DNA of 64,000 nucleotides from assembly GCA_012034655.1 (NCBI GenBank), contig JAAUOZ010000003.1, forward strand, positions 1 through 64,000, in the 5' to 3' direction. The position numbers and the translations under genes are program-made. Shown piece by piece: positions 1-64,000 of the stretch. Below the pieces are notes generated by a model, which was given only the letters and a program-made list of their open reading frames with translations, was not told the origin of the DNA and searched no databases. Positions within the stretch are counted from its first letter, which is position 1; each line of letters begins with the position of its first letter. This stretch comes from Leptolyngbyaceae cyanobacterium CSU_1_3 (lineage in GTDB: Bacteria; Cyanobacteriota; Cyanobacteriia; Leptolyngbyales; Leptolyngbyaceae).

Positions 1-56
1 GAAAGGTTGTTTTTGAAGGGTTTTAACCTCCTCAAAAATTCTTGACAGCCCCCTAG
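1..56 (-). repeat. MITE-like element, copy 1 (truncated by window edge)
   Basis: Read on the minus strand, this begins with a CTAG...CTGTCAAGAATT terminus and continues into a GGTTnAAACCC core. Both match the two complete copies at 12885-12982 and 57189-57287. Only one end is visible, because the other end lies before position 1. It sits directly upstream of the gene at 222. Confidence 0.7.
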
Positions 57-221
57 AGCGATGTTCTTGTGTTCAAGGCTAAGCCTCTGTAAGTTCGCTT
101 GTTATACTGAGGAAGTTCATCAAAACATCATAAATTGCAGCGTTAATTCAGTCTATGGATTTGCGCCGAACCTGCAAGATTTTTGAGGAATGCCCTTTCA
201 GTTCAATGTTCTATTTTAAGA

Positions 222-650
222 ATGCGAGATAGAAGCGATCGCTTTCAAGTTCAGACTGCTCCTCTGTCCCCAAAGCGGCCAAAGCGACTTGGGATGTACT
301 TAATCGAGGCAGGGCTGATCACGCCGGCCCAAATTGACGTGGCGCTGAATGATCAGAAAATCATGGCTGATATGCGTTTTGGTGAAGTTTTGGTGGCCAG
401 GGGTTGGATCAAGCAGCAAACACTAGATTATTTATTCAAAAAAATCATTGAACCCGAACAACAAGCTGCCAAACAGGAACGATCGCAGCTTACCACTCCT
501 CCCTCGCAAGCAAATTCGGCACGAGAGCATGTAACCACGCCCCCCAACCCCTCCAAAACGACAAATTCGGGTTTAGATGGGCTGGGCAACGATCGCAAGT
601 CTCTGCCCTCTGTTCAAAAGAAAGATGGTGGCGTGAGTTGGGTGGGCTAA
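222..650 (+). CDS. Small protein with T2SSE_N/MshEN-like domain
   Basis: The product is about 142 residues from ATG 222; a TTG at 183 in the same frame would add 13. The central part (about residues 23-75) has the pattern LGxYLIEAGLITPAQIDVAL...RFGEVLVARGWI. This is the two-helix bundle also found at the N-terminus of type II secretion/pilus ATPases (GspE, PilB, MshE), which in MshE binds c-di-GMP. No ATPase domain follows. The C-terminal half is Pro/Ser/Thr/Asn-rich and probably disordered. Stand-alone proteins of this type are common in cyanobacteria, and their function is not known to me. A role in type IV pili or nucleotide signalling is inference only. The gene is convergent with the VWA gene at 756-2007. 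Confidence 0.75.
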   Translation: MRDRSDRFQVQTAPLSPKRPKRLGMYLIEAGLITPAQIDVALNDQKIMADMRFGEVLVARGWIKQQTLDYLFKKIIEPEQQAAKQERSQLTTPPSQANSAREHVTTPPNPSKTTNSGLDGLGNDRKSLPSVQKKDGGVSWVG

Positions 651-685
651 AGGCTGAAGAGATTTCTAGCCAACAGATTCGCTAT

Positions 686-729
686 CTTCGACTTCGCTGG
701 GGGCGTAAGCTGGCTGAGCGAAGTCGAAG
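686..729. repeat. Hairpin repeat, 13-bp perfect stem (family A)
   Basis: The arms CTTCGACTTCGCT (686-698) and AGCGAAGTCGAAG (717-729) are exact inverse complements around an 18-nt loop. A related copy lies at 12734-12777 with its loop in the opposite orientation, and shared flanking bases (GAGATTTCTAGC) extend the similarity. It lies between two convergent genes, so it could act as a bidirectional transcription stop, although there is no clean T-tract. Confidence 0.75.
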
Positions 730-755
730 GGCAAATATCGGAGAGTAAAATCTTT

Positions 756-2007
756 TTAGGGTTCTTCTACTTGCAATGTCGTTTTCGACACAAGGCGAGT
801 CTTTTTCTTGTCTGATTCCGAAAGCTCTTCGCCTGCCTGAAGCCGCGTTGCGCTGGTTTGGAGGACGGTTGCGGCTCCTTGATCCCCCCATTGTGAGGGC
901 AGTCTTGGCGGCAGTTTGAAGCATGGTTGCGGCCCCCGCCCGATCGCCCTGTTGCAATTTTGCCTCTGCAATCTGGGTCTGCCGATATTTGGCCAACGCC
1001 AGAATATGGTTCTGCACTTCGGGATTGGGTGCAGGCTGAAAGGTCGTCATCGCTGAGACTTCGATCGGGAAGGGTTCCGAAAGCAATGCTTCTTGCCCCA
1101 ACGCAGGATCGTCATAGCGGATCTGAACTGTAGCGATCGTCTGCTGACCGACGGGCAGTTGCCCCACATAGAGATTTGCCAACACAATTCGAGGGGCATC
1201 TATCATCAAATCGCCCAAGCGCACCACGATCCCCGATCCTTCGGGTTGAGCAAATAGCTCGATCGCATCAGGAACCACTTGCGCGATCGGCTTGAGTTCG
1301 GCTAGGCGAGCGCCGGGGGCAATCGACAGTAGCAAATGAGCATTGGTCAAACCCACCGACTGGATGCGATCGAACAGCCGACTAAACTCATGCACCGCCT
1401 GGTCAGGTTGCTCAATAAAAGACAGCGCTCCGCCGCCTGCATCGGCAATTTTTTCGAGCACGTCTTGATTCCACGCATCTCCAAATCCTAATGTATTCAG
1501 CGTCAAATTGTAGCCTGTAGCCAGTTGGGCAAGCTTGAGGCAGCGATCGTTGTCGCCATGCTCATTTTCGCCATCGGTCAACAGAAACGCTTGAGAAACG
1601 GCCTCCTTTTTGCCTTTTGCTAACTCCTCAATGCCCAAGCGTAACCCTTCATCGATCGCCGTTCCTCCGGCTGCCTCTAACTGCTGAAGTGGAATTCGCA
1701 ACCGGCTGGGATCGTCGATCACCTGATTGGCAACCAACACTTTGGCTTTGTGGTTGAAGGTGACGATCGAGATCCGATCCCCCGGTGATAGTTTCTCAAT
1801 TAATCGCTGGGCCGCCTGCTTGACCGTAGAGAGCGATCGACCTTCCATTGAGCCGCTCTGATCCAAAATCAGGCAGAGGTTGAGCGGAACCGTGCGACCG
1901 ATCGAATCTGGGATTGCGGCAATCGAGATCGCAACCTGACGCTGGCTGTTGCCCTGGGTCGCATCGACATGAGCGTCACTGAGAATACACTTCAAGCCAA
2001 CTTGCAT
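756..2007 (-). CDS. VWA-domain protein (frameshifted in a G6 run)
   Basis: This is a von Willebrand factor A protein of about 416 residues. The MIDAS metal site is visible as DQSGSME near residue 49, with the later Thr (GGTAIDEG) and Asp (LTDGENEHGD) elements. The N-terminal VWA domain is followed by a beta-rich region and a C-terminal helical segment. As written, the frame is lost at a run of six C on the plus strand (884-889) and then reads into the hairpin repeat, ending at 682. With five bases in the run the frame continues GDQGAATVLQTSATRLQAGE to a stop at 756, which is the usual ending of cyanobacterial VWA proteins of this type. I therefore give 756 as the true end. These proteins usually bind protein partners through a divalent metal; the partner is unknown. 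The gene is divergent from the Clp cluster. Confidence 0.8.
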
Positions 2008-2261
2008 AGCGAAAAAAGAAGGATGACAGGGGATTCGATCGAATACCTACACCCTACCTCAGCTTGATTCCGCACGCATAGCCGAGTTGGCGACAGAAAT
2101 TTTGACCCGGAGGAATTTTGAGAGCAACCTGCCTGTCTCGCCGCGCCACTTCTCAAGCATTTTCTCCGTTCGGTTCTCTCGACTTTGGGTATCCGTTGTG
2201 TCCGTCTCAGGTCACGTTAAGATAAGGAGAACAGTGGCACTCTTGAGGCAGACCGCACCCT

Positions 2262-2948
2262 ATGAATTTACCCACTAAGGCTATTCAATCGACAAACTAC
2301 GGCGATGCCTACTATCGGACACCGCCGCCTGACCTAGCTTCACTACTGTTAAAAGAACGCATCGTCTATCTAGGCGGCCCCCTGCACTCGATCGATGAAT
2401 ATCGCCGCAACCCCGGTCAAGATATTACGCGATTGATCATTGCTCAGTTGCTGTACCTACAGTTTGACGATCCAGAAAAGCCCATTCTGTTTTACATCAA
2501 CTCAACGGGCACGTCTTGGCAGGGCGAAACGATCGGGTTTGAGACCGAAGCGTTTGCAGTGGCTGACACCTTGAGCTACATCAAGCCGCCAGTCTACACG
2601 ATCTGCGTCGGTCAAGCCGTAGGAACTGCCGCCATGATTCTCTCTGCGGGCACAAAGGGCTATCGAGCCAGCCTGCCCAACGCTACGATCGTCCTCAACC
2701 AGCCCAAATCTGGAACCCGTGGACAGGCAACTGACATTCAGATTCGCGCCAAAGAAGTGCTAGAAAATCGAGCCGCAATTTTGGATATTCTGTCCAAAAA
2801 CACAGGGCAGCCGATCGAGAAAATCATCAAAGACACCGATCGTACCTTCTATCTCACGCCCCAAGAAGCCAAAGAATATGGGCTGATCGATCGCGTTCTC
2901 GAAAGCACCAAGGATCTGCCAAAACCTCTGCCTGCTTTAGCTATATAA
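2262..2948 (+). CDS. clpR: ClpR, inactive ClpP-family subunit
   Basis: This is a ClpP-fold protein of 228 residues. The position of the nucleophilic Ser is Gly121 (VGQAVGTAAM) and the catalytic His is Asn146 (VLNQPKSG), so it cannot hydrolyse peptides alone. In cyanobacteria and plastids, ClpR assembles with ClpP3 into a mixed heptameric ring that docks on ClpC. The N-terminus (YYRTPPPDLASLLLKERIVY) is typical of cyanobacterial ClpR. A 24-bp spacer leads to a second inactive paralogue, then to the active subunit, so all three are likely co-transcribed. The spacer repeats part of the next spacer (see 2944 and 3595). Confidence 0.93.
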   Translation: MNLPTKAIQSTNYGDAYYRTPPPDLASLLLKERIVYLGGPLHSIDEYRRNPGQDITRLIIAQLLYLQFDDPEKPILFYINSTGTSWQGETIGFETEAFAVADTLSYIKPPVYTICVGQAVGTAAMILSAGTKGYRASLPNATIVLNQPKSGTRGQATDIQIRAKEVLENRAAILDILSKNTGQPIEKIIKDTDRTFYLTPQEAKEYGLIDRVLESTKDLPKPLPALAI

Positions 2949-2958
2949 CTGGTTGTTC
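2944..2958 (+). repeat. Direct repeat after first clp gene (copy 1)
   Basis: The 15-mer TATAACTGGTTGTTC spans the stop codon of the first clp gene and recurs exactly at 3595-3609 across the stop codon of the second. Identity in non-coding bases marks a tandem duplication of the gene end. Confidence 0.9.
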
Positions 2959-2972
2959 GTTGGATTGAATGG

Positions 2973-3599
2973 ATGCAAGTTCCCTATCGCCTTCCTGGCA
3001 GCCAATATGTTCAGTGGGTTGACATCTATACCCGCATGGCGTTTGAGCGCATCGTCTTTCTCGACGAAGAGATTGACGACAACTTTGCCAACTTCGTAGT
3101 TGCGCTACTGCTTTCCCTCTCTTCCGAGGACGCAGTAAAGCCTATCTACATCTACATCAATTCTCCCGGTGAGCGCATGGGCGGCACGTCTTCGCTCATC
3201 GCCAGTCTGGCCATCTATGACACCATGCGCCACCTCAAAGCGCCGATTCATACCATCTGTTTGGGGCAAGCCGTGGGAACCGCTGCCATGCTTCTGTCTT
3301 CGGGCACGAAAGGGTCTCGCTTCAGTCTACCCAACGCCGAAATTGTGCTGTCTCAGCAATTTGGGCGTACCCGTGGTCAGGCTAGCGACATTCAGATCGA
3401 TGCCAAAAAGATAGTAGACGATCGCACCAAGTTTCTCGAAATCCTGTCTAGCAACACCGGGCAGCCCCCCGAAAAACTTGCCAAAGACATAGACCGTCGT
3501 CTCTACTTCACCCCCCAAGAAGCCAAAGAATACGGGCTGATTGACCGAGTTCTTGAAAGCTCGAAGGAACTACCCAAACAGATTCCTGCCTCCGTATAA
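2973..3599 (+). CDS. Second inactive ClpP-family subunit, ClpP3/ClpR mosaic
   Basis: The product has 208 residues. The Ser position is Gly102 (LGQAVGTAAM) and the His position is Ser127 (VLSQQFGR), so the catalytic dyad is gone. The first 35 or so residues ([19 protein letters not shown]) follow the ClpP encoded next door. From about residue 80 onward the protein follows the upstream ClpR, including the C-terminal [17 protein letters not shown]. This suggests a mosaic formed by recombination between neighbours. It presumably joins the ClpP3/R ring as an extra structural subunit or replaces ClpR under some condition; that is inference. It shares an operon with the genes on either side. Confidence 0.88.
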   Translation: MQVPYRLPGSQYVQWVDIYTRMAFERIVFLDEEIDDNFANFVVALLLSLSSEDAVKPIYIYINSPGERMGGTSSLIASLAIYDTMRHLKAPIHTICLGQAVGTAAMLLSSGTKGSRFSLPNAEIVLSQQFGRTRGQASDIQIDAKKIVDDRTKFLEILSSNTGQPPEKLAKDIDRRLYFTPQEAKEYGLIDRVLESSKELPKQIPASV

Positions 3600-3609
3600 C
3601 TGGTTGTTC
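3595..3609 (+). repeat. Direct repeat after second clp gene (copy 2)
   Basis: Exact second copy of the 15-mer at 2944-2958, again spanning the TAA stop. Confidence 0.9.
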
Positions 3610-3637
3610 ATTTTAAACCTACCCCACCCCTTGATCT

Positions 3638-4234
3638 ATGCCAATCGGTACTCCCAAAGTTCCCTATCGCCTTCCTGGTAGCTCCTATGAGCAGTGGATC
3701 GATATTTATCAGCGTCTCAGCCTAGAACGGATTATTTTCTTGAGCCAAGAAGTAGACGATGGCATTGCGAACGCGATCGTCGCTTCCATGCTTTACCTTG
3801 ATTCTGAAGATCCAGGAAAACCAATCTCGCTCTACATCAACTCGCCGGGCGGCTCCGTCACCGCAGGTATGGCCATCTACGACACCATGCAGCACATCAA
3901 GTCTGATGTGGTGACGATCTGCGTCGGCCTTGCCGCGTCGATGGGGGCTTTTCTCCTGGCAGCGGGAACCAAGGGCAAAAGATTTGCCCTTCCCCATGCC
4001 CGAATTATGATTCACCAACCCCTCGGTGGGACGGGGCGCAGCCAGGCCAGCGACATCGAAATTGAGGCTAAAGAAATCCTCAGAATCCGTCACCATTTGA
4101 ACACGATTTTGTCCGATCGCAGTGGGCAACCCCTCTCCAAAATCGAGAAAGACACCGATCGAGACTACTTTTTGTCGGCAGCAGAGGCAAAAGAGTATGG
4201 CTTAATCGACAAAGTGATTGAATCGGTTAACTAG
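3638..4234 (+). CDS. clpP: ClpP, ATP-dependent Clp protease proteolytic subunit (ClpP3 type)
   Basis: This is a 198-residue serine protease subunit with an intact nucleophile Ser101 ([17 protein letters not shown]) and His126 (MIHQPLGG). The Asp lies in the [19 protein letters not shown] segment. With Clp/Hsp100 ATPases it degrades unfolded or tagged proteins. Position after clpR and the [12 protein letters not shown] start support assignment to the ClpP3 branch, which forms mixed rings with ClpR. It is the last gene of a three-gene clp cluster, 38 bp after its neighbour, and the only one of the three able to catalyse. Confidence 0.95.
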
Positions 4235-4367
4235 TGGGAATCTTAAAAAAGTGTCATACTCAGTTGGCACAATGTTCCCATTGAGGAGTAGCTCGGTGCG
4301 CTCCCATTCCTGCCATACTCTGACTTCATTAGCAGAATTCTCAGCAGTTCTGCTTTTTTCATATTGA

Positions 4368-5009
4368 ATGAACATCGCAGACTGCTATCGATTATTGGGG
4401 CTGAGAACGGGAGCCTCCTACGAGGAGGTCAAGGCTGCCTATCGGCGTTTGGCAAGGCAGCTTCACCCAGACATCAACCCCAACGATCAAAAATCCAAAG
4501 AAAAGTTTATCCAGGTTAACGAGGCTTACCGATTTTTACTGAGTGTTGTCAGCCCGATCGGTATTCGTGAGGCTGCAGTTTCCCCCAAGTCATCTACCTC
4601 GCCTCAACCTGCAAGCCCTCCCCCGCCAAAGGTTACGATTAGTCGCAAACCACAACCGCCCAAGTCTCAGTCGGCCTCCTCCAGTGCCGATCTATCGTTT
4701 ATTGATCAGCAACTAAAGCAAGCTTCCTACGAACAGTTACAAATCCTTCTGAGAAGTAAGCGATTTCCCCGTTCGATCGCCCTGGTGGAAGGCTTAGCAC
4801 AGCGCCTACCCACCGATCCAGAGATTCGTCAGTGGCAGGCCATTGCCTACCAGCGTTGGGGGCATCACCTGATTCAAGAAAAGCAGTTTGACAAAGCTCG
4901 ACTCTACCTTAAAAAAGCCCTCCGAACTGATCCCCACAATCGATCGCTCTGGGGCGAGGTCGAACGAGACTTTCGCCGCCTTGAACAACTCACATACCAA
5001 AAAAAATAG
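4368..5009 (+). CDS. J-domain protein with C-terminal TPR-like region
   Basis: The product has 213 residues. An N-terminal J domain (about residues 4-62) carries the HPD tripeptide at 33-35, which stimulates Hsp70/DnaK ATPase. A Pro/Ser-rich linker (about 70-115) follows. A helical C-terminus resembles TPR repeats (QAIAYQRWGHHLIQEKQFDKARLYLKKAL). There is no G/F-rich region or zinc-finger domain, so this is a type III J protein rather than DnaJ itself. Its location after the Clp cluster suggests a protein-quality-control neighbourhood, but 133 bp separate it from clpP. Confidence 0.88.
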   Translation: MNIADCYRLLGLRTGASYEEVKAAYRRLARQLHPDINPNDQKSKEKFIQVNEAYRFLLSVVSPIGIREAAVSPKSSTSPQPASPPPPKVTISRKPQPPKSQSASSSADLSFIDQQLKQASYEQLQILLRSKRFPRSIALVEGLAQRLPTDPEIRQWQAIAYQRWGHHLIQEKQFDKARLYLKKALRTDPHNRSLWGEVERDFRRLEQLTYQKK

Positions 5010-5489
5010 CTGTCAATGGCAGGATAACGCCGGCCAGATCTCCTACTAGATCAACGATTCCCCAGGAGTTGAAGGCTCAACCTAGAAGACGGGAGCCTTA
5101 CCCTTTTCTTCCTTTCTACGCAGCAATGCCAAAAAAAGAACTGCTGCCTGTCTACCACTTTGCCCAGTTTGAGGTTAGCCCTAGGGCCGTTCTCCAAGAA
5201 CGATCCGTGGAGGGGGGATGCTTTTCTCACGTCCCTTTGGTATAGTATAGACACAGACAAATAGCTACTAAGTAAGGATCAATAACTAACCTTAGTTAGC
5301 AATCCTCACGGAAGTTAGCTTGAATCAATCTCTGGTCATTAGCATCTTTAAATCATCAATCTCCTTCATAAAATTTCTCCTTCAAACACGCTAATAGTTG
5401 AACTTTGAGTCGGATCTAGCCGTGTGTCTTTCAACACACTTGCTTAGTAACAGTATGCTTATCCACTTGAAAGCTACGGGGTTTTCCGA
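5010..5489. other. Gene-poor spacer before the RsbW-like gene
   Basis: I see no convincing gene here. A small palindrome (TAACTAACCTTAGTTA, about 5283-5299) has 7-bp arms and could be a binding site upstream of the gene at 5490. A TATAGTATAG stretch near 5239-5248 resembles a -10 region. A minus-strand reading frame of 69 codons has no family features and I do not call it. Confidence 0.5.
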
Positions 5490-5939
5490 GTGATTGCGAT
5501 TTCACCTCGTCCTATGGGACGCAACTGGAACACGGTTAGTTTTGCTTCAACTCTTTACTTGATCCCTATTTTGGATCTCTTGCTGTCAAAGGTTCCAAAC
5601 CAGTGGCAAGCGGAAGTCAGGTTGGGTCTACAAGAGGCGCTTGTCAATGCTGCGAAGCATGGAAACAACCTAGATCCTTGCAAAAAAGTCCTGGTACATT
5701 TTTCGATAGTCGCTGATCAGTGTTGGTGGGTGATCTCAGATCAGGGAGATGGGTTTGCTCCGCCCGAAGTTTGCACCGAGCAAGAACCCCCTCGATTACC
5801 CTGTGACGATCGAGATTGCGGACGAGGGTTGTATATTCTTCATCAAATATTTGACGAAGTGCAGTGGAATAATCAAGGAACAGAGTTGAGGCTTTGTAAG
5901 CAAGTTAAAAAGGTATCTCGATTGCCTATGGTACTTTAG
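5490..5939 (+). CDS. RsbW-like ATP-binding anti-sigma regulatory protein
   Basis: This 149-residue protein is a stand-alone GHKL/HATPase_c domain. The N box is EALVNAAKHGN, the G1 box is VISDQGDGF and the G2 box is CGRGLYILHQIFDEV. Proteins of this size are usually serine kinases of anti-anti-sigma factors or anti-sigma factors (RsbW/SpoIIAB type) working in partner-switch stress signalling. The start is GTG 5490; no strong ribosome site is visible. No sigma factor, STAS or PP2C partner lies nearby, so the partner is unknown. Confidence 0.85.
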   Translation: MIAISPRPMGRNWNTVSFASTLYLIPILDLLLSKVPNQWQAEVRLGLQEALVNAAKHGNNLDPCKKVLVHFSIVADQCWWVISDQGDGFAPPEVCTEQEPPRLPCDDRDCGRGLYILHQIFDEVQWNNQGTELRLCKQVKKVSRLPMVL

Positions 5940-6505
5940 TACCAATTCAAAATTTTGTCAAGGTCGAGCATGATTCGACCTGGGTTGTCCAATGGGGGTA
6001 GCAATAGGGTTGAGACCCGAACGACTCACGCAGCCGTTACACCCAAAACATTCTGTGTCATTAGGTCAAAGGCACACTGGGCCGAGTGATTTTTAGCACG
6101 AAGCAACTTTGTAGATGGCTTCGCCGTCTGCGAATTAGTGCAGCAAGGCTGAATGCAAAGTTAAAACGCCAAGCACATTTAGCTTTGGGGAATTTAGTGC
6201 TGTTTAGTGATCTCCACCCTGATGGGGCAGTGGTTGTCCAAAAGTGGTTCGTTAAAATTAGTAATTCGTCAAAAAATACTTAATGATTGAATAACTCTAA
6301 CAATGCAGTGCCCCATCCCCCATTTCAAGCTCACAAATTTGGAACCGATCGCCCACTTAAGGTAATCGAGCCTGTAATCGAGAGCCTCGATCGATACTGA
6401 ACGTTAATTTCGTCTAGGGTGTTGCTATTGCTGAGGTTTTTGCTATCTTGGCAAGGCACAAATCTGCACCCATGACCTCTCAGGAAACTTTATCCCAATC
6501 ACCCC
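5940..6505. other. Gene-free spacer
   Basis: No supported gene. After the RsbW-like gene there is a small hairpin (AGGTCGA...TCGACCT, about 5961-5981) without a T-tract. A 65-codon plus-strand frame near 6086-6283 is basic and has no recognisable pattern, so it is not called. The region could carry a small RNA, but I see no family signature. Confidence 0.45.
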
Positions 6506-6709
6506 ATGCAAACAAAGAAACTGGAGCTACTTCTTTTAGCAGGTTGCTCTTGCCTACTGACGTTGTTGTGTCAACCGATCGCCGCTGCCGTGACGGCATC
6601 CTCTACAACACCCAGCACGGTGATGCAGACTTCCGCTCACCTAGAAAGCGCATCCTGTAAGAGCAACTTTCAGAGCAAGCTAACCAATGCAAAGCGCAAC
6701 CGTGATTAG
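6506..6709 (+). CDS. Possible small secreted peptide
   Basis: A 67-residue frame begins with two lysines, then a strongly hydrophobic stretch (LELLLLAGCSCLLTLLCQPIAAA) ending in an AxA-like signal-peptidase site, followed by a short Ser/Thr-rich and basic tail. The pattern fits a secreted peptide or the surviving front of a longer exported protein. There is no good ribosome site, and the 3' end overlaps the convergent gene at 6706 by 4 bp. I recognise no family, and it may be chance. Confidence 0.35.
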   Translation: MQTKKLELLLLAGCSCLLTLLCQPIAAAVTASSTTPSTVMQTSAHLESASCKSNFQSKLTNAKRNRD

Positions 6710-7038
6710 GTTTCAGCATTCATTGACGATCGCTGCGGTTTGTGATTTTCGCAGGGAGGCGCAGAGATAGAGCGATCGAGCCAGCCACTAGCTTGTTGTA
6801 GCCTCAAGAGCGCTTCTTCAGGCTGATCCTTGAGCAAAAAAATCAGCGCCACGGCAGCCTGTTCGCGAGCACGAGACTTGCGATCGTTTTTGAGCCGATG
6901 CCAGTCTCGATCTGTGATCGTCAGTTTTTCTGAAAGTGCTTGCGCTAATTCTAAAGCGCTCAACTCAGTCAGCTTAGGGATGGATTGAGTCTGATTGGCT
7001 GGGTTAGGTTGTATCGCTTGAATTGTAGAATCTGACAT
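6706..7038 (-). CDS. Conserved cyanobacterial protein (DUF6439-like)
   Basis: The start is taken at ATG 7038, giving 110 residues. The same frame is open further upstream, but that part runs through the oppositely oriented gene at 7095. The core is helical and acidic/basic mixed: ELSALELAQALSEKLTITD, then WHRLKNDRKSRAREQAAVAL and LLKDQPEEALLRLQQASGWL. This resembles a short family seen across cyanobacteria, which I tentatively equate with DUF6439; function unknown. It starts head-to-head with the coiled-coil gene at 7095, leaving only 56 bp for two promoters. Confidence 0.7.
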   Translation of the reverse strand: MSDSTIQAIQPNPANQTQSIPKLTELSALELAQALSEKLTITDRDWHRLKNDRKSRAREQAAVALIFLLKDQPEEALLRLQQASGWLDRSISAPPCENHKPQRSSMNAET

Positions 7039-7094
7039 AGAAGAAAGGAGTGGGTAAAATAGGTTGTCTACCGATACCCCTATCCTACGCTGGC

Positions 7095-7532
7095 ATGGAG
7101 CCGTCTCACCCCCCCGATCGTGTGCCACCCAATCCCCATCTAGAGTTTGAGCAGTCTCTTCAAGCTGTGGAGCGATCGCTGCAAGACCTGAAAGAACGTC
7201 ATGTTCAGATTCAGCGAGACCAATCCCAGCAAGCGATTTTGGAGACAAGATTGCAGCAGCTACAAGGGCAGCCAGATCAGGGCAAATCTTCTGAGCTTCA
7301 ATTAGAATTACGGAAGATTGAACAGCAGCTAGAAGAACTAGAAGTTAGCCTAGAGAGCCGTCTATTTTCGTGGGCAGGGTTCAAAGAAGTCTTCTGGCAA
7401 GCGGCTCGATTTGGCGGCCTTGGTATTGTGGTGGGCTGGTCACTCGCGTTCTACAGTTTCAAGAATCTTCCCCCTGCGCCTTCTACATTTCAACCTTCTT
7501 CCACCTCACAACCTATCCCCCCATCTCCATGA
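7095..7532 (+). CDS. Coiled-coil protein with C-terminal membrane segment
   Basis: The product has 145 residues from ATG 7095; a GTG at 7050 in frame, preceded by AAGGAGTG, is an alternative start. Residues about 15-95 are a long Gln/Glu/Leu coiled coil (VERSLQDLKERHVQIQRDQ). A hydrophobic segment near residues 110-130 (FGGLGIVVGWSLAFYSF) and a Pro/Ser-rich tail follow. It is probably a membrane-anchored protein, widely present in cyanobacteria as a hypothetical. Its stop overlaps the asnS start in an ATGA arrangement, so the two are probably translationally coupled. Confidence 0.75.
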   Translation: MEPSHPPDRVPPNPHLEFEQSLQAVERSLQDLKERHVQIQRDQSQQAILETRLQQLQGQPDQGKSSELQLELRKIEQQLEELEVSLESRLFSWAGFKEVFWQAARFGGLGIVVGWSLAFYSFKNLPPAPSTFQPSSTSQPIPPSP

Positions 7533-8916
7533 CACGACGGATCGCAGAGCTACTACACAACGGTCAACCTGATGAGTCAGTCACCCTGCAAGGTTGGGTG
7601 CGAACAAAACGAGAGCAGAAGGGCTTTTCGTTTATTGAGGTAATGATGGGTCGTCGATGGCGGGGCTGCAAGTGGTGATCAATGACGACCTGCCAGAGTA
7701 CGAGACGATCGTCAAGCGGCTCGGCACGGGTGCATCGGTGCAGGTGAGGGGAACGCTTGTGCCTTCTCTGGGCAAAGGGCAGCGGATTGAAGTCAAGGCA
7801 GACTCGGTGACGGTGTATGGTGGGGCTGATGCCGAAACCTATCCGTTGCAGAAAAAGCGGCATTCCTTCGAGTTTCTGCGGGAGATCGGGCACTTACGAT
7901 CGCGCACCAACACCTTTGGAGCCGTTTTTCGGGTTCGCAATGCCTGCGCGACTGCAATTCACCAGTTTTTTCAAGAAAGAGGGTTTCTCTGGGTACACAC
8001 GCCCATCATTAGCGCGGGCGACTGTGAAGGGGCAGGGGAAATGTTCACGGTCACGAGTCTAGATCTTAAAAAAGTGCCGATGACTTCTGATCAAGCCATT
8101 GATTACAGCAAAGACTTTTTTGGGAAGCCTGCCTATTTGACGGTGAGTGGGCAGCTAGAAGCCGAAATCATGGCGATGGCGTTTAGCAATGTTTATACCT
8201 TTGGTCCCACGTTTCGGGCAGAAAACTCAAATACATCCCGTCACTTAGCAGAGTTTTGGATGGTTGAGCCAGAAATAGCGTTCTGCGATCTAGAGGGTGA
8301 CATGGATCTAGCAGAGGCGTTTCTCAAGTCTATTTTTTCCTACGTGATGGAGCATTGCCCCGAAGATATTCAGTTTTTCAACGATCGCATTGACAATTCA
8401 GTTTTGGCGACCGCCAGCAACATCATTGACAACGAGTTTGAGCGATTAACCTACACCGATGCGATCGCGTGGTTGGAAAAGTGCGATCGTCGCTTCGAGT
8501 ACCCCGTCGAGTGGGGACTAGATCTGCAATCTGAGCACGAACGCTATTTGGCGGAAGAATTATTCAAAAGACCTGTGATCGTCACAGACTACCCCACCCA
8601 AATCAAAGCATTCTATATGCGTTTGAGTGATGACGAGAAAACCGTTCGAGCGATGGATATTCTCGCTCCAAAAATTGGCGAAATTATCGGCGGTTCTCAG
8701 CGAGAAGAACGCCTGGATGTTTTAGAACGACGAATCAAAGCCCAAGGTCTAAATGTTGAAGATTACTGGTGGTATTTGGACTTGCGACGGTATGGCACGG
8801 TTCCCCACGCTGGCTTTGGCTTAGGGTTTGAGCGATTGGTACAGTTTATGACAGGGATGGGCAATATTCGAGATGTGATTCCGTTCCCTAGAGCGCCTTT
8901 AAGTATTGAGTTCTAA
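7529..8916 (+). CDS. asnS: Asparaginyl-tRNA synthetase (single-base frameshift near 7641)
   Basis: Class IIb synthetase charging tRNA-Asn, 462 residues when repaired. The N-terminal OB-fold anticodon-binding domain begins [19 protein letters not shown]. The class II motifs are visible: motif 2 around [21 protein letters not shown] and motif 3 at [15 protein letters not shown]. As written, the frame breaks after GFSFIEV near 7641: one base is missing before AATGATGGG, and the rest continues from [14 protein letters not shown]. With the base restored the length is normal, and no other copy lies in the window. Because the gene is normally essential, the break is more likely a sequence error than a real loss. 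The start overlaps the preceding stop by ATGA. Confidence 0.92.
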
Positions 8917-9062
8917 GAAAATTGGAGCAAAAGAACTAAAAACATGGAGCGCAAATTTGGCTTTTGCCAATATTGCCTCCAGAACGTTCACTCTGATGAA
9001 AACGCTGTTGTGCGCGATCGTGTGCGATCGTGTGCGCTCAGCCCGGTAGCCCATCAAAGGCA

Positions 9063-9206
9063 CTACATCAAACCTAGCTGTTCAAGAATTCCCTTACCAG
9101 TCATCAACTCGGTGGCAAAGCCGATCGCTAGACCCAACATTGCCAATCGACCATTCCAGGTTTCCGCAAAGGGGACAAATCCAAACTTAGACTTTTGCTC
9201 TTCCAT
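9063..9206 (-). CDS. hli: High-light-inducible one-helix protein
   Basis: The product is a 47-residue Hlip/SCP protein. The chlorophyll-binding helix signature ETWNGRLAMLG occupies about residues 14-24, inside a single transmembrane helix that ends in a Gly/Leu-rich tail. Such proteins bind chlorophyll and carotenoid, protect photosystem II assembly intermediates and are strongly induced by high light and stress. The start ATG 9206 is preceded by a GAGG ribosome site 5 bases away. It is divergent from the methyltransferase gene; the 136-bp shared spacer should hold its stress promoter. Confidence 0.93.
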   Translation of the reverse strand: MEEQKSKFGFVPFAETWNGRLAMLGLAIGFATELMTGKGILEQLGLM

Positions 9207-9342
9207 CTTGACCTCGCTTGGGGGATAGATTTCTTTACATAAATTAACATTTTTGGAAATATCTTGCAACAAATCAGCCTGAAACTTCTTGGTGGGTCAT
9301 CGAATGCGACACTAGATTAAACTCGATCGCATTTTTTGTGTC

Positions 9343-10542
9343 ATGCCAGATTCCCAATCCATCAGTGCTGCTGTTGCCGAGCTTTATAATACCTATCCCT
9401 TTCCGCCGGAGCCGTTGCTAGACGAGCCGCCCCCTGGCTACAACTGGCGCTGGAATTGGTCTACTGCCTACAATTTTTGCACCGGCAGAAAGCCCCAGAA
9501 ACAAGATATTCGGATTTTGGATGCAGGGTGTGGAAGTGGAGTCGGAACGGAGTATCTCGTCCATTTGAACCCGCAGGCACAGGTGACGGGCATCGACCTG
9601 AGCGCAGGAACGTTGGCAGTGGCCAGAGAGCGGTGTCAGAGATCGGGAGCCGATCGGGTTGATTTTCATCACCTCAGTCTTTACGATGCAAATCAGCTTC
9701 CGGGCAAATTTGACCTGATCAACTGTGTGGGGGTGCTGCACCATCTGCCCGATCCCATTCGAGGCATCCAGTCTCTAGCGACCAAACTGGCATCAGGGGG
9801 GATTATGCACATCTTCGTCTATGCAGAATTGGGCCGTTGGGAAATCAAGCTCATGCAGGAAGCGATCGCCCTGTTGCAAGGAACAAAGCGCGGAGACTAC
9901 CGGGATGGGGTGCAGGTGGGTCGTCAGGTGTTTGCGGCGCTGCCCGAAGAGAATCGTTTGGTAAAACGCGAACAAGAACGCTGGGCAATGGACAACCAGC
10001 GTGACGCATGTTTTGCCGATATGTATGTCCATCCTCAGGAAATTGACTACAACATTGAGACGCTGTTTCAACTGATCGATGCTTCTGGGCTGAAGTTTTT
10101 GGGTTTCTCAAATCCTCGACAATGGACACTCGATCGCTTGCTGGCAAAAAATCCTGACTTAATGGCCCGAGCAGAAGGGCTGAGCGATCGCCAGCGCTAC
10201 CGATTGATCGAACTGTTAGATCCTGCGGCGGTGACACATTACGAGTTTTTTCTGGCGCGAGGCGAATTTCCTCTGATCGATTGGTCATCAGATGAGGATT
10301 TGTTGCAGGCAATTCCAGAGCGCAGCCCTTGCATGGATGGATGGGAAAGCAGCTATTTGTTTAACTACGACTATCAGTTGATCAAATTGTCAGAGGCTGA
10401 GTTTAAGTTTATGCAGGTTTGTGATGCTAATCAGGTGCAAAAATGCTCGATCGCCGAGATTTTAATCGATGCCCCGTTGACCTTAGAGAATGTGCGATCG
10501 CTCCAGCAACAACAGCTAATTTTGCTTACGCCTCACCCCTAA
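9343..10542 (+). CDS. Class I SAM-dependent methyltransferase
   Basis: The product has 399 residues. The Rossmann-type methyltransferase domain lies in about residues 45-170: motif I LDAGCGSGVGTEYL, motif II acidic residue in VTGIDLS, motif IV FDLINCVGVLHHL, and motif post-I GGIMHIFVYAE. The N-terminus (AVAELYNTYPFPPEP) and a C-terminal domain of about 200 residues have no pattern I can tie to a substrate. The family is widespread in cyanobacteria as a class I methyltransferase of unknown substrate. It stands alone; the downstream gene is convergent. Confidence 0.85.
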   Translation: MPDSQSISAAVAELYNTYPFPPEPLLDEPPPGYNWRWNWSTAYNFCTGRKPQKQDIRILDAGCGSGVGTEYLVHLNPQAQVTGIDLSAGTLAVARERCQRSGADRVDFHHLSLYDANQLPGKFDLINCVGVLHHLPDPIRGIQSLATKLASGGIMHIFVYAELGRWEIKLMQEAIALLQGTKRGDYRDGVQVGRQVFAALPEENRLVKREQERWAMDNQRDACFADMYVHPQEIDYNIETLFQLIDASGLKFLGFSNPRQWTLDRLLAKNPDLMARAEGLSDRQRYRLIELLDPAAVTHYEFFLARGEFPLIDWSSDEDLLQAIPERSPCMDGWESSYLFNYDYQLIKLSEAEFKFMQVCDANQVQKCSIAEILIDAPLTLENVRSLQQQQLILLTPHP

Positions 10543-10581
10543 AAATTTCTCAACGCTGATTATTCTCAACGCTGATTATTT

Positions 10582-10841
10582 TCAACTCTGTAGCATTTCA
10601 TCGACTTCTACTTCCATTTCTTGCAGTGATTGCCAACCTGCTTGCCACTGCGATCGATTTTTGAGAGCTTTTGCATTTAGCCAAAATCGTACCGCCGGGT
10701 CGCAAGCAGCTACCATTCGGCAAATACCCACTCACCTTCATTTTTACGATTGACCACTTGAAAATGTTTCCATCCCCAGGTGGTTTGCTGGGCAGTCCAT
10801 TTAGAGCCAACCAGATAGGGAAATTTTTGCTTTCTAGACAT
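10582..10841 (-). CDS. Trp-rich TIGR02450 family protein (frameshifted near 10717)
   Basis: This small gene is hidden by a single-base deletion. Reading ATG 10841 gives MSRKQKFPYLVGSKWTAQ..., then WGWKHFQVVNRKN and EGEWVFAE, then a stop. Adding one base near 10717 (on the minus strand a GAAATGG reduced to GAATGG) continues the frame as MVAACDPAVRFWLNAKALK, RSQWQAGWQSLQEMEVEVDE, ending at 10582. The repaired 86-residue product matches the conserved Trp-rich cyanobacterial/gammaproteobacterial family TIGR02450 in length and pattern. Function unknown. The break is probably a homopolymer sequence error. Confidence 0.85.
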
Positions 10842-11022
10842 GGGTTAAAAGGCAGAGGGAACTATCTGGAATTTCATAGAGTCGATCGTGCCATAAATCA
10901 CAAATTCAAGTAACATAAAGTGTTCTTTTTGATCTATTTACTTTTGAAGCATTGAAATTAACGTTTCTTTTTAGACAGGTCACTCCAACCTCATCCAACC
11001 TCAAAATTCCTGAACTCAACCC

Positions 11023-11786
11023 ATGAATTTAAAACCCTTTGCAACTTCTGTTTTGCTGGCGACGATCGGGTTTACTCTTCCCGCTCAGGCTGAAAATCTT
11101 GAACATTTGCGCCAATTGCTTTCTACAAAACAATGTCAAGCCTGTGATCTGAGTGGTGCAGGGTTGGTGTTTGCCCAACTAAATGGGGCGAATTTGAGCG
11201 GAGCAAATCTAGCGGCAACTAATCTCAGTCAGGCTAATCTAGTCGGGGCAAATTTGAGTAACGCAAACTTGAGCGGAGCAAGTCTCAATGGCGCAAATTT
11301 GAGTAATGCAAAATTGAGTGGGGCAAACTTAAGCGGGGCAGATTTGCGGGGTGCGTTTTTGTCTGGGGCTGACCTGGCGGGCACTCAGCTAGACAGTGCA
11401 GCCCTGCAAGGGGCGATCGGGCTGTCTGCCGACGCGGGCAACCCCGACGACTTTTATCGTTGGGCGATGGAAGCCGGAAAACAGCGCAACTATGAGCGGG
11501 CGATCGAAAACTTCAATCAAGTGTTGGTTCGCAAGCCAGACCATGCATTGGCACACTTTGGGCGCGGCATGGCAAGGCTAGAACTGGGCGATCAGGCAGG
11601 GCAATTCGAGACTCCGAGCAGGCATCGGTTTTGTTTGCCCAACAGGGAAGCACTGCGGACGCTGAAACGGCGAAAAAACTAGCCGAAACGCTGAAAAATC
11701 CGCCCAAAGAGCGGAAGGGTGTCTCATTTGGGCAAGGACTCATTAATGTAGTCGGTGGGTTGGTGCAGATGTTTTTGGTGCGCTAA
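11023..11786 (+). CDS. Exported pentapeptide-repeat/TPR protein (frameshifted near 11601)
   Basis: The product is about 254 residues when repaired. A signal peptide (residues 1-23, ending AQA) is followed by a CxxC (QCQACDLSGA) and about 18 pentapeptide repeats of the A(N/D)LSG type (about 45-130). These would form a right-handed quadrilateral beta-helix. A TPR-like helical pair (YERAIENFNQVLVRKPDHALAHFGRGMARLELG) comes next. As written, the frame breaks where GGGG appears as GGG near 11601; restoring one G continues AIRDSEQASVLFAQQGS and ends in GLINVVGGLVQMFLVR at 11786. The CxxC-then-pentapeptide start is common in cyanobacterial periplasmic proteins of unknown role. Confidence 0.85.
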
Positions 11787-11886
11787 TAGAACGTCAGTTC
11801 AACCACTGGATTTTGCCCTCACCCCAAACCTCGCCCCCCAGGGCAAGGCAAGGATTGGCTTCGCTACGTAATGTGAGAGATGAAGA

Positions 11887-12672
11887 ATGGGGTTGGTGGC
11901 GCTGCTGACGGATTTTGGGCTGAGGGATGCCTATGGGGCGATCGTCAAAGGGGCGATCGCTCAGGTCAATCCTTGGTTACAAATCATTGATCTGACCCAT
12001 CAAATTCCTCCTCAAGATGTGGCGGCGGCTCGGTTTCAGTTGATGAATGCCTATCCATATTTTCCAAAGGGGACGGTGCATGTGGCGATCGTCGATCCGG
12101 GGGTAGGGAGTCATCGTCGGGCGATCGCAGTCCAACTTGAATCTGGTTTTTTGGTTAGCCCTGATAATGGTCTGGTGAGTGGGGTTTTGAGCCAAAATCG
12201 GGCGATCGCCGCCGTTGAGCTAACCAACCCCCACTATTGGCGCGTCCCCTCTCCTAGCCTCACCTTTCATGGACGAGACATTTTTGCAACAGTGGCGGCT
12301 CATTTGGCCAGTGGCGTGCCACTGTTGAGCGTAGGAACTGCGATCGAGATTGAGTCGATCGTTTCCTTGCCCATTGCCCAATCTGTGAGGGTCAACCACA
12401 CGATTCGAGGATCGATTCAAGCGATCGATCACTTTGGCAATTTGATCACCACCATTCTAGGCAGCGAAGTCGAGGGCAAAGTTTGGAGTGTGAAAATCGC
12501 TGAGTCGGTATATCGCAGCAACGCTACTTACTCAGACGGCGAACCAGGGGAAATCTTGGCGCTGGTGGGCAGTCACGGGTGGGTAGAAATTGCAGCCAAT
12601 CGCGATAATGCTCAGGTGCGATTGGGTATGGGTTGGGGCAGTTCTGTCGAAGTGATTCTGCGAGAGGGATGA
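11887..12672 (+). CDS. SAM hydrolase / SAM hydroxide adenosyltransferase (DUF62)
   Basis: The 261-residue protein carries the DUF62 signatures in order: LLTDFGLRDAYGAIVKGAI, VDPGVGSHRR, PDNGLVSG, FHGRDIFATVAAHLASG and IDHFGNLITTI. The family splits S-adenosylmethionine to adenosine and methionine using activated water, and is related to fluorinase and chlorinase. The Asp/Arg/His set typical of the hydrolase branch appears present. It is probably cytosolic housekeeping of the SAM pool. It stands alone between spacers rich in repeats. Confidence 0.9.
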   Translation: MGLVALLTDFGLRDAYGAIVKGAIAQVNPWLQIIDLTHQIPPQDVAAARFQLMNAYPYFPKGTVHVAIVDPGVGSHRRAIAVQLESGFLVSPDNGLVSGVLSQNRAIAAVELTNPHYWRVPSPSLTFHGRDIFATVAAHLASGVPLLSVGTAIEIESIVSLPIAQSVRVNHTIRGSIQAIDHFGNLITTILGSEVEGKVWSVKIAESVYRSNATYSDGEPGEILALVGSHGWVEIAANRDNAQVRLGMGWGSSVEVILREG

Positions 12673-12733
12673 GCGCGAAAATAAAGTGACCACTAGAGAT
12701 AAGGAGATTTCTAGCAAACAAGTCACCCGTTGT

Positions 12734-12777
12734 CTTCGACTTCGCTCAGCCAGCTTGCGCCCAGAGCAAAGTCGAGG
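12734..12777. repeat. Hairpin repeat (family A), loop inverted
   Basis: Same family as 686-729, with arms CTTCGACTTCGCT and AGAGCAAAGTCGAGG (now slightly decayed). Its loop CTCAGCCAGCTTGCGCCCAG is the reverse complement of the loop in the other copy, while the outer flanks are in the same orientation. Confidence 0.75.
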
Positions 12778-12884
12778 GGCAAAGGCCGGAAGGTCGTATC
12801 TTTTTGAGAGATCGCCTAAGCTCTGGGATGGGCGTGGCACTGCCTGGCACATGGTTGAGCGGCAAGCCCCTTGGTTTAGGCAGG

Positions 12885-12982
12885 CTAGTGGTCTGTCAAG
12901 AATTTTTTTAGGGGTTGAAACCCTCTTAAAAAACCCGCTTCTCCATTCCCAATCCATCCATTCAGGTTCGACAGACTACTAG
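12885..12982 (+). mobile_element. MITE-like element, complete copy 2
   Basis: The 98-bp element has terminal inverted repeats CTAGTGGTCTGTC and GACAGACTACTAG. The interior has an AAGAATTTTTTTAGGGGTTG core and CCATTCCCAATCCATCCATT. It has no coding capacity. The TA inside both CTAG ends fits a TA-target-duplicating (IS630/Tc1-mariner-type) parent, but no such transposase is in the window. Confidence 0.8.
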
Positions 12983-12996
12983 GAGAGAAAAGGAGA

Positions 12997-13854
12997 ATGG
13001 AAGAATTTGCCTACTGGTATGACGGAAATCTGGTGCAGGGCAAAACCTTAGAATTGGCGATCGATGATCCTGCCTTGCTCTATGGCGCTACCCTTTTCAC
13101 GACGCTGCGCGTCTATCAGTTTCGGCTTGACCATCCCCTCACCAATTGGCAAGCTCACTGCAACCGTCTGCAAACCAGCCTCGAAAGTTTTCAATGGCAA
13201 CCGCCTGACTGGCAACGCCTTCGCCAGGGTGCAGAACTCCTGCTTCAAACCTTTCCCGTTCTCAGAATCACCCTTTTCCCCGACGGCCGCGAATGGATTA
13301 CGGGCAGATTCCTCCCTGCCGACCTCGCAGAACGCCAACACAAAGGGGTCACCGCCTGGGTTGCCGAATCTAGCTTTCTCTGCGCTTCTTTCTCGCCGCT
13401 CCAGCGATCGCTGCCCTGCCACAAAACGGGTAACTACCTCGCTCCTTGGCTAGCCTTGCAGATGGCCCAACGATCGCACCACGCCCAAGAAGCCATTCTG
13501 ACCAATCCTATAGGCAATTGGCTCGAAACCAGCACGGGCAACCTTTGGGGCTATCGCGACAACCACTGGTGGACACCGCCCCTGCAAGCGGGCATCCTAC
13601 CCGGATTGCTGCGAACCCAACTCATTACAAAAATCAGATGTCAGAATGAAGAAGTCGCAGAAGCACCCTGGAACCCTGATCTGGTAGAAACCTTTGAAGC
13701 GATCGCCTACACCAATTGCGTGATAGAAATCATCCCCATTCACACAATTCTGAGAAACGCCTCAAAAAAAACCTATCCCTCAGCCCATCCAGGCTTTGCT
13801 CAATTACGAAGACTGTTCATAGACCCAAACTTCAGGCTTTCTGAGAATTTTTAG
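12997..13854 (+). CDS. Class IV aminotransferase, probable aminodeoxychorismate lyase
   Basis: PLP-dependent fold-type IV enzyme of 285 residues. Visible elements are the N-terminal YDGNLVQGKTLELAIDDPALLYGATLFTTLRV, the PLP lysine in CHKTGNYLAPW, and the cofactor/phosphate region NWLETSTGNLWGY. The family includes branched-chain aminotransferases, D-amino-acid aminotransferase and PabC. The short length and the G(A)TLFTTLRV pattern fit the aminodeoxychorismate lyase group of cyanobacteria (p-aminobenzoate for folate), but substrate assignment is inference. A good AGGAGA ribosome site precedes ATG 12997. Confidence 0.8.
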   Translation: MEEFAYWYDGNLVQGKTLELAIDDPALLYGATLFTTLRVYQFRLDHPLTNWQAHCNRLQTSLESFQWQPPDWQRLRQGAELLLQTFPVLRITLFPDGREWITGRFLPADLAERQHKGVTAWVAESSFLCASFSPLQRSLPCHKTGNYLAPWLALQMAQRSHHAQEAILTNPIGNWLETSTGNLWGYRDNHWWTPPLQAGILPGLLRTQLITKIRCQNEEVAEAPWNPDLVETFEAIAYTNCVIEIIPIHTILRNASKKTYPSAHPGFAQLRRLFIDPNFRLSENF

Positions 13855-13933
13855 CGGTCAGCAGACTGCTCAGAAGTCTAAATTTTGCAGCCTGGAGTCT
13901 AAAGTCTCCTCTCGGAGTTCTCAGACTAGGTTA

Positions 13934-13947
13934 ATATTAATTAATAT
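13934..13947. promoter_or_regulatory. 14-bp AT palindrome upstream of ftsH
   Basis: ATATTAATTAATAT is a perfect palindrome 50 bp before the ftsH start in an otherwise GC-balanced spacer. It may be an operator or part of an AT-rich promoter; no matching regulator is evident. Confidence 0.4.
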
Positions 13948-13997
13948 AAACAAATCTGAGACTCTCCTCATCCCTAACCCTAGGAGGACAACCCCCG

Positions 13998-15838
13998 GTG
14001 AACAAACGCTGGAGAAACGCAGGACTGTACGCGCTCCTGGCAATCGTAGTCATTGCCCTGGCAACCACCTTTTTCGACAAGCAGCCGCAAACTCGTCAAA
14101 CGTGGCGCTATAGCCAGTTCATTCAAGAAGTCCAAAATAACAAAGTCGAGAAAGTGAGTCTGAGTGCAGATCGCACCAAAGCTCTCGTCAAAGTGCAAGA
14201 CGGCACAAACATTTTGGTCAACATCCCCGATGGCGACCCTGATCTGGTCAACATTCTGATCAAAAACAATGTTGATATTTCAGTCTCACCGCAGCAAGAC
14301 GACAGCTTCTGGCTGCGGGCGCTGAGTAGCCTGTTCTTCCCAGTCTTGTTGCTGGTGGGTCTGTTCTTTTGTTGCGCCGTGCCCAAAACGGCCCTGGAAG
14401 CCAGGCGATGAATTTTGGTAAATCAAAAGCCAGAGTTCAGATGGAGCCTCAGACACAGGTGACGTTTGGCGATGTCGCAGGCATTGACCAGGCAAAGCTA
14501 GAACTCAACGAAGTGGTAGATTTTCTCAAAAACGCCGATCGCTTTACCGCAGTCGGGGCAAAAATCCCCAAAGGGGTGTTGCTCGTCGGGCCTCCTGGAA
14601 CAGGTAAAACGCTGCTAGCGAGGGCCGTCGCCGGAGAAGCAGGCGTTCCCTTCTTTTCGATCTCCGGTTCAGAATTTGTAGAAATGTTCGTAGGGGTGGG
14701 TGCATCCCGCGTTCGTGACCTGTTTGAGCAAGCAAAAGCGAACGCGCCCTGCATCGTCTTCATTGATGAAATTGATGCGGTCGGTCGTCAACGTGGCGCA
14801 GGTTTGGGCGGTGGCAACGACGAACGAGAACAAACCCTGAACCAACTTTTGACCGAGATGGATGGTTTCGAGGGCAATACTGGAATCATCATTATCGCCG
14901 CCACCAACCGGCCTGACGTTTTGGATGCAGCACTGCTGCGCCCCGGACGTTTTGACCGTCAAGTCGTCGTCGATCGCCCCGATTATGCAGGTCGTCTAGA
15001 AATTCTCAACGTCCACTCTCGTGGCAAAACCCTAGCGAAGGACGTTGACCTAGAAAAAATTGCCCGGCGGACTCCTGGCTTCACTGGCGCTGACCTCTCT
15101 AACCTGCTGAACGAAGCTGCCATTCTGGCTGCTCGGCGCAACCTGACCGAAGTATCAATGGACGAAGTGAACGATGCGATCGATCGCGTCCTCGCTGGCC
15201 CAGAGAAGAAAGATCGCGTCATGAGCGAAAAGCGTAAAGAATTAGTGGCTTATCACGAAGCGGGTCACGCACTGGTTGGCGCTCTCATGCCTGACTATGA
15301 CCCAGTGCAGAAAATTAGCATCATTCCCCGTGGTCGGGCGGGTGGTCTAACGTGGTTTACCCCCAGCGAAGACCGCATGGATTCGGGTCTGTATTCACGA
15401 TCGTATCTACAAAACCAGATGGCAGTTGCCCTCGGTGGTCGCATTGCCGAAGAAATCATCTACGGCGATGACGAAGTGACGACGGGTGCAGCCAGCGACT
15501 TGCAGCAAGTGGCACGGGTTGCCAAGCAAATGGTGACTCGGTTTGGGATGAGCGATCGACTTGGCCCGGTGGCCCTGGGTCGCCAACAAGGCAACATGTT
15601 CTTGGGTCGCGACATCGCAGCGGAGAGAGACTTTTCTGACAAAACCGCTTCAGCGATCGATGAAGAAGTCAACAGTCTGGTAGATCAGGCTTACCGTCGC
15701 GGCAAGCAAGTTCTGCTAGAAAACAAACACGTTTTGGATCAGTTGGCAGCATTACTCGTTGAGAAAGAAACGGTTGATTCTGAAGAACTGCAAGAACTGT
15801 TGGCTAACAACGATGTGAAAATGGCATCGATCGCGTAA
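13998..15838 (+). CDS. ftsH: FtsH membrane AAA+ zinc metalloprotease (frameshifted near 14370)
   Basis: 613 residues when repaired. Two transmembrane segments (about 10-28 and 108-126) flank a small extracytoplasmic domain. The AAA+ module has Walker A GPPGTGKT, Walker [14 protein letters not shown] and the arginine-finger region [19 protein letters not shown]. The protease has the zinc site HEAGH. It degrades membrane proteins, including photodamaged D1 in cyanobacteria. As written, the frame breaks inside the second membrane helix: the T run at 14367-14370 needs one more T to read [15 protein letters not shown]. Without it the upstream part ends at 14411. The start is GTG 13998 with AGGAGGA upstream. 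I cannot assign which of the usual four cyanobacterial paralogues this is. Confidence 0.93.
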
Positions 15839-16048
15839 GAGGCTTGCCAACAAATAAAGTACCCCCCCGTTCAGGGTACGGCAATGCTCCTACGCGAAGG
15901 TCGAAACTCACCTTCGCTCAACCTTCGCGCCATTTGTGAGTTGAGCGGAGTCGAAACCCACCTCAGTTGAGACTTTTGTTGCCAGGTTAATAGCACGTAC
16001 TTTAGTTTCGCGCTTGTCTCTAACAGGTTTCGCTAAATCACTACAGTT
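15839..16048. repeat. Hairpin-rich spacer after ftsH
   Basis: It contains GTACCCCCCCGTTCAGGGTAC and several copies of the TTGAGCGGAGTCGAAA/TTTCGACTCCGCTCAA-type motif that also occurs near 33435 and 41846-41910. No gene is visible. Confidence 0.55.
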
Positions 16049-16088
16049 GGGGCAATTTTGGAGCATCCTCCAGGGTTGCCCTTTTTTG
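16049..16088 (+). terminator. Intrinsic terminator between convergent ftsH and pyrB
   Basis: The stem is GGGGCAA with inner TGGAG, then CTCCA and TTGCCC, followed by TTTTTT. It is oriented to stop plus-strand transcription from ftsH, and lies about 210 bp after the ftsH stop. Confidence 0.75.
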
Positions 16089-16120
16089 TATCAAGTTTTT
16101 TGGCAAATCAAGAAATTTCT

Positions 16121-17149
16121 TTAAACCTTGCCGCCGCCCATCAGATAAAGTAACGCCATTCGGACAGCTACGCCGCTTGTTACCTGCTGCGAAATCAAAC
16201 TAAACTGCGGATCATCCATCAGATCAGAGCTAATCTCTACGCCGCGATTGACCGGCCCCGGATGCAGCACCTTGACCTCCGGGTGGCAGAGCTTGAGGCG
16301 ATCGCGGGTAATGCCAAACTGCTGATGATATTCTCTCAAACTGGGCAATAAATAGCTGGTCATTCGTTCTTTTTGCAAGCGCAGCGTCATCACAAAGTCA
16401 GCATTTTGTAGAGCGGGAGCTAGACTCCAGTGGATGAAAAGTCGGCGATCGAGGGCAACAACGGGGGAGGAGGGAGAAGTTGATTCTTCTTTTAGAGGCT
16501 CTTCTTTGACGTAATCAGAAAACTCTTTGGGTAAGAGGGTGGCAGGGGCAGCGAGGTGAACTTCGGCTCCGCTAGCGGTTAGGCTCCAAATATTCGATCG
16601 AGCCACACGAGAATGAAGAATATCGCCGACGATCGCAACCTTTTTACCCTTCAACAATGACAGTTGCGGGTTGTCAGTGTCCAGCAGGGTGCAAATTGTA
16701 AACAGATCTAGTAAGGCTTGAGATGGGTGCTCGTGCTGACCATCGCCTGCATTGAGAACGCCCACCCGCACGCCGAGACGATCCATTTCAGCCGCGATCG
16801 CTTGGGGAACTCCGGCCTCTTTGTGGCGAATCACCATCATGTCTGTGCCCATGGCCAGATAGGTTTTTGCAGTGTCTAGAATGGTTTCGCCCTTGCTGAG
16901 AGAAGAAGTTCCGGGGGCAAAATTGAGCGTGTCGGCAGACAGACGTTTGGCAGCTAACTCAAAACTGCTGCGGGTGCGGGTCGAAGACTCAAAAAACAGG
17001 TTAGCTACCACTTGCCCTTGCAGCGTCGGAACTTTTTTGGTGCGCCGAGACAGTACTTCTCGAAAGCTGCTTGCAGTTTGCAGCACGATGTCATACTCGG
17101 CAGGAGAAAAATCTGCCAGAGAAAGGATATGATGACGAGTCCAGGGCAT
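16121..17149 (-). CDS. pyrB: Aspartate carbamoyltransferase catalytic subunit
   Basis: This 342-residue enzyme of de novo pyrimidine synthesis makes carbamoyl-aspartate. The carbamoyl-phosphate site [10 protein letters not shown] and the aspartate-side motifs [21 protein letters not shown] and [12 protein letters not shown] are intact. Residues about 220-240 hold a short Glu/Ser/Pro-rich insert ([14 protein letters not shown]) typical of loop variation. The start is ATG 17149. It stands alone; pyrH of the same pathway is at 59470, far away. Confidence 0.95.
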
Positions 17150-17723
17150 GGAAGTTGTGAGGTAAGGGAGCCACCGCTATTCATACCGTAAAACGATCGT
17201 ATACCCGCCTGAATTCTTAAATTCTTTAGCCGATCGCGGCCCCCTTATCTTGGCTGCAAATTTCTGCCGCAGATTAATTAGGGGTGCAAGATCTCAGTAG
17301 ATCCTCTGGGTGTGAATTATTCAATACTCTACGCTGATGAATGTTGAGAAAAAAGCTGAACGTGTGATATTGGCTGCATTTAGTAGTAATATCTTTAACC
17401 TATTAGGATTCATGCGCTGCGTTTTTCTGTGGTGGCACGCTAAATTGCCAGAAGCCGTAGGCATTTTAACCTTCATCAAACCGTTGGGTGTCTCTATCAA
17501 TTTTCTATATAAATTACTTTCACTACTATAAAACCGACCTCGCTCTAGATTGCGTCTACTCGTCTCGTTTCATGGTTCGATTTTGAACCGGGCACAACCC
17601 GAACATTCCCTCCGGCATATAAATTTTTGTGTAGTGGCGCGACTGGGAAAACGGACTCAAGGTAGCGGAGTGCGAGGGCGCAAGCCGTAGAAGGCACTGT
17701 CGATCGTTGAAGGAACCTGCTGA
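17150..17723. other. 574-bp spacer before the SGNH gene
   Basis: No convincing gene. A 64-codon plus-strand frame at 17337-17531 is hydrophobic but lacks a ribosome site, so it is not called. A GGTTC...GAACC hairpin (17573-17588) was considered as a tRNA arm and rejected. The last 100 bp may be leader RNA for the gene at 17724. Confidence 0.45.
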
Positions 17724-19112
17724 ATGTTTCGGACTAGTCGCAAAACCTATCAATCCAGCTTTTCTTCTTATCAGAAGAAAAAGAAGCCCTTACCTCGCTT
17801 GCTGATTCTAGGTTCAGTTTCGCTCATCTTAATTGGCTTAGAACTATTAGCCCGTCTGGGTGTAGGTCTTGCTGGTAAACAGAATGAATTTGCAGCCTAC
17901 GAGGGCGAACCGCTCAACGTCACGGCTTATCGGTTGCGCTATCTCGATCGCGCCAATCAGCCCTACGATGGTCTGCCCGATCGCGGCCGCCTCAAGGTCA
18001 GACGCAGTTCTCTAACGGGCTACAGACTCGTCGAAAATCAACAGAGCAACGCCTGGCGTATCAATGAGCAAGGGTTTCGCGCCGATCAAGCGATCGCTGC
18101 AACCAAGCCCAAAGATGAGGTGCGAATTTTCGTCTTAGGCGGCTCCACTGCCTTTGGGCAGATGAGTTCTAGCAATCAAACCACGTTTGCCCATCGATTG
18201 GAGGCCCGATTTAATCAACAAGTTGCCATCCAAAAGTCAAACTCAGGCAAATTTCGTCCGGATGTGTTGCCCTACTACGCAGACGAATTAGCCAAAGCGA
18301 TGAGCCTGCCTCCTCGCATTCAAGAGAGTCGCTATCGCGTGGTGAATGCTGCGGTTCCAGGTTACGCTTCTAGCAACCAACTCGGTCAACTAGCTCTGCA
18401 AATTTTTTCCTACAAACCCGACTACATCATCATCATAGATGGCTATGCAGATTTGCTGTTGCCGAGTACGCAAGAAGGAGCCGACGTACCGGGGGTTGAG
18501 GGGCTGCTAGACAATGCAACCGGACACCTCATCAGTACACTGACAGAACGGTTGAAACACTGGTTTAACCAATCCTATTTGGTGAAAAGCATTCAATATT
18601 GGGTGTTGCGTCCTCAGGAGGCAATCAATCCCATGATTCCGCCGGATGTCAAGCTGTCGATCGCCCAGCGCCTCCCGCCTAACCCCGAAGAATTGAATCG
18701 GCGCACGGTTCGCTATCGCCACAACCTAGAGCAAATTGCCCGGCTAACGACCAGCGCCAAAATTCCTCTGATTGTCGCCCTGCAACCCGAAATTACCAGC
18801 CGCACCACCACCCAAACGCCCCGCGAAAAGCAAATTCTCAGCCAGTTGGGGGCGACCTATCCCCAGCAAATTAAGACGGGCTACAATCAGCTTCTAGAGT
18901 CTGTGGGTCAGGTGAAAAAAGCATTCCCCCAGGGAGTTTCGACCCTAAATCTTTACGATGTTGCGGCAGGCCTCAAAGAGGAAGCGTTTCACGACCCCAT
19001 TCACCTGACAGACAAGGGAAATGAATTGATCGCCAACAAGTTATATGACACGATCGCAAATTCTCTGACTGTGCAGCCGAAACCGTTTGGGCAATCTGAA
19101 CCGCCCCGGTAA
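17724..19112 (+). CDS. SGNH/GDSL hydrolase-family protein, membrane anchored
   Basis: The 462-residue protein has a basic N-terminus and one transmembrane segment (about 26-50), then a large extracytoplasmic SGNH domain. The blocks are VLGGSTAFG (Ser), [12 protein letters not shown] (Gly and Asn region), and a C-terminal [12 protein letters not shown] supplying Asp and His. SGNH enzymes of this topology are esterases or O-acyltransferases acting on polysaccharides or lipids at the cell surface; the substrate is unknown. It stands alone, 65 bp before aroC on the same strand, so co-transcription is possible. Confidence 0.82.
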
Positions 19113-19177
19113 AGCAATTTTTTGATTGCTGTTTTCAGGTACGATCGAGTCTCTCGTTTCCCTCATTTAGCAATCTC

Positions 19178-20268
19178 ATGGGCAGCAATTTTGGTCAGTT
19201 ATTTCGCATCAGCACATTTGGTGAGTCTCACGGCGGCGGCGTAGGTGTGGTAATTGATGGCTGTCCTCCATTGATTGAGATTTCGGCGGCAGATCTTCAG
19301 GTGGAACTCGATCGTCGCGACCCGGACAGAGTAAAATCACGACTCCGCGCAATGAAGCCGATCAGTGCGAGATTTTGTCGGGCGTGTTTGAGGGCAAAAC
19401 TTTGGGAACCCCGATCGCGATTCTCGTTCGCAACAAAGACCAGCGATCGCAGGACTATCGCGAAATGGCAACCACCTATCGACCGTCCCATGCAGATGCG
19501 ACCTACGACGCAAAGTATGGCATTCGCAACTGGCAAGGGGGAGGGAGATCGTCGGCGAGAGAGACGATTGGGCGAGTAGCAGCAGGCGCAATCGCCAAGA
19601 AGATTCTGCGCGAAATTGCCGGAGTTGAAATCATTAGCTATGTGAAGCGAATTAAGGATTTGGAGGGCGTAATCGATCCTAACACCGTGACCCTGGAGGA
19701 AGTTGAGAGCAACATTGTGCGCTGCCCCGATCGTGAATGTGCCGATCGCATGGTGGATTTGATCGAGCAGGTTCGCAATCAGGGAGACTCGATCGGAGGC
19801 GTGGTCGAATGTGTGGCTCGTGGCGTTCCGAGGGGGTTGGGCGATCCGGTGTTCGATAAGTTGGAGGCGGATCTGGCAAAAGCGGTGATGTCTCTGCCGG
19901 CCACGAAGGGATTTGAAATTGGCTCCGGCTTCGCAGGAACGCTCATGACTGGCAGCGAACACAACGACGAATTCTATGCTGACAATGGCGAAATTCGCAC
20001 GGTGACGAATCGATCGGGCGGGGTGCAGGGGGGCATTTCTAACGGTGAAAATATTCTGATTCGGATTGCCTTCAAGCCCACGGCAACCATTCGCAAAGAG
20101 CAAAAAACCGTCACCGACAGCGGCGAAGAAGTAACCTTAGCTGCAAAGGGGCGACACGATCCCTGTGTGTTGCCACGGGCTGTGCCAATGGTGGAAGCAA
20201 TGGTAGCTCTGGTGCTGTGCGATCATCTGTTGCGCCAGCGAGGACAGTGTGGTGCGGTTAATGAGTAA
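19178..20268 (+). CDS. aroC: Chorismate synthase (frameshifted near 19318)
   Basis: This FMN-dependent enzyme makes chorismate, the branch point to aromatic amino acids, folate and quinones; 363 residues when repaired. Typical blocks are [23 protein letters not shown]-type [18 protein letters not shown], and [15 protein letters not shown]. As written, the frame is lost after LDRR near 19318: a C is missing. With it the text reads [20 protein letters not shown] and joins the rest of the protein. A long antisense frame over this gene is a shadow. As the gene is normally indispensable, a sequence error is the likeliest reason. Confidence 0.92.
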
Positions 20269-20558
20269 ACCGTTGGTATAGTTTAACCTGGCACAAAAGA
20301 CACCACTGAGGTGAGGTTCCACACACGAGCAAAGGATGCCGGGTTACATAGGTGCGTCATTCATTGGTAGAAGCCGTAGTGCAAGCATCTTGCTCGCGAT
20401 CGAAGCGCTCGCAAACTGCCCTCACCGCCATTTCTCTTCTAGAGCAGGCGAGGGGCTTTTGAGTTTAGATTTCGTTCCGGCTACCCTTCTACCCCAGACA
20501 ACTGGGAAACCTAGGGTGCAAGAGTTGAAATCTTTTCACAAGCTTGTCAGGAGTCAAT

Positions 20559-23500
20559 ATGAACCAGTGGAACCGCCTTATTCAAGAGAGTGATCTGCAA
20601 AATCCTTTGAGACTTTCTCAGTCCGTGTTGGAGTTGTTGGCCCAAGAAGTCGATCGCTATCAGACCCTAGAAAAAAGCTTGCCCTCTCGAATTTTGCGCT
20701 ATCTGGTCGATGGTGACGACGAGCGTGTGTTGCGAGATATAGAAGCGGCGATCGTGCAACAGACGCAACAAGTGCTCACGACCCAAAGCTTCTGGGCTGG
20801 GTGGCAAAGTGGCACATCTGATCGGGCGAGGCAAGCTTTGTTCAAAGCCTTACCCGTTGCGGATGCTGGGTTCTATTGCCGACTCGCACAGTTATATAGT
20901 GTGGAAAGTAACGCAGCCCATGCCAGCCAAACTGCAATTCGTTTTGGTGCAACTGCATGGTTTGATCCATTTTTGCGCGCCTTAGCTCAGACGATTTCCT
21001 ATGACTATTATGGCTACTACAAGGGTCGATCTAAGGTGAATTTAAAGTTTTCGATCGCCCAGGTCGAAGCCATGTTTGCAGAGGTGAATGAGCCAGCAGA
21101 ATCTTTGATTGAGTTGGTTTATTCGAGCGATCCAGACAACTGGAATTTGCACTATCTGATTCCGATCGTGGCAGGGCTAGAAGGATTTGCGGACTTTACC
21201 TTAAAACACGGGAAACTGTTGCAAGGTGCATTAACTCATCCTCAAAATCTCAATCGATCTCATGCGTTAAGAATGATGGTTCTGGTGGGCGTTCCAGTTG
21301 AGCCGTTTTTAGATCGAGTGGTCGATCGGGCCATCAGTTCTGCTAAGTCTGAGCGAGAAATTGCTATTGAGTTGGTGCGATCGGTTTCTGAGCAAGCAAT
21401 TCCCTACGTAAAGCAGCGCATTCAGTCTGGAAAAGCAGACGATCGCCTATACGGCGTGCAGTTGTTGCAGATGTTAGAGGGCGATCGGGCGCGAGAATTT
21501 TTAGAGATGCTGTTACAAACTGAGAAAGCGGCAAAGGTGAGAGAAGCGATCGAGAAGATTCTCAACCCTGTTGTGTTTGATACAACGGTGGAATCAATTA
21601 GTTATCAACTTCCAGAGCTACCTGAGATCACACTAGATTTACCACTGGATGGTGCAGTGAGATCAGAATTTGAAACGCTATTTACAATATCAAAGCAATC
21701 GACTCAAGCCGCTGTTAAGCATTTACTCAATTACTTAGATTCTCAATCGACTCAAGAACAGATTAATAACGTTCTGAATCATATTAAGTCGTGGATACCC
21801 AATCACTTAGTAAAGCAGATAAAAACAGATTCAAAAAATCTATCGGATTGGAAGTTATCAGTTCAAGAAGTACTATCAGAAGCGATCGATCAACACCAAG
21901 AGAAGGTTTGGCAAACGCTACAAACAGGAAAAAAAGATTGCTGTCTCAACTGCTATTTTAATAATGCTGGTTATCAAAACTGGCAACGCTGGCAACGACA
22001 AATGTTTAAGTTTATCGAACAGCCGCAAATTCAATTGATGCATGTGTTGCGATTGCTGATCATGCAAAATACAATTCGCTCAGATAACTTTAGTGGAGCA
22101 GAAGTATACCTCAATCACTATCGCAAAGTTCATGAAGCATCGTTTGGGCTGAGAGAATTGTCTGCCCATCTCCAGGCGCTAGGTTTTGAGCCTGAAACCG
22201 TGACAAACGCGCTGTTACCCAAAGACAGTTGGCTTCCTGACTGTTCAATATTTTTTCAATGGGGAGAGGAGGCAATTTGGCCGCATTTCGTCGATCGCCT
22301 CATGCTACTAGAAACGGCGATCGCTACCAAAAAATCCTCTGGCGACTATTATCACCACGATCGTCGCAAACGTGCCTTACAGATCCTCTGCACCTTTCCT
22401 CAACCGCCTGCAACCCTTATCCCACAACTTTGGGAGGTTGCCTTGGGCGGTTCTAAAGCTGACAACTTAATGGCACAGAGAGCGATCGAGAAATTGCCTA
22501 ACAGTCGGGTAGAAATCGTCAAAGTGTTGAGCGATCGCGATGCCAGCAAGCGAATCGTTGCGGCTCAATGGTTGGCAAAACTGGGCGAAACCAGCAGCAC
22601 TTCTGAGTTGAAAAGCTTACTCAAACAAGAAAAGAATGAGACCGTTCGCGATGCGTGGATGCGATCGCTCGAAAAACTCGGCGCATCTGTGGACGAATTT
22701 CTCGATCTCGACAACTTGCTAAACCAAGCGCAAGCTGGGCTGAAGAAAGGCATTCCCAGTGCGCTCGATTGGTTTCCGTGCGATCGTCTACCCGTAGTGC
22801 ATTGGCAAGACTCTGGCGAGGTCATCGAGCCACAAATCATCATCTGGTTTGTTGTCCAAACTCACAAACAAAAAAATGCCGAACCCAGCCCCATGTTGCG
22901 TCGCTATCTGTCTTATGCAAAAAAGAGCGATTGTGCCGCACTCGGACAGTTCATTTTAGAGACCTGGATTGGGCAAGATACTCTGCCGATGTATACCCAC
23001 GAGCAAGCCGCAGCACTGGCCAAACCCAGCGCCGATCAAGTATGGCAACAGACCCAAAAATTCTTGAAAGACACACCCGAAACAGAAGCAGAAATTTTTC
23101 AGAAACACTACGACGATTACAAAAAACAATTCGCCAACTCTGGGAGATCATGCACGCCAGAAGACGAGAAACATTGGCGAGAATGGGCTAGAAGTAATGC
23201 AGCTTACACACTCAAGCAGCGACAAGAAGCAGAAGCTGAAACCTATGAGTTAGCATATCGACGAATTTTAGGAGGATACTTATCGCAAATCAGAGGCACG
23301 GCCAGCCAAGATAAGGGAGTTTTGGCGATCGCGGCAGCCTGTTGTGATTCTGCTGCCGTTCCTGTCATTGGTGGCTATCTGAAAACCTACTACGGAATGC
23401 GCCTGGCCCAATGCCTCGCCCTGCTGCAAGTCTTGGGCTGGATCGAAGACTTCAGCGCCATTCAGTTGTTATTATCTGTTTCCAATCGATTTCGCACCAA

Positions 23501-24560
23501 AAAGATCCAGGAAGAAGCCGGAAATTTGGTAAATCAAATTGCAGAGCGCAATGGCTGGACACGCGATCAATTAGGCGATCGCACCATTCCCTGGTGTGGA
23601 TTTAGCGATCGAGATCAAATGATTCTAGACTACGGCGATCGACAAATCACCGCTCGTTTAGACAACACGTTTAATTTTATTCTCAACGATGAAACGGGTA
23701 AAGTCATCAAAACTTTACCCAACGCTAGAAAGAACGACGACGACGAACTCGTGAAACTAGCAAAAAAACAGTTTAGTGATAGCAAAAAGCAACTCAAACA
23801 GGTACTCGAATTGCAAAAAGAGCGATTGTATGAGGCAATGTGTACCCAACGCACCTGGGATTCTCAAGACTGGGAGTCCTTTCTACATCAGCATCCGATC
23901 GTCAGTCGCTATTGCCAAAGACTCGTGTGGATCGCGTTTGAAAACTCACAAATCATTACCACATTTCGCCCCTTAGAAGACGGCACACTGACCGACGCAG
24001 TAGATAACGCAGTGACGATCGCCCCCGGTGCTCAAATCGGACTTGCCCACGGCAGTTTATTGTCAGAATCAGCCCGTCAAGCCTGGCAAACGCACTTTGC
24101 CGACTATGAGGTGTCGCCTGTCTTTGACCAACTCAGCAAGGGGCTATACGCCCTCTCTGCAAAGCAGCAAGACGAGGTAGAACTGGAAGACTTTGAAGGA
24201 CACATGCTCGAAACCTTTGCACTGCGGGGCAAAGTAACAAAGCTCGGTTATGTCCGCGGGCAAACCGAAGATGCAGGCTGGTTTTATGACTACAACAAGA
24301 CCTTTTCTGGGCTGGGGCTGCGCGCCACGATCGGCTTTACTGGAAACTACCTCCCTGAAGAAAATCGCACCGTGGCGCTGACTCGCATTTCCTTCTCAAA
24401 ACTAACAGAGAGCAACACACACCACTATTACCAAGATTTGCGCCTTCCCCTTAAAGACGTGCCGCTGGTGTTACTCAGCGAAGTCTACGAAGATATGCGA
24501 AGTTTATCTTCGTTAGGCAGTGGCTATGACCCTGACTGGGAGAAGACAAGTGGGTACTAA
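20559..24560 (+). CDS. DUF4132 giant protein with HEAT-like repeats (MolR/YehI-like)
   Basis: The product has 1333 residues from ATG 20559, which has AGGAG six bases upstream; a TTG at 20544 is a weaker start. The first two thirds are alpha-helical, with HEAT-like stretches (KVLSDRDASKRIVAAQWLAK, TSELKSLLKQEKNETVRDAW). The C-terminal 250 or so residues form the DUF4132 region: RLVWIAFE, FRPLEDGTLTDA, IGLAHGSLLSESARQAWQTH, FADYEVSPVFDQL. E. coli YehI (once called MolR) has this C-terminus. It opens a five-gene operon, 44 bp before the MoxR ATPase. The HEAT scaffold suggests a large protein-binding platform; function is not established. Confidence 0.85.
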   Translation: MNQWNRLIQESDLQNPLRLSQSVLELLAQEVDRYQTLEKSLPSRILRYLVDGDDERVLRDIEAAIVQQTQQVLTTQSFWAGWQSGTSDRARQALFKALPVADAGFYCRLAQLYSVESNAAHASQTAIRFGATAWFDPFLRALAQTISYDYYGYYKGRSKVNLKFSIAQVEAMFAEVNEPAESLIELVYSSDPDNWNLHYLIPIVAGLEGFADFTLKHGKLLQGALTHPQNLNRSHALRMMVLVGVPVEPFLDRVVDRAISSAKSEREIAIELVRSVSEQAIPYVKQRIQSGKADDRLYGVQLLQMLEGDRAREFLEMLLQTEKAAKVREAIEKILNPVVFDTTVESISYQLPELPEITLDLPLDGAVRSEFETLFTISKQSTQAAVKHLLNYLDSQSTQEQINNVLNHIKSWIPNHLVKQIKTDSKNLSDWKLSVQEVLSEAIDQHQEKVWQTLQTGKKDCCLNCYFNNAGYQNWQRWQRQMFKFIEQPQIQLMHVLRLLIMQNTIRSDNFSGAEVYLNHYRKVHEASFGLRELSAHLQALGFEPETVTNALLPKDSWLPDCSIFFQWGEEAIWPHFVDRLMLLETAIATKKSSGDYYHHDRRKRALQILCTFPQPPATLIPQLWEVALGGSKADNLMAQRAIEKLPNSRVEIVKVLSDRDASKRIVAAQWLAKLGETSSTSELKSLLKQEKNETVRDAWMRSLEKLGASVDEFLDLDNLLNQAQAGLKKGIPSALDWFPCDRLPVVHWQDSGEVIEPQIIIWFVVQTHKQKNAEPSPMLRRYLSYAKKSDCAALGQFILETWIGQDTLPMYTHEQAAALAKPSADQVWQQTQKFLKDTPETEAEIFQKHYDDYKKQFANSGRSCTPEDEKHWREWARSNAAYTLKQRQEAEAETYELAYRRILGGYLSQIRGTASQDKGVLAIAAACCDSAAVPVIGGYLKTYYGMRLAQCLALLQVLGWIEDFSAIQLLLSVSNRFRTKKIQEEAGNLVNQIAERNGWTRDQLGDRTIPWCGFSDRDQMILDYGDRQITARLDNTFNFILNDETGKVIKTLPNARKNDDDELVKLAKKQFSDSKKQLKQVLELQKERLYEAMCTQRTWDSQDWESFLHQHPIVSRYCQRLVWIAFENSQIITTFRPLEDGTLTDAVDNAVTIAPGAQIGLAHGSLLSESARQAWQTHFADYEVSPVFDQLSKGLYALSAKQQDEVELEDFEGHMLETFALRGKVTKLGYVRGQTEDAGWFYDYNKTFSGLGLRATIGFTGNYLPEENRTVALTRISFSKLTESNTHHYYQDLRLPLKDVPLVLLSEVYEDMRSLSSLGSGYDPDWEKTSGY

Positions 24561-24604
24561 ATTCGCAGAAATTCATAGTAAAATTGTACTAAACAGGAAT
24601 CATC

Positions 24605-25732
24605 ATGACCCCAGCAAAGACCCTGCGAGAGCCTGCTGAAATTCGCTATGCCGAGGAACTTAGCGCCCTAGCTGCGATCGACGAAGCGCCCAAGCCTTCT
24701 GGCTGGAATCTCTCTCCCAGAGCGGTTCGCACCTTTATTTTAGGCTCAGACGGCAAGACGTTAGGCTCTAAGTCAAAGAAGAAAACCGGAACCGTAATTA
24801 GCCAAAAATTCTATGGAGATGATGCGTTAATTGATCGAGCCATTATCACTCTAGCAGGCAACCGAGGACTGATGTTAGTGGGAGAACCAGGAACCGCAAA
24901 GTCAATGCTATCAGAATTGCTAGCAGCAGCTATTTCTGGAAACTCAAAGAATACAATTCAAGGAACTGCGGGAACGACTGAAGATCAGATAAAATACTCT
25001 TGGAATTATGCTTTATTGCTGTCTCAAGGAGCAAGTTTGCAAGCGCTGGTGGCATCTCCAATATTTACAGCAATGAAAGATGGGAAACTGGTGCGATTTG
25101 AAGAAATTACACGCTGCCCACCAGAGATTCAAGATGCTTTGGTGAGCATTCTCTCAGACAAAGTATTACACATTCCAGAATTAGGAGATGAAACGGGAAC
25201 TGTGTTTGCCCAAAAAGGCTTTAACGTAATTGCCACAGCAAATTTACGTGATCGTGGCGTTCATGAGATGTCAAGTGCATTAAAGCGACGATTCAATTTT
25301 GAAACAGTTGAACCCATCCGCAATAAAACACTAGAACTACAACTAGTGATGGCACAAACACAAGCGTTATTAACCGATGCAGAAGCAACCATAGAGCTTG
25401 ATATGAACGTGATTGACTTACTCGTGACTACCTTTCACGATCTGCGCGAGGGGCGCACTGAAGAGGGAACGATCGTAGAGAAACCTTCTACTGTCATGTC
25501 TACGGCCGAAGCAGTATCCGTGGGGGTTTCAGCAGGGCTAGATGCTCGTTATTTTGGCAACAGCGTGGTTGAAAGTGAGCATATTGTCCGCAATTTAGTC
25601 GGAACAGTTCTCAAAGATAACCCTGAAGATGCAAAAAAACTCAAGCACTATTTTGATGTAGTGGTGAAGTCTCGCGCTCGGACAAAGCCAGAATGGGAAG
25701 CGTTTTATCACGCCAGAAAGTGGTTGAAGTAA
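24605..25732 (+). CDS. MoxR-type AAA+ ATPase (YehL-like)
   Basis: The product has 375 residues. Walker A is GEPGTAKS (93-100). Walker B reads LVRFEEITRCP with Glu166-Glu167, where most MoxR proteins have Asp-Glu. Sensor I is VIATANLRDRGV, and an arginine-finger-like segment is SSALKRRFNFETVEP. MoxR ATPases act with VWA proteins to remodel or insert metal into target complexes, and a VWA protein lies two genes downstream. The N-terminal 70 residues are specific to this subgroup. Sequence and context match E. coli YehL. Confidence 0.9.
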   Translation: MTPAKTLREPAEIRYAEELSALAAIDEAPKPSGWNLSPRAVRTFILGSDGKTLGSKSKKKTGTVISQKFYGDDALIDRAIITLAGNRGLMLVGEPGTAKSMLSELLAAAISGNSKNTIQGTAGTTEDQIKYSWNYALLLSQGASLQALVASPIFTAMKDGKLVRFEEITRCPPEIQDALVSILSDKVLHIPELGDETGTVFAQKGFNVIATANLRDRGVHEMSSALKRRFNFETVEPIRNKTLELQLVMAQTQALLTDAEATIELDMNVIDLLVTTFHDLREGRTEEGTIVEKPSTVMSTAEAVSVGVSAGLDARYFGNSVVESEHIVRNLVGTVLKDNPEDAKKLKHYFDVVVKSRARTKPEWEAFYHARKWLK

Positions 25733-25768
25733 CGGGGTTGAAGTAATAGCGGGGCGAGGGGTTTAACG

Positions 25769-28218
25769 ATGCGTCATTCGACTGAAATACAAACACTCTT
25801 ACAGGCACTACTGCGATCGAGCGAACAAGAAAAGATTATCTACTTTCCCATCCGTCATCACAGCCCAGCTTGTGCCTGGCATATTCAACAACTGATTCGC
25901 GCTGAGAAACCTGCGGCAGTGTTGATCGAAGGGCCGTCAGACATAACCGAACTAATCCCGTTTATTCTTCATGCAAAAACTCGCGCTCCTTTTGCGGTTT
26001 ATACAACTTACATTCCAGCAAAAGTCGCCGACGAGACCTTACGCAGCGATCCCCATCGATTTGCTGGCTATTACCCTTTTTGCGACTATTCACCCGAACT
26101 GGTTGCCCTCCGGGAAGGTGCAAAGGTCAAGGCTAATCTACAGTTTATTGATCTGACGTTCACTGATCAGGCCCGTGAATCTGAAACGAACTCGCAGATT
26201 CGAGACTTACAACAGGAAAGCTATTTACAACGCAGCAAATATATATCTTTACTGATAAAGAAGTCAGGATGTAGAAACCACGATGAACTCTGGGATCACT
26301 TATTTGAGTCAAGTTTTTTAACACTAGAAACTACACAATTTATCCACAATGTTGCAGCTTATTGCTACATGGCGCGACAGGATTCACCCACAAAGCTTTT
26401 GCAATCGGACGGCACGATCGCTCGTGAAACTGCAATGGCAATGGCAATTCAGGCAGCACGATCGCAAATCACTGGCAAAATTCTGGTCGTCACAGGTGGG
26501 TTTCACACTGTTGCTTTACCATCAATGGTTCAGCAGTCACTAAAAGAACCCACTCGACCCAAAAAAAACCCACTAGAAGAATCACAAACTGTTTTAATGC
26601 GATACAGCTTTGAACAGTTAGATGCAATCAACGGCTACGCAGCAGGAATGCCAGCACCTGAATATTATCAACGCATCTGGCAATCTATTCAAACCTACAA
26701 TTCTCAGTCAGACCATCCTTTTCTGACCGTCACTAATGAATGGCTGGTAGACATCAGCGCACAAACACGATCGCACCGGCATATGAGCGGACTCTCCACG
26801 GCGGACGCGATCGCTGCGCTGGAGCAATCGCGACGATTGGCACAATTTCGCGGGCATCCCGCTCCACTGAGGGAGGATTTGCTGGATGGTGTGCGGAGTT
26901 GCTTTGTCAAAGGGGCGATGGATGCGGATGGTCTGCTGGTGATGGAGTTTGTGGCGGGGCTGCTGAGAGGCGATCGGATTGGAGATTTGCCTGTGGATGT
27001 CGGTGTACCGCCGATCGTGGATGATTTTCGCAAGCAAGCGACGCGCTTTAGGTTGCAAATTCAAACCTCGATCGCCAAGTCTGTCACCCTGGATTTGTAC
27101 CGCAAAGCAAATCACCGTCGCATTAGCAGATTTCTGCACAGGCTCCAATTTCTCAGCATCCCCTTTGGGAGTGTGATCACAGGGCCTGATTTCGTCAAAG
27201 GACGAGGACTCGATCGCATTCAAGAAATCTGGGAATATCGATGGACTCCTCAGACGGAGAGCGTTTTGATTGAGCGATCGCTCTACGGTTCAACGATCGA
27301 GGAAGCAGCAATTCATCAGATTCAGACAGAAATTGACCATCTGGAAGAACACGGCAAAGGACGATCAGCAACAGAAGCGATCGCAATGGTGATTCAAGCC
27401 TGTTGCATGGGAATGCAGCATCATGCACAATATATTTTGACACTCATTGCAAATCAAATTAGTGAAGACTCTGCATTCGATTCCTTAATTGCTGCAATGA
27501 ATCAGTTAGTTCTACTTTGGCAATCACGAGAACCATTAGAAGCACAAACACTTGAAACAATACCAGAGTTGATTTTAATGTTGTATCAACGATCGTGCTA
27601 TCTCATTCCTGATTTAGTCAATAGCCCAATTGAGGCAGCAAATGCTATATTAGATGGCTTCTGCACCGTGCGAGAACTAGTGCAAACCCAAGCACAGCTT
27701 GACTCAGAGCTATTTTTATCGGCACTGGCTAATCTGTCGAATGCAGCCAGCAGCAATCCAGTCATTAGTGGCGGAGCAGCGGGGATTTTATATACTAGTG
27801 GATCGCTCGATCGTCCCCAGGTAATCGCCCTTGCGATCGGCTATCTCAACAGCAGCCAGGTGAGGGTTGGGGCAGAATTTTTGCGCGGGCTGCTGCGAAC
27901 CTGCCGAGAGATTGCTTGGAATGTTTCTGAACTATTGGTCGCGATCGATGAGCAACTTTCTACCTGGGACGAAGCATCGTTTCTAGGAATCTTACCCGAA
28001 TTGCGGTTAGCATTTGCAGAGTTTACACCCCAAGAAACTGACAAAATTGCTGAGGCCGTGCAAATTTGCATGGCGAAACCGATTTGGGCAACCTTAATCA
28101 CACTCAGCTAACAGAAAATGATTTACAACATGGGTTATGGCTCAATCAACAGTTAGTGAAATGTCTAGAAGCAGATGCACTACAAAGCTGGTTAATCGCT
28201 ACAGAAGGTGAATCATGA
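25769..28218 (+). CDS. DUF5682 protein (YehM-like; frameshifted near 28105)
   Basis: About 816 residues when repaired. The N-terminal region has RHHSPACAWHIQQLI (29-43), then VLIEGPSDITELIPF, and later VVTGGFHTVALP with His246. This EGP plus GxxH layout resembles the TraB/ChaN/erythromycin-esterase-like fold, so a hydrolase or heme/ligand-binding core is possible; this is inference. The C-terminal half is helical. As written, the frame stops at 28111. One extra base near 28105 would continue it as LTENDLQHGLWLNQQLVKCL to a TGA at 28216-28218. That stop overlaps the next ATG as ATGA, as expected for coupled genes. The break is therefore recent or a sequence error. Confidence 0.85.
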
Positions 28219-29351
28219 ACGCTAAACAAACAAAATTAATTCGCTGGCGACACATTCTAGGACGCTTCTCAGAAAATAAGCTGCAATGCCAAATATCTGC
28301 GGAAGATTTACGTCGAGAGGCAGCCTTAGATTATCTTTATGGCAAAGAATATCAGGGGCGAGGAGTTCGGGGAGAACACAATACTGATAAAAATCCGGGT
28401 AGCCTTGATCCAAGTCAGTTAACAGTTCCCACATGGATTCATGAAATACAAGAATTGTTTCCGAAAGAAACAGTCGAAGTGATCGAAAAACACGCGATCG
28501 ATCGCTATCATCTCACGGAGCTAGTCACCGATCCAAAGGTTTTAGAAACGCTGGAACCCAGCCAGGACTTACTAAAAATGGTATTGACCTTTCGAGGCAG
28601 AATGCAGGGTGAAGTTCTAAATGTAGCACGACGAATTGTAAGAGAAGTAGTTGAGGAGATTAAGCAAAAACTCGAAAAAGACATTCGGCGCACCCTATTA
28701 GGAAAGCTAAATCCCTTTCAGCAAAGCCCCCTAAAAATTGCTCAGAATTTAGACTGGCGAGGGACGTTACGGCAAAACTTAAAAAATTACGATCCTGAGA
28801 CTCAGCAGCTAGTGATTGAGAAAGTTCGTTTTTTCTCGCGGGTAGAGCGACAACTGCCCTGGCAGGTGATTCTCTGCGTCGATGAGAGCGGCAGCATGGC
28901 GGATTCAGTGATTCATAGCGCTGTCATGGCGGGAATTTTGACGAGTTTGCCAGCGCTCAAAGTCAATCTGGTCATCTTCGACACAGCGGTGGTAGATTTG
29001 TCTGATCGGGCGGACGATCCGATCGAGGTATTGATGAGTGTGCAGTTGGGCGGCGGAACTGACATTGGCAAGGCGTTAACCTATTGTGAACAGTTGGTTC
29101 AAGATCCCAATCGCACCGTTTTGGTATTGGTGAGCGACTTTGCAGAAGGAGCATCTCCTAACAAATTGATCACTAGCTGTCGTCGGCTCAAAGAGTCTGG
29201 GGTCAAGCTTTTGGGGTTGGCTTCTTTAGATAATGAAGCAAATTCTTACTACGATAAGCAAATGGCAGCACGATTAGCCGCGAATGGGATGGATATTGCT
29301 GCACTCACGCCTAAGCAATTAGCAGAATGGTTAGTCAAGGTCATGCGATAG
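28215..29351 (+). CDS. VWA-domain protein (YehP-like)
   Basis: The product has 378 residues. The N-terminal 200 are helical. The C-terminal VWA domain has a complete MIDAS: DESGS (223-227), Thr in LGGGTDIGKAL and Asp in LVSDFAEGA. MoxR-VWA pairs are recurrent: the ATPase works on or through the metal-dependent VWA adaptor. The start overlaps the restored stop of the DUF5682 gene by ATGA. Family and context match E. coli YehP. Confidence 0.9.
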   Translation: MNAKQTKLIRWRHILGRFSENKLQCQISAEDLRREAALDYLYGKEYQGRGVRGEHNTDKNPGSLDPSQLTVPTWIHEIQELFPKETVEVIEKHAIDRYHLTELVTDPKVLETLEPSQDLLKMVLTFRGRMQGEVLNVARRIVREVVEEIKQKLEKDIRRTLLGKLNPFQQSPLKIAQNLDWRGTLRQNLKNYDPETQQLVIEKVRFFSRVERQLPWQVILCVDESGSMADSVIHSAVMAGILTSLPALKVNLVIFDTAVVDLSDRADDPIEVLMSVQLGGGTDIGKALTYCEQLVQDPNRTVLVLVSDFAEGASPNKLITSCRRLKESGVKLLGLASLDNEANSYYDKQMAARLAANGMDIAALTPKQLAEWLVKVMR

Positions 29352-29359
29352 TTATAGAA

Positions 29360-29390
29360 TTTATACCTGATTTATACCTGATTTATACCT
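29360..29390 (+). repeat. 11-bp tandem repeat in leader of SWIM gene
   Basis: TTTATACCTGA is present in nearly three copies, ending 8 bp before the ATG at 29399. It occupies the place where a ribosome site would be expected. Confidence 0.8.
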
Positions 29391-29398
29391 AAAAATTT

Positions 29399-31456
29399 AT
29401 GCTTAATAAACTTCAAAAACAATCTCATTGCTTTGATGATGCAAGGCTGGAAGCGATCTCGAATAAAGGTTTAGTTAGACGAGCCAAAAAAGATTTTGAA
29501 CAGGGTGAACAACCAGAAATTGTATCGGATACGGATATATGTTTAACGCTAAAAGTCACGGGTGAAGAAGTTATAATTACAGGTCAAGGATTCGCAAAGG
29601 CAAGGTGTAGCTGTCCATCGGTAGATATTTGTCGGCATATTTTAATCACAGGGCTTTGGCTACGATCGATTACTTCAGTTACTCAGTCTGACGTAGATTC
29701 TACAGTAAATTTATTGTCCCCTCACTATTTATTAGAACAAACCCTGGAACACCTTATAAAATGGGCTGGAAAACGAACCACACAGGCAGGAATTGAATTA
29801 TTTCATCAAGCTGAAGATGCTCAGATAGCTGATTTAGAAACGATTACAGTTCAGTTTCCTAGCTTAAATGTGACCAGTCGTTTTTTTCCAAACAGTTCAC
29901 TCGAATTGAGTCTCTGTAATTGCAAAGCCCGTCAGGTTTGTCTGCATCAAGTTGCCGCCGTTTTACTTTACCAAAAAGCCCACGATCGTTTAATTACCCT
30001 CCCCGAATCAACTCATCAAGCCAATGAAGCGCCAAAAAATCGCTCTGAAGTTTTGTACACCGTAAAACAATTGCTGACCGAAATGGTGGCGATCGGTATC
30101 TGTCACCTATCCGACGCGATGAGACAACGCTGCGTTACTCTATCGGTTTCGGCAACGGGTGTGAACTTACCGCGACTGTCACGATCGCTTCGCCATCTCG
30201 CTGAAGATCTGCGACTCAGCCTCGATCGAGATGCAAAGTCTGATCCCAGTCGCTTGTTGCTGACAATGGCGCAAATCTATGCGCTGTGCTCTGCCCTAGA
30301 AAGTAGCCCCCGACAGGATTTGGTGGGTTGGCATCGGACTGAATATGAAGAAGTAGGCAACCTAGAACTTGCAGGAGTGGGAGCTTACCATTGGCAAACT
30401 CAATCGGGCTACGCCGGAATCACCGTTTTATTGTGGGATGTGCAAGCTCGACGCTGGTGCAGTTGGTCAGACAGTCGCCCCCGCTTCAAAGGGGCAGGAT
30501 TTTCGCCCCACGCTCGATATACGCAACCCATGCCCTGGGCGGGATTGCAAAGCCCCAAACAAGCCTCCCAGAGCCACTTTCGGCTCATGTCAGCCAAGCG
30601 AAACTACCAGGGCCGTCTGTCTTCGAGCGATCGCACCTCCGCCGTTGTCACCCATACAGTTCGGCCCAGCGATCTGAATTTTGAGGATTGCTTTCAAGAT
30701 TGGAAAGCGCTTTCTGAGTATGCGATCGCTCACCAAACTTGGGGGCTGCGGGAAAGAGAACCACTCAAGGAAATTGTTGTCGTGCGTCCAAATCGGTGGG
30801 GCGATCGGCGATTCGATGCGATTACTCAGACTTTCTATTGGGTGATTTTAGACAGCGAGGAGCGAGAAATCTTGTTGCAGGTTCCCTTTCGTGAGGTCGA
30901 TCGTCAAAGCATCCAAGTTTTAGAACAATTAAATCCTAACGAACCAAAGGTTTGGGGAATAGTCGCCCAAATTCAACTCACAAAAACAGGGTTGCACCTC
31001 TATCCAATTTCGCTGCTGTGCGAATCAGAAAATAGTAGTGTTGTGAATCTAAGCTTTAGCAGTTCAGTACAAAAATTTGAAGCACTAAAATCTACAGAGA
31101 TTTCTTCTGAGATGAGTACTCAAGCTGATACGTCAGATCCAGTGCCAGATTTAGAAGAAGAATGGGCAGAAAACCAGCTTGAGTCAGCAGAAAAAACATC
31201 TCCATCATTAGCTTTAGACCTGCAAATTAATCAGCTTATTACCGAGTTAGAGAGCATTGCCGAACAAGGAACACAAACAAGCAATAAATCGTGGATGAAA
31301 CGCTGGCAGCTAATCACGCAGAAATTTGAGGCAATGGGAATGAGCACGATCGTTCCTCTGCTCAAGTCCGGTTTGCAAATCAGGCGGCCCGTTGTTATCC
31401 TACAATTGCGCTACCTGTGTCAGCTTCTCAGCAAAGCCTCTAACTTCTCGCTCTGA
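29399..31456 (+). CDS. Double SWIM zinc-finger protein (YehQ-like)
   Basis: The product has 685 residues. Two SWIM motifs are clear: Cys70-x-Cys72...Cys78-x-His80 (CSCPSVDICRH) and Cys173-x-Cys175...Cys181-x-His183 (CNCKARQVCLH). SWIM fingers bind DNA or protein. The middle region (about 340-560) is beta-rich with many Trp/Arg, and the C-terminus (about 590-685) is acidic then helical. It is the last gene of the five-gene set, 47 bp after the VWA gene, and corresponds to E. coli YehQ. No nuclease motif is visible. Confidence 0.88.
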   Translation: MLNKLQKQSHCFDDARLEAISNKGLVRRAKKDFEQGEQPEIVSDTDICLTLKVTGEEVIITGQGFAKARCSCPSVDICRHILITGLWLRSITSVTQSDVDSTVNLLSPHYLLEQTLEHLIKWAGKRTTQAGIELFHQAEDAQIADLETITVQFPSLNVTSRFFPNSSLELSLCNCKARQVCLHQVAAVLLYQKAHDRLITLPESTHQANEAPKNRSEVLYTVKQLLTEMVAIGICHLSDAMRQRCVTLSVSATGVNLPRLSRSLRHLAEDLRLSLDRDAKSDPSRLLLTMAQIYALCSALESSPRQDLVGWHRTEYEEVGNLELAGVGAYHWQTQSGYAGITVLLWDVQARRWCSWSDSRPRFKGAGFSPHARYTQPMPWAGLQSPKQASQSHFRLMSAKRNYQGRLSSSDRTSAVVTHTVRPSDLNFEDCFQDWKALSEYAIAHQTWGLREREPLKEIVVVRPNRWGDRRFDAITQTFYWVILDSEEREILLQVPFREVDRQSIQVLEQLNPNEPKVWGIVAQIQLTKTGLHLYPISLLCESENSSVVNLSFSSSVQKFEALKSTEISSEMSTQADTSDPVPDLEEEWAENQLESAEKTSPSLALDLQINQLITELESIAEQGTQTSNKSWMKRWQLITQKFEAMGMSTIVPLLKSGLQIRRPVVILQLRYLCQLLSKASNFSL

Positions 31457-31471
31457 GAGCATTTGAGGATG

Positions 31472-33190
31472 TTATAGCAACGCCTGTTGCTCTTGAACAA
31501 ATGCTGAAGGTTGGCTCAACTGCCAGGTCTGATCAGGGGAAAGTTTCAGCACAAGCTGATGGTAATTTGCCAGCGTCAGACGATGCCCTACACTCAAAAA
31601 AGTTAGCCCGATTTTCTGCAAATGTTGATATAACTGTTCCTCATTTTTGAGATCTAACGCACTGGTTGCTTCATCTAAAATTGCGTAGTTTGGCTTGTTG
31701 AGTAGCAGCCGCGCAAACGTGAGCCGTTGTTGCTCACCCAAAGATAAAACATCTGACCAATCTTGCTGCACATCAAAGCCACCAAACCGTTCAGATAAGT
31801 CAGTCAAATTAACCTGCTCTAGCACTTGTTTTAGGTGCGAATCTTCAGCTTCAAGGTGCGTGTTGGGGTAGAGAAGTTGGTCGCGAAGTGTGCCCAAAAC
31901 CATGTACGGTCGCTGGGGCAAAAAGAGAATTTGGTCAGATTGGGGACGGACGATCGTTCCTTCTCCAGAGTTCCACAATCCCGCGATCGCTCTCAACAGC
32001 GAACTTTTGCCACAACCGCTCGACCCCACAACCAGCACCCCTTGCCCCGTAGGTAGCTCAATCGATAAGTTATCAATCAACGTGCGTTGGCGATTGGGGG
32101 TCTTGAGGGTGAGATGCTCAATCGCGAGGCGATCGGCTGCCACGGTTTGAATGGTCGTCTGCTCGGTCGCCTTGGGGGTCTGCTCTTGTTCAAGAAATTC
32201 TGCAAAGGTATATAGGCGGTTAATTCCGGCTCCAAAGGTGGTCAACGCCTGGAAACGAGCCACCACCAAGTTTAGCGAGAAAAACACGCGAATGAAAGCG
32301 CCCTGGGCTTCTGTCACTTTGCCCACTTCCATTTCACCTGCAAAAATCGCCGGAGCGACCACCAGCGCAGGCAAAATAAACGGAATAAACTCGTAAGCAT
32401 TCGTCAAAACGTTTAAGTTCAATTCCCAAATCAGCAGCCGTTTGACATTTTCAAAAACTTCTGAAAAGCGCTGCTGGACTCGATTTAACTCTTGTTCTTC
32501 CCCTCGGTAGAATGCGATCGCTTCAGCATTTTCACGAATTCTGACTAAGCTAAATCGAAAGTCGGCTTCTTTTTTAAGCTGCTCAAAATTCAATCTTACC
32601 AACGGTTTGCCGAACACTACAGTTGTCACCAGTGTACCGACAACAGCATAAAGTACCAAAAAAACTACAAGCGGTTTAGAAATACCTAAAAGAACACCGC
32701 TAAACGCGATCACCGATAGAATTGATTCCACTAAAGCCAACAAAAACGTCAACGATTCTTGAGTAAAACTGCGAACGTCTTCGGCAATTCGTTGATCAGG
32801 GTTATCAATCTGTAAATCTGAGCCATTGAGATGGTAGTAAGCACGATCGCTGAAATAGTTCGTGACAAATCGATCGGTGAGCCAACGTCGCCACTGCAAA
32901 CTGAGACGATCTCGCAGATAGCGATATCCCGCCAGCAGAGGCGCATAGAGGACTAGCACACCAATGAACACAACCACCGTTTGCCAAAATCGGTCTTCAT
33001 CTCGTGCTGAGAGCGCCGAAATAAGAACGCCTCGCTTGTTGTTGAGTACGACACTTAGCCCGGTGTAGGCCAACAAAAACAATACCACTCCCAACAACAG
33101 CCCTCTCGCTTGCCACTTTTCATCACTGAACCAGTAAGATTTGGCGATCGTCCAAAATTGCTGAAATACCTTTAAATTCAATCGATCCAT
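31472..33190 (-). CDS. ABC transporter, SbmA/BacA-like fused permease-ATPase (ABCD type)
   Basis: About 572 residues from ATG 33190 (AGGAA upstream); a TTG at 33232 would add 14. Five or six transmembrane segments occupy about residues 25-340. The region ALVESILSVIAFSGVLLGIS and the EAIAFYRGE loop are typical of the ABC_membrane_2 (SbmA/BacA/ABCD) family. The ATPase domain has Walker A GSSGCGKSS, the signature LSLGEQQR (in place of LSGGQ) and Walker B NYAILDEATSALD. Family members move peptides, vitamin B12 or fatty acyl-CoA; the substrate here is unknown. It is convergent with the SWIM gene, with only 15 bp between. Confidence 0.88.
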   Translation of the reverse strand: MDRLNLKVFQQFWTIAKSYWFSDEKWQARGLLLGVVLFLLAYTGLSVVLNNKRGVLISALSARDEDRFWQTVVVFIGVLVLYAPLLAGYRYLRDRLSLQWRRWLTDRFVTNYFSDRAYYHLNGSDLQIDNPDQRIAEDVRSFTQESLTFLLALVESILSVIAFSGVLLGISKPLVVFLVLYAVVGTLVTTVVFGKPLVRLNFEQLKKEADFRFSLVRIRENAEAIAFYRGEEQELNRVQQRFSEVFENVKRLLIWELNLNVLTNAYEFIPFILPALVVAPAIFAGEMEVGKVTEAQGAFIRVFFSLNLVVARFQALTTFGAGINRLYTFAEFLEQEQTPKATEQTTIQTVAADRLAIEHLTLKTPNRQRTLIDNLSIELPTGQGVLVVGSSGCGKSSLLRAIAGLWNSGEGTIVRPQSDQILFLPQRPYMVLGTLRDQLLYPNTHLEAEDSHLKQVLEQVNLTDLSERFGGFDVQQDWSDVLSLGEQQRLTFARLLLNKPNYAILDEATSALDLKNEEQLYQHLQKIGLTFLSVGHRLTLANYHQLVLKLSPDQTWQLSQPSAFVQEQQALL

Positions 33191-33490
33191 CGGTTTATTT
33201 TTCCTGCCCTTTGGTGTTTTGAAGTCGCTCAATTTGCGATCGCTTCCCTAAACATACCGTAGAGCCATTGCAAGACACATCAATCTCTGGCGTTGCTGAA
33301 TAAAAGTGGGGCGCGATCGTACTCAGAGGGTCTTAAGCACGCCCTAGGGTGAGGGCAAATCTGACGGTTCATCCCTAGATTCTGCAACGCCCAATCTCTA
33401 ACCGAAGAATGAGCGGTTAGTCATATGCCACCAGCCAGGTTTCGACTCCGCTCAATCCGATTCACGGGTGTTTTATTTTCAGGCAAGCCC
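33191..33490. repeat. Spacer with degenerate repeats
   Basis: No gene. Around 33292-33398 is a GCGTTGCTGAAT...CTAGGGTGAGGGC...GCAACGCC arrangement. The same phrases occur at 57284-57340, where a MITE-like copy interrupts them. A GTTTCGACTCCGCTCAA motif is at 33436. Confidence 0.5.
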
Positions 33491-33985
33491 TTACAACATT
33501 CGCGATTTGGCAGCAATTACAATTTGGGCACAGGCTTTTGCATCAGAAAGCGCATGATGATGCTGGAGATCAATACCCAAATATTGACAAACATTGGGAA
33601 GCTTCGTCGGGTGGATCTGCCAGGTTTGGCGGGCAAGTTGCACCGTGCAGACAAACCTATGGGGAGGGCGAACAATACCATATACATCGCAACAGGCATA
33701 GAGAACGCCGCGATCGAAGGATGCATTATGAGCCGCGATAAATTCAGTATCTTGAATCACGGGTTGAATGGTGTCCCACAATTCTCCAAAGGTCGGCTGA
33801 TCGGCCACATCGCCCCAGGTGATGCCATGAATATCTGTAAACTGAAACGATCGACGAGGAGGGCGAATCAGCGCATGAAGAGATTGAACAATCAGATTGT
33901 TCTCAACTCGAACTAACCCGATCGAGCAAGCACTGTCGCGTCGATAGTCGGCAGTTTCAAAGTCTAATGATACAAAAGAATGCAT
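33491..33985 (-). CDS. DEDDh 3'-5' exonuclease (DNA polymerase III epsilon-like)
   Basis: The product has 164 residues. The exonuclease motifs are DFET (ExoI, Asp8 and Glu10), AAHNASFDRGVL (ExoII) and HHALSDAKACAQI (ExoIII, His and Asp). There is only the nuclease domain, no polymerase-binding tail. Such stand-alone proteins proofread or trim DNA or RNA ends. It is a single gene on the minus strand, 42 bp before the tiny membrane gene's stop. ATG 33985 is a clear start. Confidence 0.88.
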   Translation of the reverse strand: MHSFVSLDFETADYRRDSACSIGLVRVENNLIVQSLHALIRPPRRSFQFTDIHGITWGDVADQPTFGELWDTIQPVIQDTEFIAAHNASFDRGVLYACCDVYGIVRPPHRFVCTVQLARQTWQIHPTKLPNVCQYLGIDLQHHHALSDAKACAQIVIAAKSRML

Positions 33986-34027
33986 AGCAAGGCTTGGGGG
34001 TAAATCTTCAAGAGCACAAACTTCTTT

Positions 34028-34135
34028 CTACTTGCTAGTTAGAACTCGCCAGGCAATAAAGGCGGCAAAGCTCAGATAGCCAACCACTGTCACCCACTCT
34101 TGCCAATCAGCAGGAAGCATTAACTCGTTATTCAT
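34028..34135 (-). CDS. 35-residue single-span membrane protein
   Basis: A very short frame reads MNNELMLPADWQEWVTVVGY, then a hydrophobic SFAAFIAWRVL and a TSK end. Residues about 14-31 form one membrane helix. It lies directly upstream of the exonuclease gene on the same strand, so the two may share a transcript. No ribosome site is striking. I do not know a named family; it resembles the many tiny thylakoid or membrane proteins of cyanobacteria. Confidence 0.5.
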   Translation of the reverse strand: MNNELMLPADWQEWVTVVGYLSFAAFIAWRVLTSK

Positions 34136-34528
34136 GAATAATAGGCTGCTTTTCGACTCTTTAGACAACAGTGTTATCAGTTGCCATTTTAATAGAGTGG
34201 CGGCTCATTTTATATCAATTTAAATGAATTCGTGCGATCGAGACTGCTTCAGCCCCTTCTTGCCGTCAGGTTTCTAGCAGAACACGATGCTAGCTTGGAT
34301 ATCTTCCCCGTGGGAGCACAGCCGTCTCATGTTCCCTTGAATTTACGCAGGTTATTAGATCTACGATCGTGAGCAAATTTTGAAATTGTTTTTCTCGGTG
34401 GAGATCCAATCAGCGCGATTGCGCGTAACCCTGGATAGCAAGTTTTCTCGATGCAAATTCTCATCCAGTGAGAACACTAACGCAAATGGGATTGCTTCAA
34501 CATAATTTACACTTTGGAGACTACTAAA
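34136..34528. other. Spacer upstream of DUF4331 operon
   Basis: Nothing coding is visible in the 393 bp between divergent genes. It should contain the operon promoter. I see no clear riboswitch fold, although nickel/cobalt or cobalamin control would be plausible given the downstream transporter. GGAG lies 9 bases before the ATG at 34529. Confidence 0.45.
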
Positions 34529-35992
34529 ATGGTAGCCTTGACAAGTTTTATTGCTCGTTTGATCGGGTCGATCGCGGTGCTTTTGTGCCTGCTGATCGGC
34601 TGGGGAATCACTCAGCCCTCAGCCCTCGCTTCTAGCCACCGAGAAGCCCCGCTCATTGCGGGTGATCCCCTCGCTGACAATACAGATGTCTACGCCTTCC
34701 GCAGCTACGAACCAGGGCGAGAAGGCAATGTTACCTTACTCTGGAACCATATCCCCCTCGAACCTGTTTCAGGTGGGCCACAGTTCTATCCCTTTGGGGA
34801 CGATATTCTCTACGATATTCATGTCAACAACACAGGCGATGGAGGCGACGACATTACCTATCGCTTTAAGTTTCAGACAGAATTTGTTAATAAAGACAGC
34901 GTTCTGGGGATGGTTGCGCCCAACCAAGATGGAGTGGTTAGTTCTAATGATGACCCCGACTATAACCAACGCCAACGCTATACGGTGACTGAGATTCGCC
35001 GAGGCATCATGGGCTTAGGGCAACGGCGTAAAGTGTTAGGTAAAGGTCTGCTCGTGCCCCCCAGCAACATTGGCAGTCGGGCGACACCCAACTACGAAAA
35101 CCTTGCGGCTCAGGCAGTATATACCCTAAAAAATGGATATCGCGTATTTGCTGGGCAACGATCGGAAGGATTTTATGTTGATCTGGGCGGCGTGTTTGAT
35201 GTATTAAACTTTCGATCGATCTCCGACACAGGGGGCAGAAATACAACTGGAAAGTTTAGCGTCAATACACTAGCGATCGAAGTGCCGATCAAAGATTTGA
35301 CTCGAAATCGCAGGCAGGCGACTGATTCGACTGATCCCAATGCCGTGATTGGCATCTACTCAACAGCGAGTCGGTGTGCTACCAAGATTTCAGCGACGGG
35401 CAATTGTTCAAAGCCGGTGCAGGTGTCTCGGTTGGGCAGTCCGTTGGTCAATGAAGTGGTGATTCCATTGGGTCTAAAGGATAAGTTTAATGCAACTGAT
35501 CCTAAAGATGATGCTCAGTTTGCCAGATTTGTGGTTGATCCACAGTTGCCAAAACTAATTCAATCAGTGTTTGGCATTAATATTCCACCTGCGCCTCGCA
35601 ATGATTTAGTGGCCATTTTTGCAACCGGAATTCCTACCAATTCTGTGCCGGGTGCACCTCAGTTTACGACGTTCTTATCCGACGGCAAACCCCACGAACT
35701 GCTGCGATTGAATACCGCGATCGCTCCTACTCCCTATGGGCGGCAGAATCGTTTGGGCTTGCTGGGTGGCGATTTGGCGGGCTTTCCAAACGGGCGGCGT
35801 GTGATCGATGATGTCGTGGATATTGAACTGCGAGCCGTCGCTGGAGGAACGCCTTTTACACCTGCGACGAATGTTGCTCCAAACAATACATTGGGCGACG
35901 GTGTAGACAAGCCTAGTGTGCCATTTCTCGATCGCTTCCCCTATCTTGGTACGCCAATTTCTGGCAACCCGCCCCCTCAGCCAAGAACTTAG
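34529..35992 (+). CDS. Exported DUF4331 protein
   Basis: The product has 487 residues. A signal peptide (about residues 1-35, hydrophobic IGSIAVLLCLLIGWGI, cleavage after ALA) precedes the family start SSHREAPLIAGDPLADNTDVYAF. The rest is beta-rich with Asp/Asn clusters (NNTGDGGDDITY) that may bind Ca2+. DUF4331 proteins are periplasmic or surface proteins of unknown function. They often lie beside a TPR protein and a metal transporter, as here, so a shared envelope role is likely. The start is ATG 34529, with GGAG upstream. Confidence 0.85.
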   Translation: MVALTSFIARLIGSIAVLLCLLIGWGITQPSALASSHREAPLIAGDPLADNTDVYAFRSYEPGREGNVTLLWNHIPLEPVSGGPQFYPFGDDILYDIHVNNTGDGGDDITYRFKFQTEFVNKDSVLGMVAPNQDGVVSSNDDPDYNQRQRYTVTEIRRGIMGLGQRRKVLGKGLLVPPSNIGSRATPNYENLAAQAVYTLKNGYRVFAGQRSEGFYVDLGGVFDVLNFRSISDTGGRNTTGKFSVNTLAIEVPIKDLTRNRRQATDSTDPNAVIGIYSTASRCATKISATGNCSKPVQVSRLGSPLVNEVVIPLGLKDKFNATDPKDDAQFARFVVDPQLPKLIQSVFGINIPPAPRNDLVAIFATGIPTNSVPGAPQFTTFLSDGKPHELLRLNTAIAPTPYGRQNRLGLLGGDLAGFPNGRRVIDDVVDIELRAVAGGTPFTPATNVAPNNTLGDGVDKPSVPFLDRFPYLGTPISGNPPPQPRT

Positions 35993-36033
35993 GTTGAGTT
36001 GAATTGAAGATCATCTTGCTGGAGAAGAGGACT

Positions 36034-37373
36034 ATGACTTGGCAAAAAGCTTTATGGTGGCTAGGCAGTGTGATTGCACTGGGCAGTTTACTTTTGAGTT
36101 TAGATGGTCGATCGAGTCTTGCCGCTTCTCCAGCAAGTGCTTCGCAAACGTTAGCCGATCGACGTTTACACATAGCTCAAACCCTGGTGCACTATTTACC
36201 TAATTCGGCAGAGGTTATAACCAGTTGGCTTCTGCCTATTTGCTCAAAAGTCGAGAGACGGGTGATTTTAGCAATATAGTCAAGGCTGAGTCGGCACTAG
36301 ATCAGTCTTTGCACCTTGAACCTGACAATCAATTTGACAATCAATTTGGCAATCAATCTGGCAATGGCGAAGCGCTCAAACTTCAATTGATTTTGTTGCT
36401 CACCGAGCACCGTTTTCGGGAGGGGTTAGATCTTGCAGAACAGTTGCAGTCTCGGTTTCCCAATGATTCTCAAATTGAGACTGCCCTGATCGATGCACAT
36501 GTTGAACTGGGAAATTATCAGGCGGCGATCGCGACGGCTGACGCTTTGATTTCGTCTTGTCCGAGTGCTCCAGTTTATGCTCGACGGTCTTATTTACGAT
36601 CGCTACACGGCAACTCGTCAGCAGCGATCGCAGACATGCAGAAAGCGATTAAAACTGCAAACCCTCGTGATCACGAAGGGCTAGCCTGGTATAACGTTCA
36701 TCTGGGTATTGAGCTTTTGAATGCAGGACATTGGGCAGCCGGAGAGCAAGCCATCGACCAGGCACTAGAGGTGTTTCCCAACTATCCGATCGCGCTGTCG
36801 GCAAAGGCTCGTGCCCGTCTCAGCGATCAAGATTGGCAACAGGCAGTTCACTATTATCAGCGATCGCAAATGCAAATGCCCCTACCGGATACGGCAATGG
36901 CGCTGGGTGATTTACATAAGCATTTGGGCGATCGAGATGCGGCTGAAAGGCAATATGATCTGGTTGATTTTTTGGTGCGATCGGGTGGGGAACCATTTGA
37001 AAAAGCATATGCCCATCAACTTGTATTATTTTGGGCAGATCAAGAGCAGCATTTAGATCAGGCTTTAAATTTAATTGAACAGGAAAAGATGACTCGATCG
37101 GACATCTACACCTACGATGCTTTAGCCTGGTGTTTGTTCAAGTTGGGGCGACGATCGCAGGCGAAGGAAGCGATCGATCAAGCCCTCCAATTACACACCC
37201 TTGATGCACGAATTTATTACCATGCAGGGCAGATTTATCACAGCCAAGGCGAAGACAAAAAGGCAATTCAGTTCCTCAAGCAAGCACTCAAGATCAATCC
37301 AGTGTTTCACCCCCTACAGGCTGATCTGGCTCGTCAAGTGTTGGCAAGTCTAGGAGAACAATTAGATTTTTGA
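36034..37373 (+). CDS. Exported TPR protein (frameshifted near 36214)
   Basis: About 446 residues when repaired. There is an AGAGGACT ribosome site before ATG 36034 and a signal peptide (about residues 1-31, hydrophobic LGSVIALGSLLLSL). About eight TPR-type repeats follow, for example HEGLAWYNVHLGIELLNAGHW and DARIYYHAGQIYHSQGEDKK. As written the front part ends at 36279. One base missing near 36214 restores YNQLASAYLLKSRETGDFSN and joins the main repeat region. A 12-bp in-frame tandem repeat (DNQFDNQFGNQSGN, about 36325-36366) lies near the start. It presumably scaffolds the DUF4331/NicO operon products in the periplasm; that is inference. Confidence 0.85.
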
Positions 37374-37489
37374 GGGTCCTATCAATTTATGTTACTTGCA
37401 ATTGGCAAATGCATATTTCATAAGCTTTTCAAGCTTCTATCTGTAGCAATAATTTAGAGGCCTGAGATCTAACAGACAATCCAAACTAA

Positions 37490-39265
37490 ATGTACTTTTT
37501 CATTGACCACAACAGGAAGACTATGTACAAACCTGGATACAAACCTGGATACAAATTTACATACAAATCTGCGTTGCTTCTCAGATTTCGGATGCTAATT
37601 ATTTCATTGATCATTTTGAGTGGAATGTTTGGTTTTGCGGGTGGAGCGACGGCTCATCCTTTGGGGAATTTTACAATCAATCATTTCTCTCAACTCACGA
37701 TCGATTCTCAGCAAGTGACTGTTCAATCTGTGGTAGATATGGCCGAGATTCCGGCGTTTCAGGCATTGCAAAGTGCTGATATTGATCACAACAAATCTAC
37801 GTCTGAGATAGAACTCAAGACATATTTAGAACAAATTGCCCCTCAATATGCCAAAGATCTATCCCTGGAGATCGATCAACGCCCTATTCCATTACGGCTG
37901 AATACTAAAACAATCAGTCTTCCCCCCGGTGCAGGAGGATTGCCCACTCTGCGAATGGAATGGGAAATGACGGGCGCAATGCCTGATCTAAATGCTGCAA
38001 AACCTCACCGACTGAAATTTGAAGATCGCAACGATCCCACTCGCATCGGTTGGCGAGAAATTGTAATTAATCCAAACTCTCATCTCCAGGTGTTTAATAG
38101 TTCTGTCTACAGCAATTCTTTGACCAATGCCCTGAGAAACTATCCCCAGGATTTGCTCACAACACCTTTGCAAGAAGCGATCGCCGATCTTTCGTTTACT
38201 GCGGGTGAAGTTCCTGCGGATGCAATGCCCCTCGTCACTCGCCAGGGAGACACCCTCGATCGTCCACAAACCATTCTGGCGCAACTGAAGAACACGATCG
38301 CACCTCCTAGCTATCAACGTTTGCCGCTCATGCCCGATATTGATTGGAATTCTGCAAAGGGAATGTGGGTCGCGATCGCAGGAGCGTTTGTCTGGGGAGC
38401 GATGCATTCTCTGTCGCCTGGGCACGGCAAAACCCTGGTCGGAGCTTACCTGATCGGCACACGAGCCACCACTCAACATGCGTTCTTTCTAGCATTGACG
38501 ACAACGATCACCCATACGATCGGAGTTTTTGCCCTGGGATTGATCACCCTATTTGCGGCTGAGTATATTTTGCCTGAGCAGCTTTATCCGTGGTTGAGTT
38601 TAATTTCTGGAATGACTGTTGTTGCCGTTGGGTTTAATCTATTTGCTCAGCGTTTAAGAACCCTTCAGATCAATAGTTCTGAGCCTAATCATGAGCATTT
38701 TCATGGTCATCACCATCATCATGACTTGCAGCCTGCAAATTTATCTCATTCTCATGAGCATTCAGAAAATAATTCTTTCCACAGTCACGTCTCTAGCCAT
38801 TCTCATGGTCACCATCATGATCATTCTCACGATCCTCTTCATCAGCATTCTCACAAAGGTGCTATTCACGATCGCAGTGTGATCCGCTTTCATTCCCACG
38901 AGCAGAGTCACTCCCATTTACCACCTGGCGCAGATGGTTCACCCGTCACCTGGCGCAACCTTTTGGCCCTAGGAATCTCAGGCGGACTGATGCCCTGCCC
39001 AGCAGCTTTAGTATTGCTATTGGGATCGATCGCTCTCGGCAAAGTCACCTTCGGATTGCAACTGGTATTTGCCTTTAGCTTGGGACTAGCGGGCGTGCTC
39101 ACAGGGTTAGGGTTGCTGCTCATACACGCCAAACAATTGTTTAGAGACCGTCTCGTCTCACCGAAGTTGATGTATCGCTTACCCGCAATCGGGGCCTTGT
39201 GCATGGCGATCGCAGGGCTGGGCATTTCCACAAAAGCACTGTTAGAAATCGGAGGAATTTTATGA
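37490..39265 (+). CDS. NicO-family nickel/cobalt transporter with His-rich loop
   Basis: The product has 591 residues. The N-terminal signal/anchor is followed by a periplasmic domain starting AHPLGNFTINHFS (about 55-285). Membrane segments then include WGAMHSLSPGHGKTLVGAYL and GISGGLMPCPAALVLLLG, the two signature blocks of NicO/RcnA proteins. Between them lies a cytoplasmic or lumenal loop of about 90 residues with more than 25 His, a metal sink. The family includes nickel/cobalt uptake and efflux members, and the direction cannot be read here. A 12-bp tandem repeat (YKPGYKPGY) marks the N-terminus. The gene is third in the DUF4331-TPR-NicO set and ends in an ATGA overlap. Confidence 0.87.
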   Translation: MYFFIDHNRKTMYKPGYKPGYKFTYKSALLLRFRMLIISLIILSGMFGFAGGATAHPLGNFTINHFSQLTIDSQQVTVQSVVDMAEIPAFQALQSADIDHNKSTSEIELKTYLEQIAPQYAKDLSLEIDQRPIPLRLNTKTISLPPGAGGLPTLRMEWEMTGAMPDLNAAKPHRLKFEDRNDPTRIGWREIVINPNSHLQVFNSSVYSNSLTNALRNYPQDLLTTPLQEAIADLSFTAGEVPADAMPLVTRQGDTLDRPQTILAQLKNTIAPPSYQRLPLMPDIDWNSAKGMWVAIAGAFVWGAMHSLSPGHGKTLVGAYLIGTRATTQHAFFLALTTTITHTIGVFALGLITLFAAEYILPEQLYPWLSLISGMTVVAVGFNLFAQRLRTLQINSSEPNHEHFHGHHHHHDLQPANLSHSHEHSENNSFHSHVSSHSHGHHHDHSHDPLHQHSHKGAIHDRSVIRFHSHEQSHSHLPPGADGSPVTWRNLLALGISGGLMPCPAALVLLLGSIALGKVTFGLQLVFAFSLGLAGVLTGLGLLLIHAKQLFRDRLVSPKLMYRLPAIGALCMAIAGLGISTKALLEIGGIL

Positions 39266-39513
39266 TTTATCCCTTGATTCAACCCTTGTTTGTGTCTCAG
39301 GTTCCCGATGCAATTTGCTTTGTGCAACTTAAGAACGATCGAGTCCGAGATCTCACCCATCTCTGCGGCAAAAGCAGCCCGCTCAACCCGATCGCCACCG
39401 AGGCAAACACAGACGACGCATCGGCAGCCCTTACCCCCACCCAAACCCTACAACCCAACAATCAATTTCTCAACAATTTAGACCCCCAAAGCGAAACAGA
39501 TGACGAGCCATAG
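39262..39513 (+). CDS. Small cyanobacterial protein coupled to the NicO gene
   Basis: 83 residues from ATG 39262, overlapping the NicO stop as ATGA, so probably translated by coupling. The front is hydrophobic with Cys-containing VPDAICFVQLKNDRVRDLTH then LCG. A C(F/Y)xQxxDGRxxDL...LC pattern recurs in many small exported cyanobacterial proteins. The back half is Thr/Asn/Pro-rich and likely disordered. Function unknown; the position suggests an accessory of the metal transporter. Confidence 0.65.
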   Translation: MIYPLIQPLFVSQVPDAICFVQLKNDRVRDLTHLCGKSSPLNPIATEANTDDASAALTPTQTLQPNNQFLNNLDPQSETDDEP

Positions 39514-39537
39514 GCAACCCATCCTGCAAAGCGATCG

Positions 39538-41517
39538 CTACCTCCAGTTTTTCCAGTTCTGATTCAAAATCGATGTATTTGGAAACGCCGTTTGGTTGCC
39601 GTTCGCATTCAATCTTTTTTGCAAGGCTTCTAAATTAGCGTTCGCTCTGGGCATATTTTCGACTAGCTGATATGGCATCATTCCCATTTCTAAGGAATAT
39701 ACCGCCGTGGTTCCAGCGGCAGCCCCAGCCGACCACTCGATCGCATGCACACGATACGCCGAAGCACTGACATGACTCATGGCCAGACTCTTACCCGTCA
39801 CCAAAAGATTGTCGATTTTCGGCGGAATCATTGCCCGCAACGGAATCTGAAAAGGATAGGTTTCGTCTGCACCCTGGCGCTCTTTGGGGCGTTCTTGATT
39901 ACCAGGACGCTCCGGCGGCGTTTCTACCATGCAGGGGTGAAAGTCTAAATTATAGTGACCAATGCCCACACTATCGGGGTAGATGTGCGATCGCGTTCTC
40001 AACGGCGCATTCTCTAAGGGAATCTGACCTCGCAAAACAGCGATCGTCTGCAACCCCGACAACGCTGTGATCAAGTGGCGATATGCTTCGGGTGGCAAAT
40101 TTTCGGTGTAGTAGGGCGCTCTAAAGTTTTTGCGCGAAACGGAAATTTCATCCATCGAAAAGCCCGCCGGATAGCCGTAAGCATAGCGCCCAATCAGCCG
40201 CCGACCTTCGCGAATGTAAGGATACTTCGACAAGCCATGCACCGTTCCCATTGGCGAATCCAGCCCTTGCAGATAGCGAATATTTGGAAAAGATTTTTTA
40301 GGTAGCGACTTGGCATCCTTCTCGCCCGCCAGAAACCAATAGAAGAAACCTAATGCCTGTTCTTCGCCCCCCTGCAAAGCACTCACCCGAAACCCGCCCT
40401 GCCAGCCGCCCGGAGTCAATTGCCCCGTGGCGGCGAGTTGACTGCGCGAATAGAGATAATTATCCTCTGGGGTTCCCGGCCCATAATCATTTCCCCAGTT
40501 CCAATTCTGCATTGAAATATCGCCCGGCGAAATCGATCGACTCCCCGCCGTCGCCTGCCCACTAAAAATTCGCCGATAGGTAAACACCAATTCAGGATTC
40601 TTTGCATACTCCGCAGCATTAAAACTATAGGCATTGGCATAGCGTGCATAAAACGCTGGCGGAACGCCCGTTTGGGGAGTAGCCGTTGACTCCATTGCAA
40701 AGGTATAGGTGAATGCCTGCGGGCAATAGGGATAATCTGTTTCGCTCGAAGAAGACGGATTGGTATGAGACAAAGCATCCACTCCCAATCGATGGGGCAG
40801 ATCCGCCAGCCCCAACAACTCACCCGTTTCGGTCGCCTCAACCACAAACCATTTTCCCGATGCAGGCGGCACAAACCGAATAATCGTTTTCAGAAACAGC
40901 TTAGAATCTTCCTCGCTGTAGCTGTCGGCGATCGTCTGCGAAAGCGGGTATGTATTCAACGCAGGCGCACCGGGTGCAGGGCGATGGGCGATCGCTCGCA
41001 CCGATCGAATTTGCTGCCCATTGCCCACAGTTTCAATTTGCAAATCTTTGACCACGGTGTTGGGAAAAAATCGCAGCGTTCCCTTCCCTTCTTTTGCGGC
41101 TTTAGCCAGCATCGATTCTAAAATTTCGTCGCCTTCTTTGGGCAGAAAACAGACTAAGCTCACCCAACAATTTCCAGGCGTTTTCTGATGGGAGTGACGA
41201 TCGAGGAGTTGCTGGCGAAATTCTAAATATCCCTTAGGAAAATAGCGCAGATCTCGCTGAGTTTTTTTCTCATCTAGGGCGGAGGTTCCCTGGGCAGAGA
41301 TTTGCCCGCCCACCCAGTCGGTAATCTCCGTCATACACACCGTGCGTCCCGCTTTCAATGCTTCATAAGCGGCTGCGGCCCCCGCTAGCCCACCACCAGC
41401 CACCATCAGATCGCAACTGACTTCTTGATCGACAGACCGCCCAAAAGCTGGCTTTGCGGCAGGAATTAGCAAGGTAGACAGGACCAGCCCAAACCCTAGA
41501 AAAATGAGGCGTTTCAT
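39538..41517 (-). CDS. Exported FAD-dependent oxidoreductase
   Basis: The product has 659 residues. A signal peptide (about 1-26, IFLGFGLVLSTLLIPAA) precedes the Rossmann FAD motif LMVAGGGLAGAAAAYEALKAG and the Glu that binds ribose (CMTEI). The family is FAD_oxidored (PF12831 type). The C-terminal FAD-contact region is NLLVTGKSLAMSHVSASAYRVH. The substrate is unknown. The signal peptide has MKR but no twin-arginine, which is unusual for a flavoprotein expected to fold in the cytoplasm. It is convergent with the NicO operon, 24 bp from its end. Confidence 0.85.
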   Translation of the reverse strand: MKRLIFLGFGLVLSTLLIPAAKPAFGRSVDQEVSCDLMVAGGGLAGAAAAYEALKAGRTVCMTEITDWVGGQISAQGTSALDEKKTQRDLRYFPKGYLEFRQQLLDRHSHQKTPGNCWVSLVCFLPKEGDEILESMLAKAAKEGKGTLRFFPNTVVKDLQIETVGNGQQIRSVRAIAHRPAPGAPALNTYPLSQTIADSYSEEDSKLFLKTIIRFVPPASGKWFVVEATETGELLGLADLPHRLGVDALSHTNPSSSSETDYPYCPQAFTYTFAMESTATPQTGVPPAFYARYANAYSFNAAEYAKNPELVFTYRRIFSGQATAGSRSISPGDISMQNWNWGNDYGPGTPEDNYLYSRSQLAATGQLTPGGWQGGFRVSALQGGEEQALGFFYWFLAGEKDAKSLPKKSFPNIRYLQGLDSPMGTVHGLSKYPYIREGRRLIGRYAYGYPAGFSMDEISVSRKNFRAPYYTENLPPEAYRHLITALSGLQTIAVLRGQIPLENAPLRTRSHIYPDSVGIGHYNLDFHPCMVETPPERPGNQERPKERQGADETYPFQIPLRAMIPPKIDNLLVTGKSLAMSHVSASAYRVHAIEWSAGAAAGTTAVYSLEMGMMPYQLVENMPRANANLEALQKRLNANGNQTAFPNTSILNQNWKNWR

Positions 41518-42221
41518 AGTGAGAGTAAAGAAGAAAATGATCAGATCCCCGACTTTTTGGATGAGTCTCCAAAGCTTGCTGGCGCTTCTCCAGAAATCGG
41601 GGATCTGGAGAGCACGATCGGTCAGATAGTAAAGATAACGTGAATTCGATGCCGCTCAAAGTGCCCTCCTCCTCCCAGCCTCCTGCTCCTTGGCAGAGTG
41701 GTTTCATACACCAAACGGAAAAACTAGAAGACTGAGTTTTGGGTTGCCGCGATCGCAGGTTTAAGAAAGCGTCAACGAGAGAATCAGAGGCTCAAACGAT
41801 TCCTTTCTTGTCAATAGATGGGTTCAATCGTTTACCCATGCCCTGTGAGTTGAGCGAAGTCGAAGCTCACACTGGGAAGCTAGTTGAGGGTTGAGCGCAG
41901 TCGAAACCCGCGCTTTTAGCGGGGGGAGTCCTTCAACAATCAGTGTGCCGATAAAACTTTACATAATTTTGAGCCAGCTTTTTGATTCCTTCATAAATCC
42001 CCAACCCTCTATGTAGTTTCCTCAATGATGACGCTCAAATCATTTGATTTCATTCTCTCCATGCCCTAATAATGGTGCAAGAGTTGATGCCCCCTACTGA
42101 AACGTGACTTGAATTGAGATAACTCGCCCCAACCTGTCTATTCGAGTTTTATACAATACTCCGACAAGCCACTACATGTGAGACTTGAGACGTACTCTCA
42201 CGTAAGAACTATCCGAATTCA
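41518..42221. other. 704-bp spacer with hairpin repeats and a probable promoter
   Basis: No supported gene. GAGTTGAGCGAAGTCGAAGC and GGTTGAGCGCAGTCGAAACC (about 41846-41910) are members of the dispersed TTGAGCG-AGTCGAA family. Near the FecR gene, TATACAAT (about 42151-42158) could be a -10 element. GTGAGA...TCTCAC (about 42177-42200) could be an operator or stem. Confidence 0.5.
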
Positions 42222-43064
42222 ATGAAGTATCACCCTTTCATCGGAGTTGCCCTTCTAGGAGCCGCACTACTACTGAGTATTTCTAGTAGCTACGCCCAGA
42301 AGAATTTGCCCGTCCGCATCGATCGCTGGCTTTCGATACAGCGAGTTTCTGGCAATGTCAACTACCAGCGTCGCAGCGTCAGTCGATCGGCGAAGCTGGG
42401 CGATCGACTCGAAGCGATCGGCGATGGGGTTAGCACTGGCAGCAATTCTTCTGCTACTCTGCTCGTTGATACAGGAGTCGGCACGATCGACATTTTAGAG
42501 AAAACCAAGTTGTGGATTCAAACCCTAGAAGTCGCGTCTGACTATGGGCGCATCACTCGCCTACAAGTTCCCCAAGGGCAGGTGCGTCTCAAGCTACGTC
42601 GCTTTACCCATCGAGGGTCTCGCCTAGAAATTCAGACTCCTGCCGGATGGAGTGGTGTACGCGGCACAGAATTTGGCTTGGTGGTGCACCCCAATGGTAA
42701 AACCGGGTTGGCGACGCTTGAGGGGGCTGTCGTTTCTGAGGGGCAAGGGCAAACTGTCACAGTAAACGCTGGGTTCCAAAATTTCACGATTCCGGGTGAA
42801 CCCCCCTCCGCCCCCGTACCATTGAGGAATGATTCCAGTTTGCAGTATGAGTTGCAGCAAGAAATCGATCGGGGGGTGCGTAAGATTCGTCTGGTGGGCC
42901 GGGTTGACCCTGTAAACACTGTTACCGTGGATGGAAAGCCCAAAACTACGGATCGCGATGGGCGATTTGATGCGTCGTACTTTGCCTCATCGCGCTTGAG
43001 GATTCAAGTCGTAGTGACTACCCCGCTAGGAAAAACAGAGTCTTATGATCTGGCGCTTCGGTAA
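42222..43064 (+). CDS. Exported FecR-domain protein
   Basis: The product has 280 residues with a signal peptide (about 1-25, ending SYA). The FecR domain spans about 35-190: GDRLEAIGDGVSTGSNSSATLLVDTGVG, LQVPQGQVRLKLR, LEIQTPAGWSGVRGTEFGL. A short C-terminal carboxypeptidase-like beta domain (TVDGKPKTTDRDGRFD) follows. FecR domains here are probably periplasmic sensors or structural modules. The gene overlaps the kinase start by 20 bp, so the two proteins very likely act together. Confidence 0.87.
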   Translation: MKYHPFIGVALLGAALLLSISSSYAQKNLPVRIDRWLSIQRVSGNVNYQRRSVSRSAKLGDRLEAIGDGVSTGSNSSATLLVDTGVGTIDILEKTKLWIQTLEVASDYGRITRLQVPQGQVRLKLRRFTHRGSRLEIQTPAGWSGVRGTEFGLVVHPNGKTGLATLEGAVVSEGQGQTVTVNAGFQNFTIPGEPPSAPVPLRNDSSLQYELQQEIDRGVRKIRLVGRVDPVNTVTVDGKPKTTDRDGRFDASYFASSRLRIQVVVTTPLGKTESYDLALR

Positions 43065-45387
43065 GATAGGCTGGCGCATATTGCCAGGTGGGATGACAGC
43101 AGTGGGAATGGCTGTCTTGCTGAAGTTAGGCGCTTTGCAGCCCTTAGAAAATATCGCCTACAACGCTCTTTTTCGGCTGAGAGGAGAGGCTTCGTGGGAC
43201 GATCGCCTGGTTTTGGTTGCAGTGGATGATGCCAGCATTCGGCGGTTGGGGCAGTTTCCCTGGTCGCGTCGCTATTATGCTCAAATGCTGGACGTGCTGA
43301 GCAAAGCAGAACCAAGCGTGGTGGCGATCGATCTGCTGTTTTCTGAATCCACGCCCGACGATGCCAGATTTGCCCAATCGATGACCCAATATGGTCGCGT
43401 TGTTTTGGGGCAAGCGTGGGACACGACAGGGTTGCCTTTGGTTCCGGTTCCGCCGTTGCGCGACGCGGCCCTATCGCTTGGGCACATTCATACCGAAGAA
43501 GATGCCGATCGCATGGTGCGTAAAGTTTTGCCGCAGATTCAGGGGGAGCCAGCGTTGGGAGTGGCGGCAATCGAAGGCTACTCGCTCGTTCAGTCGTTAA
43601 TCAAGCAACCGGATCTCAACCGTCCGATGTGGCTCAACTGGGTCGGGTCGCCCCTGCGTCAATACTCCTTTGCGGACGTGATGCAGGGACAGATTCCTCA
43701 GCAAGCTTTTCGTAACAAAATTGTCTTAGTTGGGGTCACTGCAACGGGGATCGAGCCACGGCTCACTCCGTTTGATATTAATCCGACGACCAGTGGCGTT
43801 CATATTCAGGCGACGATCATCAACAATCTGCTGCAACAGAATGTTATTCATCCGATCGGGGAGGGTTGGGTGCTGTTGATTGTGCTGGTTCTCGGCCCAG
43901 GGTTTAGTCTGTTGATCAGTTCGCGATATACCGAAACGCAAGTCGCGATCGCGGCGGGGGGGAGCGTGGGTTGGGTTGGGTTGAGCCTGGCCTTGCTCAA
44001 GATAAGCTATCTGCTGCCCGTAGCATTGCCGCTGGGGTTGCTGGCAACGACAACTTTGGCAAGTGCGGTCGTGGAGCGATTGAGACTAAACGCCCTGCTT
44101 CAGCAGCAGGTCAAACAAATGTGGCAAACCTACGAGCCTGATCTGGTGCTGCGTCCCCTTGATACACCCGAACCGCTGCCTTCGGCGGGCATTGCTCCGT
44201 CGATGCAACGGGTGACGCAACTGGCGGCCCTTGCCGATCGCTTTGGGCGTTCTCAATCGACACAGGCGGCGATCGCTCGCAGTCTTTCGGTGGGGTTGGT
44301 GGCGGCCGATCGCGATGGGCTAGTGTGGTTTTGCAATCCGGTGGCGGCGGAGTGGCTACAAATACGGGTTGGGGGTCAGCTAGAGACACAGCTTACGCCG
44401 ACCTGGTTGCCCTTGAGGGAGTGGCAGGAGATTCTGGCGGCACTTGAGGGGCAATGGCAATTGAATGGAACTGCGAAACCTCCACACTCTAGGGAACGAG
44501 AGGTCAATCGTGGCGATCGCTGGTTCTCGCTCAAGTTTGAGCCGCTTACGAATGACGGAGCGTCAAAAGCCCCTATTTCTACTTCTGAGCGGCGATCGTT
44601 GAATGGGTCGATTAGCGGTTTGCTGCTGTTGATCGAAGACATCACAAAGAGCAAGCAGTTTGAGGCGAACCTCGATCGACAAATTCACGAACTGCAACAG
44701 ATGAGTCAACTCAAAGATGAATTCTTGAGTACGGTATCTCACGAGTTGAGAACACCATTGACGAATATGAAAATGGCGATTCAGTTATTAAAAATTTCTA
44801 CAGCAGAACAACAGCGAGTTCATTACTTAAAGATATTAGAAAGTGAATGCAATCGTGAAGCAGAGTTGATCAATGATTTGTTAGATTTACAACGCTTGGA
44901 GGCAGGCGTGCAAATTACTCAGTCAGAAGTGATACGTCTGCAAGAATGGCTGCCACCCCTGATTGAGCCATTCTATAAACGGACGGAGGCCCGTCAGCAA
45001 ACCCTGGCAGTTAAGGTAGCTCGTCAGCTTCCGAGTGTGGTTTCTGATCAGCCAAGTTTAGAGCGAATTGTGGCAGAGCTAGTCAACAATGCTTGCAAGT
45101 ATACGCCGCCGAGTGGGGAGATTGTCGTTTCGGCGGAATGGACACCACCCCATGTGGAGTTGACGGTTCGCAATTCTGGAACTGAAATTCCTGAACATGA
45201 GCTATCTCGCATCTTTGAGCGATTCTATCGAGTGCCGCAGGCTGATCCCTGGAAGCAAGGGGGAACGGGGCTTGGCTTGGCACTTGTCAAGAAGCTGATC
45301 GATCGTTTGGGAGGAACGATCGCAGTGAAAAGCGGGGCGGGTTCGACAGCGTTTACAATTCAGTTGCCGTTGAGACGAGAAGAGTAG
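43045..45387 (+). CDS. CHASE2-domain sensor histidine kinase
   Basis: The product has 780 residues. It has an N-terminal transmembrane helix, an extracytoplasmic CHASE2 domain (about 35-265, VAVDDASIRRLGQFPWSRRYYA), two or three more helices (about 270-350), a PAS-like domain (about 400-530), HisKA with phospho-acceptor His566 (VSHELRTPLTN) and HATPase (NNACKYTPPSGE, then GGTGLGLALVKKL). It should phosphorylate a response regulator, but none is adjacent. The FecR protein encoded immediately upstream is the best candidate for the input partner. CHASE2 ligands are unknown. Confidence 0.92.
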   Translation: MIWRFGKIGWRILPGGMTAVGMAVLLKLGALQPLENIAYNALFRLRGEASWDDRLVLVAVDDASIRRLGQFPWSRRYYAQMLDVLSKAEPSVVAIDLLFSESTPDDARFAQSMTQYGRVVLGQAWDTTGLPLVPVPPLRDAALSLGHIHTEEDADRMVRKVLPQIQGEPALGVAAIEGYSLVQSLIKQPDLNRPMWLNWVGSPLRQYSFADVMQGQIPQQAFRNKIVLVGVTATGIEPRLTPFDINPTTSGVHIQATIINNLLQQNVIHPIGEGWVLLIVLVLGPGFSLLISSRYTETQVAIAAGGSVGWVGLSLALLKISYLLPVALPLGLLATTTLASAVVERLRLNALLQQQVKQMWQTYEPDLVLRPLDTPEPLPSAGIAPSMQRVTQLAALADRFGRSQSTQAAIARSLSVGLVAADRDGLVWFCNPVAAEWLQIRVGGQLETQLTPTWLPLREWQEILAALEGQWQLNGTAKPPHSREREVNRGDRWFSLKFEPLTNDGASKAPISTSERRSLNGSISGLLLLIEDITKSKQFEANLDRQIHELQQMSQLKDEFLSTVSHELRTPLTNMKMAIQLLKISTAEQQRVHYLKILESECNREAELINDLLDLQRLEAGVQITQSEVIRLQEWLPPLIEPFYKRTEARQQTLAVKVARQLPSVVSDQPSLERIVAELVNNACKYTPPSGEIVVSAEWTPPHVELTVRNSGTEIPEHELSRIFERFYRVPQADPWKQGGTGLGLALVKKLIDRLGGTIAVKSGAGSTAFTIQLPLRREE

Positions 45388-45763
45388 AAGGGCGAGATCT
45401 GGACGATCGCAGTGAGAACTTTGAGCTTGTGACTTTGTAATTTATGAAGACTTTGATAAATAGCTGCAAGAGATAAGTGTTTTTACTGAGATTTTCTCCA
45501 CATTAAGTGTCTTAAGCTAAAGCTGATTGTGACGATCGTCAAGTATTTCTACAGAAGCTGAAAAACGATCCGGAAATTTGGCTCGACTGATTGAAAGATT
45601 TTTGGTCGAGAGGCATGAGTCCATTCGCAGAAGCTGTGCTGCGACGAGTCTAAGGTTGGGGTTTAGGTTTCGATGCCCATCGCTAAGGAAATAAATAATG
45701 GGGACAACGGCTCACACTGAGGTAAAACAAAGTACCAAAAGTGCAAAAACTGGAGAGGTAAAC
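45388..45763. other. Spacer with a possible gene remnant
   Basis: One plus-strand frame (about 45532-45660) reads DDRQVFLQKLKNDPEIWLD, then TGA, then LKDFWSRGMSPFAEAVLRRV and a stop. It has protein-like composition on both sides of an in-frame stop, as in a decayed gene end. I cannot name the parent. GAGAGG at 45753 serves ATG 45764. Confidence 0.4.
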
Positions 45764-46336
45764 ATGTCTAAGGCAATACTAAATCAAATTCTTCAAAATG
45801 AAATTTCTCGATTTTCAGAAATTCATGGCGTATCTACAGCCTCCCTCTCAGAATTTGCTCTGTTTGTTATTGATAACCACAAGAAGAAAGATCTAAAGCC
45901 CAAGCCAACAAAGGTTACAAAGAGCAAACCTCTAGCGTTATCTCAATTAAAAGAGGCTATCTATCAACACTTCAAGGTGCAAGGAACGACGGAGCTTAAA
46001 AAGTCAGGTGCTTTCCAAATGGCTACGAGCGGCATGGGGAAACTTGACTTTGCCAAGAAAGATGGATGGGAAAAGGTATACCGCAAGTGGATTGGTATTT
46101 TGCCAGATGAAGATAATGAAACTGGTTATGGCTGCATTAATGGTATCAACATCTTTAAATATGACTTGCCGTGGAGGGCATTTGGACTCGACCCAAAACT
46201 TGCTTCGACGGAAGAGGTGAAGTCTGCCTATCGAGAACTCAGTAAAATTTATCACCCAGATAACCGTGAAACGGGTGATGCACAAGTCTTTCATCGTCTA
46301 ACTATATTCTACAAAAGTCTTACTGAGAGGTTCTAG
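45764..46336 (+). CDS. J-domain protein, first gene of an accessory pair
   Basis: 190 residues from ATG 45764, chosen because GAGAGG sits 6-11 bases upstream; ATG 45698 is in frame but lacks a site. The C-terminal 55 or so residues are a J domain (GLDPKLASTEEVKSAYRELS) with HPD at 164-166. The N-terminal part contains a basic linker (KPKPTKVTKSKP) and a block LSQLKEAIYQHFKVQG...KLDFAKKDGWEKVYRKWIGI that I do not recognise and that may bind nucleic acid or a partner. The following gene begins 2 bp later. Composition is more AT-rich than neighbours. A J domain beside a nuclease suggests DnaK-dependent control of that nuclease; inference. Confidence 0.75.
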   Translation: MSKAILNQILQNEISRFSEIHGVSTASLSEFALFVIDNHKKKDLKPKPTKVTKSKPLALSQLKEAIYQHFKVQGTTELKKSGAFQMATSGMGKLDFAKKDGWEKVYRKWIGILPDEDNETGYGCINGINIFKYDLPWRAFGLDPKLASTEEVKSAYRELSKIYHPDNRETGDAQVFHRLTIFYKSLTERF

Positions 46337-46338
46337 AA

Positions 46339-47361
46339 ATGGCAGAGTTATATATTACATCTCAAGAACTGATCAAGACATTGAGGATTAGTTCGCAAGA
46401 ACTAATTAACACCGAGAAATTCTTTGATTCTGTTCCGGATGATGAATGGGAGTTGATTGAAGGCAAAGACTACAGAGTTGTAATCCAAAGCTCCGGACTC
46501 AGAGAATATACTGCAGCAGGCGCATACACGATCGCTCGTTACTTAGAAGCAAACAGAAAATCTGGACTCTGGGGCTTAATCAAAGAATGGTTTCTACACA
46601 CAAAGCAAGATATTCGGCGAGCGTTTATCAAGAAGAAAGTCTTAGATAACTGCTCGTCATTGATCAAACGCAATAATCTTTTCTTTATTTCACAGTCTGA
46701 TCTAGTTGTCATTTTTGGAACCAAGCTGCACTACCTCAATAAGATGGCCGAGCATACTCAGGGCACTCAGTATGCTCTTATTCAAGGGCAAGACTATGAT
46801 GTCTTTGCAGATGATGGTAGAAGATACTATTCTCTGGAAGGCATCTATAAGCTATCTCTGGCGTTCAATGAGTGTCAATCTAAGCGAAACCGTAAGGAGT
46901 GGTGTAAAGAGGTTGGTGAAGTTGTCGAGCCACAGGTTCAAGATATTGTTTCTCAAATTGAAAAACGAGAAAAATCAATTCAAAAATCAATGGACAATGC
47001 CAAGAGACGAGATCGTAAAACCTGTCAGGTGACAGAACAGAAGCCTAACAAAGTGGATAATTTCAAGCTGGCAGCCCATCACCTATATTCACGCAACGAA
47101 TATCCACATTTGGCAGATGTTGAAAATAATTTGATCACTCTAAGTTGTGATGTTCATGAGAGGTTTCACCAAACTCATATGGGTGGATACAACAAACCTT
47201 GCACGATCGATGACTTTATCAATTTCGTTGAGAAATATTATCCTACCAACACGAAGTTAGTCATTTGGTTAAAGGATCAGAAATTGAAGCTAGGCAATCA
47301 GCAACCTGAAGATGGACGCAAACCTCACGTTTTATATTTGCCCTTCAATCGAGTGTCCTAG
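46339..47361 (+). CDS. HNH-nuclease protein with duplicated N-terminal domain
   Basis: The product has 340 residues. The C-terminus is an HNH/beta-beta-alpha-metal-like domain: Cys229 (TCQVTEQ), His247-His248 (AAHHLYSRNEYPHL), Asn264 and His273/His277 (DVHERFHQTH). The N-terminal 200 residues hold two similar units: WELIEGKDYRVV...YTAAGAYTIARYL and YALIQGQDYDVF...YYSLEGIYKLSLAF. These recall phage antirepressor/KilA-N-like DNA-binding modules; this is a visual match only. It is coupled to the J-domain gene 2 bp upstream. A mobile or defence origin is plausible, and no integrase or methylase is nearby. Confidence 0.75.
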   Translation: MAELYITSQELIKTLRISSQELINTEKFFDSVPDDEWELIEGKDYRVVIQSSGLREYTAAGAYTIARYLEANRKSGLWGLIKEWFLHTKQDIRRAFIKKKVLDNCSSLIKRNNLFFISQSDLVVIFGTKLHYLNKMAEHTQGTQYALIQGQDYDVFADDGRRYYSLEGIYKLSLAFNECQSKRNRKEWCKEVGEVVEPQVQDIVSQIEKREKSIQKSMDNAKRRDRKTCQVTEQKPNKVDNFKLAAHHLYSRNEYPHLADVENNLITLSCDVHERFHQTHMGGYNKPCTIDDFINFVEKYYPTNTKLVIWLKDQKLKLGNQQPEDGRKPHVLYLPFNRVS

Positions 47362-47689
47362 TCTTGCTTCAAAGGCAATCGTTTTTACGGGAGACTCCAT
47401 AAATGGATAATCGTAGGGGTATTGCAGTGTCGTGCCCCTGACAGAATCATCTCTCCGATCGTCCTTCTGTCAAACCCTATTTCTCTTCATTCATCTCGAT
47501 GATCCGCCTATCTAAATATAAAGGTATGAACTGTTTTGGTGCGTGTGGATCAATCTCCGATTATCTCTGATTGCATCATCGCTCCAACAGTTACCCCTTC
47601 AAACGCAAATACGATCGCGCCTCAAAATTCAAAAGAACAGGAGAGCGATCGTATTTGATAACGATTGAGCAATCACCCAAAAGCAAACC
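47362..47689. other. Spacer after the HNH gene
   Basis: No gene. GTAGGGGTATTGCAGTGTCG then TGCCCCTGAC (about 47416-47444) is a decayed copy of the GTAGGGG...CCCCTAC hairpin seen at 50786. Near 47610-47665 ACGATCGCGC...GAGCGATCGTATTTG forms a weak inverted repeat. Confidence 0.45.
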
Positions 47690-48082
47690 CTAGCAATCTT
47701 TCAGTTCAGGGGTTTGATTGAGAATCTGACTCCGAATGGAAATAAAATTCTGATAAGCAGCAGAATTTAAAGCATCCGAGCGAAACGCACCCACATTGTG
47801 GCAATTTTGAAACGCTAACTTGATTCCAAAATGGCGCTCAGTCGATCGTCGGATTGCATCACCCCCCATCATCCGCAACAATTGCGCTCTGGCTTGCTCG
47901 CTCGGTGGCGCAACGGCATGATTTGCCCATTCATCATTGCCCTCGTGAATTTGGAAAGCTAACTGTTCCACAATGCCCCACGCATAGGGCAATGATTCGC
48001 GAATCGACTCCACAAAAGTGGCCTCCTCCACTTGGTCGATCGCAGCCTTCGCAATTAAATCAGCACTGACATTTAACGACAT
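47690..48082 (-). CDS. Conserved cyanobacterial hypothetical protein
   Basis: 130 residues from ATG 48082, chosen because GAGG precedes it; the frame is open further upstream to 48160. It is mainly helical: SADLIAKAAIDQVEEATFVE, SLPYAWGIVEQLAFQIHEG, then QARAQLLRMMGGDAIRRSTE and LAFQNCHNVGAFR. The regularity and good start argue for a real gene, and it looks like a family restricted to cyanobacteria. No catalytic motif is evident and I assign no function. Confidence 0.7.
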   Translation of the reverse strand: MSLNVSADLIAKAAIDQVEEATFVESIRESLPYAWGIVEQLAFQIHEGNDEWANHAVAPPSEQARAQLLRMMGGDAIRRSTERHFGIKLAFQNCHNVGAFRSDALNSAAYQNFISIRSQILNQTPELKDC

Positions 48083-48272
48083 GCACCCGTCCTCAATCTG
48101 TAATGTAGACTCAGAACTCCAGACCAGCTTGCCCCACCCAGAAACACGATCGGTTTCCAAGTTAAGCCAGTAGACTAGAGCCTTTTCTTTAGCGAAGCTA
48201 TGGTATCACGCTGTTTTGTGAACGATTCTCATTCTTACAAAAGTTTTTACTTCTCACAAATTAGCGTTTCCC

Positions 48273-48515
48273 TTACTTCGACCGAATTTCCACAACCACA
48301 GAAGCCGCCTCAAAATACTTGCCAAACTCCCCCAAGAGGGATAATTCTAACCTCCGAGTCAGCCTTCTAATCTTCTGCAACTCAGCCTCCGTAAAGTCGA
48401 ATTCTGCCAGGTCGATCGTGGTCGAAATCAGCGTCGGTTCTGACTCCATTTCACCCGGACGTTGCAACAACAAGAAGAACTCTTCAACCAATGCCAAATT
48501 GTTAACGTTTGTCAT
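48273..48515 (-). CDS. Small hypothetical protein
   Basis: 80 residues, acidic and amphipathic: VEEFFLLLQRPGEMESEPTL, IDLAEFDFTEAELQKIRRLT, EFGKYFEAASVVVEIRSK. Composition and lack of rare codons suggest a real protein. No strong ribosome site and no family I recognise. It lies 190 bp upstream of the gene ending at 47690 on the same strand. Confidence 0.6.
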   Translation of the reverse strand: MTNVNNLALVEEFFLLLQRPGEMESEPTLISTTIDLAEFDFTEAELQKIRRLTRRLELSLLGEFGKYFEAASVVVEIRSK

Positions 48516-48959
48516 AAAAATGCCACAAGGGATCGCAAGGAATTGTTCTTTGATAAAGTTTGATGAAAGGCAAAGTTTCTAGACTGAAAAGCTTGATAGA
48601 TACGATTTTTCCCTTTCAGAGAAAGAGCTTCTATCAGTGTAAAAACACTTGGTTTTCTGTCTCAGAAAGCACGCCACTCTAATATTAAGGCTTGTAAATA
48701 TCCTTAGTTTCTGTCTCTAGACATAGCCATCTATAAACAAAACGATCTATTCCTCTTAAGGATCGTCGATTCAATCGCTCTGAGAACTGGGTGGGTCGAG
48801 CATCCTGGCTGACTTCAATAGCCGTTTTGACTGTTCCACCTGATTGAGTTCACAATCCCAAGCAAGTTGCTGCTTCTACAAAAAGCTGCTTGTAGAAGCG
48901 GATTGCTAGGCAATGGGCAACTTTTTTCTCCCTCGTCTCAGACCTAGCATCTCGTAAAA
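48516..48959. other. 444-bp spacer
   Basis: Between divergent genes. I see short palindromes (AAGCAAGTTGCTGCTTC...AAGCTGCTTGTAGAAGC around 48870-48900) but no gene. Confidence 0.4.
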
Positions 48960-49778
48960 TTGAGCTTTCGCTGCAATGGGAACCTACCCGCTTTGATTTT
49001 TTCTTCACTAATCTTTTCTCTACCGTCTCCCCTGCTCACCCTCACCCTCTGGGATAAAACCAGCGGAACCTGGATCAATGTTTTCACCATTCTGCTAGGA
49101 ACGGCGATCGGACTCATTGCTAGAGACAACCTGCCCGATCGGATGCAGCGCATCATCACCCAGGGGCTAGGCTTACTCACCCTGTTCTTAGGCGTGACCA
49201 TGGCCAATAGTTTGCTGAAGGTGCAAGCAGGGCACATTGACGGCGTAATCGTCGGACTGTTGGCGATCGTGCTCGGCGGGCTGTGGGGCGAGTGGTGTCA
49301 ACTCGAAACCCAACTGCAAAAATTGGGCGATAGGCTAAAAAAGCTATTCAAAGGGGGAGGCAGATTTACAGAAGGATTTGTCGCTGCAAGCTTATTGTTT
49401 TGCATTGGGCCGTTGGCAATTATTGGTAGCCTGAACAACGGACTCACCGGAGACAACGCTTTGCTGTCGATTAAATCGGCGATGGATGGGTTAGCGTCGA
49501 TCGCTTTCAGCAGTAGTTATGGTCTCGGAGTTGGGGTTTCTGCGATCGCAATTCTTTTCTATCAAGGTGGGCTGTCTCTCTGCGCTGGGTTGCTGGCTCA
49601 AGTGTTGCCCGATCCAGCCAATGCGCCTCAAGTCTTAATCGCCTCCGGAGTCGGCGGACTGATGATTTTAGGGCTGGGCTTGAACTTACTAGAAGTCACC
49701 ACTCTCAGCATCGCTGCATTCCTTCCTGCCCTTGCTTTAGCGCCGTTGTTTTGCACGATCGCTCAACACTTTGGGTAA
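48960..49778 (+). CDS. DUF554 membrane protein
   Basis: The DUF554 core begins at KTSGTWINVFTILLGTAIGL and contains GRFTEGFVAASLLFCIGPLA, GSLNNGLTGDNALLSIKSAM and YQGGLSLCAG. Seven or so membrane helices are visible. The family is a likely transporter or channel of unknown substrate. The start is uncertain: TTG 48960 and TTG 48993 are in frame, there is no ATG before the core, and about 30 residues upstream look atypical. Up to 272 residues. Confidence 0.8.
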   Translation: MSFRCNGNLPALIFSSLIFSLPSPLLTLTLWDKTSGTWINVFTILLGTAIGLIARDNLPDRMQRIITQGLGLLTLFLGVTMANSLLKVQAGHIDGVIVGLLAIVLGGLWGEWCQLETQLQKLGDRLKKLFKGGGRFTEGFVAASLLFCIGPLAIIGSLNNGLTGDNALLSIKSAMDGLASIAFSSSYGLGVGVSAIAILFYQGGLSLCAGLLAQVLPDPANAPQVLIASGVGGLMILGLGLNLLEVTTLSIAAFLPALALAPLFCTIAQHFG

Positions 49779-50155
49779 TCACCTAAACATAAATCAACCA
49801 ACGACGACAAACTCGGAGTGGTAGCAGTCAGTTTTCTCTAAGCGATCACGTTAGACAAGCTAAGGAGACTCCCATTGAGAGAATTTAGAAATGGATCTGC
49901 CCAACGCAAAAGAATTTTTTTAAGAATTGATTCCAAATTCTAAAATCTACTTATAATTGACGACGATGGTAATACTAACGACAGTTTCATCGATAGCTTC
50001 AGAGACTCCTATGCTAAGTGAGCGTTTAGCATGGGAGTCTCTGCCAGCCAACGCTTGAAGCTCAAGCTCATTAGTCAGAAATAGGTCAGAAAACCTGTTG
50101 TCAGGATATACCAGAGTTAAGTAGTCAACGTCATTCAAATCATAGGAACAGAGTC
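49779..50155. other. Leader region of the H1-tailed protein gene
   Basis: It contains the strong hairpin at 50000-50043 and no convincing gene. A minus-strand frame of 63 codons over the hairpin is rejected. Confidence 0.5.
50000..50043. promoter_or_regulatory. Long perfect-arm hairpin, 18-bp stem
   Basis: The arms CAGAGACTCC-T-ATGCTAA and TTAGCAT-G-GGAGTCTCTG pair along 18 positions with one T-G wobble and an 8-nt loop. There is no T-tract, so it is not a simple terminator. It lies 113 bp before ATG 50156 and may be an RNA control element, an RNase III site or a small mobile repeat. Confidence 0.7.
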
Positions 50156-50710
50156 ATGGTTACAACCAAAAGGAGATCACCTACGTCAACGCTAGTCTCT
50201 AAGGGTTCGATCGATCAGGCTGCGTCGATTTTAGAAGACTTACCCGAAAAGCCTAAAGAAATCTGGTCATTGCGAGAAGCGATCGATTTGTTAAAAGATC
50301 AGATCTCGTCCGCACTCGATCGTGGATATAGCTACGTAGAAGTTTCAAAAATGCTAACGGAAAAGGGAGTAGAAATCAGCCCATCCACGCTGAAATATTA
50401 TCTCTCGTCTGCCCGTAAAGACAAAGATGGAACCAAGCCGAAAACACGCAGAAGACGCAAAAGCCAAAACCTGAGTGTGTCTCCAGAAACGCTAAATCTC
50501 CAGAATGGTGCAGGAGACTCCGACAAAAATGCCGCCACAAAATTAGACGCTGAAGTCGCCCCTGCCAAGCGCACCCGCGGCACAGCCACCAAGGCGACCT
50601 CGACTGACAAAGCCCCCGCCAAAACAACGGCTGCCAAAGCCAAAGCCGCTGCCACCAAAACGACCACCAAGACCCCTGCTACCAGAGGCCGCAAAAAAGC
50701 AGCAGGCTAG
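50156..50710 (+). CDS. DNA-binding-like protein with histone H1-like tail
   Basis: The product has 184 residues. The N-terminal half has an HTH-like block (WSLREAIDLLKDQISSALDR, GYSYVEVSKMLTEKG, ISPSTLKYYLSSAR), similar in layout to plasmid/phage replication and mobilisation HTH proteins. A KTRRRRKSQN basic patch follows. The last 55 residues are Ala/Lys/Thr-rich with AKTTAAKAKAAATKTTTKT and TRGRKKAAG, like eukaryotic H1 or bacterial AlgP/HupB tails. A role in nucleoid structure or replication is inferred. A terminator (50865-50895) follows. Confidence 0.75.
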   Translation: MVTTKRRSPTSTLVSKGSIDQAASILEDLPEKPKEIWSLREAIDLLKDQISSALDRGYSYVEVSKMLTEKGVEISPSTLKYYLSSARKDKDGTKPKTRRRRKSQNLSVSPETLNLQNGAGDSDKNAATKLDAEVAPAKRTRGTATKATSTDKAPAKTTAAKAKAAATKTTTKTPATRGRKKAAG

Positions 50711-50785
50711 ACGAACACTTGCCATACGTCAACAAGCCAACGGCCGCTTTTCCGCGATCGCACGTTCCATTGCTCTGTTCCTACG

Positions 50786-50813
50786 GTAGGGGTGGGTTGT
50801 CTCGTGCCCCTAC
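50786..50813. repeat. GTAGGGG...CCCCTAC hairpin repeat
   Basis: GTAGGGG and CCCCTAC arms enclose a 14-nt loop. This is a common small dispersed repeat in cyanobacteria; a decayed copy is near 47416. Confidence 0.65.
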
Positions 50814-50864
50814 AAAATTTTTTTACCTAATTTTTTTGCCTGACCGTCTAACGCAATACTTTTG

Positions 50865-50895
50865 AAAACCCTGTCAGCCATCGTCAGGGTTTTTT
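50865..50895 (+). terminator. Intrinsic terminator
   Basis: AAAACCCTG...CAGGGTTTTTT with a T6 tract; ends the transcript of the H1-tailed protein gene, before the aminotransferase. Confidence 0.85.
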
Positions 50896-50946
50896 GCTAA
50901 ATTTTTGTGATGCCTGCTCGATCACGCCCCCTGCGGAGAATGCCCT

Positions 50947-52300
50947 ATGTCTAAGATCGATTTGTCTAAGATCGATTTGTCTAAGATCGACCTACCCGAA
51001 CGTCTCGACGCTTTCTGGATGCCCTTTACGGCCAACCGTCAGTTTAAGGCCAAGCCTCGCCTCATGGCATCCGCCCAAGGAATGTACTACACCACGATCG
51101 ACGATCGGCAAGTTCTAGACGGCACAGCAGGGCTATGGTGTGTCAACGCAGGGCACTGCCGCCAAAAAATTGTCGAGGCAATTCACAAACAGGTGTCTAC
51201 CCTAGATTTTGCCCCCACCTTTCAGATGGGCCATCCTGGGCCGTTTGCCCTCGCCGATCGACTCGCAAAAATGCTCCCTGGCGACCTCAACCACATCTTC
51301 TTTGCCAACTCCGGCTCAGAAGCCGTAGACACCGCCCTCAAAATCGCCCTGGCTTACCATCGGGTGCGCGGCGAAGGAGCGAGAACGCGGCTGATTGGTA
51401 GAGAGCGAGGCTACCACGGGGTGGGCTTTGGGGGCATCTCCGTCGGCGGCATTGCGCCCAATCGCAAGTTTTTTGGAGCCATGTTGCCAGGGGTTGATCA
51501 TCTGCCGCACACCCACAACCTGGAGCAAAATGCGTTTAGTCGGGGCCAGCCCCAGTGGGGGGCACACCTGGCAGAGGAATTAGAACGAATCGTTGCCCTG
51601 CACGATGCCTCAAACATTGCGGCAGTGATCGTTGAACCCGTGGCAGGCTCGACAGGCGTGCTGATCCCGCCGGTGGGCTATTTGCAGAAACTCAGAGCCA
51701 TCTGCGACAAATATGGCATTCTGCTCATTTTTGATGAAGTAATTACTGGATTTGGGCGACTTGGAAGCGGGTTTGCAACCGATTATTTTGGTGTGATGCC
51801 CGACCTGATCACGGTTGCCAAAGGCATCACCAATGCGACAGTGCCAATGGGGGCAGTATTTGTGCGGGAGGGCATTTACAACGCATTTATGCACGGAGCA
51901 GACAGCGCGATCGAGCTTTTTCACGGCTATACCTATTCGGGTCATCCCCTCGCCTGTGCCGCCGCTCAAGCTACCTTGGATCTCTACGAAGAAGAAGGAC
52001 TGTTTGAGCGGGCAAACGGTTTAGCCAGCTATTGGGAAGACGCGATTCATTCGCTCAAAGGGTTTCCCCATGTGATCGACATTCGCAATCTAGGGCTGGT
52101 CGCCGGAATTGAACTGGCCGCGATCGCAGGCAGCCCCGGCCGCACGCGCCTACGACTGCATGGTGCGCTGTTTTGAGCAGGGTCTTCTCGTCCGCAACAC
52201 CGCCGACATTCTCGCCCTATCGCCTCCCTTAATTATTGAGAAAACGCAAATCGATCGCCTCGTCGAAATTTTAGGGAGCGTCCTCAAACAATTAGACTAG
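50947..52300 (+). CDS. Class III omega-amino-acid:pyruvate aminotransferase (frameshifted near 52139)
   Basis: 450 residues when repaired. PLP fold-type I: substrate/cofactor loops FANSGSEAVDTALKIA and GYHGVGFGGISVGG, Asp of LIFDEVITGFGR, and the Schiff-base Lys in LITVAKGITNA. This fits beta-alanine/omega-amino-acid:pyruvate transaminases. As written, an extra C at about 52139 ends the frame at 52176. Removing it restores GSPGARAYDCMVRCFEQGLL and the normal C-terminus to 52300. The N-terminus starts with three copies of SKIDL from a 15-bp tandem repeat (50947-50993), not a family feature. Confidence 0.88.
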
Positions 52301-52676
52301 TACGTCTGTTAGTTTTGATTTTGTGCCTTAGCCCTAGTAAATTTGAAAGCTGATAAACCACAAGCTCCAATAAGGGGCTGGCTTTGCCACGCTGCACGAG
52401 AGAGATGTTCTACAATGAAAGCTCTACTCTCTGAAGGGCGATCCCCGCAAAATAATCCTTAAAGTGTGATCCAAACCTTTTGATCCATACCGTCCCTTCC
52501 AGAAAGTGGTAGGCTAACCGACATCCCGACGTACCCACTACGAACCGCCAAATCTTAACTTTTCTAGTAGTTTTACACTGCTGTAGTTTCGGGCACTTAA
52601 ACCAGACAGCAGACAGGTGTAGGGTTCGTAAGATGGGTTGACTCAGCCAATCAACAAGAGATCAAGCAACAAGCCT
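52301..52676. other. Spacer and probable leader of glgP
   Basis: No gene in 376 bp. TTTTACACTGCTGTAG near 52568-52585 may be part of a promoter. No clear riboswitch. Confidence 0.4.
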
Positions 52677-55205
52677 ATGTCTGTTAAGAACGATCGTACC
52701 GGAATGACGCTAGAGAACCTCAAGCGTGCTTTCACCGATAACCTCTATTACATCCAGGGCAAAGACGAGCGATTCGCCACTCTGTATGACTACTACATGG
52801 CATTGGCTTACACCGTGCGCGATCGCCTCATCGATCGGCGGATTAAAACCGCCAAGGCTTATGCAGAAAAAAATACCAAAACGGTTTACTATCTCTCGGC
52901 AGAGTTTCTGATCGGTCGCCTCTCGATCAACAATTTGACCAATCTGGGAATCTATGACCAGATGCAAGAAACGGTCAAATCAATGGGTCTCAATCTCGAC
53001 GACCTCTTAGAGCGAGAAGAAGAGCCAGGGCTGGGCAATGGTGGCTTGGGCAGGCTTGCTGCTTGCTTTCTCGATTCGCTGGCCACGCTACAAGTTCCTG
53101 CGATGGGCTACGGCATTCGCTACGAATATGGCATTTTTGACCAGATGATCGCGGGCGGCTGGCAGCACGAGCGCCCCGACAACTGGCTGCGATTTGGCAA
53201 CCCCTGGGAAATTGCTCGCCCCGATTATGTGGTCGAAGTGAAGTATGGCGGGCATACCGAAGCTTACACCGATGCAAAAGGCCACTACCGGGTTCGGTGG
53301 GTTCCGCGCAACACCGTCTATGGAACGCCCTACGACACCCCAATCCCTGGCTTCAAGAACAATACAGTGAATCCCTTGCGTCTGTGGAGTGCCAAATCGA
53401 GCGAAGATTTTAACTTCCAGGTTTTTGATGCCGGAGAATACACCCAGGCGGTTGCAGACAAAACCTATTCTGAGAATATTTCTAAGGTTCTCTATCCCAA
53501 CGACAACACGCCCCAGGGTAAAGAGTTGCGATTAGAGCAGCAGTATTTCTTTGTTTCTTGTTCGTTGCAGGATATTATTCGCCAGTATTTGCGAAGCTAT
53601 GACACGTTTGATACGTTTCCTGATAAGGTTGCGATTCAACTTAATGACACTCACCCGTCGATCGGGGTTGCAGAATTGATGCGCCTGCTGATCGATGAGC
53701 ATTCTTTGGAGTGGGATCAAGCCTGGGATATTACGCGCAGAACTTTTGCCTACACCAATCATACGCTGCTGATAGAAGCGCTAGAGCGCTGGGCAGTGGG
53801 TTTGTTTGGTCGGTTGCTGCCTCGCCATTTGGAGATCATCTACGAAATCAACTACCGCTTTTTGGATGAAGTCCGTCAGAAATATCCCAACGATAAAGCG
53901 AGACTAGAGCGGATGTCTCTGGTGCAAGAAGGCCCCGAAAAGCACATTCGTATGGCCCATTTGGCGTTTGTGGGCAGCCATACGACCAATGGTGTTGCCG
54001 AACTGCACACAGAATTGCTGAAGCGGGATGTGATGCACGATTTCTTTGAGATGTATCCAGAGAAGTTTCAGAATAAGACCAATGGGGTGACACCACGCCG
54101 CTGGGTGCTGATGAGTAACCCCAAGCTGTCGGCTCTGATAACCAGCAAAATTGGCGATGGTTGGCTAAAAAATCTGGACGATCTGAGAAAGCTGGAACCC
54201 TTTGCGGATGACTTAGAGTTTCAGTCGCAATGGCATACGATCAAGCAAGACAACAAGCGCCGCCTGGCAGAATATATTCAGGCGAACAACGATCTGACGA
54301 TCGATGTCAATTCGCTGTTTGACATTCAAGTGAAACGGATTCACGAATACAAGCGGCAATTGCTCAACATCATGCATGTGATCACGCTATATAACCGCAT
54401 CAAGCGGGCTGCGATCGATGGAACGCTGGCTTCGTTGAACATTACACCGCGTACCTTTATTTTTGGTGGCAAAGCGGCTCCGGGCTACTTTATGGCAAAG
54501 TTGGTGATCAAACTCATCAACTCGGTTGCCAGTGTGGTGAATGCTGATTCTGATGTGCAGGGCTTGATTAAGGTAGTGTTTTTGGCGAACTTCTCGGTTT
54601 CGCTGGGGCAGATTACCTATCCGGCGGCTGACCTTTCTGAGCAAATTTCGACCGCTGGCAAAGAAGCCTCTGGCACTGGGAATATGAAGTTCTCGCTGAA
54701 CGGAGCGCTGACGATCGGCACCCTTGATGGGGCCAACGTTGAGATCCGTAAGGAAGTGGGGGCAGAAAATTTCTTCCTGTTTGGTCTGACGGCTCAAGAA
54801 GTGGTGGCGATGAAGTCCCAGGGCTACAACCCGATGCACTACTATCACAACAACGCTGAACTCAAGCAGGTAATTGATCAGATTTCATCAGGCTTCTTCT
54901 CTGCCAAAGAGCCAGATTTGTTTAAGTCGATCGTCAATTCGCTCTTATCCAACGATGAGTATATGTTGCTGGCAGATTACCAGTTTTATCTCGACTGTCA
55001 GGATCAGGTGAGCGAGGCTTACAAAGACCAAAGGACTTGGACACGCAAATCGATTTTGAATGTGGCGCGGATGGGCAAGTTCTCTTCCGACAACACGATC
55101 GCTCAATATTGCAAAGAGATCTGGCAGGTGGAACCGATCGCGGTTCATCTAGATGCAGATGGGCAGTTGATTAGCCAAACTGCTGGCATTCCTACGAAGG
55201 TTTAG
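52677..55205 (+). CDS. glgP: Glycogen/alpha-glucan phosphorylase
   Basis: 842 residues from ATG 52677; a TTG at 52638 in frame would add 13. GT35 enzyme releasing glucose-1-phosphate from glycogen with PLP as cofactor. PLP Lys671 lies in TGNMKFSLNGALTIGTLDGA. Active-site blocks are GNGGLGRLAACFLDS, NDTHPSIGVAELMR, VKRIHEYKRQLLN and KAAPGYFMAK. Mobilises glycogen in the dark. Monocistronic between a long leader and a strong hairpin. Nearby genes show no other glycogen enzymes. Confidence 0.96.
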   Translation: MSVKNDRTGMTLENLKRAFTDNLYYIQGKDERFATLYDYYMALAYTVRDRLIDRRIKTAKAYAEKNTKTVYYLSAEFLIGRLSINNLTNLGIYDQMQETVKSMGLNLDDLLEREEEPGLGNGGLGRLAACFLDSLATLQVPAMGYGIRYEYGIFDQMIAGGWQHERPDNWLRFGNPWEIARPDYVVEVKYGGHTEAYTDAKGHYRVRWVPRNTVYGTPYDTPIPGFKNNTVNPLRLWSAKSSEDFNFQVFDAGEYTQAVADKTYSENISKVLYPNDNTPQGKELRLEQQYFFVSCSLQDIIRQYLRSYDTFDTFPDKVAIQLNDTHPSIGVAELMRLLIDEHSLEWDQAWDITRRTFAYTNHTLLIEALERWAVGLFGRLLPRHLEIIYEINYRFLDEVRQKYPNDKARLERMSLVQEGPEKHIRMAHLAFVGSHTTNGVAELHTELLKRDVMHDFFEMYPEKFQNKTNGVTPRRWVLMSNPKLSALITSKIGDGWLKNLDDLRKLEPFADDLEFQSQWHTIKQDNKRRLAEYIQANNDLTIDVNSLFDIQVKRIHEYKRQLLNIMHVITLYNRIKRAAIDGTLASLNITPRTFIFGGKAAPGYFMAKLVIKLINSVASVVNADSDVQGLIKVVFLANFSVSLGQITYPAADLSEQISTAGKEASGTGNMKFSLNGALTIGTLDGANVEIRKEVGAENFFLFGLTAQEVVAMKSQGYNPMHYYHNNAELKQVIDQISSGFFSAKEPDLFKSIVNSLLSNDEYMLLADYQFYLDCQDQVSEAYKDQRTWTRKSILNVARMGKFSSDNTIAQYCKEIWQVEPIAVHLDADGQLISQTAGIPTKV

Positions 55206-55208
55206 GGA

Positions 55209-55245
55209 TGAGATCAGGCTATTTCCAGGAAATGGCCTGATCTCA
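55209..55245 (+). terminator. Perfect hairpin directly after glgP
   Basis: TGAGATCAGG and CCTGATCTCA pair fully, with an inner ATTTCC/GGAAAT extension. It starts 4 bp after the stop codon. No T-tract follows, so it may act as an mRNA 3'-end stabiliser or Rho-assisted stop. Confidence 0.65.
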
Positions 55246-55341
55246 CGGGTGATTCTGGATTCGATAAAATTTCAAATTTGACAGTTTTGATTTTGCAGCT
55301 TCCTTTGAGAATTGCGATCGAAACTGTTTTTTATGGGCGTT

Positions 55342-57051
55342 CTAAAATCCGTAGGCTGCGCCCTCTCCTCTCGGATCGGCCGCCCCTTCAAGAGATCCAT
55401 CGGGCAAAACGACGATCGCATTCGCATTTCCCCAACCCGATCGCTCCTCAATTTGATGGCCTCGACGGCGCAGTTCCTCTAATGTCAAGGTGTCCAGTCC
55501 CCAAGATTCGACGAGGAGGCGATCGGGTAGCCATTGGTGATGAATTCTCGGAGCCGAAACCGCTCGTTGAGCATCCATATCGTAGACCAGCACGTTTAAG
55601 ACAATTTGCAATACCGTTGTGATGATCGTGCTGCCGCCTGGAGAGCCGACTGCCAAACGTAGGCGACCGTTTTCGGTGACGATCGTCGGAGTCATGCTAG
55701 AAAGCGGTGTTTTGAAGGGGGCGATCGCGTTGGCATCGCCGCCGACCAATCCGAAGGCGTTGGGAGTGTTGGGGGCGATCGCAAAGTCATCCATTTCGTT
55801 GTTGAGGAGAATGCCCGTTCCTTTGGCGACCCTGCCTGATCCAAATCCCAAGTTGATGGTAAAAGTCAGGCTGACGGCATTGCGATCTTTGTCTACGACG
55901 GTGAGATGGCTGGTGTCTGAAGATTCTTGGGTCAGTTGTTGCAGAATAGCCGGAGCGATCGCTTTCACTTGGCTCGAAGGAATGGCTTTTTTGGGATTAA
56001 TCTCTTGTCGGCGTTTTTGGGCATAGGCTGGGCTGATCAGCGATCGCACCGGAACTTTGACAAAATCGGGATCGCCCAGGTAAGTCGCACGATCGGCGTA
56101 AGCAATTCGCATTGCCTCGACCAATAAATGCAGCGTATCGGGACTACGCCATCCCAGCGCTTTCAAATCGGTGTCGCCAAGAATGTTGAGCATTTGCAGC
56201 AAATGGACTCCTCCAGAAGAAGGTGGCGGCATTGAGCAAACCCTTGCCTTTCGGAAGTTTCCGCAAATAGGATCTCGCCAAATCGGACGGTATTTTTGTA
56301 GATCTTCTCGTGTGATCAATCCCCCATTTTTTGCCATGTCGATCGCGATCGCGTCTGCAATTCCCCCGGTATAAAAATTGTTGGGATTTTGAGCAAGCGA
56401 TCGTAATGTCGCTGCTAATTCTGATTGAATCAACAATTCACCGATTTGATAGGGTTTCCCATTCTTCGTGAATATTTTTTGTGCGTCTGGGCTTTCTAGA
56501 AGTATTTTTTGACGCATCTTTGCAGCGATCACAAAGTTCCAATTCACTGGAAACCCAGTTTCTGCTAATTGAATCGCCGGAGCAATCACAGTTTTCCACG
56601 GCAGCCGCCCATATTTGCGATGCACGTCCGATAAACCTGCGATCGTTCCGGGTGTTGCAACTGAGAGATAGCCGTCGGTGCTAGCGTTCGATCGTACCTT
56701 CCCTTGAGCATCCAAAAACATCTTGCGAGTGGCTTTTTGGGGCGCACGTTCGCGAAAGTCTAGGGCTTTAGTTGCCTTCGTTTTTGCGTCATATACCAGT
56801 AAAAAACCGCCGCCGCCAATGCCCGCAGAAAATGGCTCAACGACTGAGATGGCCAGCGTTGTGGCGACAGCAGCATCGACGGCATTGCCGCCCTGTTTCA
56901 GCATCGATAACCCTGCCTGGCTGGCTAACGGATGGGCGGATGTCACCATGCCCTGGAAGGTGCGATTGAGGGGCAGAGCTTGGGCAGGCAAGGAAATTGC
57001 CAGCGTAGTGATGCAAAAAAGATGTTCAGAAAAGAGGGGCTGCGATCGCAA
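55342..57051 (-). CDS. ggt: Gamma-glutamyltransferase / glutathione hydrolase
   Basis: About 569 residues. The N-terminal Ntn-hydrolase proenzyme has a signal-like segment (CITTLAISLPAQA). Typical blocks are GMVTSAHPLASQAGLSMLKQ and GNAVDAAVATTLA. The autocleavage/nucleophile is at Thr380 in DTSHLTVVDKDRNAVSLT. GSPGGSTIITTVLQIVLNVL is the C-terminal substrate loop. It splits glutathione or gamma-glutamyl compounds in the periplasm. The start is uncertain: TTG 57051 is in frame and no ATG is close. The downstream sequence to the window-plus direction is the glgP hairpin region (convergent). Confidence 0.92.
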   Translation of the reverse strand: MRSQPLFSEHLFCITTLAISLPAQALPLNRTFQGMVTSAHPLASQAGLSMLKQGGNAVDAAVATTLAISVVEPFSAGIGGGGFLLVYDAKTKATKALDFRERAPQKATRKMFLDAQGKVRSNASTDGYLSVATPGTIAGLSDVHRKYGRLPWKTVIAPAIQLAETGFPVNWNFVIAAKMRQKILLESPDAQKIFTKNGKPYQIGELLIQSELAATLRSLAQNPNNFYTGGIADAIAIDMAKNGGLITREDLQKYRPIWRDPICGNFRKARVCSMPPPSSGGVHLLQMLNILGDTDLKALGWRSPDTLHLLVEAMRIAYADRATYLGDPDFVKVPVRSLISPAYAQKRRQEINPKKAIPSSQVKAIAPAILQQLTQESSDTSHLTVVDKDRNAVSLTFTINLGFGSGRVAKGTGILLNNEMDDFAIAPNTPNAFGLVGGDANAIAPFKTPLSSMTPTIVTENGRLRLAVGSPGGSTIITTVLQIVLNVLVYDMDAQRAVSAPRIHHQWLPDRLLVESWGLDTLTLEELRRRGHQIEERSGWGNANAIVVLPDGSLEGAADPRGEGAAYGF

Positions 57052-57188
57052 CGATGCATAACTGATACCATTTTGGACTTTAGATTGGTGATTTTAACGC
57101 GATGGGCAACTCATTCGCCCTCATCCCAACCCTTTTCCCCAGGGAGAAGGCAGCCAGAATTCTTGTCCCCTTTCCCAACGGGCGAGGG

Positions 57189-57287
57189 CTAGTGGTCTGT
57201 CAAGAATTGGTTGAGGGGTTGAAACCCCCTTAAAAATAACCGCTTCCCCATTCCCGATCCATCCATTAAAGTCTGACAGGCTACTAG
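57189..57287 (+). mobile_element. MITE-like element, complete copy 3
   Basis: 99 bp with termini CTAGTGGTCTGTCAAG and GACAGGCTACTAG. About 80 percent identical by eye to 12885-12982, including the CCATTCCC(A/G)ATCCATCCATT block. It interrupts a GGGCGAGGGC/TAGGGTGAGGGC repeat whose uninterrupted relative is at 33335, consistent with insertion at a TA. Confidence 0.8.
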
Positions 57288-57334
57288 GGTGAGGGCGAAT
57301 TTAGAATTTCATACCGCAATTCAGCAACGCCGAA

Positions 57335-58291
57335 TCACGCTAAAAGGGCAGCGCCTAACCAAATTAGGAAACACAATCGGGTGAGTTGCAGTGCTTTGCG
57401 AATGCGATCGGGCGTAATGGGCTGCATGGCATCTCCTAATAATGGCTTGTGTTTTGCGACTCCACGATAGAAATTTGTGCCACCGACCTGTACGCCCAAC
57501 ACCGCAGCGTAGGCGCATTCACTCCAGCCAGAATTGGGACTGGGATCTTTGGCAGCATCACGGCGACAAATTCGCCAGACTTCACGGGTATTTCTAGAGA
57601 CGATCGCCAGGGTCAACACGGTCAACCGACAGGGCAACCAGGTCAAAAAATCGTCGGCCTTAGCGCTGCACCAGCCAATCTCTGTATAGGGTGCGTCTCG
57701 ATAGCCCACCATCGAATCTAAGGTGCTGGCTGCCTTGTAGAACAACGCTAAAGGAGCGCTCCCCACCATTGGTATAAATGCTCCCAGTAACGCATAGAAT
57801 AATGGAGCCATAACCCCGTCGGTTGCATTTTCGGTTACAGTTTCGAGTACAGCCCGGAGAACTTCTGATACCGATAAATTTTCAGTGTCGCGACCTACAT
57901 ACAGTTTCAGTTGAGAACGTGCTCGATCGAGATCTCCTGCTGCTAGAGGTTGCAATACATCTTCTGCGGCCGATCGTAGGCTTCGCCCCGCAAAACAACT
58001 CGCCAACAAAATACTTTCTGTCATTAAGCCAAACGCTGGATGGATTGATCGCGTGATGGCAACCATGCATAGCCCAGCCATACCGCTACCTACAGTGAGG
58101 AGAATCGTCAACACGACACCCGCCAACCGAAGTGAAATGGGACGCTTGAATGCCCAAAACGCCAGTTTTGTGTAGCGATCGATCACCCATCCCATCACCT
58201 GAACGGGGTGTAACCAACCCCACGGATCGCCAATCAGATAGTCGAGGAGAGCCGCGATCGAAAGCGGCGCAACGTGAAAAAAATCAAACGA
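57335..58291 (-). CDS. cobD: Adenosylcobinamide-phosphate synthase CobD/CbiB
   Basis: About 318 residues from TTG 58291, which has AGAGG 7 bases upstream; the frame is open to 58336. Integral membrane enzyme attaching (R)-1-amino-2-propanol or its phosphate to adenosylcobyric acid in cobamide synthesis. Family blocks: LLDYLIGDPWGWLHPVQVMG, VTENATDGVMAPLFYALLG, FYKAASTLDSMVGY. Four or five membrane segments. It overlaps the end of the Rrf2 gene by 8 bp, so it belongs to the same transcript. Confidence 0.92.
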   Translation of the reverse strand, partial: SFDFFHVAPLSIAALLDYLIGDPWGWLHPVQVMGWVIDRYTKLAFWAFKRPISLRLAGVVLTILLTVGSGMAGLCMVAITRSIHPAFGLMTESILLASCFAGRSLRSAAEDVLQPLAAGDLDRARSQLKLYVGRDTENLSVSEVLRAVLETVTENATDGVMAPLFYALLGAFIPMVGSAPLALFYKAASTLDSMVGYRDAPYTEIGWCSAKADDFLTWLPCRLTVLTLAIVSRNTREVWRICRRDAAKDPSPNSGWSECAYAAVLGVQVGGTNFYRGVAKHKPLLGDAMQPITPDRIRKALQLTRLCFLIWLGAALLA

Positions 58292-58727
58292 CAAAGCTTG
58301 CCTCTGCCCCCTGTGCTGCTTGCCAACTGCGAGCATCGTAATATAAGTCTTCCAGGGAAATGCTGTAGAGTGCTTCCTTCATTTTTTGGTGTAGACGATT
58401 CCACAAGCTACACGTTACCCAGTCTTCGGCTTGCTCAACATCGGGTGTGTGGTGCGGCAGTGGATCGATGCTTTCACCCACAGACTCCAAAATTTGCCCT
58501 AACGAAATCTGAGCAGGATGACGCGCCAATTGATATCCACCCTGAGAGCCGCGCACCGATAGCACCAGTCCCGATCGTCGCATTTCAATCAGCAACTTTT
58601 CTAAATAGGGAGCCGGTAGATCTTGACGGAGTGCGATCGCCTTTACAGAAGTTGGCCCATAGCCAGGCTGCAAGCTCAAATCGAGCAAGGCTTTTACGCT
58701 GTAGTGTCCACGAGTGGTCAGCTTCAT
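58284..58727 (-). CDS. Rrf2-family transcriptional regulator
   Basis: 147 residues from ATG 58727. Winged-helix start MKLTTRGHYSVKALLDLSLQ, recognition region PAPYLEKLLIEMRRSGLVLS and wing RGSQGGYQLARHP. IscR-type proteins hold a [2Fe-2S] cluster on three Cys; here only one Cys is present (DWVTCSLWNRL), so cluster binding in the usual way is unlikely. It is upstream of cobD in one transcript. Inverted repeats in its promoter region (58739-58876) are candidate autoregulatory sites. Confidence 0.9.
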   Translation of the reverse strand: MKLTTRGHYSVKALLDLSLQPGYGPTSVKAIALRQDLPAPYLEKLLIEMRRSGLVLSVRGSQGGYQLARHPAQISLGQILESVGESIDPLPHHTPDVEQAEDWVTCSLWNRLHQKMKEALYSISLEDLYYDARSWQAAQGAEASFVV

Positions 58728-58738
58728 AAACAAAGACT

Positions 58739-58876
58739 TTTATAACAATAGTCCGGACAATTTTCTGAGCAAACGCTGAAACCCTTGATTTTTCGTTAGT
58801 TTAGCTACTGTCGAAGAGGACCGAAACCCTCATTCTGTCGTTGCCTATCAAAAACTGTCCGGAGTGTTGTTATAAA
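58739..58876. promoter_or_regulatory. Inverted-repeat pair upstream of the Rrf2 gene
   Basis: TTTATAACAATAGTCCGGAC (58739-58758) is mirrored by GTCCGGAGTGTTGTTATAAA (58857-58876), with 18 of 20 positions complementary and 98 bp between. Each arm contains a TCCGGA palindrome. Placement between the Rrf2 start and the frr terminator suggests two operators for looping or a small mobile repeat. Confidence 0.55.
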
Positions 58877-58878
58877 CA

Positions 58879-58906
58879 AAGACGACCCAAAAAAATGGAT
58901 CGTCTT
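58879..58906 (-). terminator. Probable terminator of pyrH-frr
   Basis: On the minus strand AAGACGATCC and GGGTCGTCTT pair (one mismatch) around an A/T-rich loop, followed by TTGTTTAT. It lies 29 bp after the frr stop. Confidence 0.6.
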
Positions 58907-58934
58907 CAAAAATTTTGATGTCAGATAGAAACAA

Positions 58935-59483
58935 TTAAACAGTCGTGATGTCTTTTTCTTTTTCAGCTAAAACTTTCTCAGTTTCAGCAATGTATTTATC
59001 GGTCAGCTTTTGGATTTTGTCTTGAATGTCTTTCGATTCGTCCTCAGAAACTTCCTTGGCTTTTTCCTGTTTTTTGATTGTGTCAATGCCGTCTCGGCGA
59101 ATGTTCCGAATTGAGACCTTGCCCTCTTCAGCGTACTTGGCAGCGAGTTTGACCAACTCTTTGCGCCGATCGCTCGTCAAAGGTGGAATATTCAACCGAA
59201 TCACGGAGCCGTCATTGTTGGGCATCAGCCCCAAATCGGACAGCGAGATCGCTTTCTCGATGATGTTGAGACTGGTGCGATCGTAGGGCTGAATTTGAAT
59301 CGTACTCGAATCTGGCGTACTGATATTGGCCATCGACTTGAGAGACGTAGGAGTCCCGTAGTATTCCACCGAAATCTTGTCTAGCAAGCTGGTGCTGGCG
59401 CGACCCGTGCGAATGGTATTGAAAGACCTCTGAACGGCTTCGATCGCCTTTTTCATGTGGTCTTCGACTTCAGCAAACTTCAC
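58935..59483 (-). CDS. frr: Ribosome recycling factor
   Basis: 182 residues from GTG 59483, preceded by GGAGG five bases away; ATG 59498 lies in frame but has no site. It splits post-termination ribosomes with EF-G. Typical start [20 protein letters not shown] and [20 protein letters not shown]; three-helix-bundle end with [11 protein letters not shown]-like repeat. It overlaps pyrH by 14 bp, so translation is coupled. Confidence 0.95.
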
Positions 59484-60198
59484 AAAAACCTCCGACAATC
59501 GTTCCGATAGGTTCTCCCATCACTGCCCGCCGCACATTGCCGGCGACAGACAAGTCAAAAACAACGATGGGGATATTGTTATCTTTACATAATGAGATGG
59601 CAGTACTGTCCATCACTTTCAAATCGTGGGTGAGCACATGGGAGTAGGTCAAACTCTGAAAACGCCGCGCATCAGGAGTTTTGTGAGGATCGGCATCGTA
59701 TACGCCGTCTACTTTAGTGGCTTTAAACAAAACTTCAGCATTGATCTCGGCGGCTCTGAGGGCGGCCGTCGTATCGGTGGTGAAGAATGGGTTGCCTGAC
59801 CCAGCCCCAAACACGACGACGCGACCCTTTTCGAGATGGCGAATTGCCCGACGACGAATATAGGGTTCGGCAACTTCTTGCATGGCGATCGCGGTTTGCA
59901 CCCTGGTCTGCACGCCAATCTGTTCTAGGGCATCTTGGAGGGTCATGGCATTCATTACGGTGGCGATCATGCCAATGTAGTCGGCTGTGGCCCGCTCCAT
60001 GCCTGCTGCTGCCCCTTTCACGCCTCTAAAAATATTGCCGCCACCTACTACGATCGCTACCTCTACTCCATTAGCCACAATCTCCGCGATCTCTTGAGCG
60101 ATCGACGTGACGACGGCAGGATCAATCCCATAAGACAGATCGCCCATCAGAGCTTCGCCACTGAGCTTCAGTAGAACCCGCCGATAAGTTGTTCCCAT
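59470..60198 (-). CDS. pyrH: UMP kinase
   Basis: 242 residues. Amino-acid-kinase fold: [52 protein letters not shown]. Hexameric enzyme phosphorylating UMP, with GTP/UTP control. First gene of a pyrH-frr operon, the conserved bacterial arrangement. ATG 60198. Confidence 0.96.
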
Positions 60199-60425
60199 GT
60201 AACGATGACTTGCTTTTATTCAATTGGTTTCACCCATAAGATAACAGTAGATGGGTGCTTTGTGACATTGCAGAGGGGTTCCAGTTGTGCTAGGGGTGAT
60301 TTTTCCTCTCAATTAATTGCTTCGCATGTCAATTGCTTCGCGTCTCGATTGCGTCTCGTCTCAGTTGCGTTTGATCCATCATTCTGCCTTCTGGCTGGGT
60401 CGGCATGTTGAGGTTTAGGATAATT

Positions 60426-60974
60426 TTAGCTATTGCGCCATTTTACCGAACAGCCAACCGGGTCTGTGGACGTGGGGACGATCGCCTGCCCGCTCAAAAC
60501 TTTAGCGATCGCATCTTGCAAATATCGTTTCTGCACTGCTTGCGGCGACTGTGGACTGTCATCGATCGCGCCGTTATAGCAGAGCACGCCTTGCTGGTTG
60601 AGCAAAAACACATGGGGTGTTTTCTTAGCTCCAAAGGTGTTGGCGACTTCCTGGGTGACATCGCGCAGGTAAGGGAAATTAACCTGATTTGCCTGGGCGA
60701 AAGTTTTCATTTTCTCGAAGCTGTCTTCGGGAAACTGGTCGGCATCGTTGGGATTGATTGCTACCAGCGTAAAGCCCTGCCCCTGAAAATCCTTCTGAAT
60801 TTGCTTGAGGCGATCGAGGTACATCTTCACATAAGGACAGTGGTTGCACATAAATACGACTGCAACAGCGCGATGGCTTTCTAGATAACGAGCCAGATGA
60901 TGCACCGAGCCGTCGATACCAGGAATCTCAAAGTCTGGGGCGTAGCTACCAATCTGAGTGCCGATCGTTTCCAT
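60426..60974 (-). CDS. Thioredoxin-fold AhpC/TSA-type protein with CxxC
   Basis: 182 residues. IGSYAPDFEIPGIDGSVHHL is the peroxiredoxin/TlpA-type start. The active site is FMCNHCPYVK (Cys43, Cys46). The cis-Pro region is KKTPHVFLLN. The CNHCPYVK family is a widely conserved redoxin; a peroxiredoxin or disulfide-reductase role is likely but the substrate is unknown. Probably cytosolic, as no signal peptide is present. It stands alone on the minus strand. Confidence 0.88.
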   Translation of the reverse strand: METIGTQIGSYAPDFEIPGIDGSVHHLARYLESHRAVAVVFMCNHCPYVKMYLDRLKQIQKDFQGQGFTLVAINPNDADQFPEDSFEKMKTFAQANQVNFPYLRDVTQEVANTFGAKKTPHVFLLNQQGVLCYNGAIDDSPQSPQAVQKRYLQDAIAKVLSGQAIVPTSTDPVGCSVKWRNS

Positions 60975-61111
60975 AGAAATAGTGCCAACGTCTAGCCATT
61001 AAGTGTATCGGTAAGTTTTACGACTGGGAACTGCAAAATCAAGAATATTGGTGAAATCTGCCATGACACAAAACTTTATAATTTAGGTAATGTCCTTTTG
61101 TTGAGTTTTTT

Positions 61112-62005
61112 ATGCTGACTTCACCCGCCGCGATCGACTACCAAACCTGGACGTGGCGAGGGTTGACGATCGCCTACCAGACCCAGGGAACCGCAGGAGC
61201 GGCCGTTGTTTTGGTGCATGGGTTTGGGGCATCGTTTTATCACTGGCGCAAAAATATTCCTGATCTGGCTCAAAATTGCCGGGTGTATGCGTTGGATCTG
61301 CTTGGCTTTGGGCGATCGCAGAAACCGATTCCTGGCGAACCAGTAGACTATACCTTTGAGACGTGGGGACAGCAGATTGCAGATTTTTGCCGCGAGGTGG
61401 TGGGTGAGCCGGCGTTTTTGGTGGGCAACTCAGTCGGTTGTATCGCGGCAATGCAGGCGGCGGTTGAAACGCCTGGTATGGCCAGGGGGGTGGTGTTGAT
61501 CAACTGTTCGCTGCGGCTACTGCACGATCGCAAGCGCATCGGTCAGCCCTGGTTCAAAAGAGTGGGTACGCCCGTGTTGCAGAAGGTTCTCAAAAATCAG
61601 TGGGTGGGCAATTTTTTCTTTAAGCAGTTGGCCCAACCCAAAACGGTGCGGCAGATTTTGCTCAAGGCCTATGGGCGATCGGAGGCCGTCACCGATGAGC
61701 TAATCGATTTACTGATGGGGGCTGCCCAAGATCAAGGAGCCGCCGCCGTGTTTGTGGCGTTTACGGGCTACTCTCAGGGCCCCTTGCCAGAAGACTTGTT
61801 GCCAAATTTGCCCTGTCCGGCGCTCATTTTGTGGGGAGAAAAAGATCCCTGGGAGCCGATCGAACTGGGCAGGGCATTTGCTGACTATCCCCAGGTCGAA
61901 AAATTCATTTCCCTCCCTGGGGTGGGTCATTGCCCGCAGGACGAAGCCCCAGAACTCGTCAACCCGATCGTACAGGATTGGATCGCCGCCCAGATCCAGA
62001 ATTGA
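61112..62005 (+). CDS. Alpha/beta-hydrolase-fold enzyme
   Basis: 297 residues. Oxyanion-hole VLVHGFGASFYHWRKN, nucleophile elbow LVGNSVGCIAAM, acid ILWGEKDPWEP and His in LPGVGHCPQDEAPE. It belongs to the cyanobacterial/plant hydrolase group near chlorophyll/pheophytin esterase-like and other alpha/beta hydrolases; the substrate is not identifiable from sequence. Convergent with truB (14 bp gap). Confidence 0.87.
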   Translation: MLTSPAAIDYQTWTWRGLTIAYQTQGTAGAAVVLVHGFGASFYHWRKNIPDLAQNCRVYALDLLGFGRSQKPIPGEPVDYTFETWGQQIADFCREVVGEPAFLVGNSVGCIAAMQAAVETPGMARGVVLINCSLRLLHDRKRIGQPWFKRVGTPVLQKVLKNQWVGNFFFKQLAQPKTVRQILLKAYGRSEAVTDELIDLLMGAAQDQGAAAVFVAFTGYSQGPLPEDLLPNLPCPALILWGEKDPWEPIELGRAFADYPQVEKFISLPGVGHCPQDEAPELVNPIVQDWIAAQIQN

Positions 62006-62019
62006 CGAATGATTTCGAC

Positions 62020-63033
62020 CTACTCCCCCGACTCCATTGGGTCAAACACCATTTGGGGCACAAGCAGCACATTGGCGAATGATTCCACCTGTTGGGCAAT
62101 CCCTAAAAAGCGATCGTCTTCGTGGTGAATGCGAACGATCGACCTGGTGACGGATGGGGAGTCTATGCCGTGCTCTAACTTCTCCTCTAACTCCTCTAAC
62201 TCCTCTAACTCCTCTAACTCCTGGTCTACGCGACCCTCCGATCGCCCATTGAAGGGGTCTACCTTCTCGTCTGCTGCCACCTTTTGCCCCCAACACCAGC
62301 GTCTAGCAGTTTCCGCAGGCAGCGTAATCACTGGCAAATGAGCCAGCGCAATTTCTGGAGAAGTTGGAGTAAATCGACCCTCCTGAATCTGAATGGCTAA
62401 ATCATCTAATGTCAGGCTATCAGACAGGGCGAAGCCACTGCTCTCAGTGCGGATCAGCCCCGATAGGGTTGCACCCGTTTGGAGGGCAGATCCCAAATCA
62501 CGGGCGATCGCGCGAATATAAGTGCCCGATCCACAGGCGATGGCGATCTCTAATTCTGGAAAATCGCCCGATCTCCAGTCCAAAACTTCGAGTTGGTAAA
62601 CCTCGACAGAACGGGCGCTGACCTCGATCGACTGACCCGATCGGGCCAGATCGTAGAGGCGCTTTCCTTGCACCTGGATGGCGCTATAGTTGGGCGGCAC
62701 TTGCTGAATCTTGCCCTCAAACTGCGGAAGCAGCACCTTAACAGTCTCTAAGCTCAGGTGAGGAACGGCTTGACGAGTGAGAATTTCGCCTTCTGTATCG
62801 TCGGTTGCTGTGGTTAATCCAAAGCGAATTGTGGCGCGGTAGACTTTGTCTTGACGCAAATATTGCAGTAGACGAGTAGCCCGACCGAGGGCGATCGGCA
62901 AAACTCCGGTTGCTGCTGGGTCGAGGGTTCCGGCGTGCCCCACTCGCTTGGTTTTGAGCAGTCGCCGAATTTTGGCAACACAGTCGTGGGAAGTGAAGCC
63001 CAGAGGTTTGTTGAGATTGAGAAAACCGTTCAC
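62020..63033 (-). CDS. truB: tRNA pseudouridine-55 synthase
   Basis: 337 residues from GTG 63033; TTG 63048 in frame would add five. Catalytic Asp38 lies in [16 protein letters not shown]...TSHD at the start and [16 protein letters not shown]-like [15 protein letters not shown] follow. It isomerises U55 in the T loop of tRNA. An unusual acidic insert of EL/EELEEL repeats (about residues 265-282) comes from a 9-bp tandem repeat at 62182-62222, in the C-terminal PUA-adjacent part. Confidence 0.93.
62182..62222. repeat. 9-bp tandem repeat inside truB
   Basis: CTCCTCTAA is present in four full copies plus a partial one and encodes (LEE)n on the minus strand. The period is a multiple of three, so copy-number change keeps the frame. 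Confidence 0.9.
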
Positions 63034-63124
63034 GATGGCAAGAGTCAAAGATGGGCACAGCGATTCATAGACTGAAGCGAGTCCGTTGGATACTTCTAGC
63101 TTAACGGAGTCGTTGAGAGGTCTT

Positions 63125-64000
63125 TTACTTTGCGATCTGGTCGGTGGTCAACGATCGTACCAGGCTTAACGTTAACGGATCTTGACTGAGGGTTTTCACG
63201 TAGCTGGCAGAGAGATAGGGGCGATAGCTAGGCTGGTTGGCAATATGGGTTTGAAAGAATGCCAGGCTGAGGGCATTGGTATAGCGACGGGCCAGGGCTG
63301 GCGCAGGGCCGACGACATCCGGCGGAACCACAAACGCATCGTTGCTCGATTCGGTCAACACTGAGAAATGAGTCCCCCGATCGATCAGCACTAGGTAGCG
63401 ATCGATCGCCTGCAACCAGCTAAACGGCTGGATCTGTTCGCGTAGAGCGGGGGCAACGGTGTCGGCATTTCCGGACAAAATCAGGGTGGGCACTTTGATC
63501 TGGCTGAGTCCGGCTTGGCCGAGAATGCCACTGACAACCGGATTGATAGCAATAATCGCTTTGACTCGCGGATCGGAGAGGCTGTAGTCGAGGGGAGGCA
63601 GAGCGATCGCACGGCACTGCAATAGTAAGGAAAGATTCAGGGTCTCATCTAAGGCGGTGGGTTCACAATCTTTCTGAAGTTGGATGAAATTAATGGGCGC
63701 ACCCGCTAAGGCGAACACAGTGTAGCCCCCAAAAGACTGACCCAAAACGCCTACCTGGTTGAGGTTGAGCCGTTTGTATTCAGGATCAGAACCTGCGCGT
63801 CGGGTGAGTTCGTCGAGTAAATATTTAACGTCTAGGGGGCGATCGACAAATTCGCTGGGTTCTGCGACCTCGCTGGCGGTTCCCGAAAGGAGAGCCTGAG
63901 TCTGCTTCGCGCTACTGCCAGGATGTTCGGGTACGGCGACGGCAAATCCGTGGGAGGCTAAATGTTCTGCTAGATACTTGAAGGTCTGTCGATCGGAACC
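63125..64000 (-). CDS. Alpha/beta hydrolase, 5' end beyond window
   Basis: The frame is open from the window edge to a stop at 63125; 291 residues visible. Readable parts: [40 protein letters not shown], nucleophile [18 protein letters not shown], acid [12 protein letters not shown] and His in GTHFSVLT. This is the pattern of the cyanobacterial predicted dienelactone-hydrolase-like family (PAF-acetylhydrolase/DUF1400-associated), often exported. The start and signal peptide are outside the window, so localisation is unknown. Confidence 0.85.

Follow-up and report, generated by a model that had tools for sequence, protein, structure and literature searches.

The closest described relative of the operon analysed here is the yehI-yehL-yehM-yehP-yehQ locus of E. 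coli K-12, which encodes the same five protein families in the same order and on one strand, with a small gene, yehK, inserted between yehI and yehL. The E. coli locus is compact, with overlaps at yehM-yehP-yehQ, and is preceded by a gene for a WGR protein (YehF) and a broken second DUF4132 gene (yehH). It is part of the E. coli core genome, with matches in 5362 of 5426 genomes. No report on the function of the set was found, and DUF5682 is not mentioned in the literature searched. MoxR ATPases paired with VWA proteins that have an intact MIDAS are also known from NorQ-NorD, where the mechanism has been described (PMC9976466, PMC13036017), and from RavA-ViaA. Conflict systems that contain MoxR-vWA pairs have been proposed as well (PMC7159879, PMC10910872).

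Gene content and distribution of the operon

The window is a 64,000-nucleotide stretch of Leptolyngbyaceae cyanobacterium CSU_1_3 (contig JAAUOZ010000003.1, positions 1 to 64,000). Positions 20559-31456 hold five consecutive plus-strand open reading frames in the order DUF4132-MoxR-DUF5682-VWA-SWIM, with the following features:

about 20550, + strand: Shine-Dalgarno-like AGGAG ahead of the HEAT/DUF4132 gene
20559..24560, + strand: HEAT-repeat/DUF4132 protein, YehI-like, without a WGR domain, 1333 aa
23346..24557, + strand: C-terminal region of the DUF4132 protein, modelled residues 930-1333 (high-confidence prediction)
24605..25732, + strand: MoxR AAA+ ATPase of YehL type, 375 aa (Pfam, motifs)
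25769..28111, + strand: DUF5682 protein, 780 aa as read, with an N-terminal Tiki/EreA/ChaN-like domain and a helical C-terminal part
28059..28218, + strand: frameshifted C-terminal tail of the DUF5682 protein, about 50 residues, -1 frame
28215..29351, + strand: VWA (CoxE type) protein, YehP-like, 378 aa
29399..31456, + strand: double-SWIM zinc protein, YehQ-like, 685 aa

The open reading frames and Pfam matches agree with the five families named in the sequence-only reading, and linkage, strand and order are all those of a YehL-type five-gene locus by Pfam and by comparison with E. coli. The equivalence to yehI(molR)-yehL-yehM-yehP-yehQ proposed there holds for both gene set and order, at best-alignment identities of only 28, 49, 29, 45 and 29%, respectively; the window operon differs from the E. 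coli locus in having no WGR domain and in belonging to another group.

The first gene does encode a HEAT/DUF4132 protein of 1333 residues, with DUF4132 at residues 1047-1231 (E = 1.1e-44) and HEAT_2 at residues 653-709 (E = 1.5e-7). Its modelled C-terminal region gave no clear fold match in the PDB, only a partial YugN-like one, and a PDB search with the profile of the protein returned only WGR (2ra8) and HEAT repeats, mostly artificial. A PARP-like H-Y-E arrangement was dropped, because the invariant Glu of DUF4132 sits in the C-terminal LSE helix and the fold search returned no ADP-ribosyltransferase. The ATPase (AAA_5, E = 5.4e-36; bpMoxR below cutoff) has an intact Walker A (G93-S100), Walker B (with E166-E167), sensor 1 (N213) and Arg finger (R228/R229), and these motifs, together with its identity to YehL, point to the YehL type. 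The VWA protein (VWA_CoxE, E = 1.4e-47) has all five MIDAS residues (D223/S225/S227, T282 and D308), as had been read earlier, and no viral relatives in IMG/VR. Both proposed SWIM motifs of the last protein (Pfam SWIM, E = 6.9e-5) are real and fit CxCx5CxH (CSCPSVDICRH, residues 70-80; CNCKARQVCLH, residues 173-183); a PDB sequence search with its profile gave nothing meaningful.

In a survey of 80 loci anchored on the VWA gene alone, all five families were present in 64, and 57 had exactly the order of the window. The five-gene set occurs in nine phylum-level groups, the window included, from Actinomycetota to Verrucomicrobiota. Distance matrices of all five proteins are correlated (r = 0.90-0.98), which together with these counts bears out the conserved co-occurrence expected of one co-inherited module; the shared descent of a linked cassette also produces such correlations. 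Apart from tandem copies of DUF4132 and lineage synteny, no sixth gene recurs across the 80 loci. Where DUF4132 is unlinked, 14 of the 15 genomes still encode it elsewhere. The window groups with Verrucomicrobiota and Acidobacteriota, a group in which the operon DUF4132 proteins have no WGR domain; outside it, WGR is found in 34/54 loci. Among Cyanobacteria the five-gene set is rare and patchy, the usual form being a three-gene MoxR-DUF5682-VWA core, which is also found in Paenibacillus. This shorter form has the same core order, but has no linked DUF4132 or SWIM homologue and falls on a separate branch of the VWA tree. One cyanobacterium has the set split in two, as MoxR-DUF5682 (71% and 53% identity) and VWA-SWIM (69% and 43%). 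From this distribution we infer that MoxR-DUF5682-VWA is the minimal core and that DUF4132 and SWIM are add-ons.

The N-terminal domain of the DUF5682 protein

The YehL-type set itself was already known from E. coli; what is new here is the placement of the N-terminal domain of DUF5682/YehM (Pfam DUF5682, E = 8.3e-110), which probably belongs to the Tiki/EreA/ChaN superfamily, making the protein a putative enzyme. The Tiki-like domain spans about residues 20-310. Nine residues are invariant in 32/32 relatives (H30, S32, E54, E110, D128, R203, R219, E220 and H246), and the motif order of the superfamily is retained (GxxH-like, E, R/D-E-x-MA, GxxH). The ChaN/Tiki Pfam model matched 12 of 35 homologous N-domains (best E = 2.9e-5); in the same 35, TraB was matched three times, DUF5694 twice and erythromycin esterase once, with weak E-values, and no unrelated Pfam family exceeded two matches. 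All of these matches come from homologues: the protein of the window itself matched no Tiki-superfamily profile, and TraB was not found in close relatives. Its AlphaFold model (pLDDT 88.9) resembled a viral TraB model with a probability of 0.96 but an E-value of 0.22. When the full-length protein was compared with the PDB by Foldseek, no significant match was obtained, as the helical half dominates and yields helical-repeat noise. Alignments to ChaN and Ere by hhalign were short, with low probabilities and scores, and a PDB sequence search with the DUF5682 profile gave nothing meaningful. The hydrolase-like core suggested earlier gains support from the invariant residues, the weak superfamily profile matches and the weak structural resemblance to TraB.

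Tiki enzymes use 2His/2Glu chemistry (PMC6254334). His30, Glu54 and His246, all invariant, are the candidate catalytic residues of DUF5682. Unlike the superfamily, DUF5682 carries a mostly helical addition of about 450 residues and has Ile28 where the motif would have its first Glu, so that activity is not assured. The long-unexplained yehI-L-M-P-Q locus would gain its first testable chemistry from a probable Tiki/ChaN-type hydrolase, and the named candidate residues, with the minimal three-gene core, bring this old unknown within reach of the bench.

Proposed mechanism and alternative functions

At a probability of about 45%, we favour a reading in which the MoxR-VWA motor remodels or gates the Tiki-fold DUF5682 hydrolase, with DUF4132 and SWIM serving in scaffolding or targeting, as one co-inherited YehL-type module. 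The MoxR hexamer would hydrolyse ATP and drive a pore-inserted VWA protein in the manner of NorQ-NorD. The MIDAS face of the VWA protein would then grip DUF5682 and open, gate or mature its Tiki-type active site, placing peptide- or ester-bond hydrolysis under the control of ATP, while the choice of site or target would fall to DUF4132, a HEAT scaffold that carries WGR in the other clade, and to the SWIM zinc protein. By analogy, the motor mechanism is likely shared with NorQ-NorD and RavA-ViaA, which differ from the pair in the window in MoxR subfamily and partners; the pair in the window has no known client. All five proteins may form one physical complex, and SWIM may read nucleic acid or protein. 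A bolder version, which we consider doubtful, is an ATP-gated Tiki-fold protease or esterase machine whose substrates are chosen by WGR/HEAT-DUF4132 and SWIM, possibly on nucleic acid. If true, hydrolysis by this machine would be both energy-dependent and guided, forming a class distinct from Clp, Lon and FtsH, core in E. coli and present in at least nine phyla.

A possible, though clearly less probable, alternative to the gated hydrolase is a metallochaperone or maturase, in which MoxR-VWA loads a client with a metal or cofactor and DUF5682 is a ChaN-like metal- or haem-binding client or carrier. NorQ-NorD inserts iron, ChaN (in Pfam a haem-binding Tiki-superfamily protein) is the commonest weak match of DUF5682, and the missing Glu fits a non-enzymatic role. 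The invariant E54/H246/R219-E220 pattern, however, resembles the motifs of superfamily enzymes, and the operon has no metalloenzyme as a recurrent neighbour.

An accessory role in the DNA-damage response, with WGR, HEAT and SWIM binding nucleic acid and the motor clearing or processing proteins at lesions, is unlikely. In D. radiodurans, mitomycin C induces DRA0166, a DUF4132 protein controlled by DdrO/IrrE (PMC8533742), and WGR domains are found outside the window's group, but the domain is absent from operon DUF4132 within it, and a scan for LexA-type boxes found no excess upstream in 55 loci.

The phage defence considered in the sequence-only reading found no support, and an anti-phage or conflict system akin to the MoxR-vWA ternary systems is quite improbable. 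MoxR-vWA pairs are shared with such systems, occurrence in Cyanobacteria is patchy, and on one plasmid the five genes lie beside a type I restriction system. Against this, PADLOC returned only one weak generic AAA match for the five proteins, 89 flanking proteins showed no apparent defence enrichment (counted without a random-genome control), only one match came from a phage collection, and E. coli has the locus in its core genome. When the five proteins and their neighbours were scanned with Pfam, there was no beta-propeller, VMAP or effector-associated domain of the kind present in MoxR-vWA-VMAP systems, and the eLife paper on conflict systems is silent on SWIM, YehL and DUF4132. Intracellular maintenance or stress, rather than a mobile immune system, is the most likely role.

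Regulation of molybdate use, suggested by the historic name molR for yehI (Lee et al. 1990, as cited in PMC8533742 and PMC7824862), is very improbable: molybdenum genes are neither near the window operon nor recurrent in the 80 loci, and moeA and moeB, two genes of molybdate metabolism, were not differentially expressed in the DdrO work (PMC8533742).

Frameshift at the 3′ end of the DUF5682 gene

Successive genes are separated by 44, 36, +103 and 47 bp in the sequence as read. The first, second and fourth agree with those given previously, but the -4 overlap between DUF5682 and VWA is valid only in the -1 frame. In the given sequence the DUF5682 frame ends at TAA 28109-28111, whereas the tail expected from relatives lies in the -1 frame, ends in ...LHGETDLGNLNHTQLTENDLQHGLWLNQQLVKCLEADALQSWLIATEGES and stops at TGA 28216-28218, over the VWA ATG. 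Alignment with the nearest relative places a 1-base gap at about 28059/28060, indicating a 1-nt frameshift. Programmed -1 frameshifting was rejected, as the junction lacks a slippery heptamer of the form X XXY YYZ. The frameshift is probably an assembly error, since the neighbouring aroC, the sole chorismate synthase gene, is frame-broken in the same way.

Genes of the locus and their reading frames

As described in the sequence-only reading, the window holds five consecutive genes on one strand. The features concerned are:

13998-15838, FtsH-like gene that may likewise be split (a 489-aa AAA-M41 ORF from 14369 and a 137-aa ORF overlap in different frames)
19202-20232, chorismate synthase gene just upstream of the locus, split over two frames, the sole copy in the genome
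20559-31456, plus strand, genes for DUF4132/HEAT (1333 aa), MoxR (375 aa), DUF5682 (780 aa), VWA_CoxE (378 aa) and SWIM (685 aa) proteins
28059/28060, approximate site of a single-base gap in the DUF5682 gene, from alignment to its closest relative
29359-29390, perfect 11-bp tandem repeat between the VWA and SWIM genes (2.9 copies of ATTTATACCTG)

The catalytic motifs of MoxR and VWA_CoxE are intact, the SWIM protein carries the CxCx5CxH motif twice, and the operon is neighboured by ordinary metabolic, transport and signalling genes. As read, the genes are separated by 44, 36, +103 and 47 bp. The three shorter gaps agree with those first proposed, but the proposed -4 bp junction holds only if the 3′-end of the DUF5682 gene is taken in the -1 frame. 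Translated this way, it gives LHGETDLGNLNHTQLTENDLQHGLWLNQQLVKCLEADALQSWLIATEGES, in agreement with the C-termini of relatives, and stops at a TGA overlapping the VWA ATG. The split chorismate synthase gene suggests indel errors in the assembly. Because chorismate synthase is normally indispensable, assembly error would be a more likely cause of both frame breaks than decay.

Conservation and distribution

The five-gene module is real and conserved, of a kind that is known yet unexplained. A GTDB search anchored on VWA alone supplied the 80 best loci, whose genes were then assigned by profiles for which the window and E. coli proteins were the seeds. All five families occur in 64 of these 80 loci (57 in the exact order of the window), a non-random sample picked by VWA similarity in which linkage of the other four genes was not a selection criterion. 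The predicted co-occurrence and order were thus recovered. Five-gene loci are found in Pseudomonadota, Actinomycetota, Verrucomicrobiota, Planctomycetota, Acidobacteriota, Melainabacteria, Bacillota and Bacteroidota, and, via the window, Cyanobacteriota. The distance matrices of the five proteins correlate at 0.90-0.98 (permutations, at most 0.16), although linked inheritance alone could explain this agreement, and dispersed retention is therefore the stronger evidence. In Synechococcaceae SM2_3_1, MoxR-DUF5682 and VWA-SWIM lie on separate contigs (loci L122 and L038), each close to its window counterpart. DUF4132 was found elsewhere in 14 of 15 genomes without a linked copy, some of whose loci are merely cut by contig ends, versus 9 of 339 sampled cyanobacteria, a comparison rate not drawn from the taxa of those 15 genomes. 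The three-gene MoxR-DUF5682-VWA core is also present in a faecal scaffold deposited as phage (MT835988.1), an unverified record that may be bacterial.

The E. coli K-12 locus yehI-yehK-yehL-yehM-yehP-yehQ has the same families in the same order, with best-alignment BLASTP identities to the five window proteins of 28, 49, 29, 45 and 29% in gene order, which upholds the proposed equivalence. Among 5426 complete E. coli genomes, 5362 contain a match to it, and in 3989 the match covers 80% or more of the locus. YehL is a named MoxR subfamily (PMC3893208, PMC11432383); the literature searched gave no function for it and did not mention DUF5682.

The usual cyanobacterial form is the three-gene core. 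DUF5682 occurs in 14 of the 339 sampled genomes, together with DUF4132 only in the window and in G004, where the two are on different contigs. In the VWA tree, cyanobacterial three-gene loci branch with Paenibacillus, while the window, SM2_3_1 and a Blastocatellia genome cluster together (99/97), within a larger, less firm group holding Verrucomicrobiota and Sphaerotilaceae (83/80). From this distribution and placement, lateral acquisition or very patchy retention is the probable origin of the window's five-gene type. The operon DUF4132 of the window's group lacks WGR, with a WGR protein downstream in one member (L041); WGR is found in 34 of 54 loci outside the group. One divergent cyanobacterial locus (L027, genome G174) has the order VWA-MoxR-DUF5682 and a 963-aa DUF5682, and in a first comparison its MoxR was nearer to that of the window than were those of other cyanobacterial loci.

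Possible roles of the module

The module may have a role in stress or maintenance: a DUF4132 gene of D. radiodurans is damage-induced (PMC8533742), but LexA-type boxes were not enriched upstream of the operon. The suggested phage defence is unsupported, for although a mobilizable Iodobacter plasmid (pl1) carries the whole set near insertion sequences and a type I restriction-modification system, PADLOC recognised nothing among the five proteins beyond one weak generic AAA match, the flanks of relatives showed no defence-like character, the operon has ordinary neighbours in the window and the locus belongs to the E. coli core genome.

DUF5682 and a proposed mechanism

The AlphaFold model of the window DUF5682 is confident (pLDDT 88.9) and shows an alpha/beta N-domain with a mostly helical part behind it. 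The motifs R-H-H-S-P, E-G-P, S-P-E, R-E-x-x-M and G-G/A-x-H are nearly or fully invariant in 32 relatives, in an order common to the Tiki/EreA/ChaN/TraB superfamily. Among 35 N-domains scanned with Pfam, 12 matched ChaN/Tiki, 3 TraB, 2 DUF5694 and 1 erythromycin esterase, with unrelated families at no more than 2 each. In a viral fold library, a TraB protein matched with probability 0.96, though with an E of 0.22; hhalign and a whole-chain PDB search added no support. The N-domain is likely a member of this superfamily. Enzymes of the superfamily have a 2His/2Glu centre (PMC6254334), of which DUF5682 retains both His but only one Glu, and catalytic activity is plausible. This superfamily reading and the breadth of conservation are the surprises, and both make function directly testable.

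NorQ-NorD, whose VWA protein inserts a finger into the ATPase pore and holds the client by its MIDAS face (PMC9976466, PMC13036017), is a model for how MoxR-VWA pairs can work. Because the minimal core is MoxR-DUF5682-VWA, DUF5682 would be the natural client or effector of the pair. DUF4132, whose model is confident but without a known fold, and SWIM may be accessory parts, most simply for scaffolding and targeting. Tandem DUF4132 pairs upstream of MoxR are common (L039, L041, L045, L046, L078, L093 and other loci), and E. coli yehH resembles a broken remnant of a second tandem copy.
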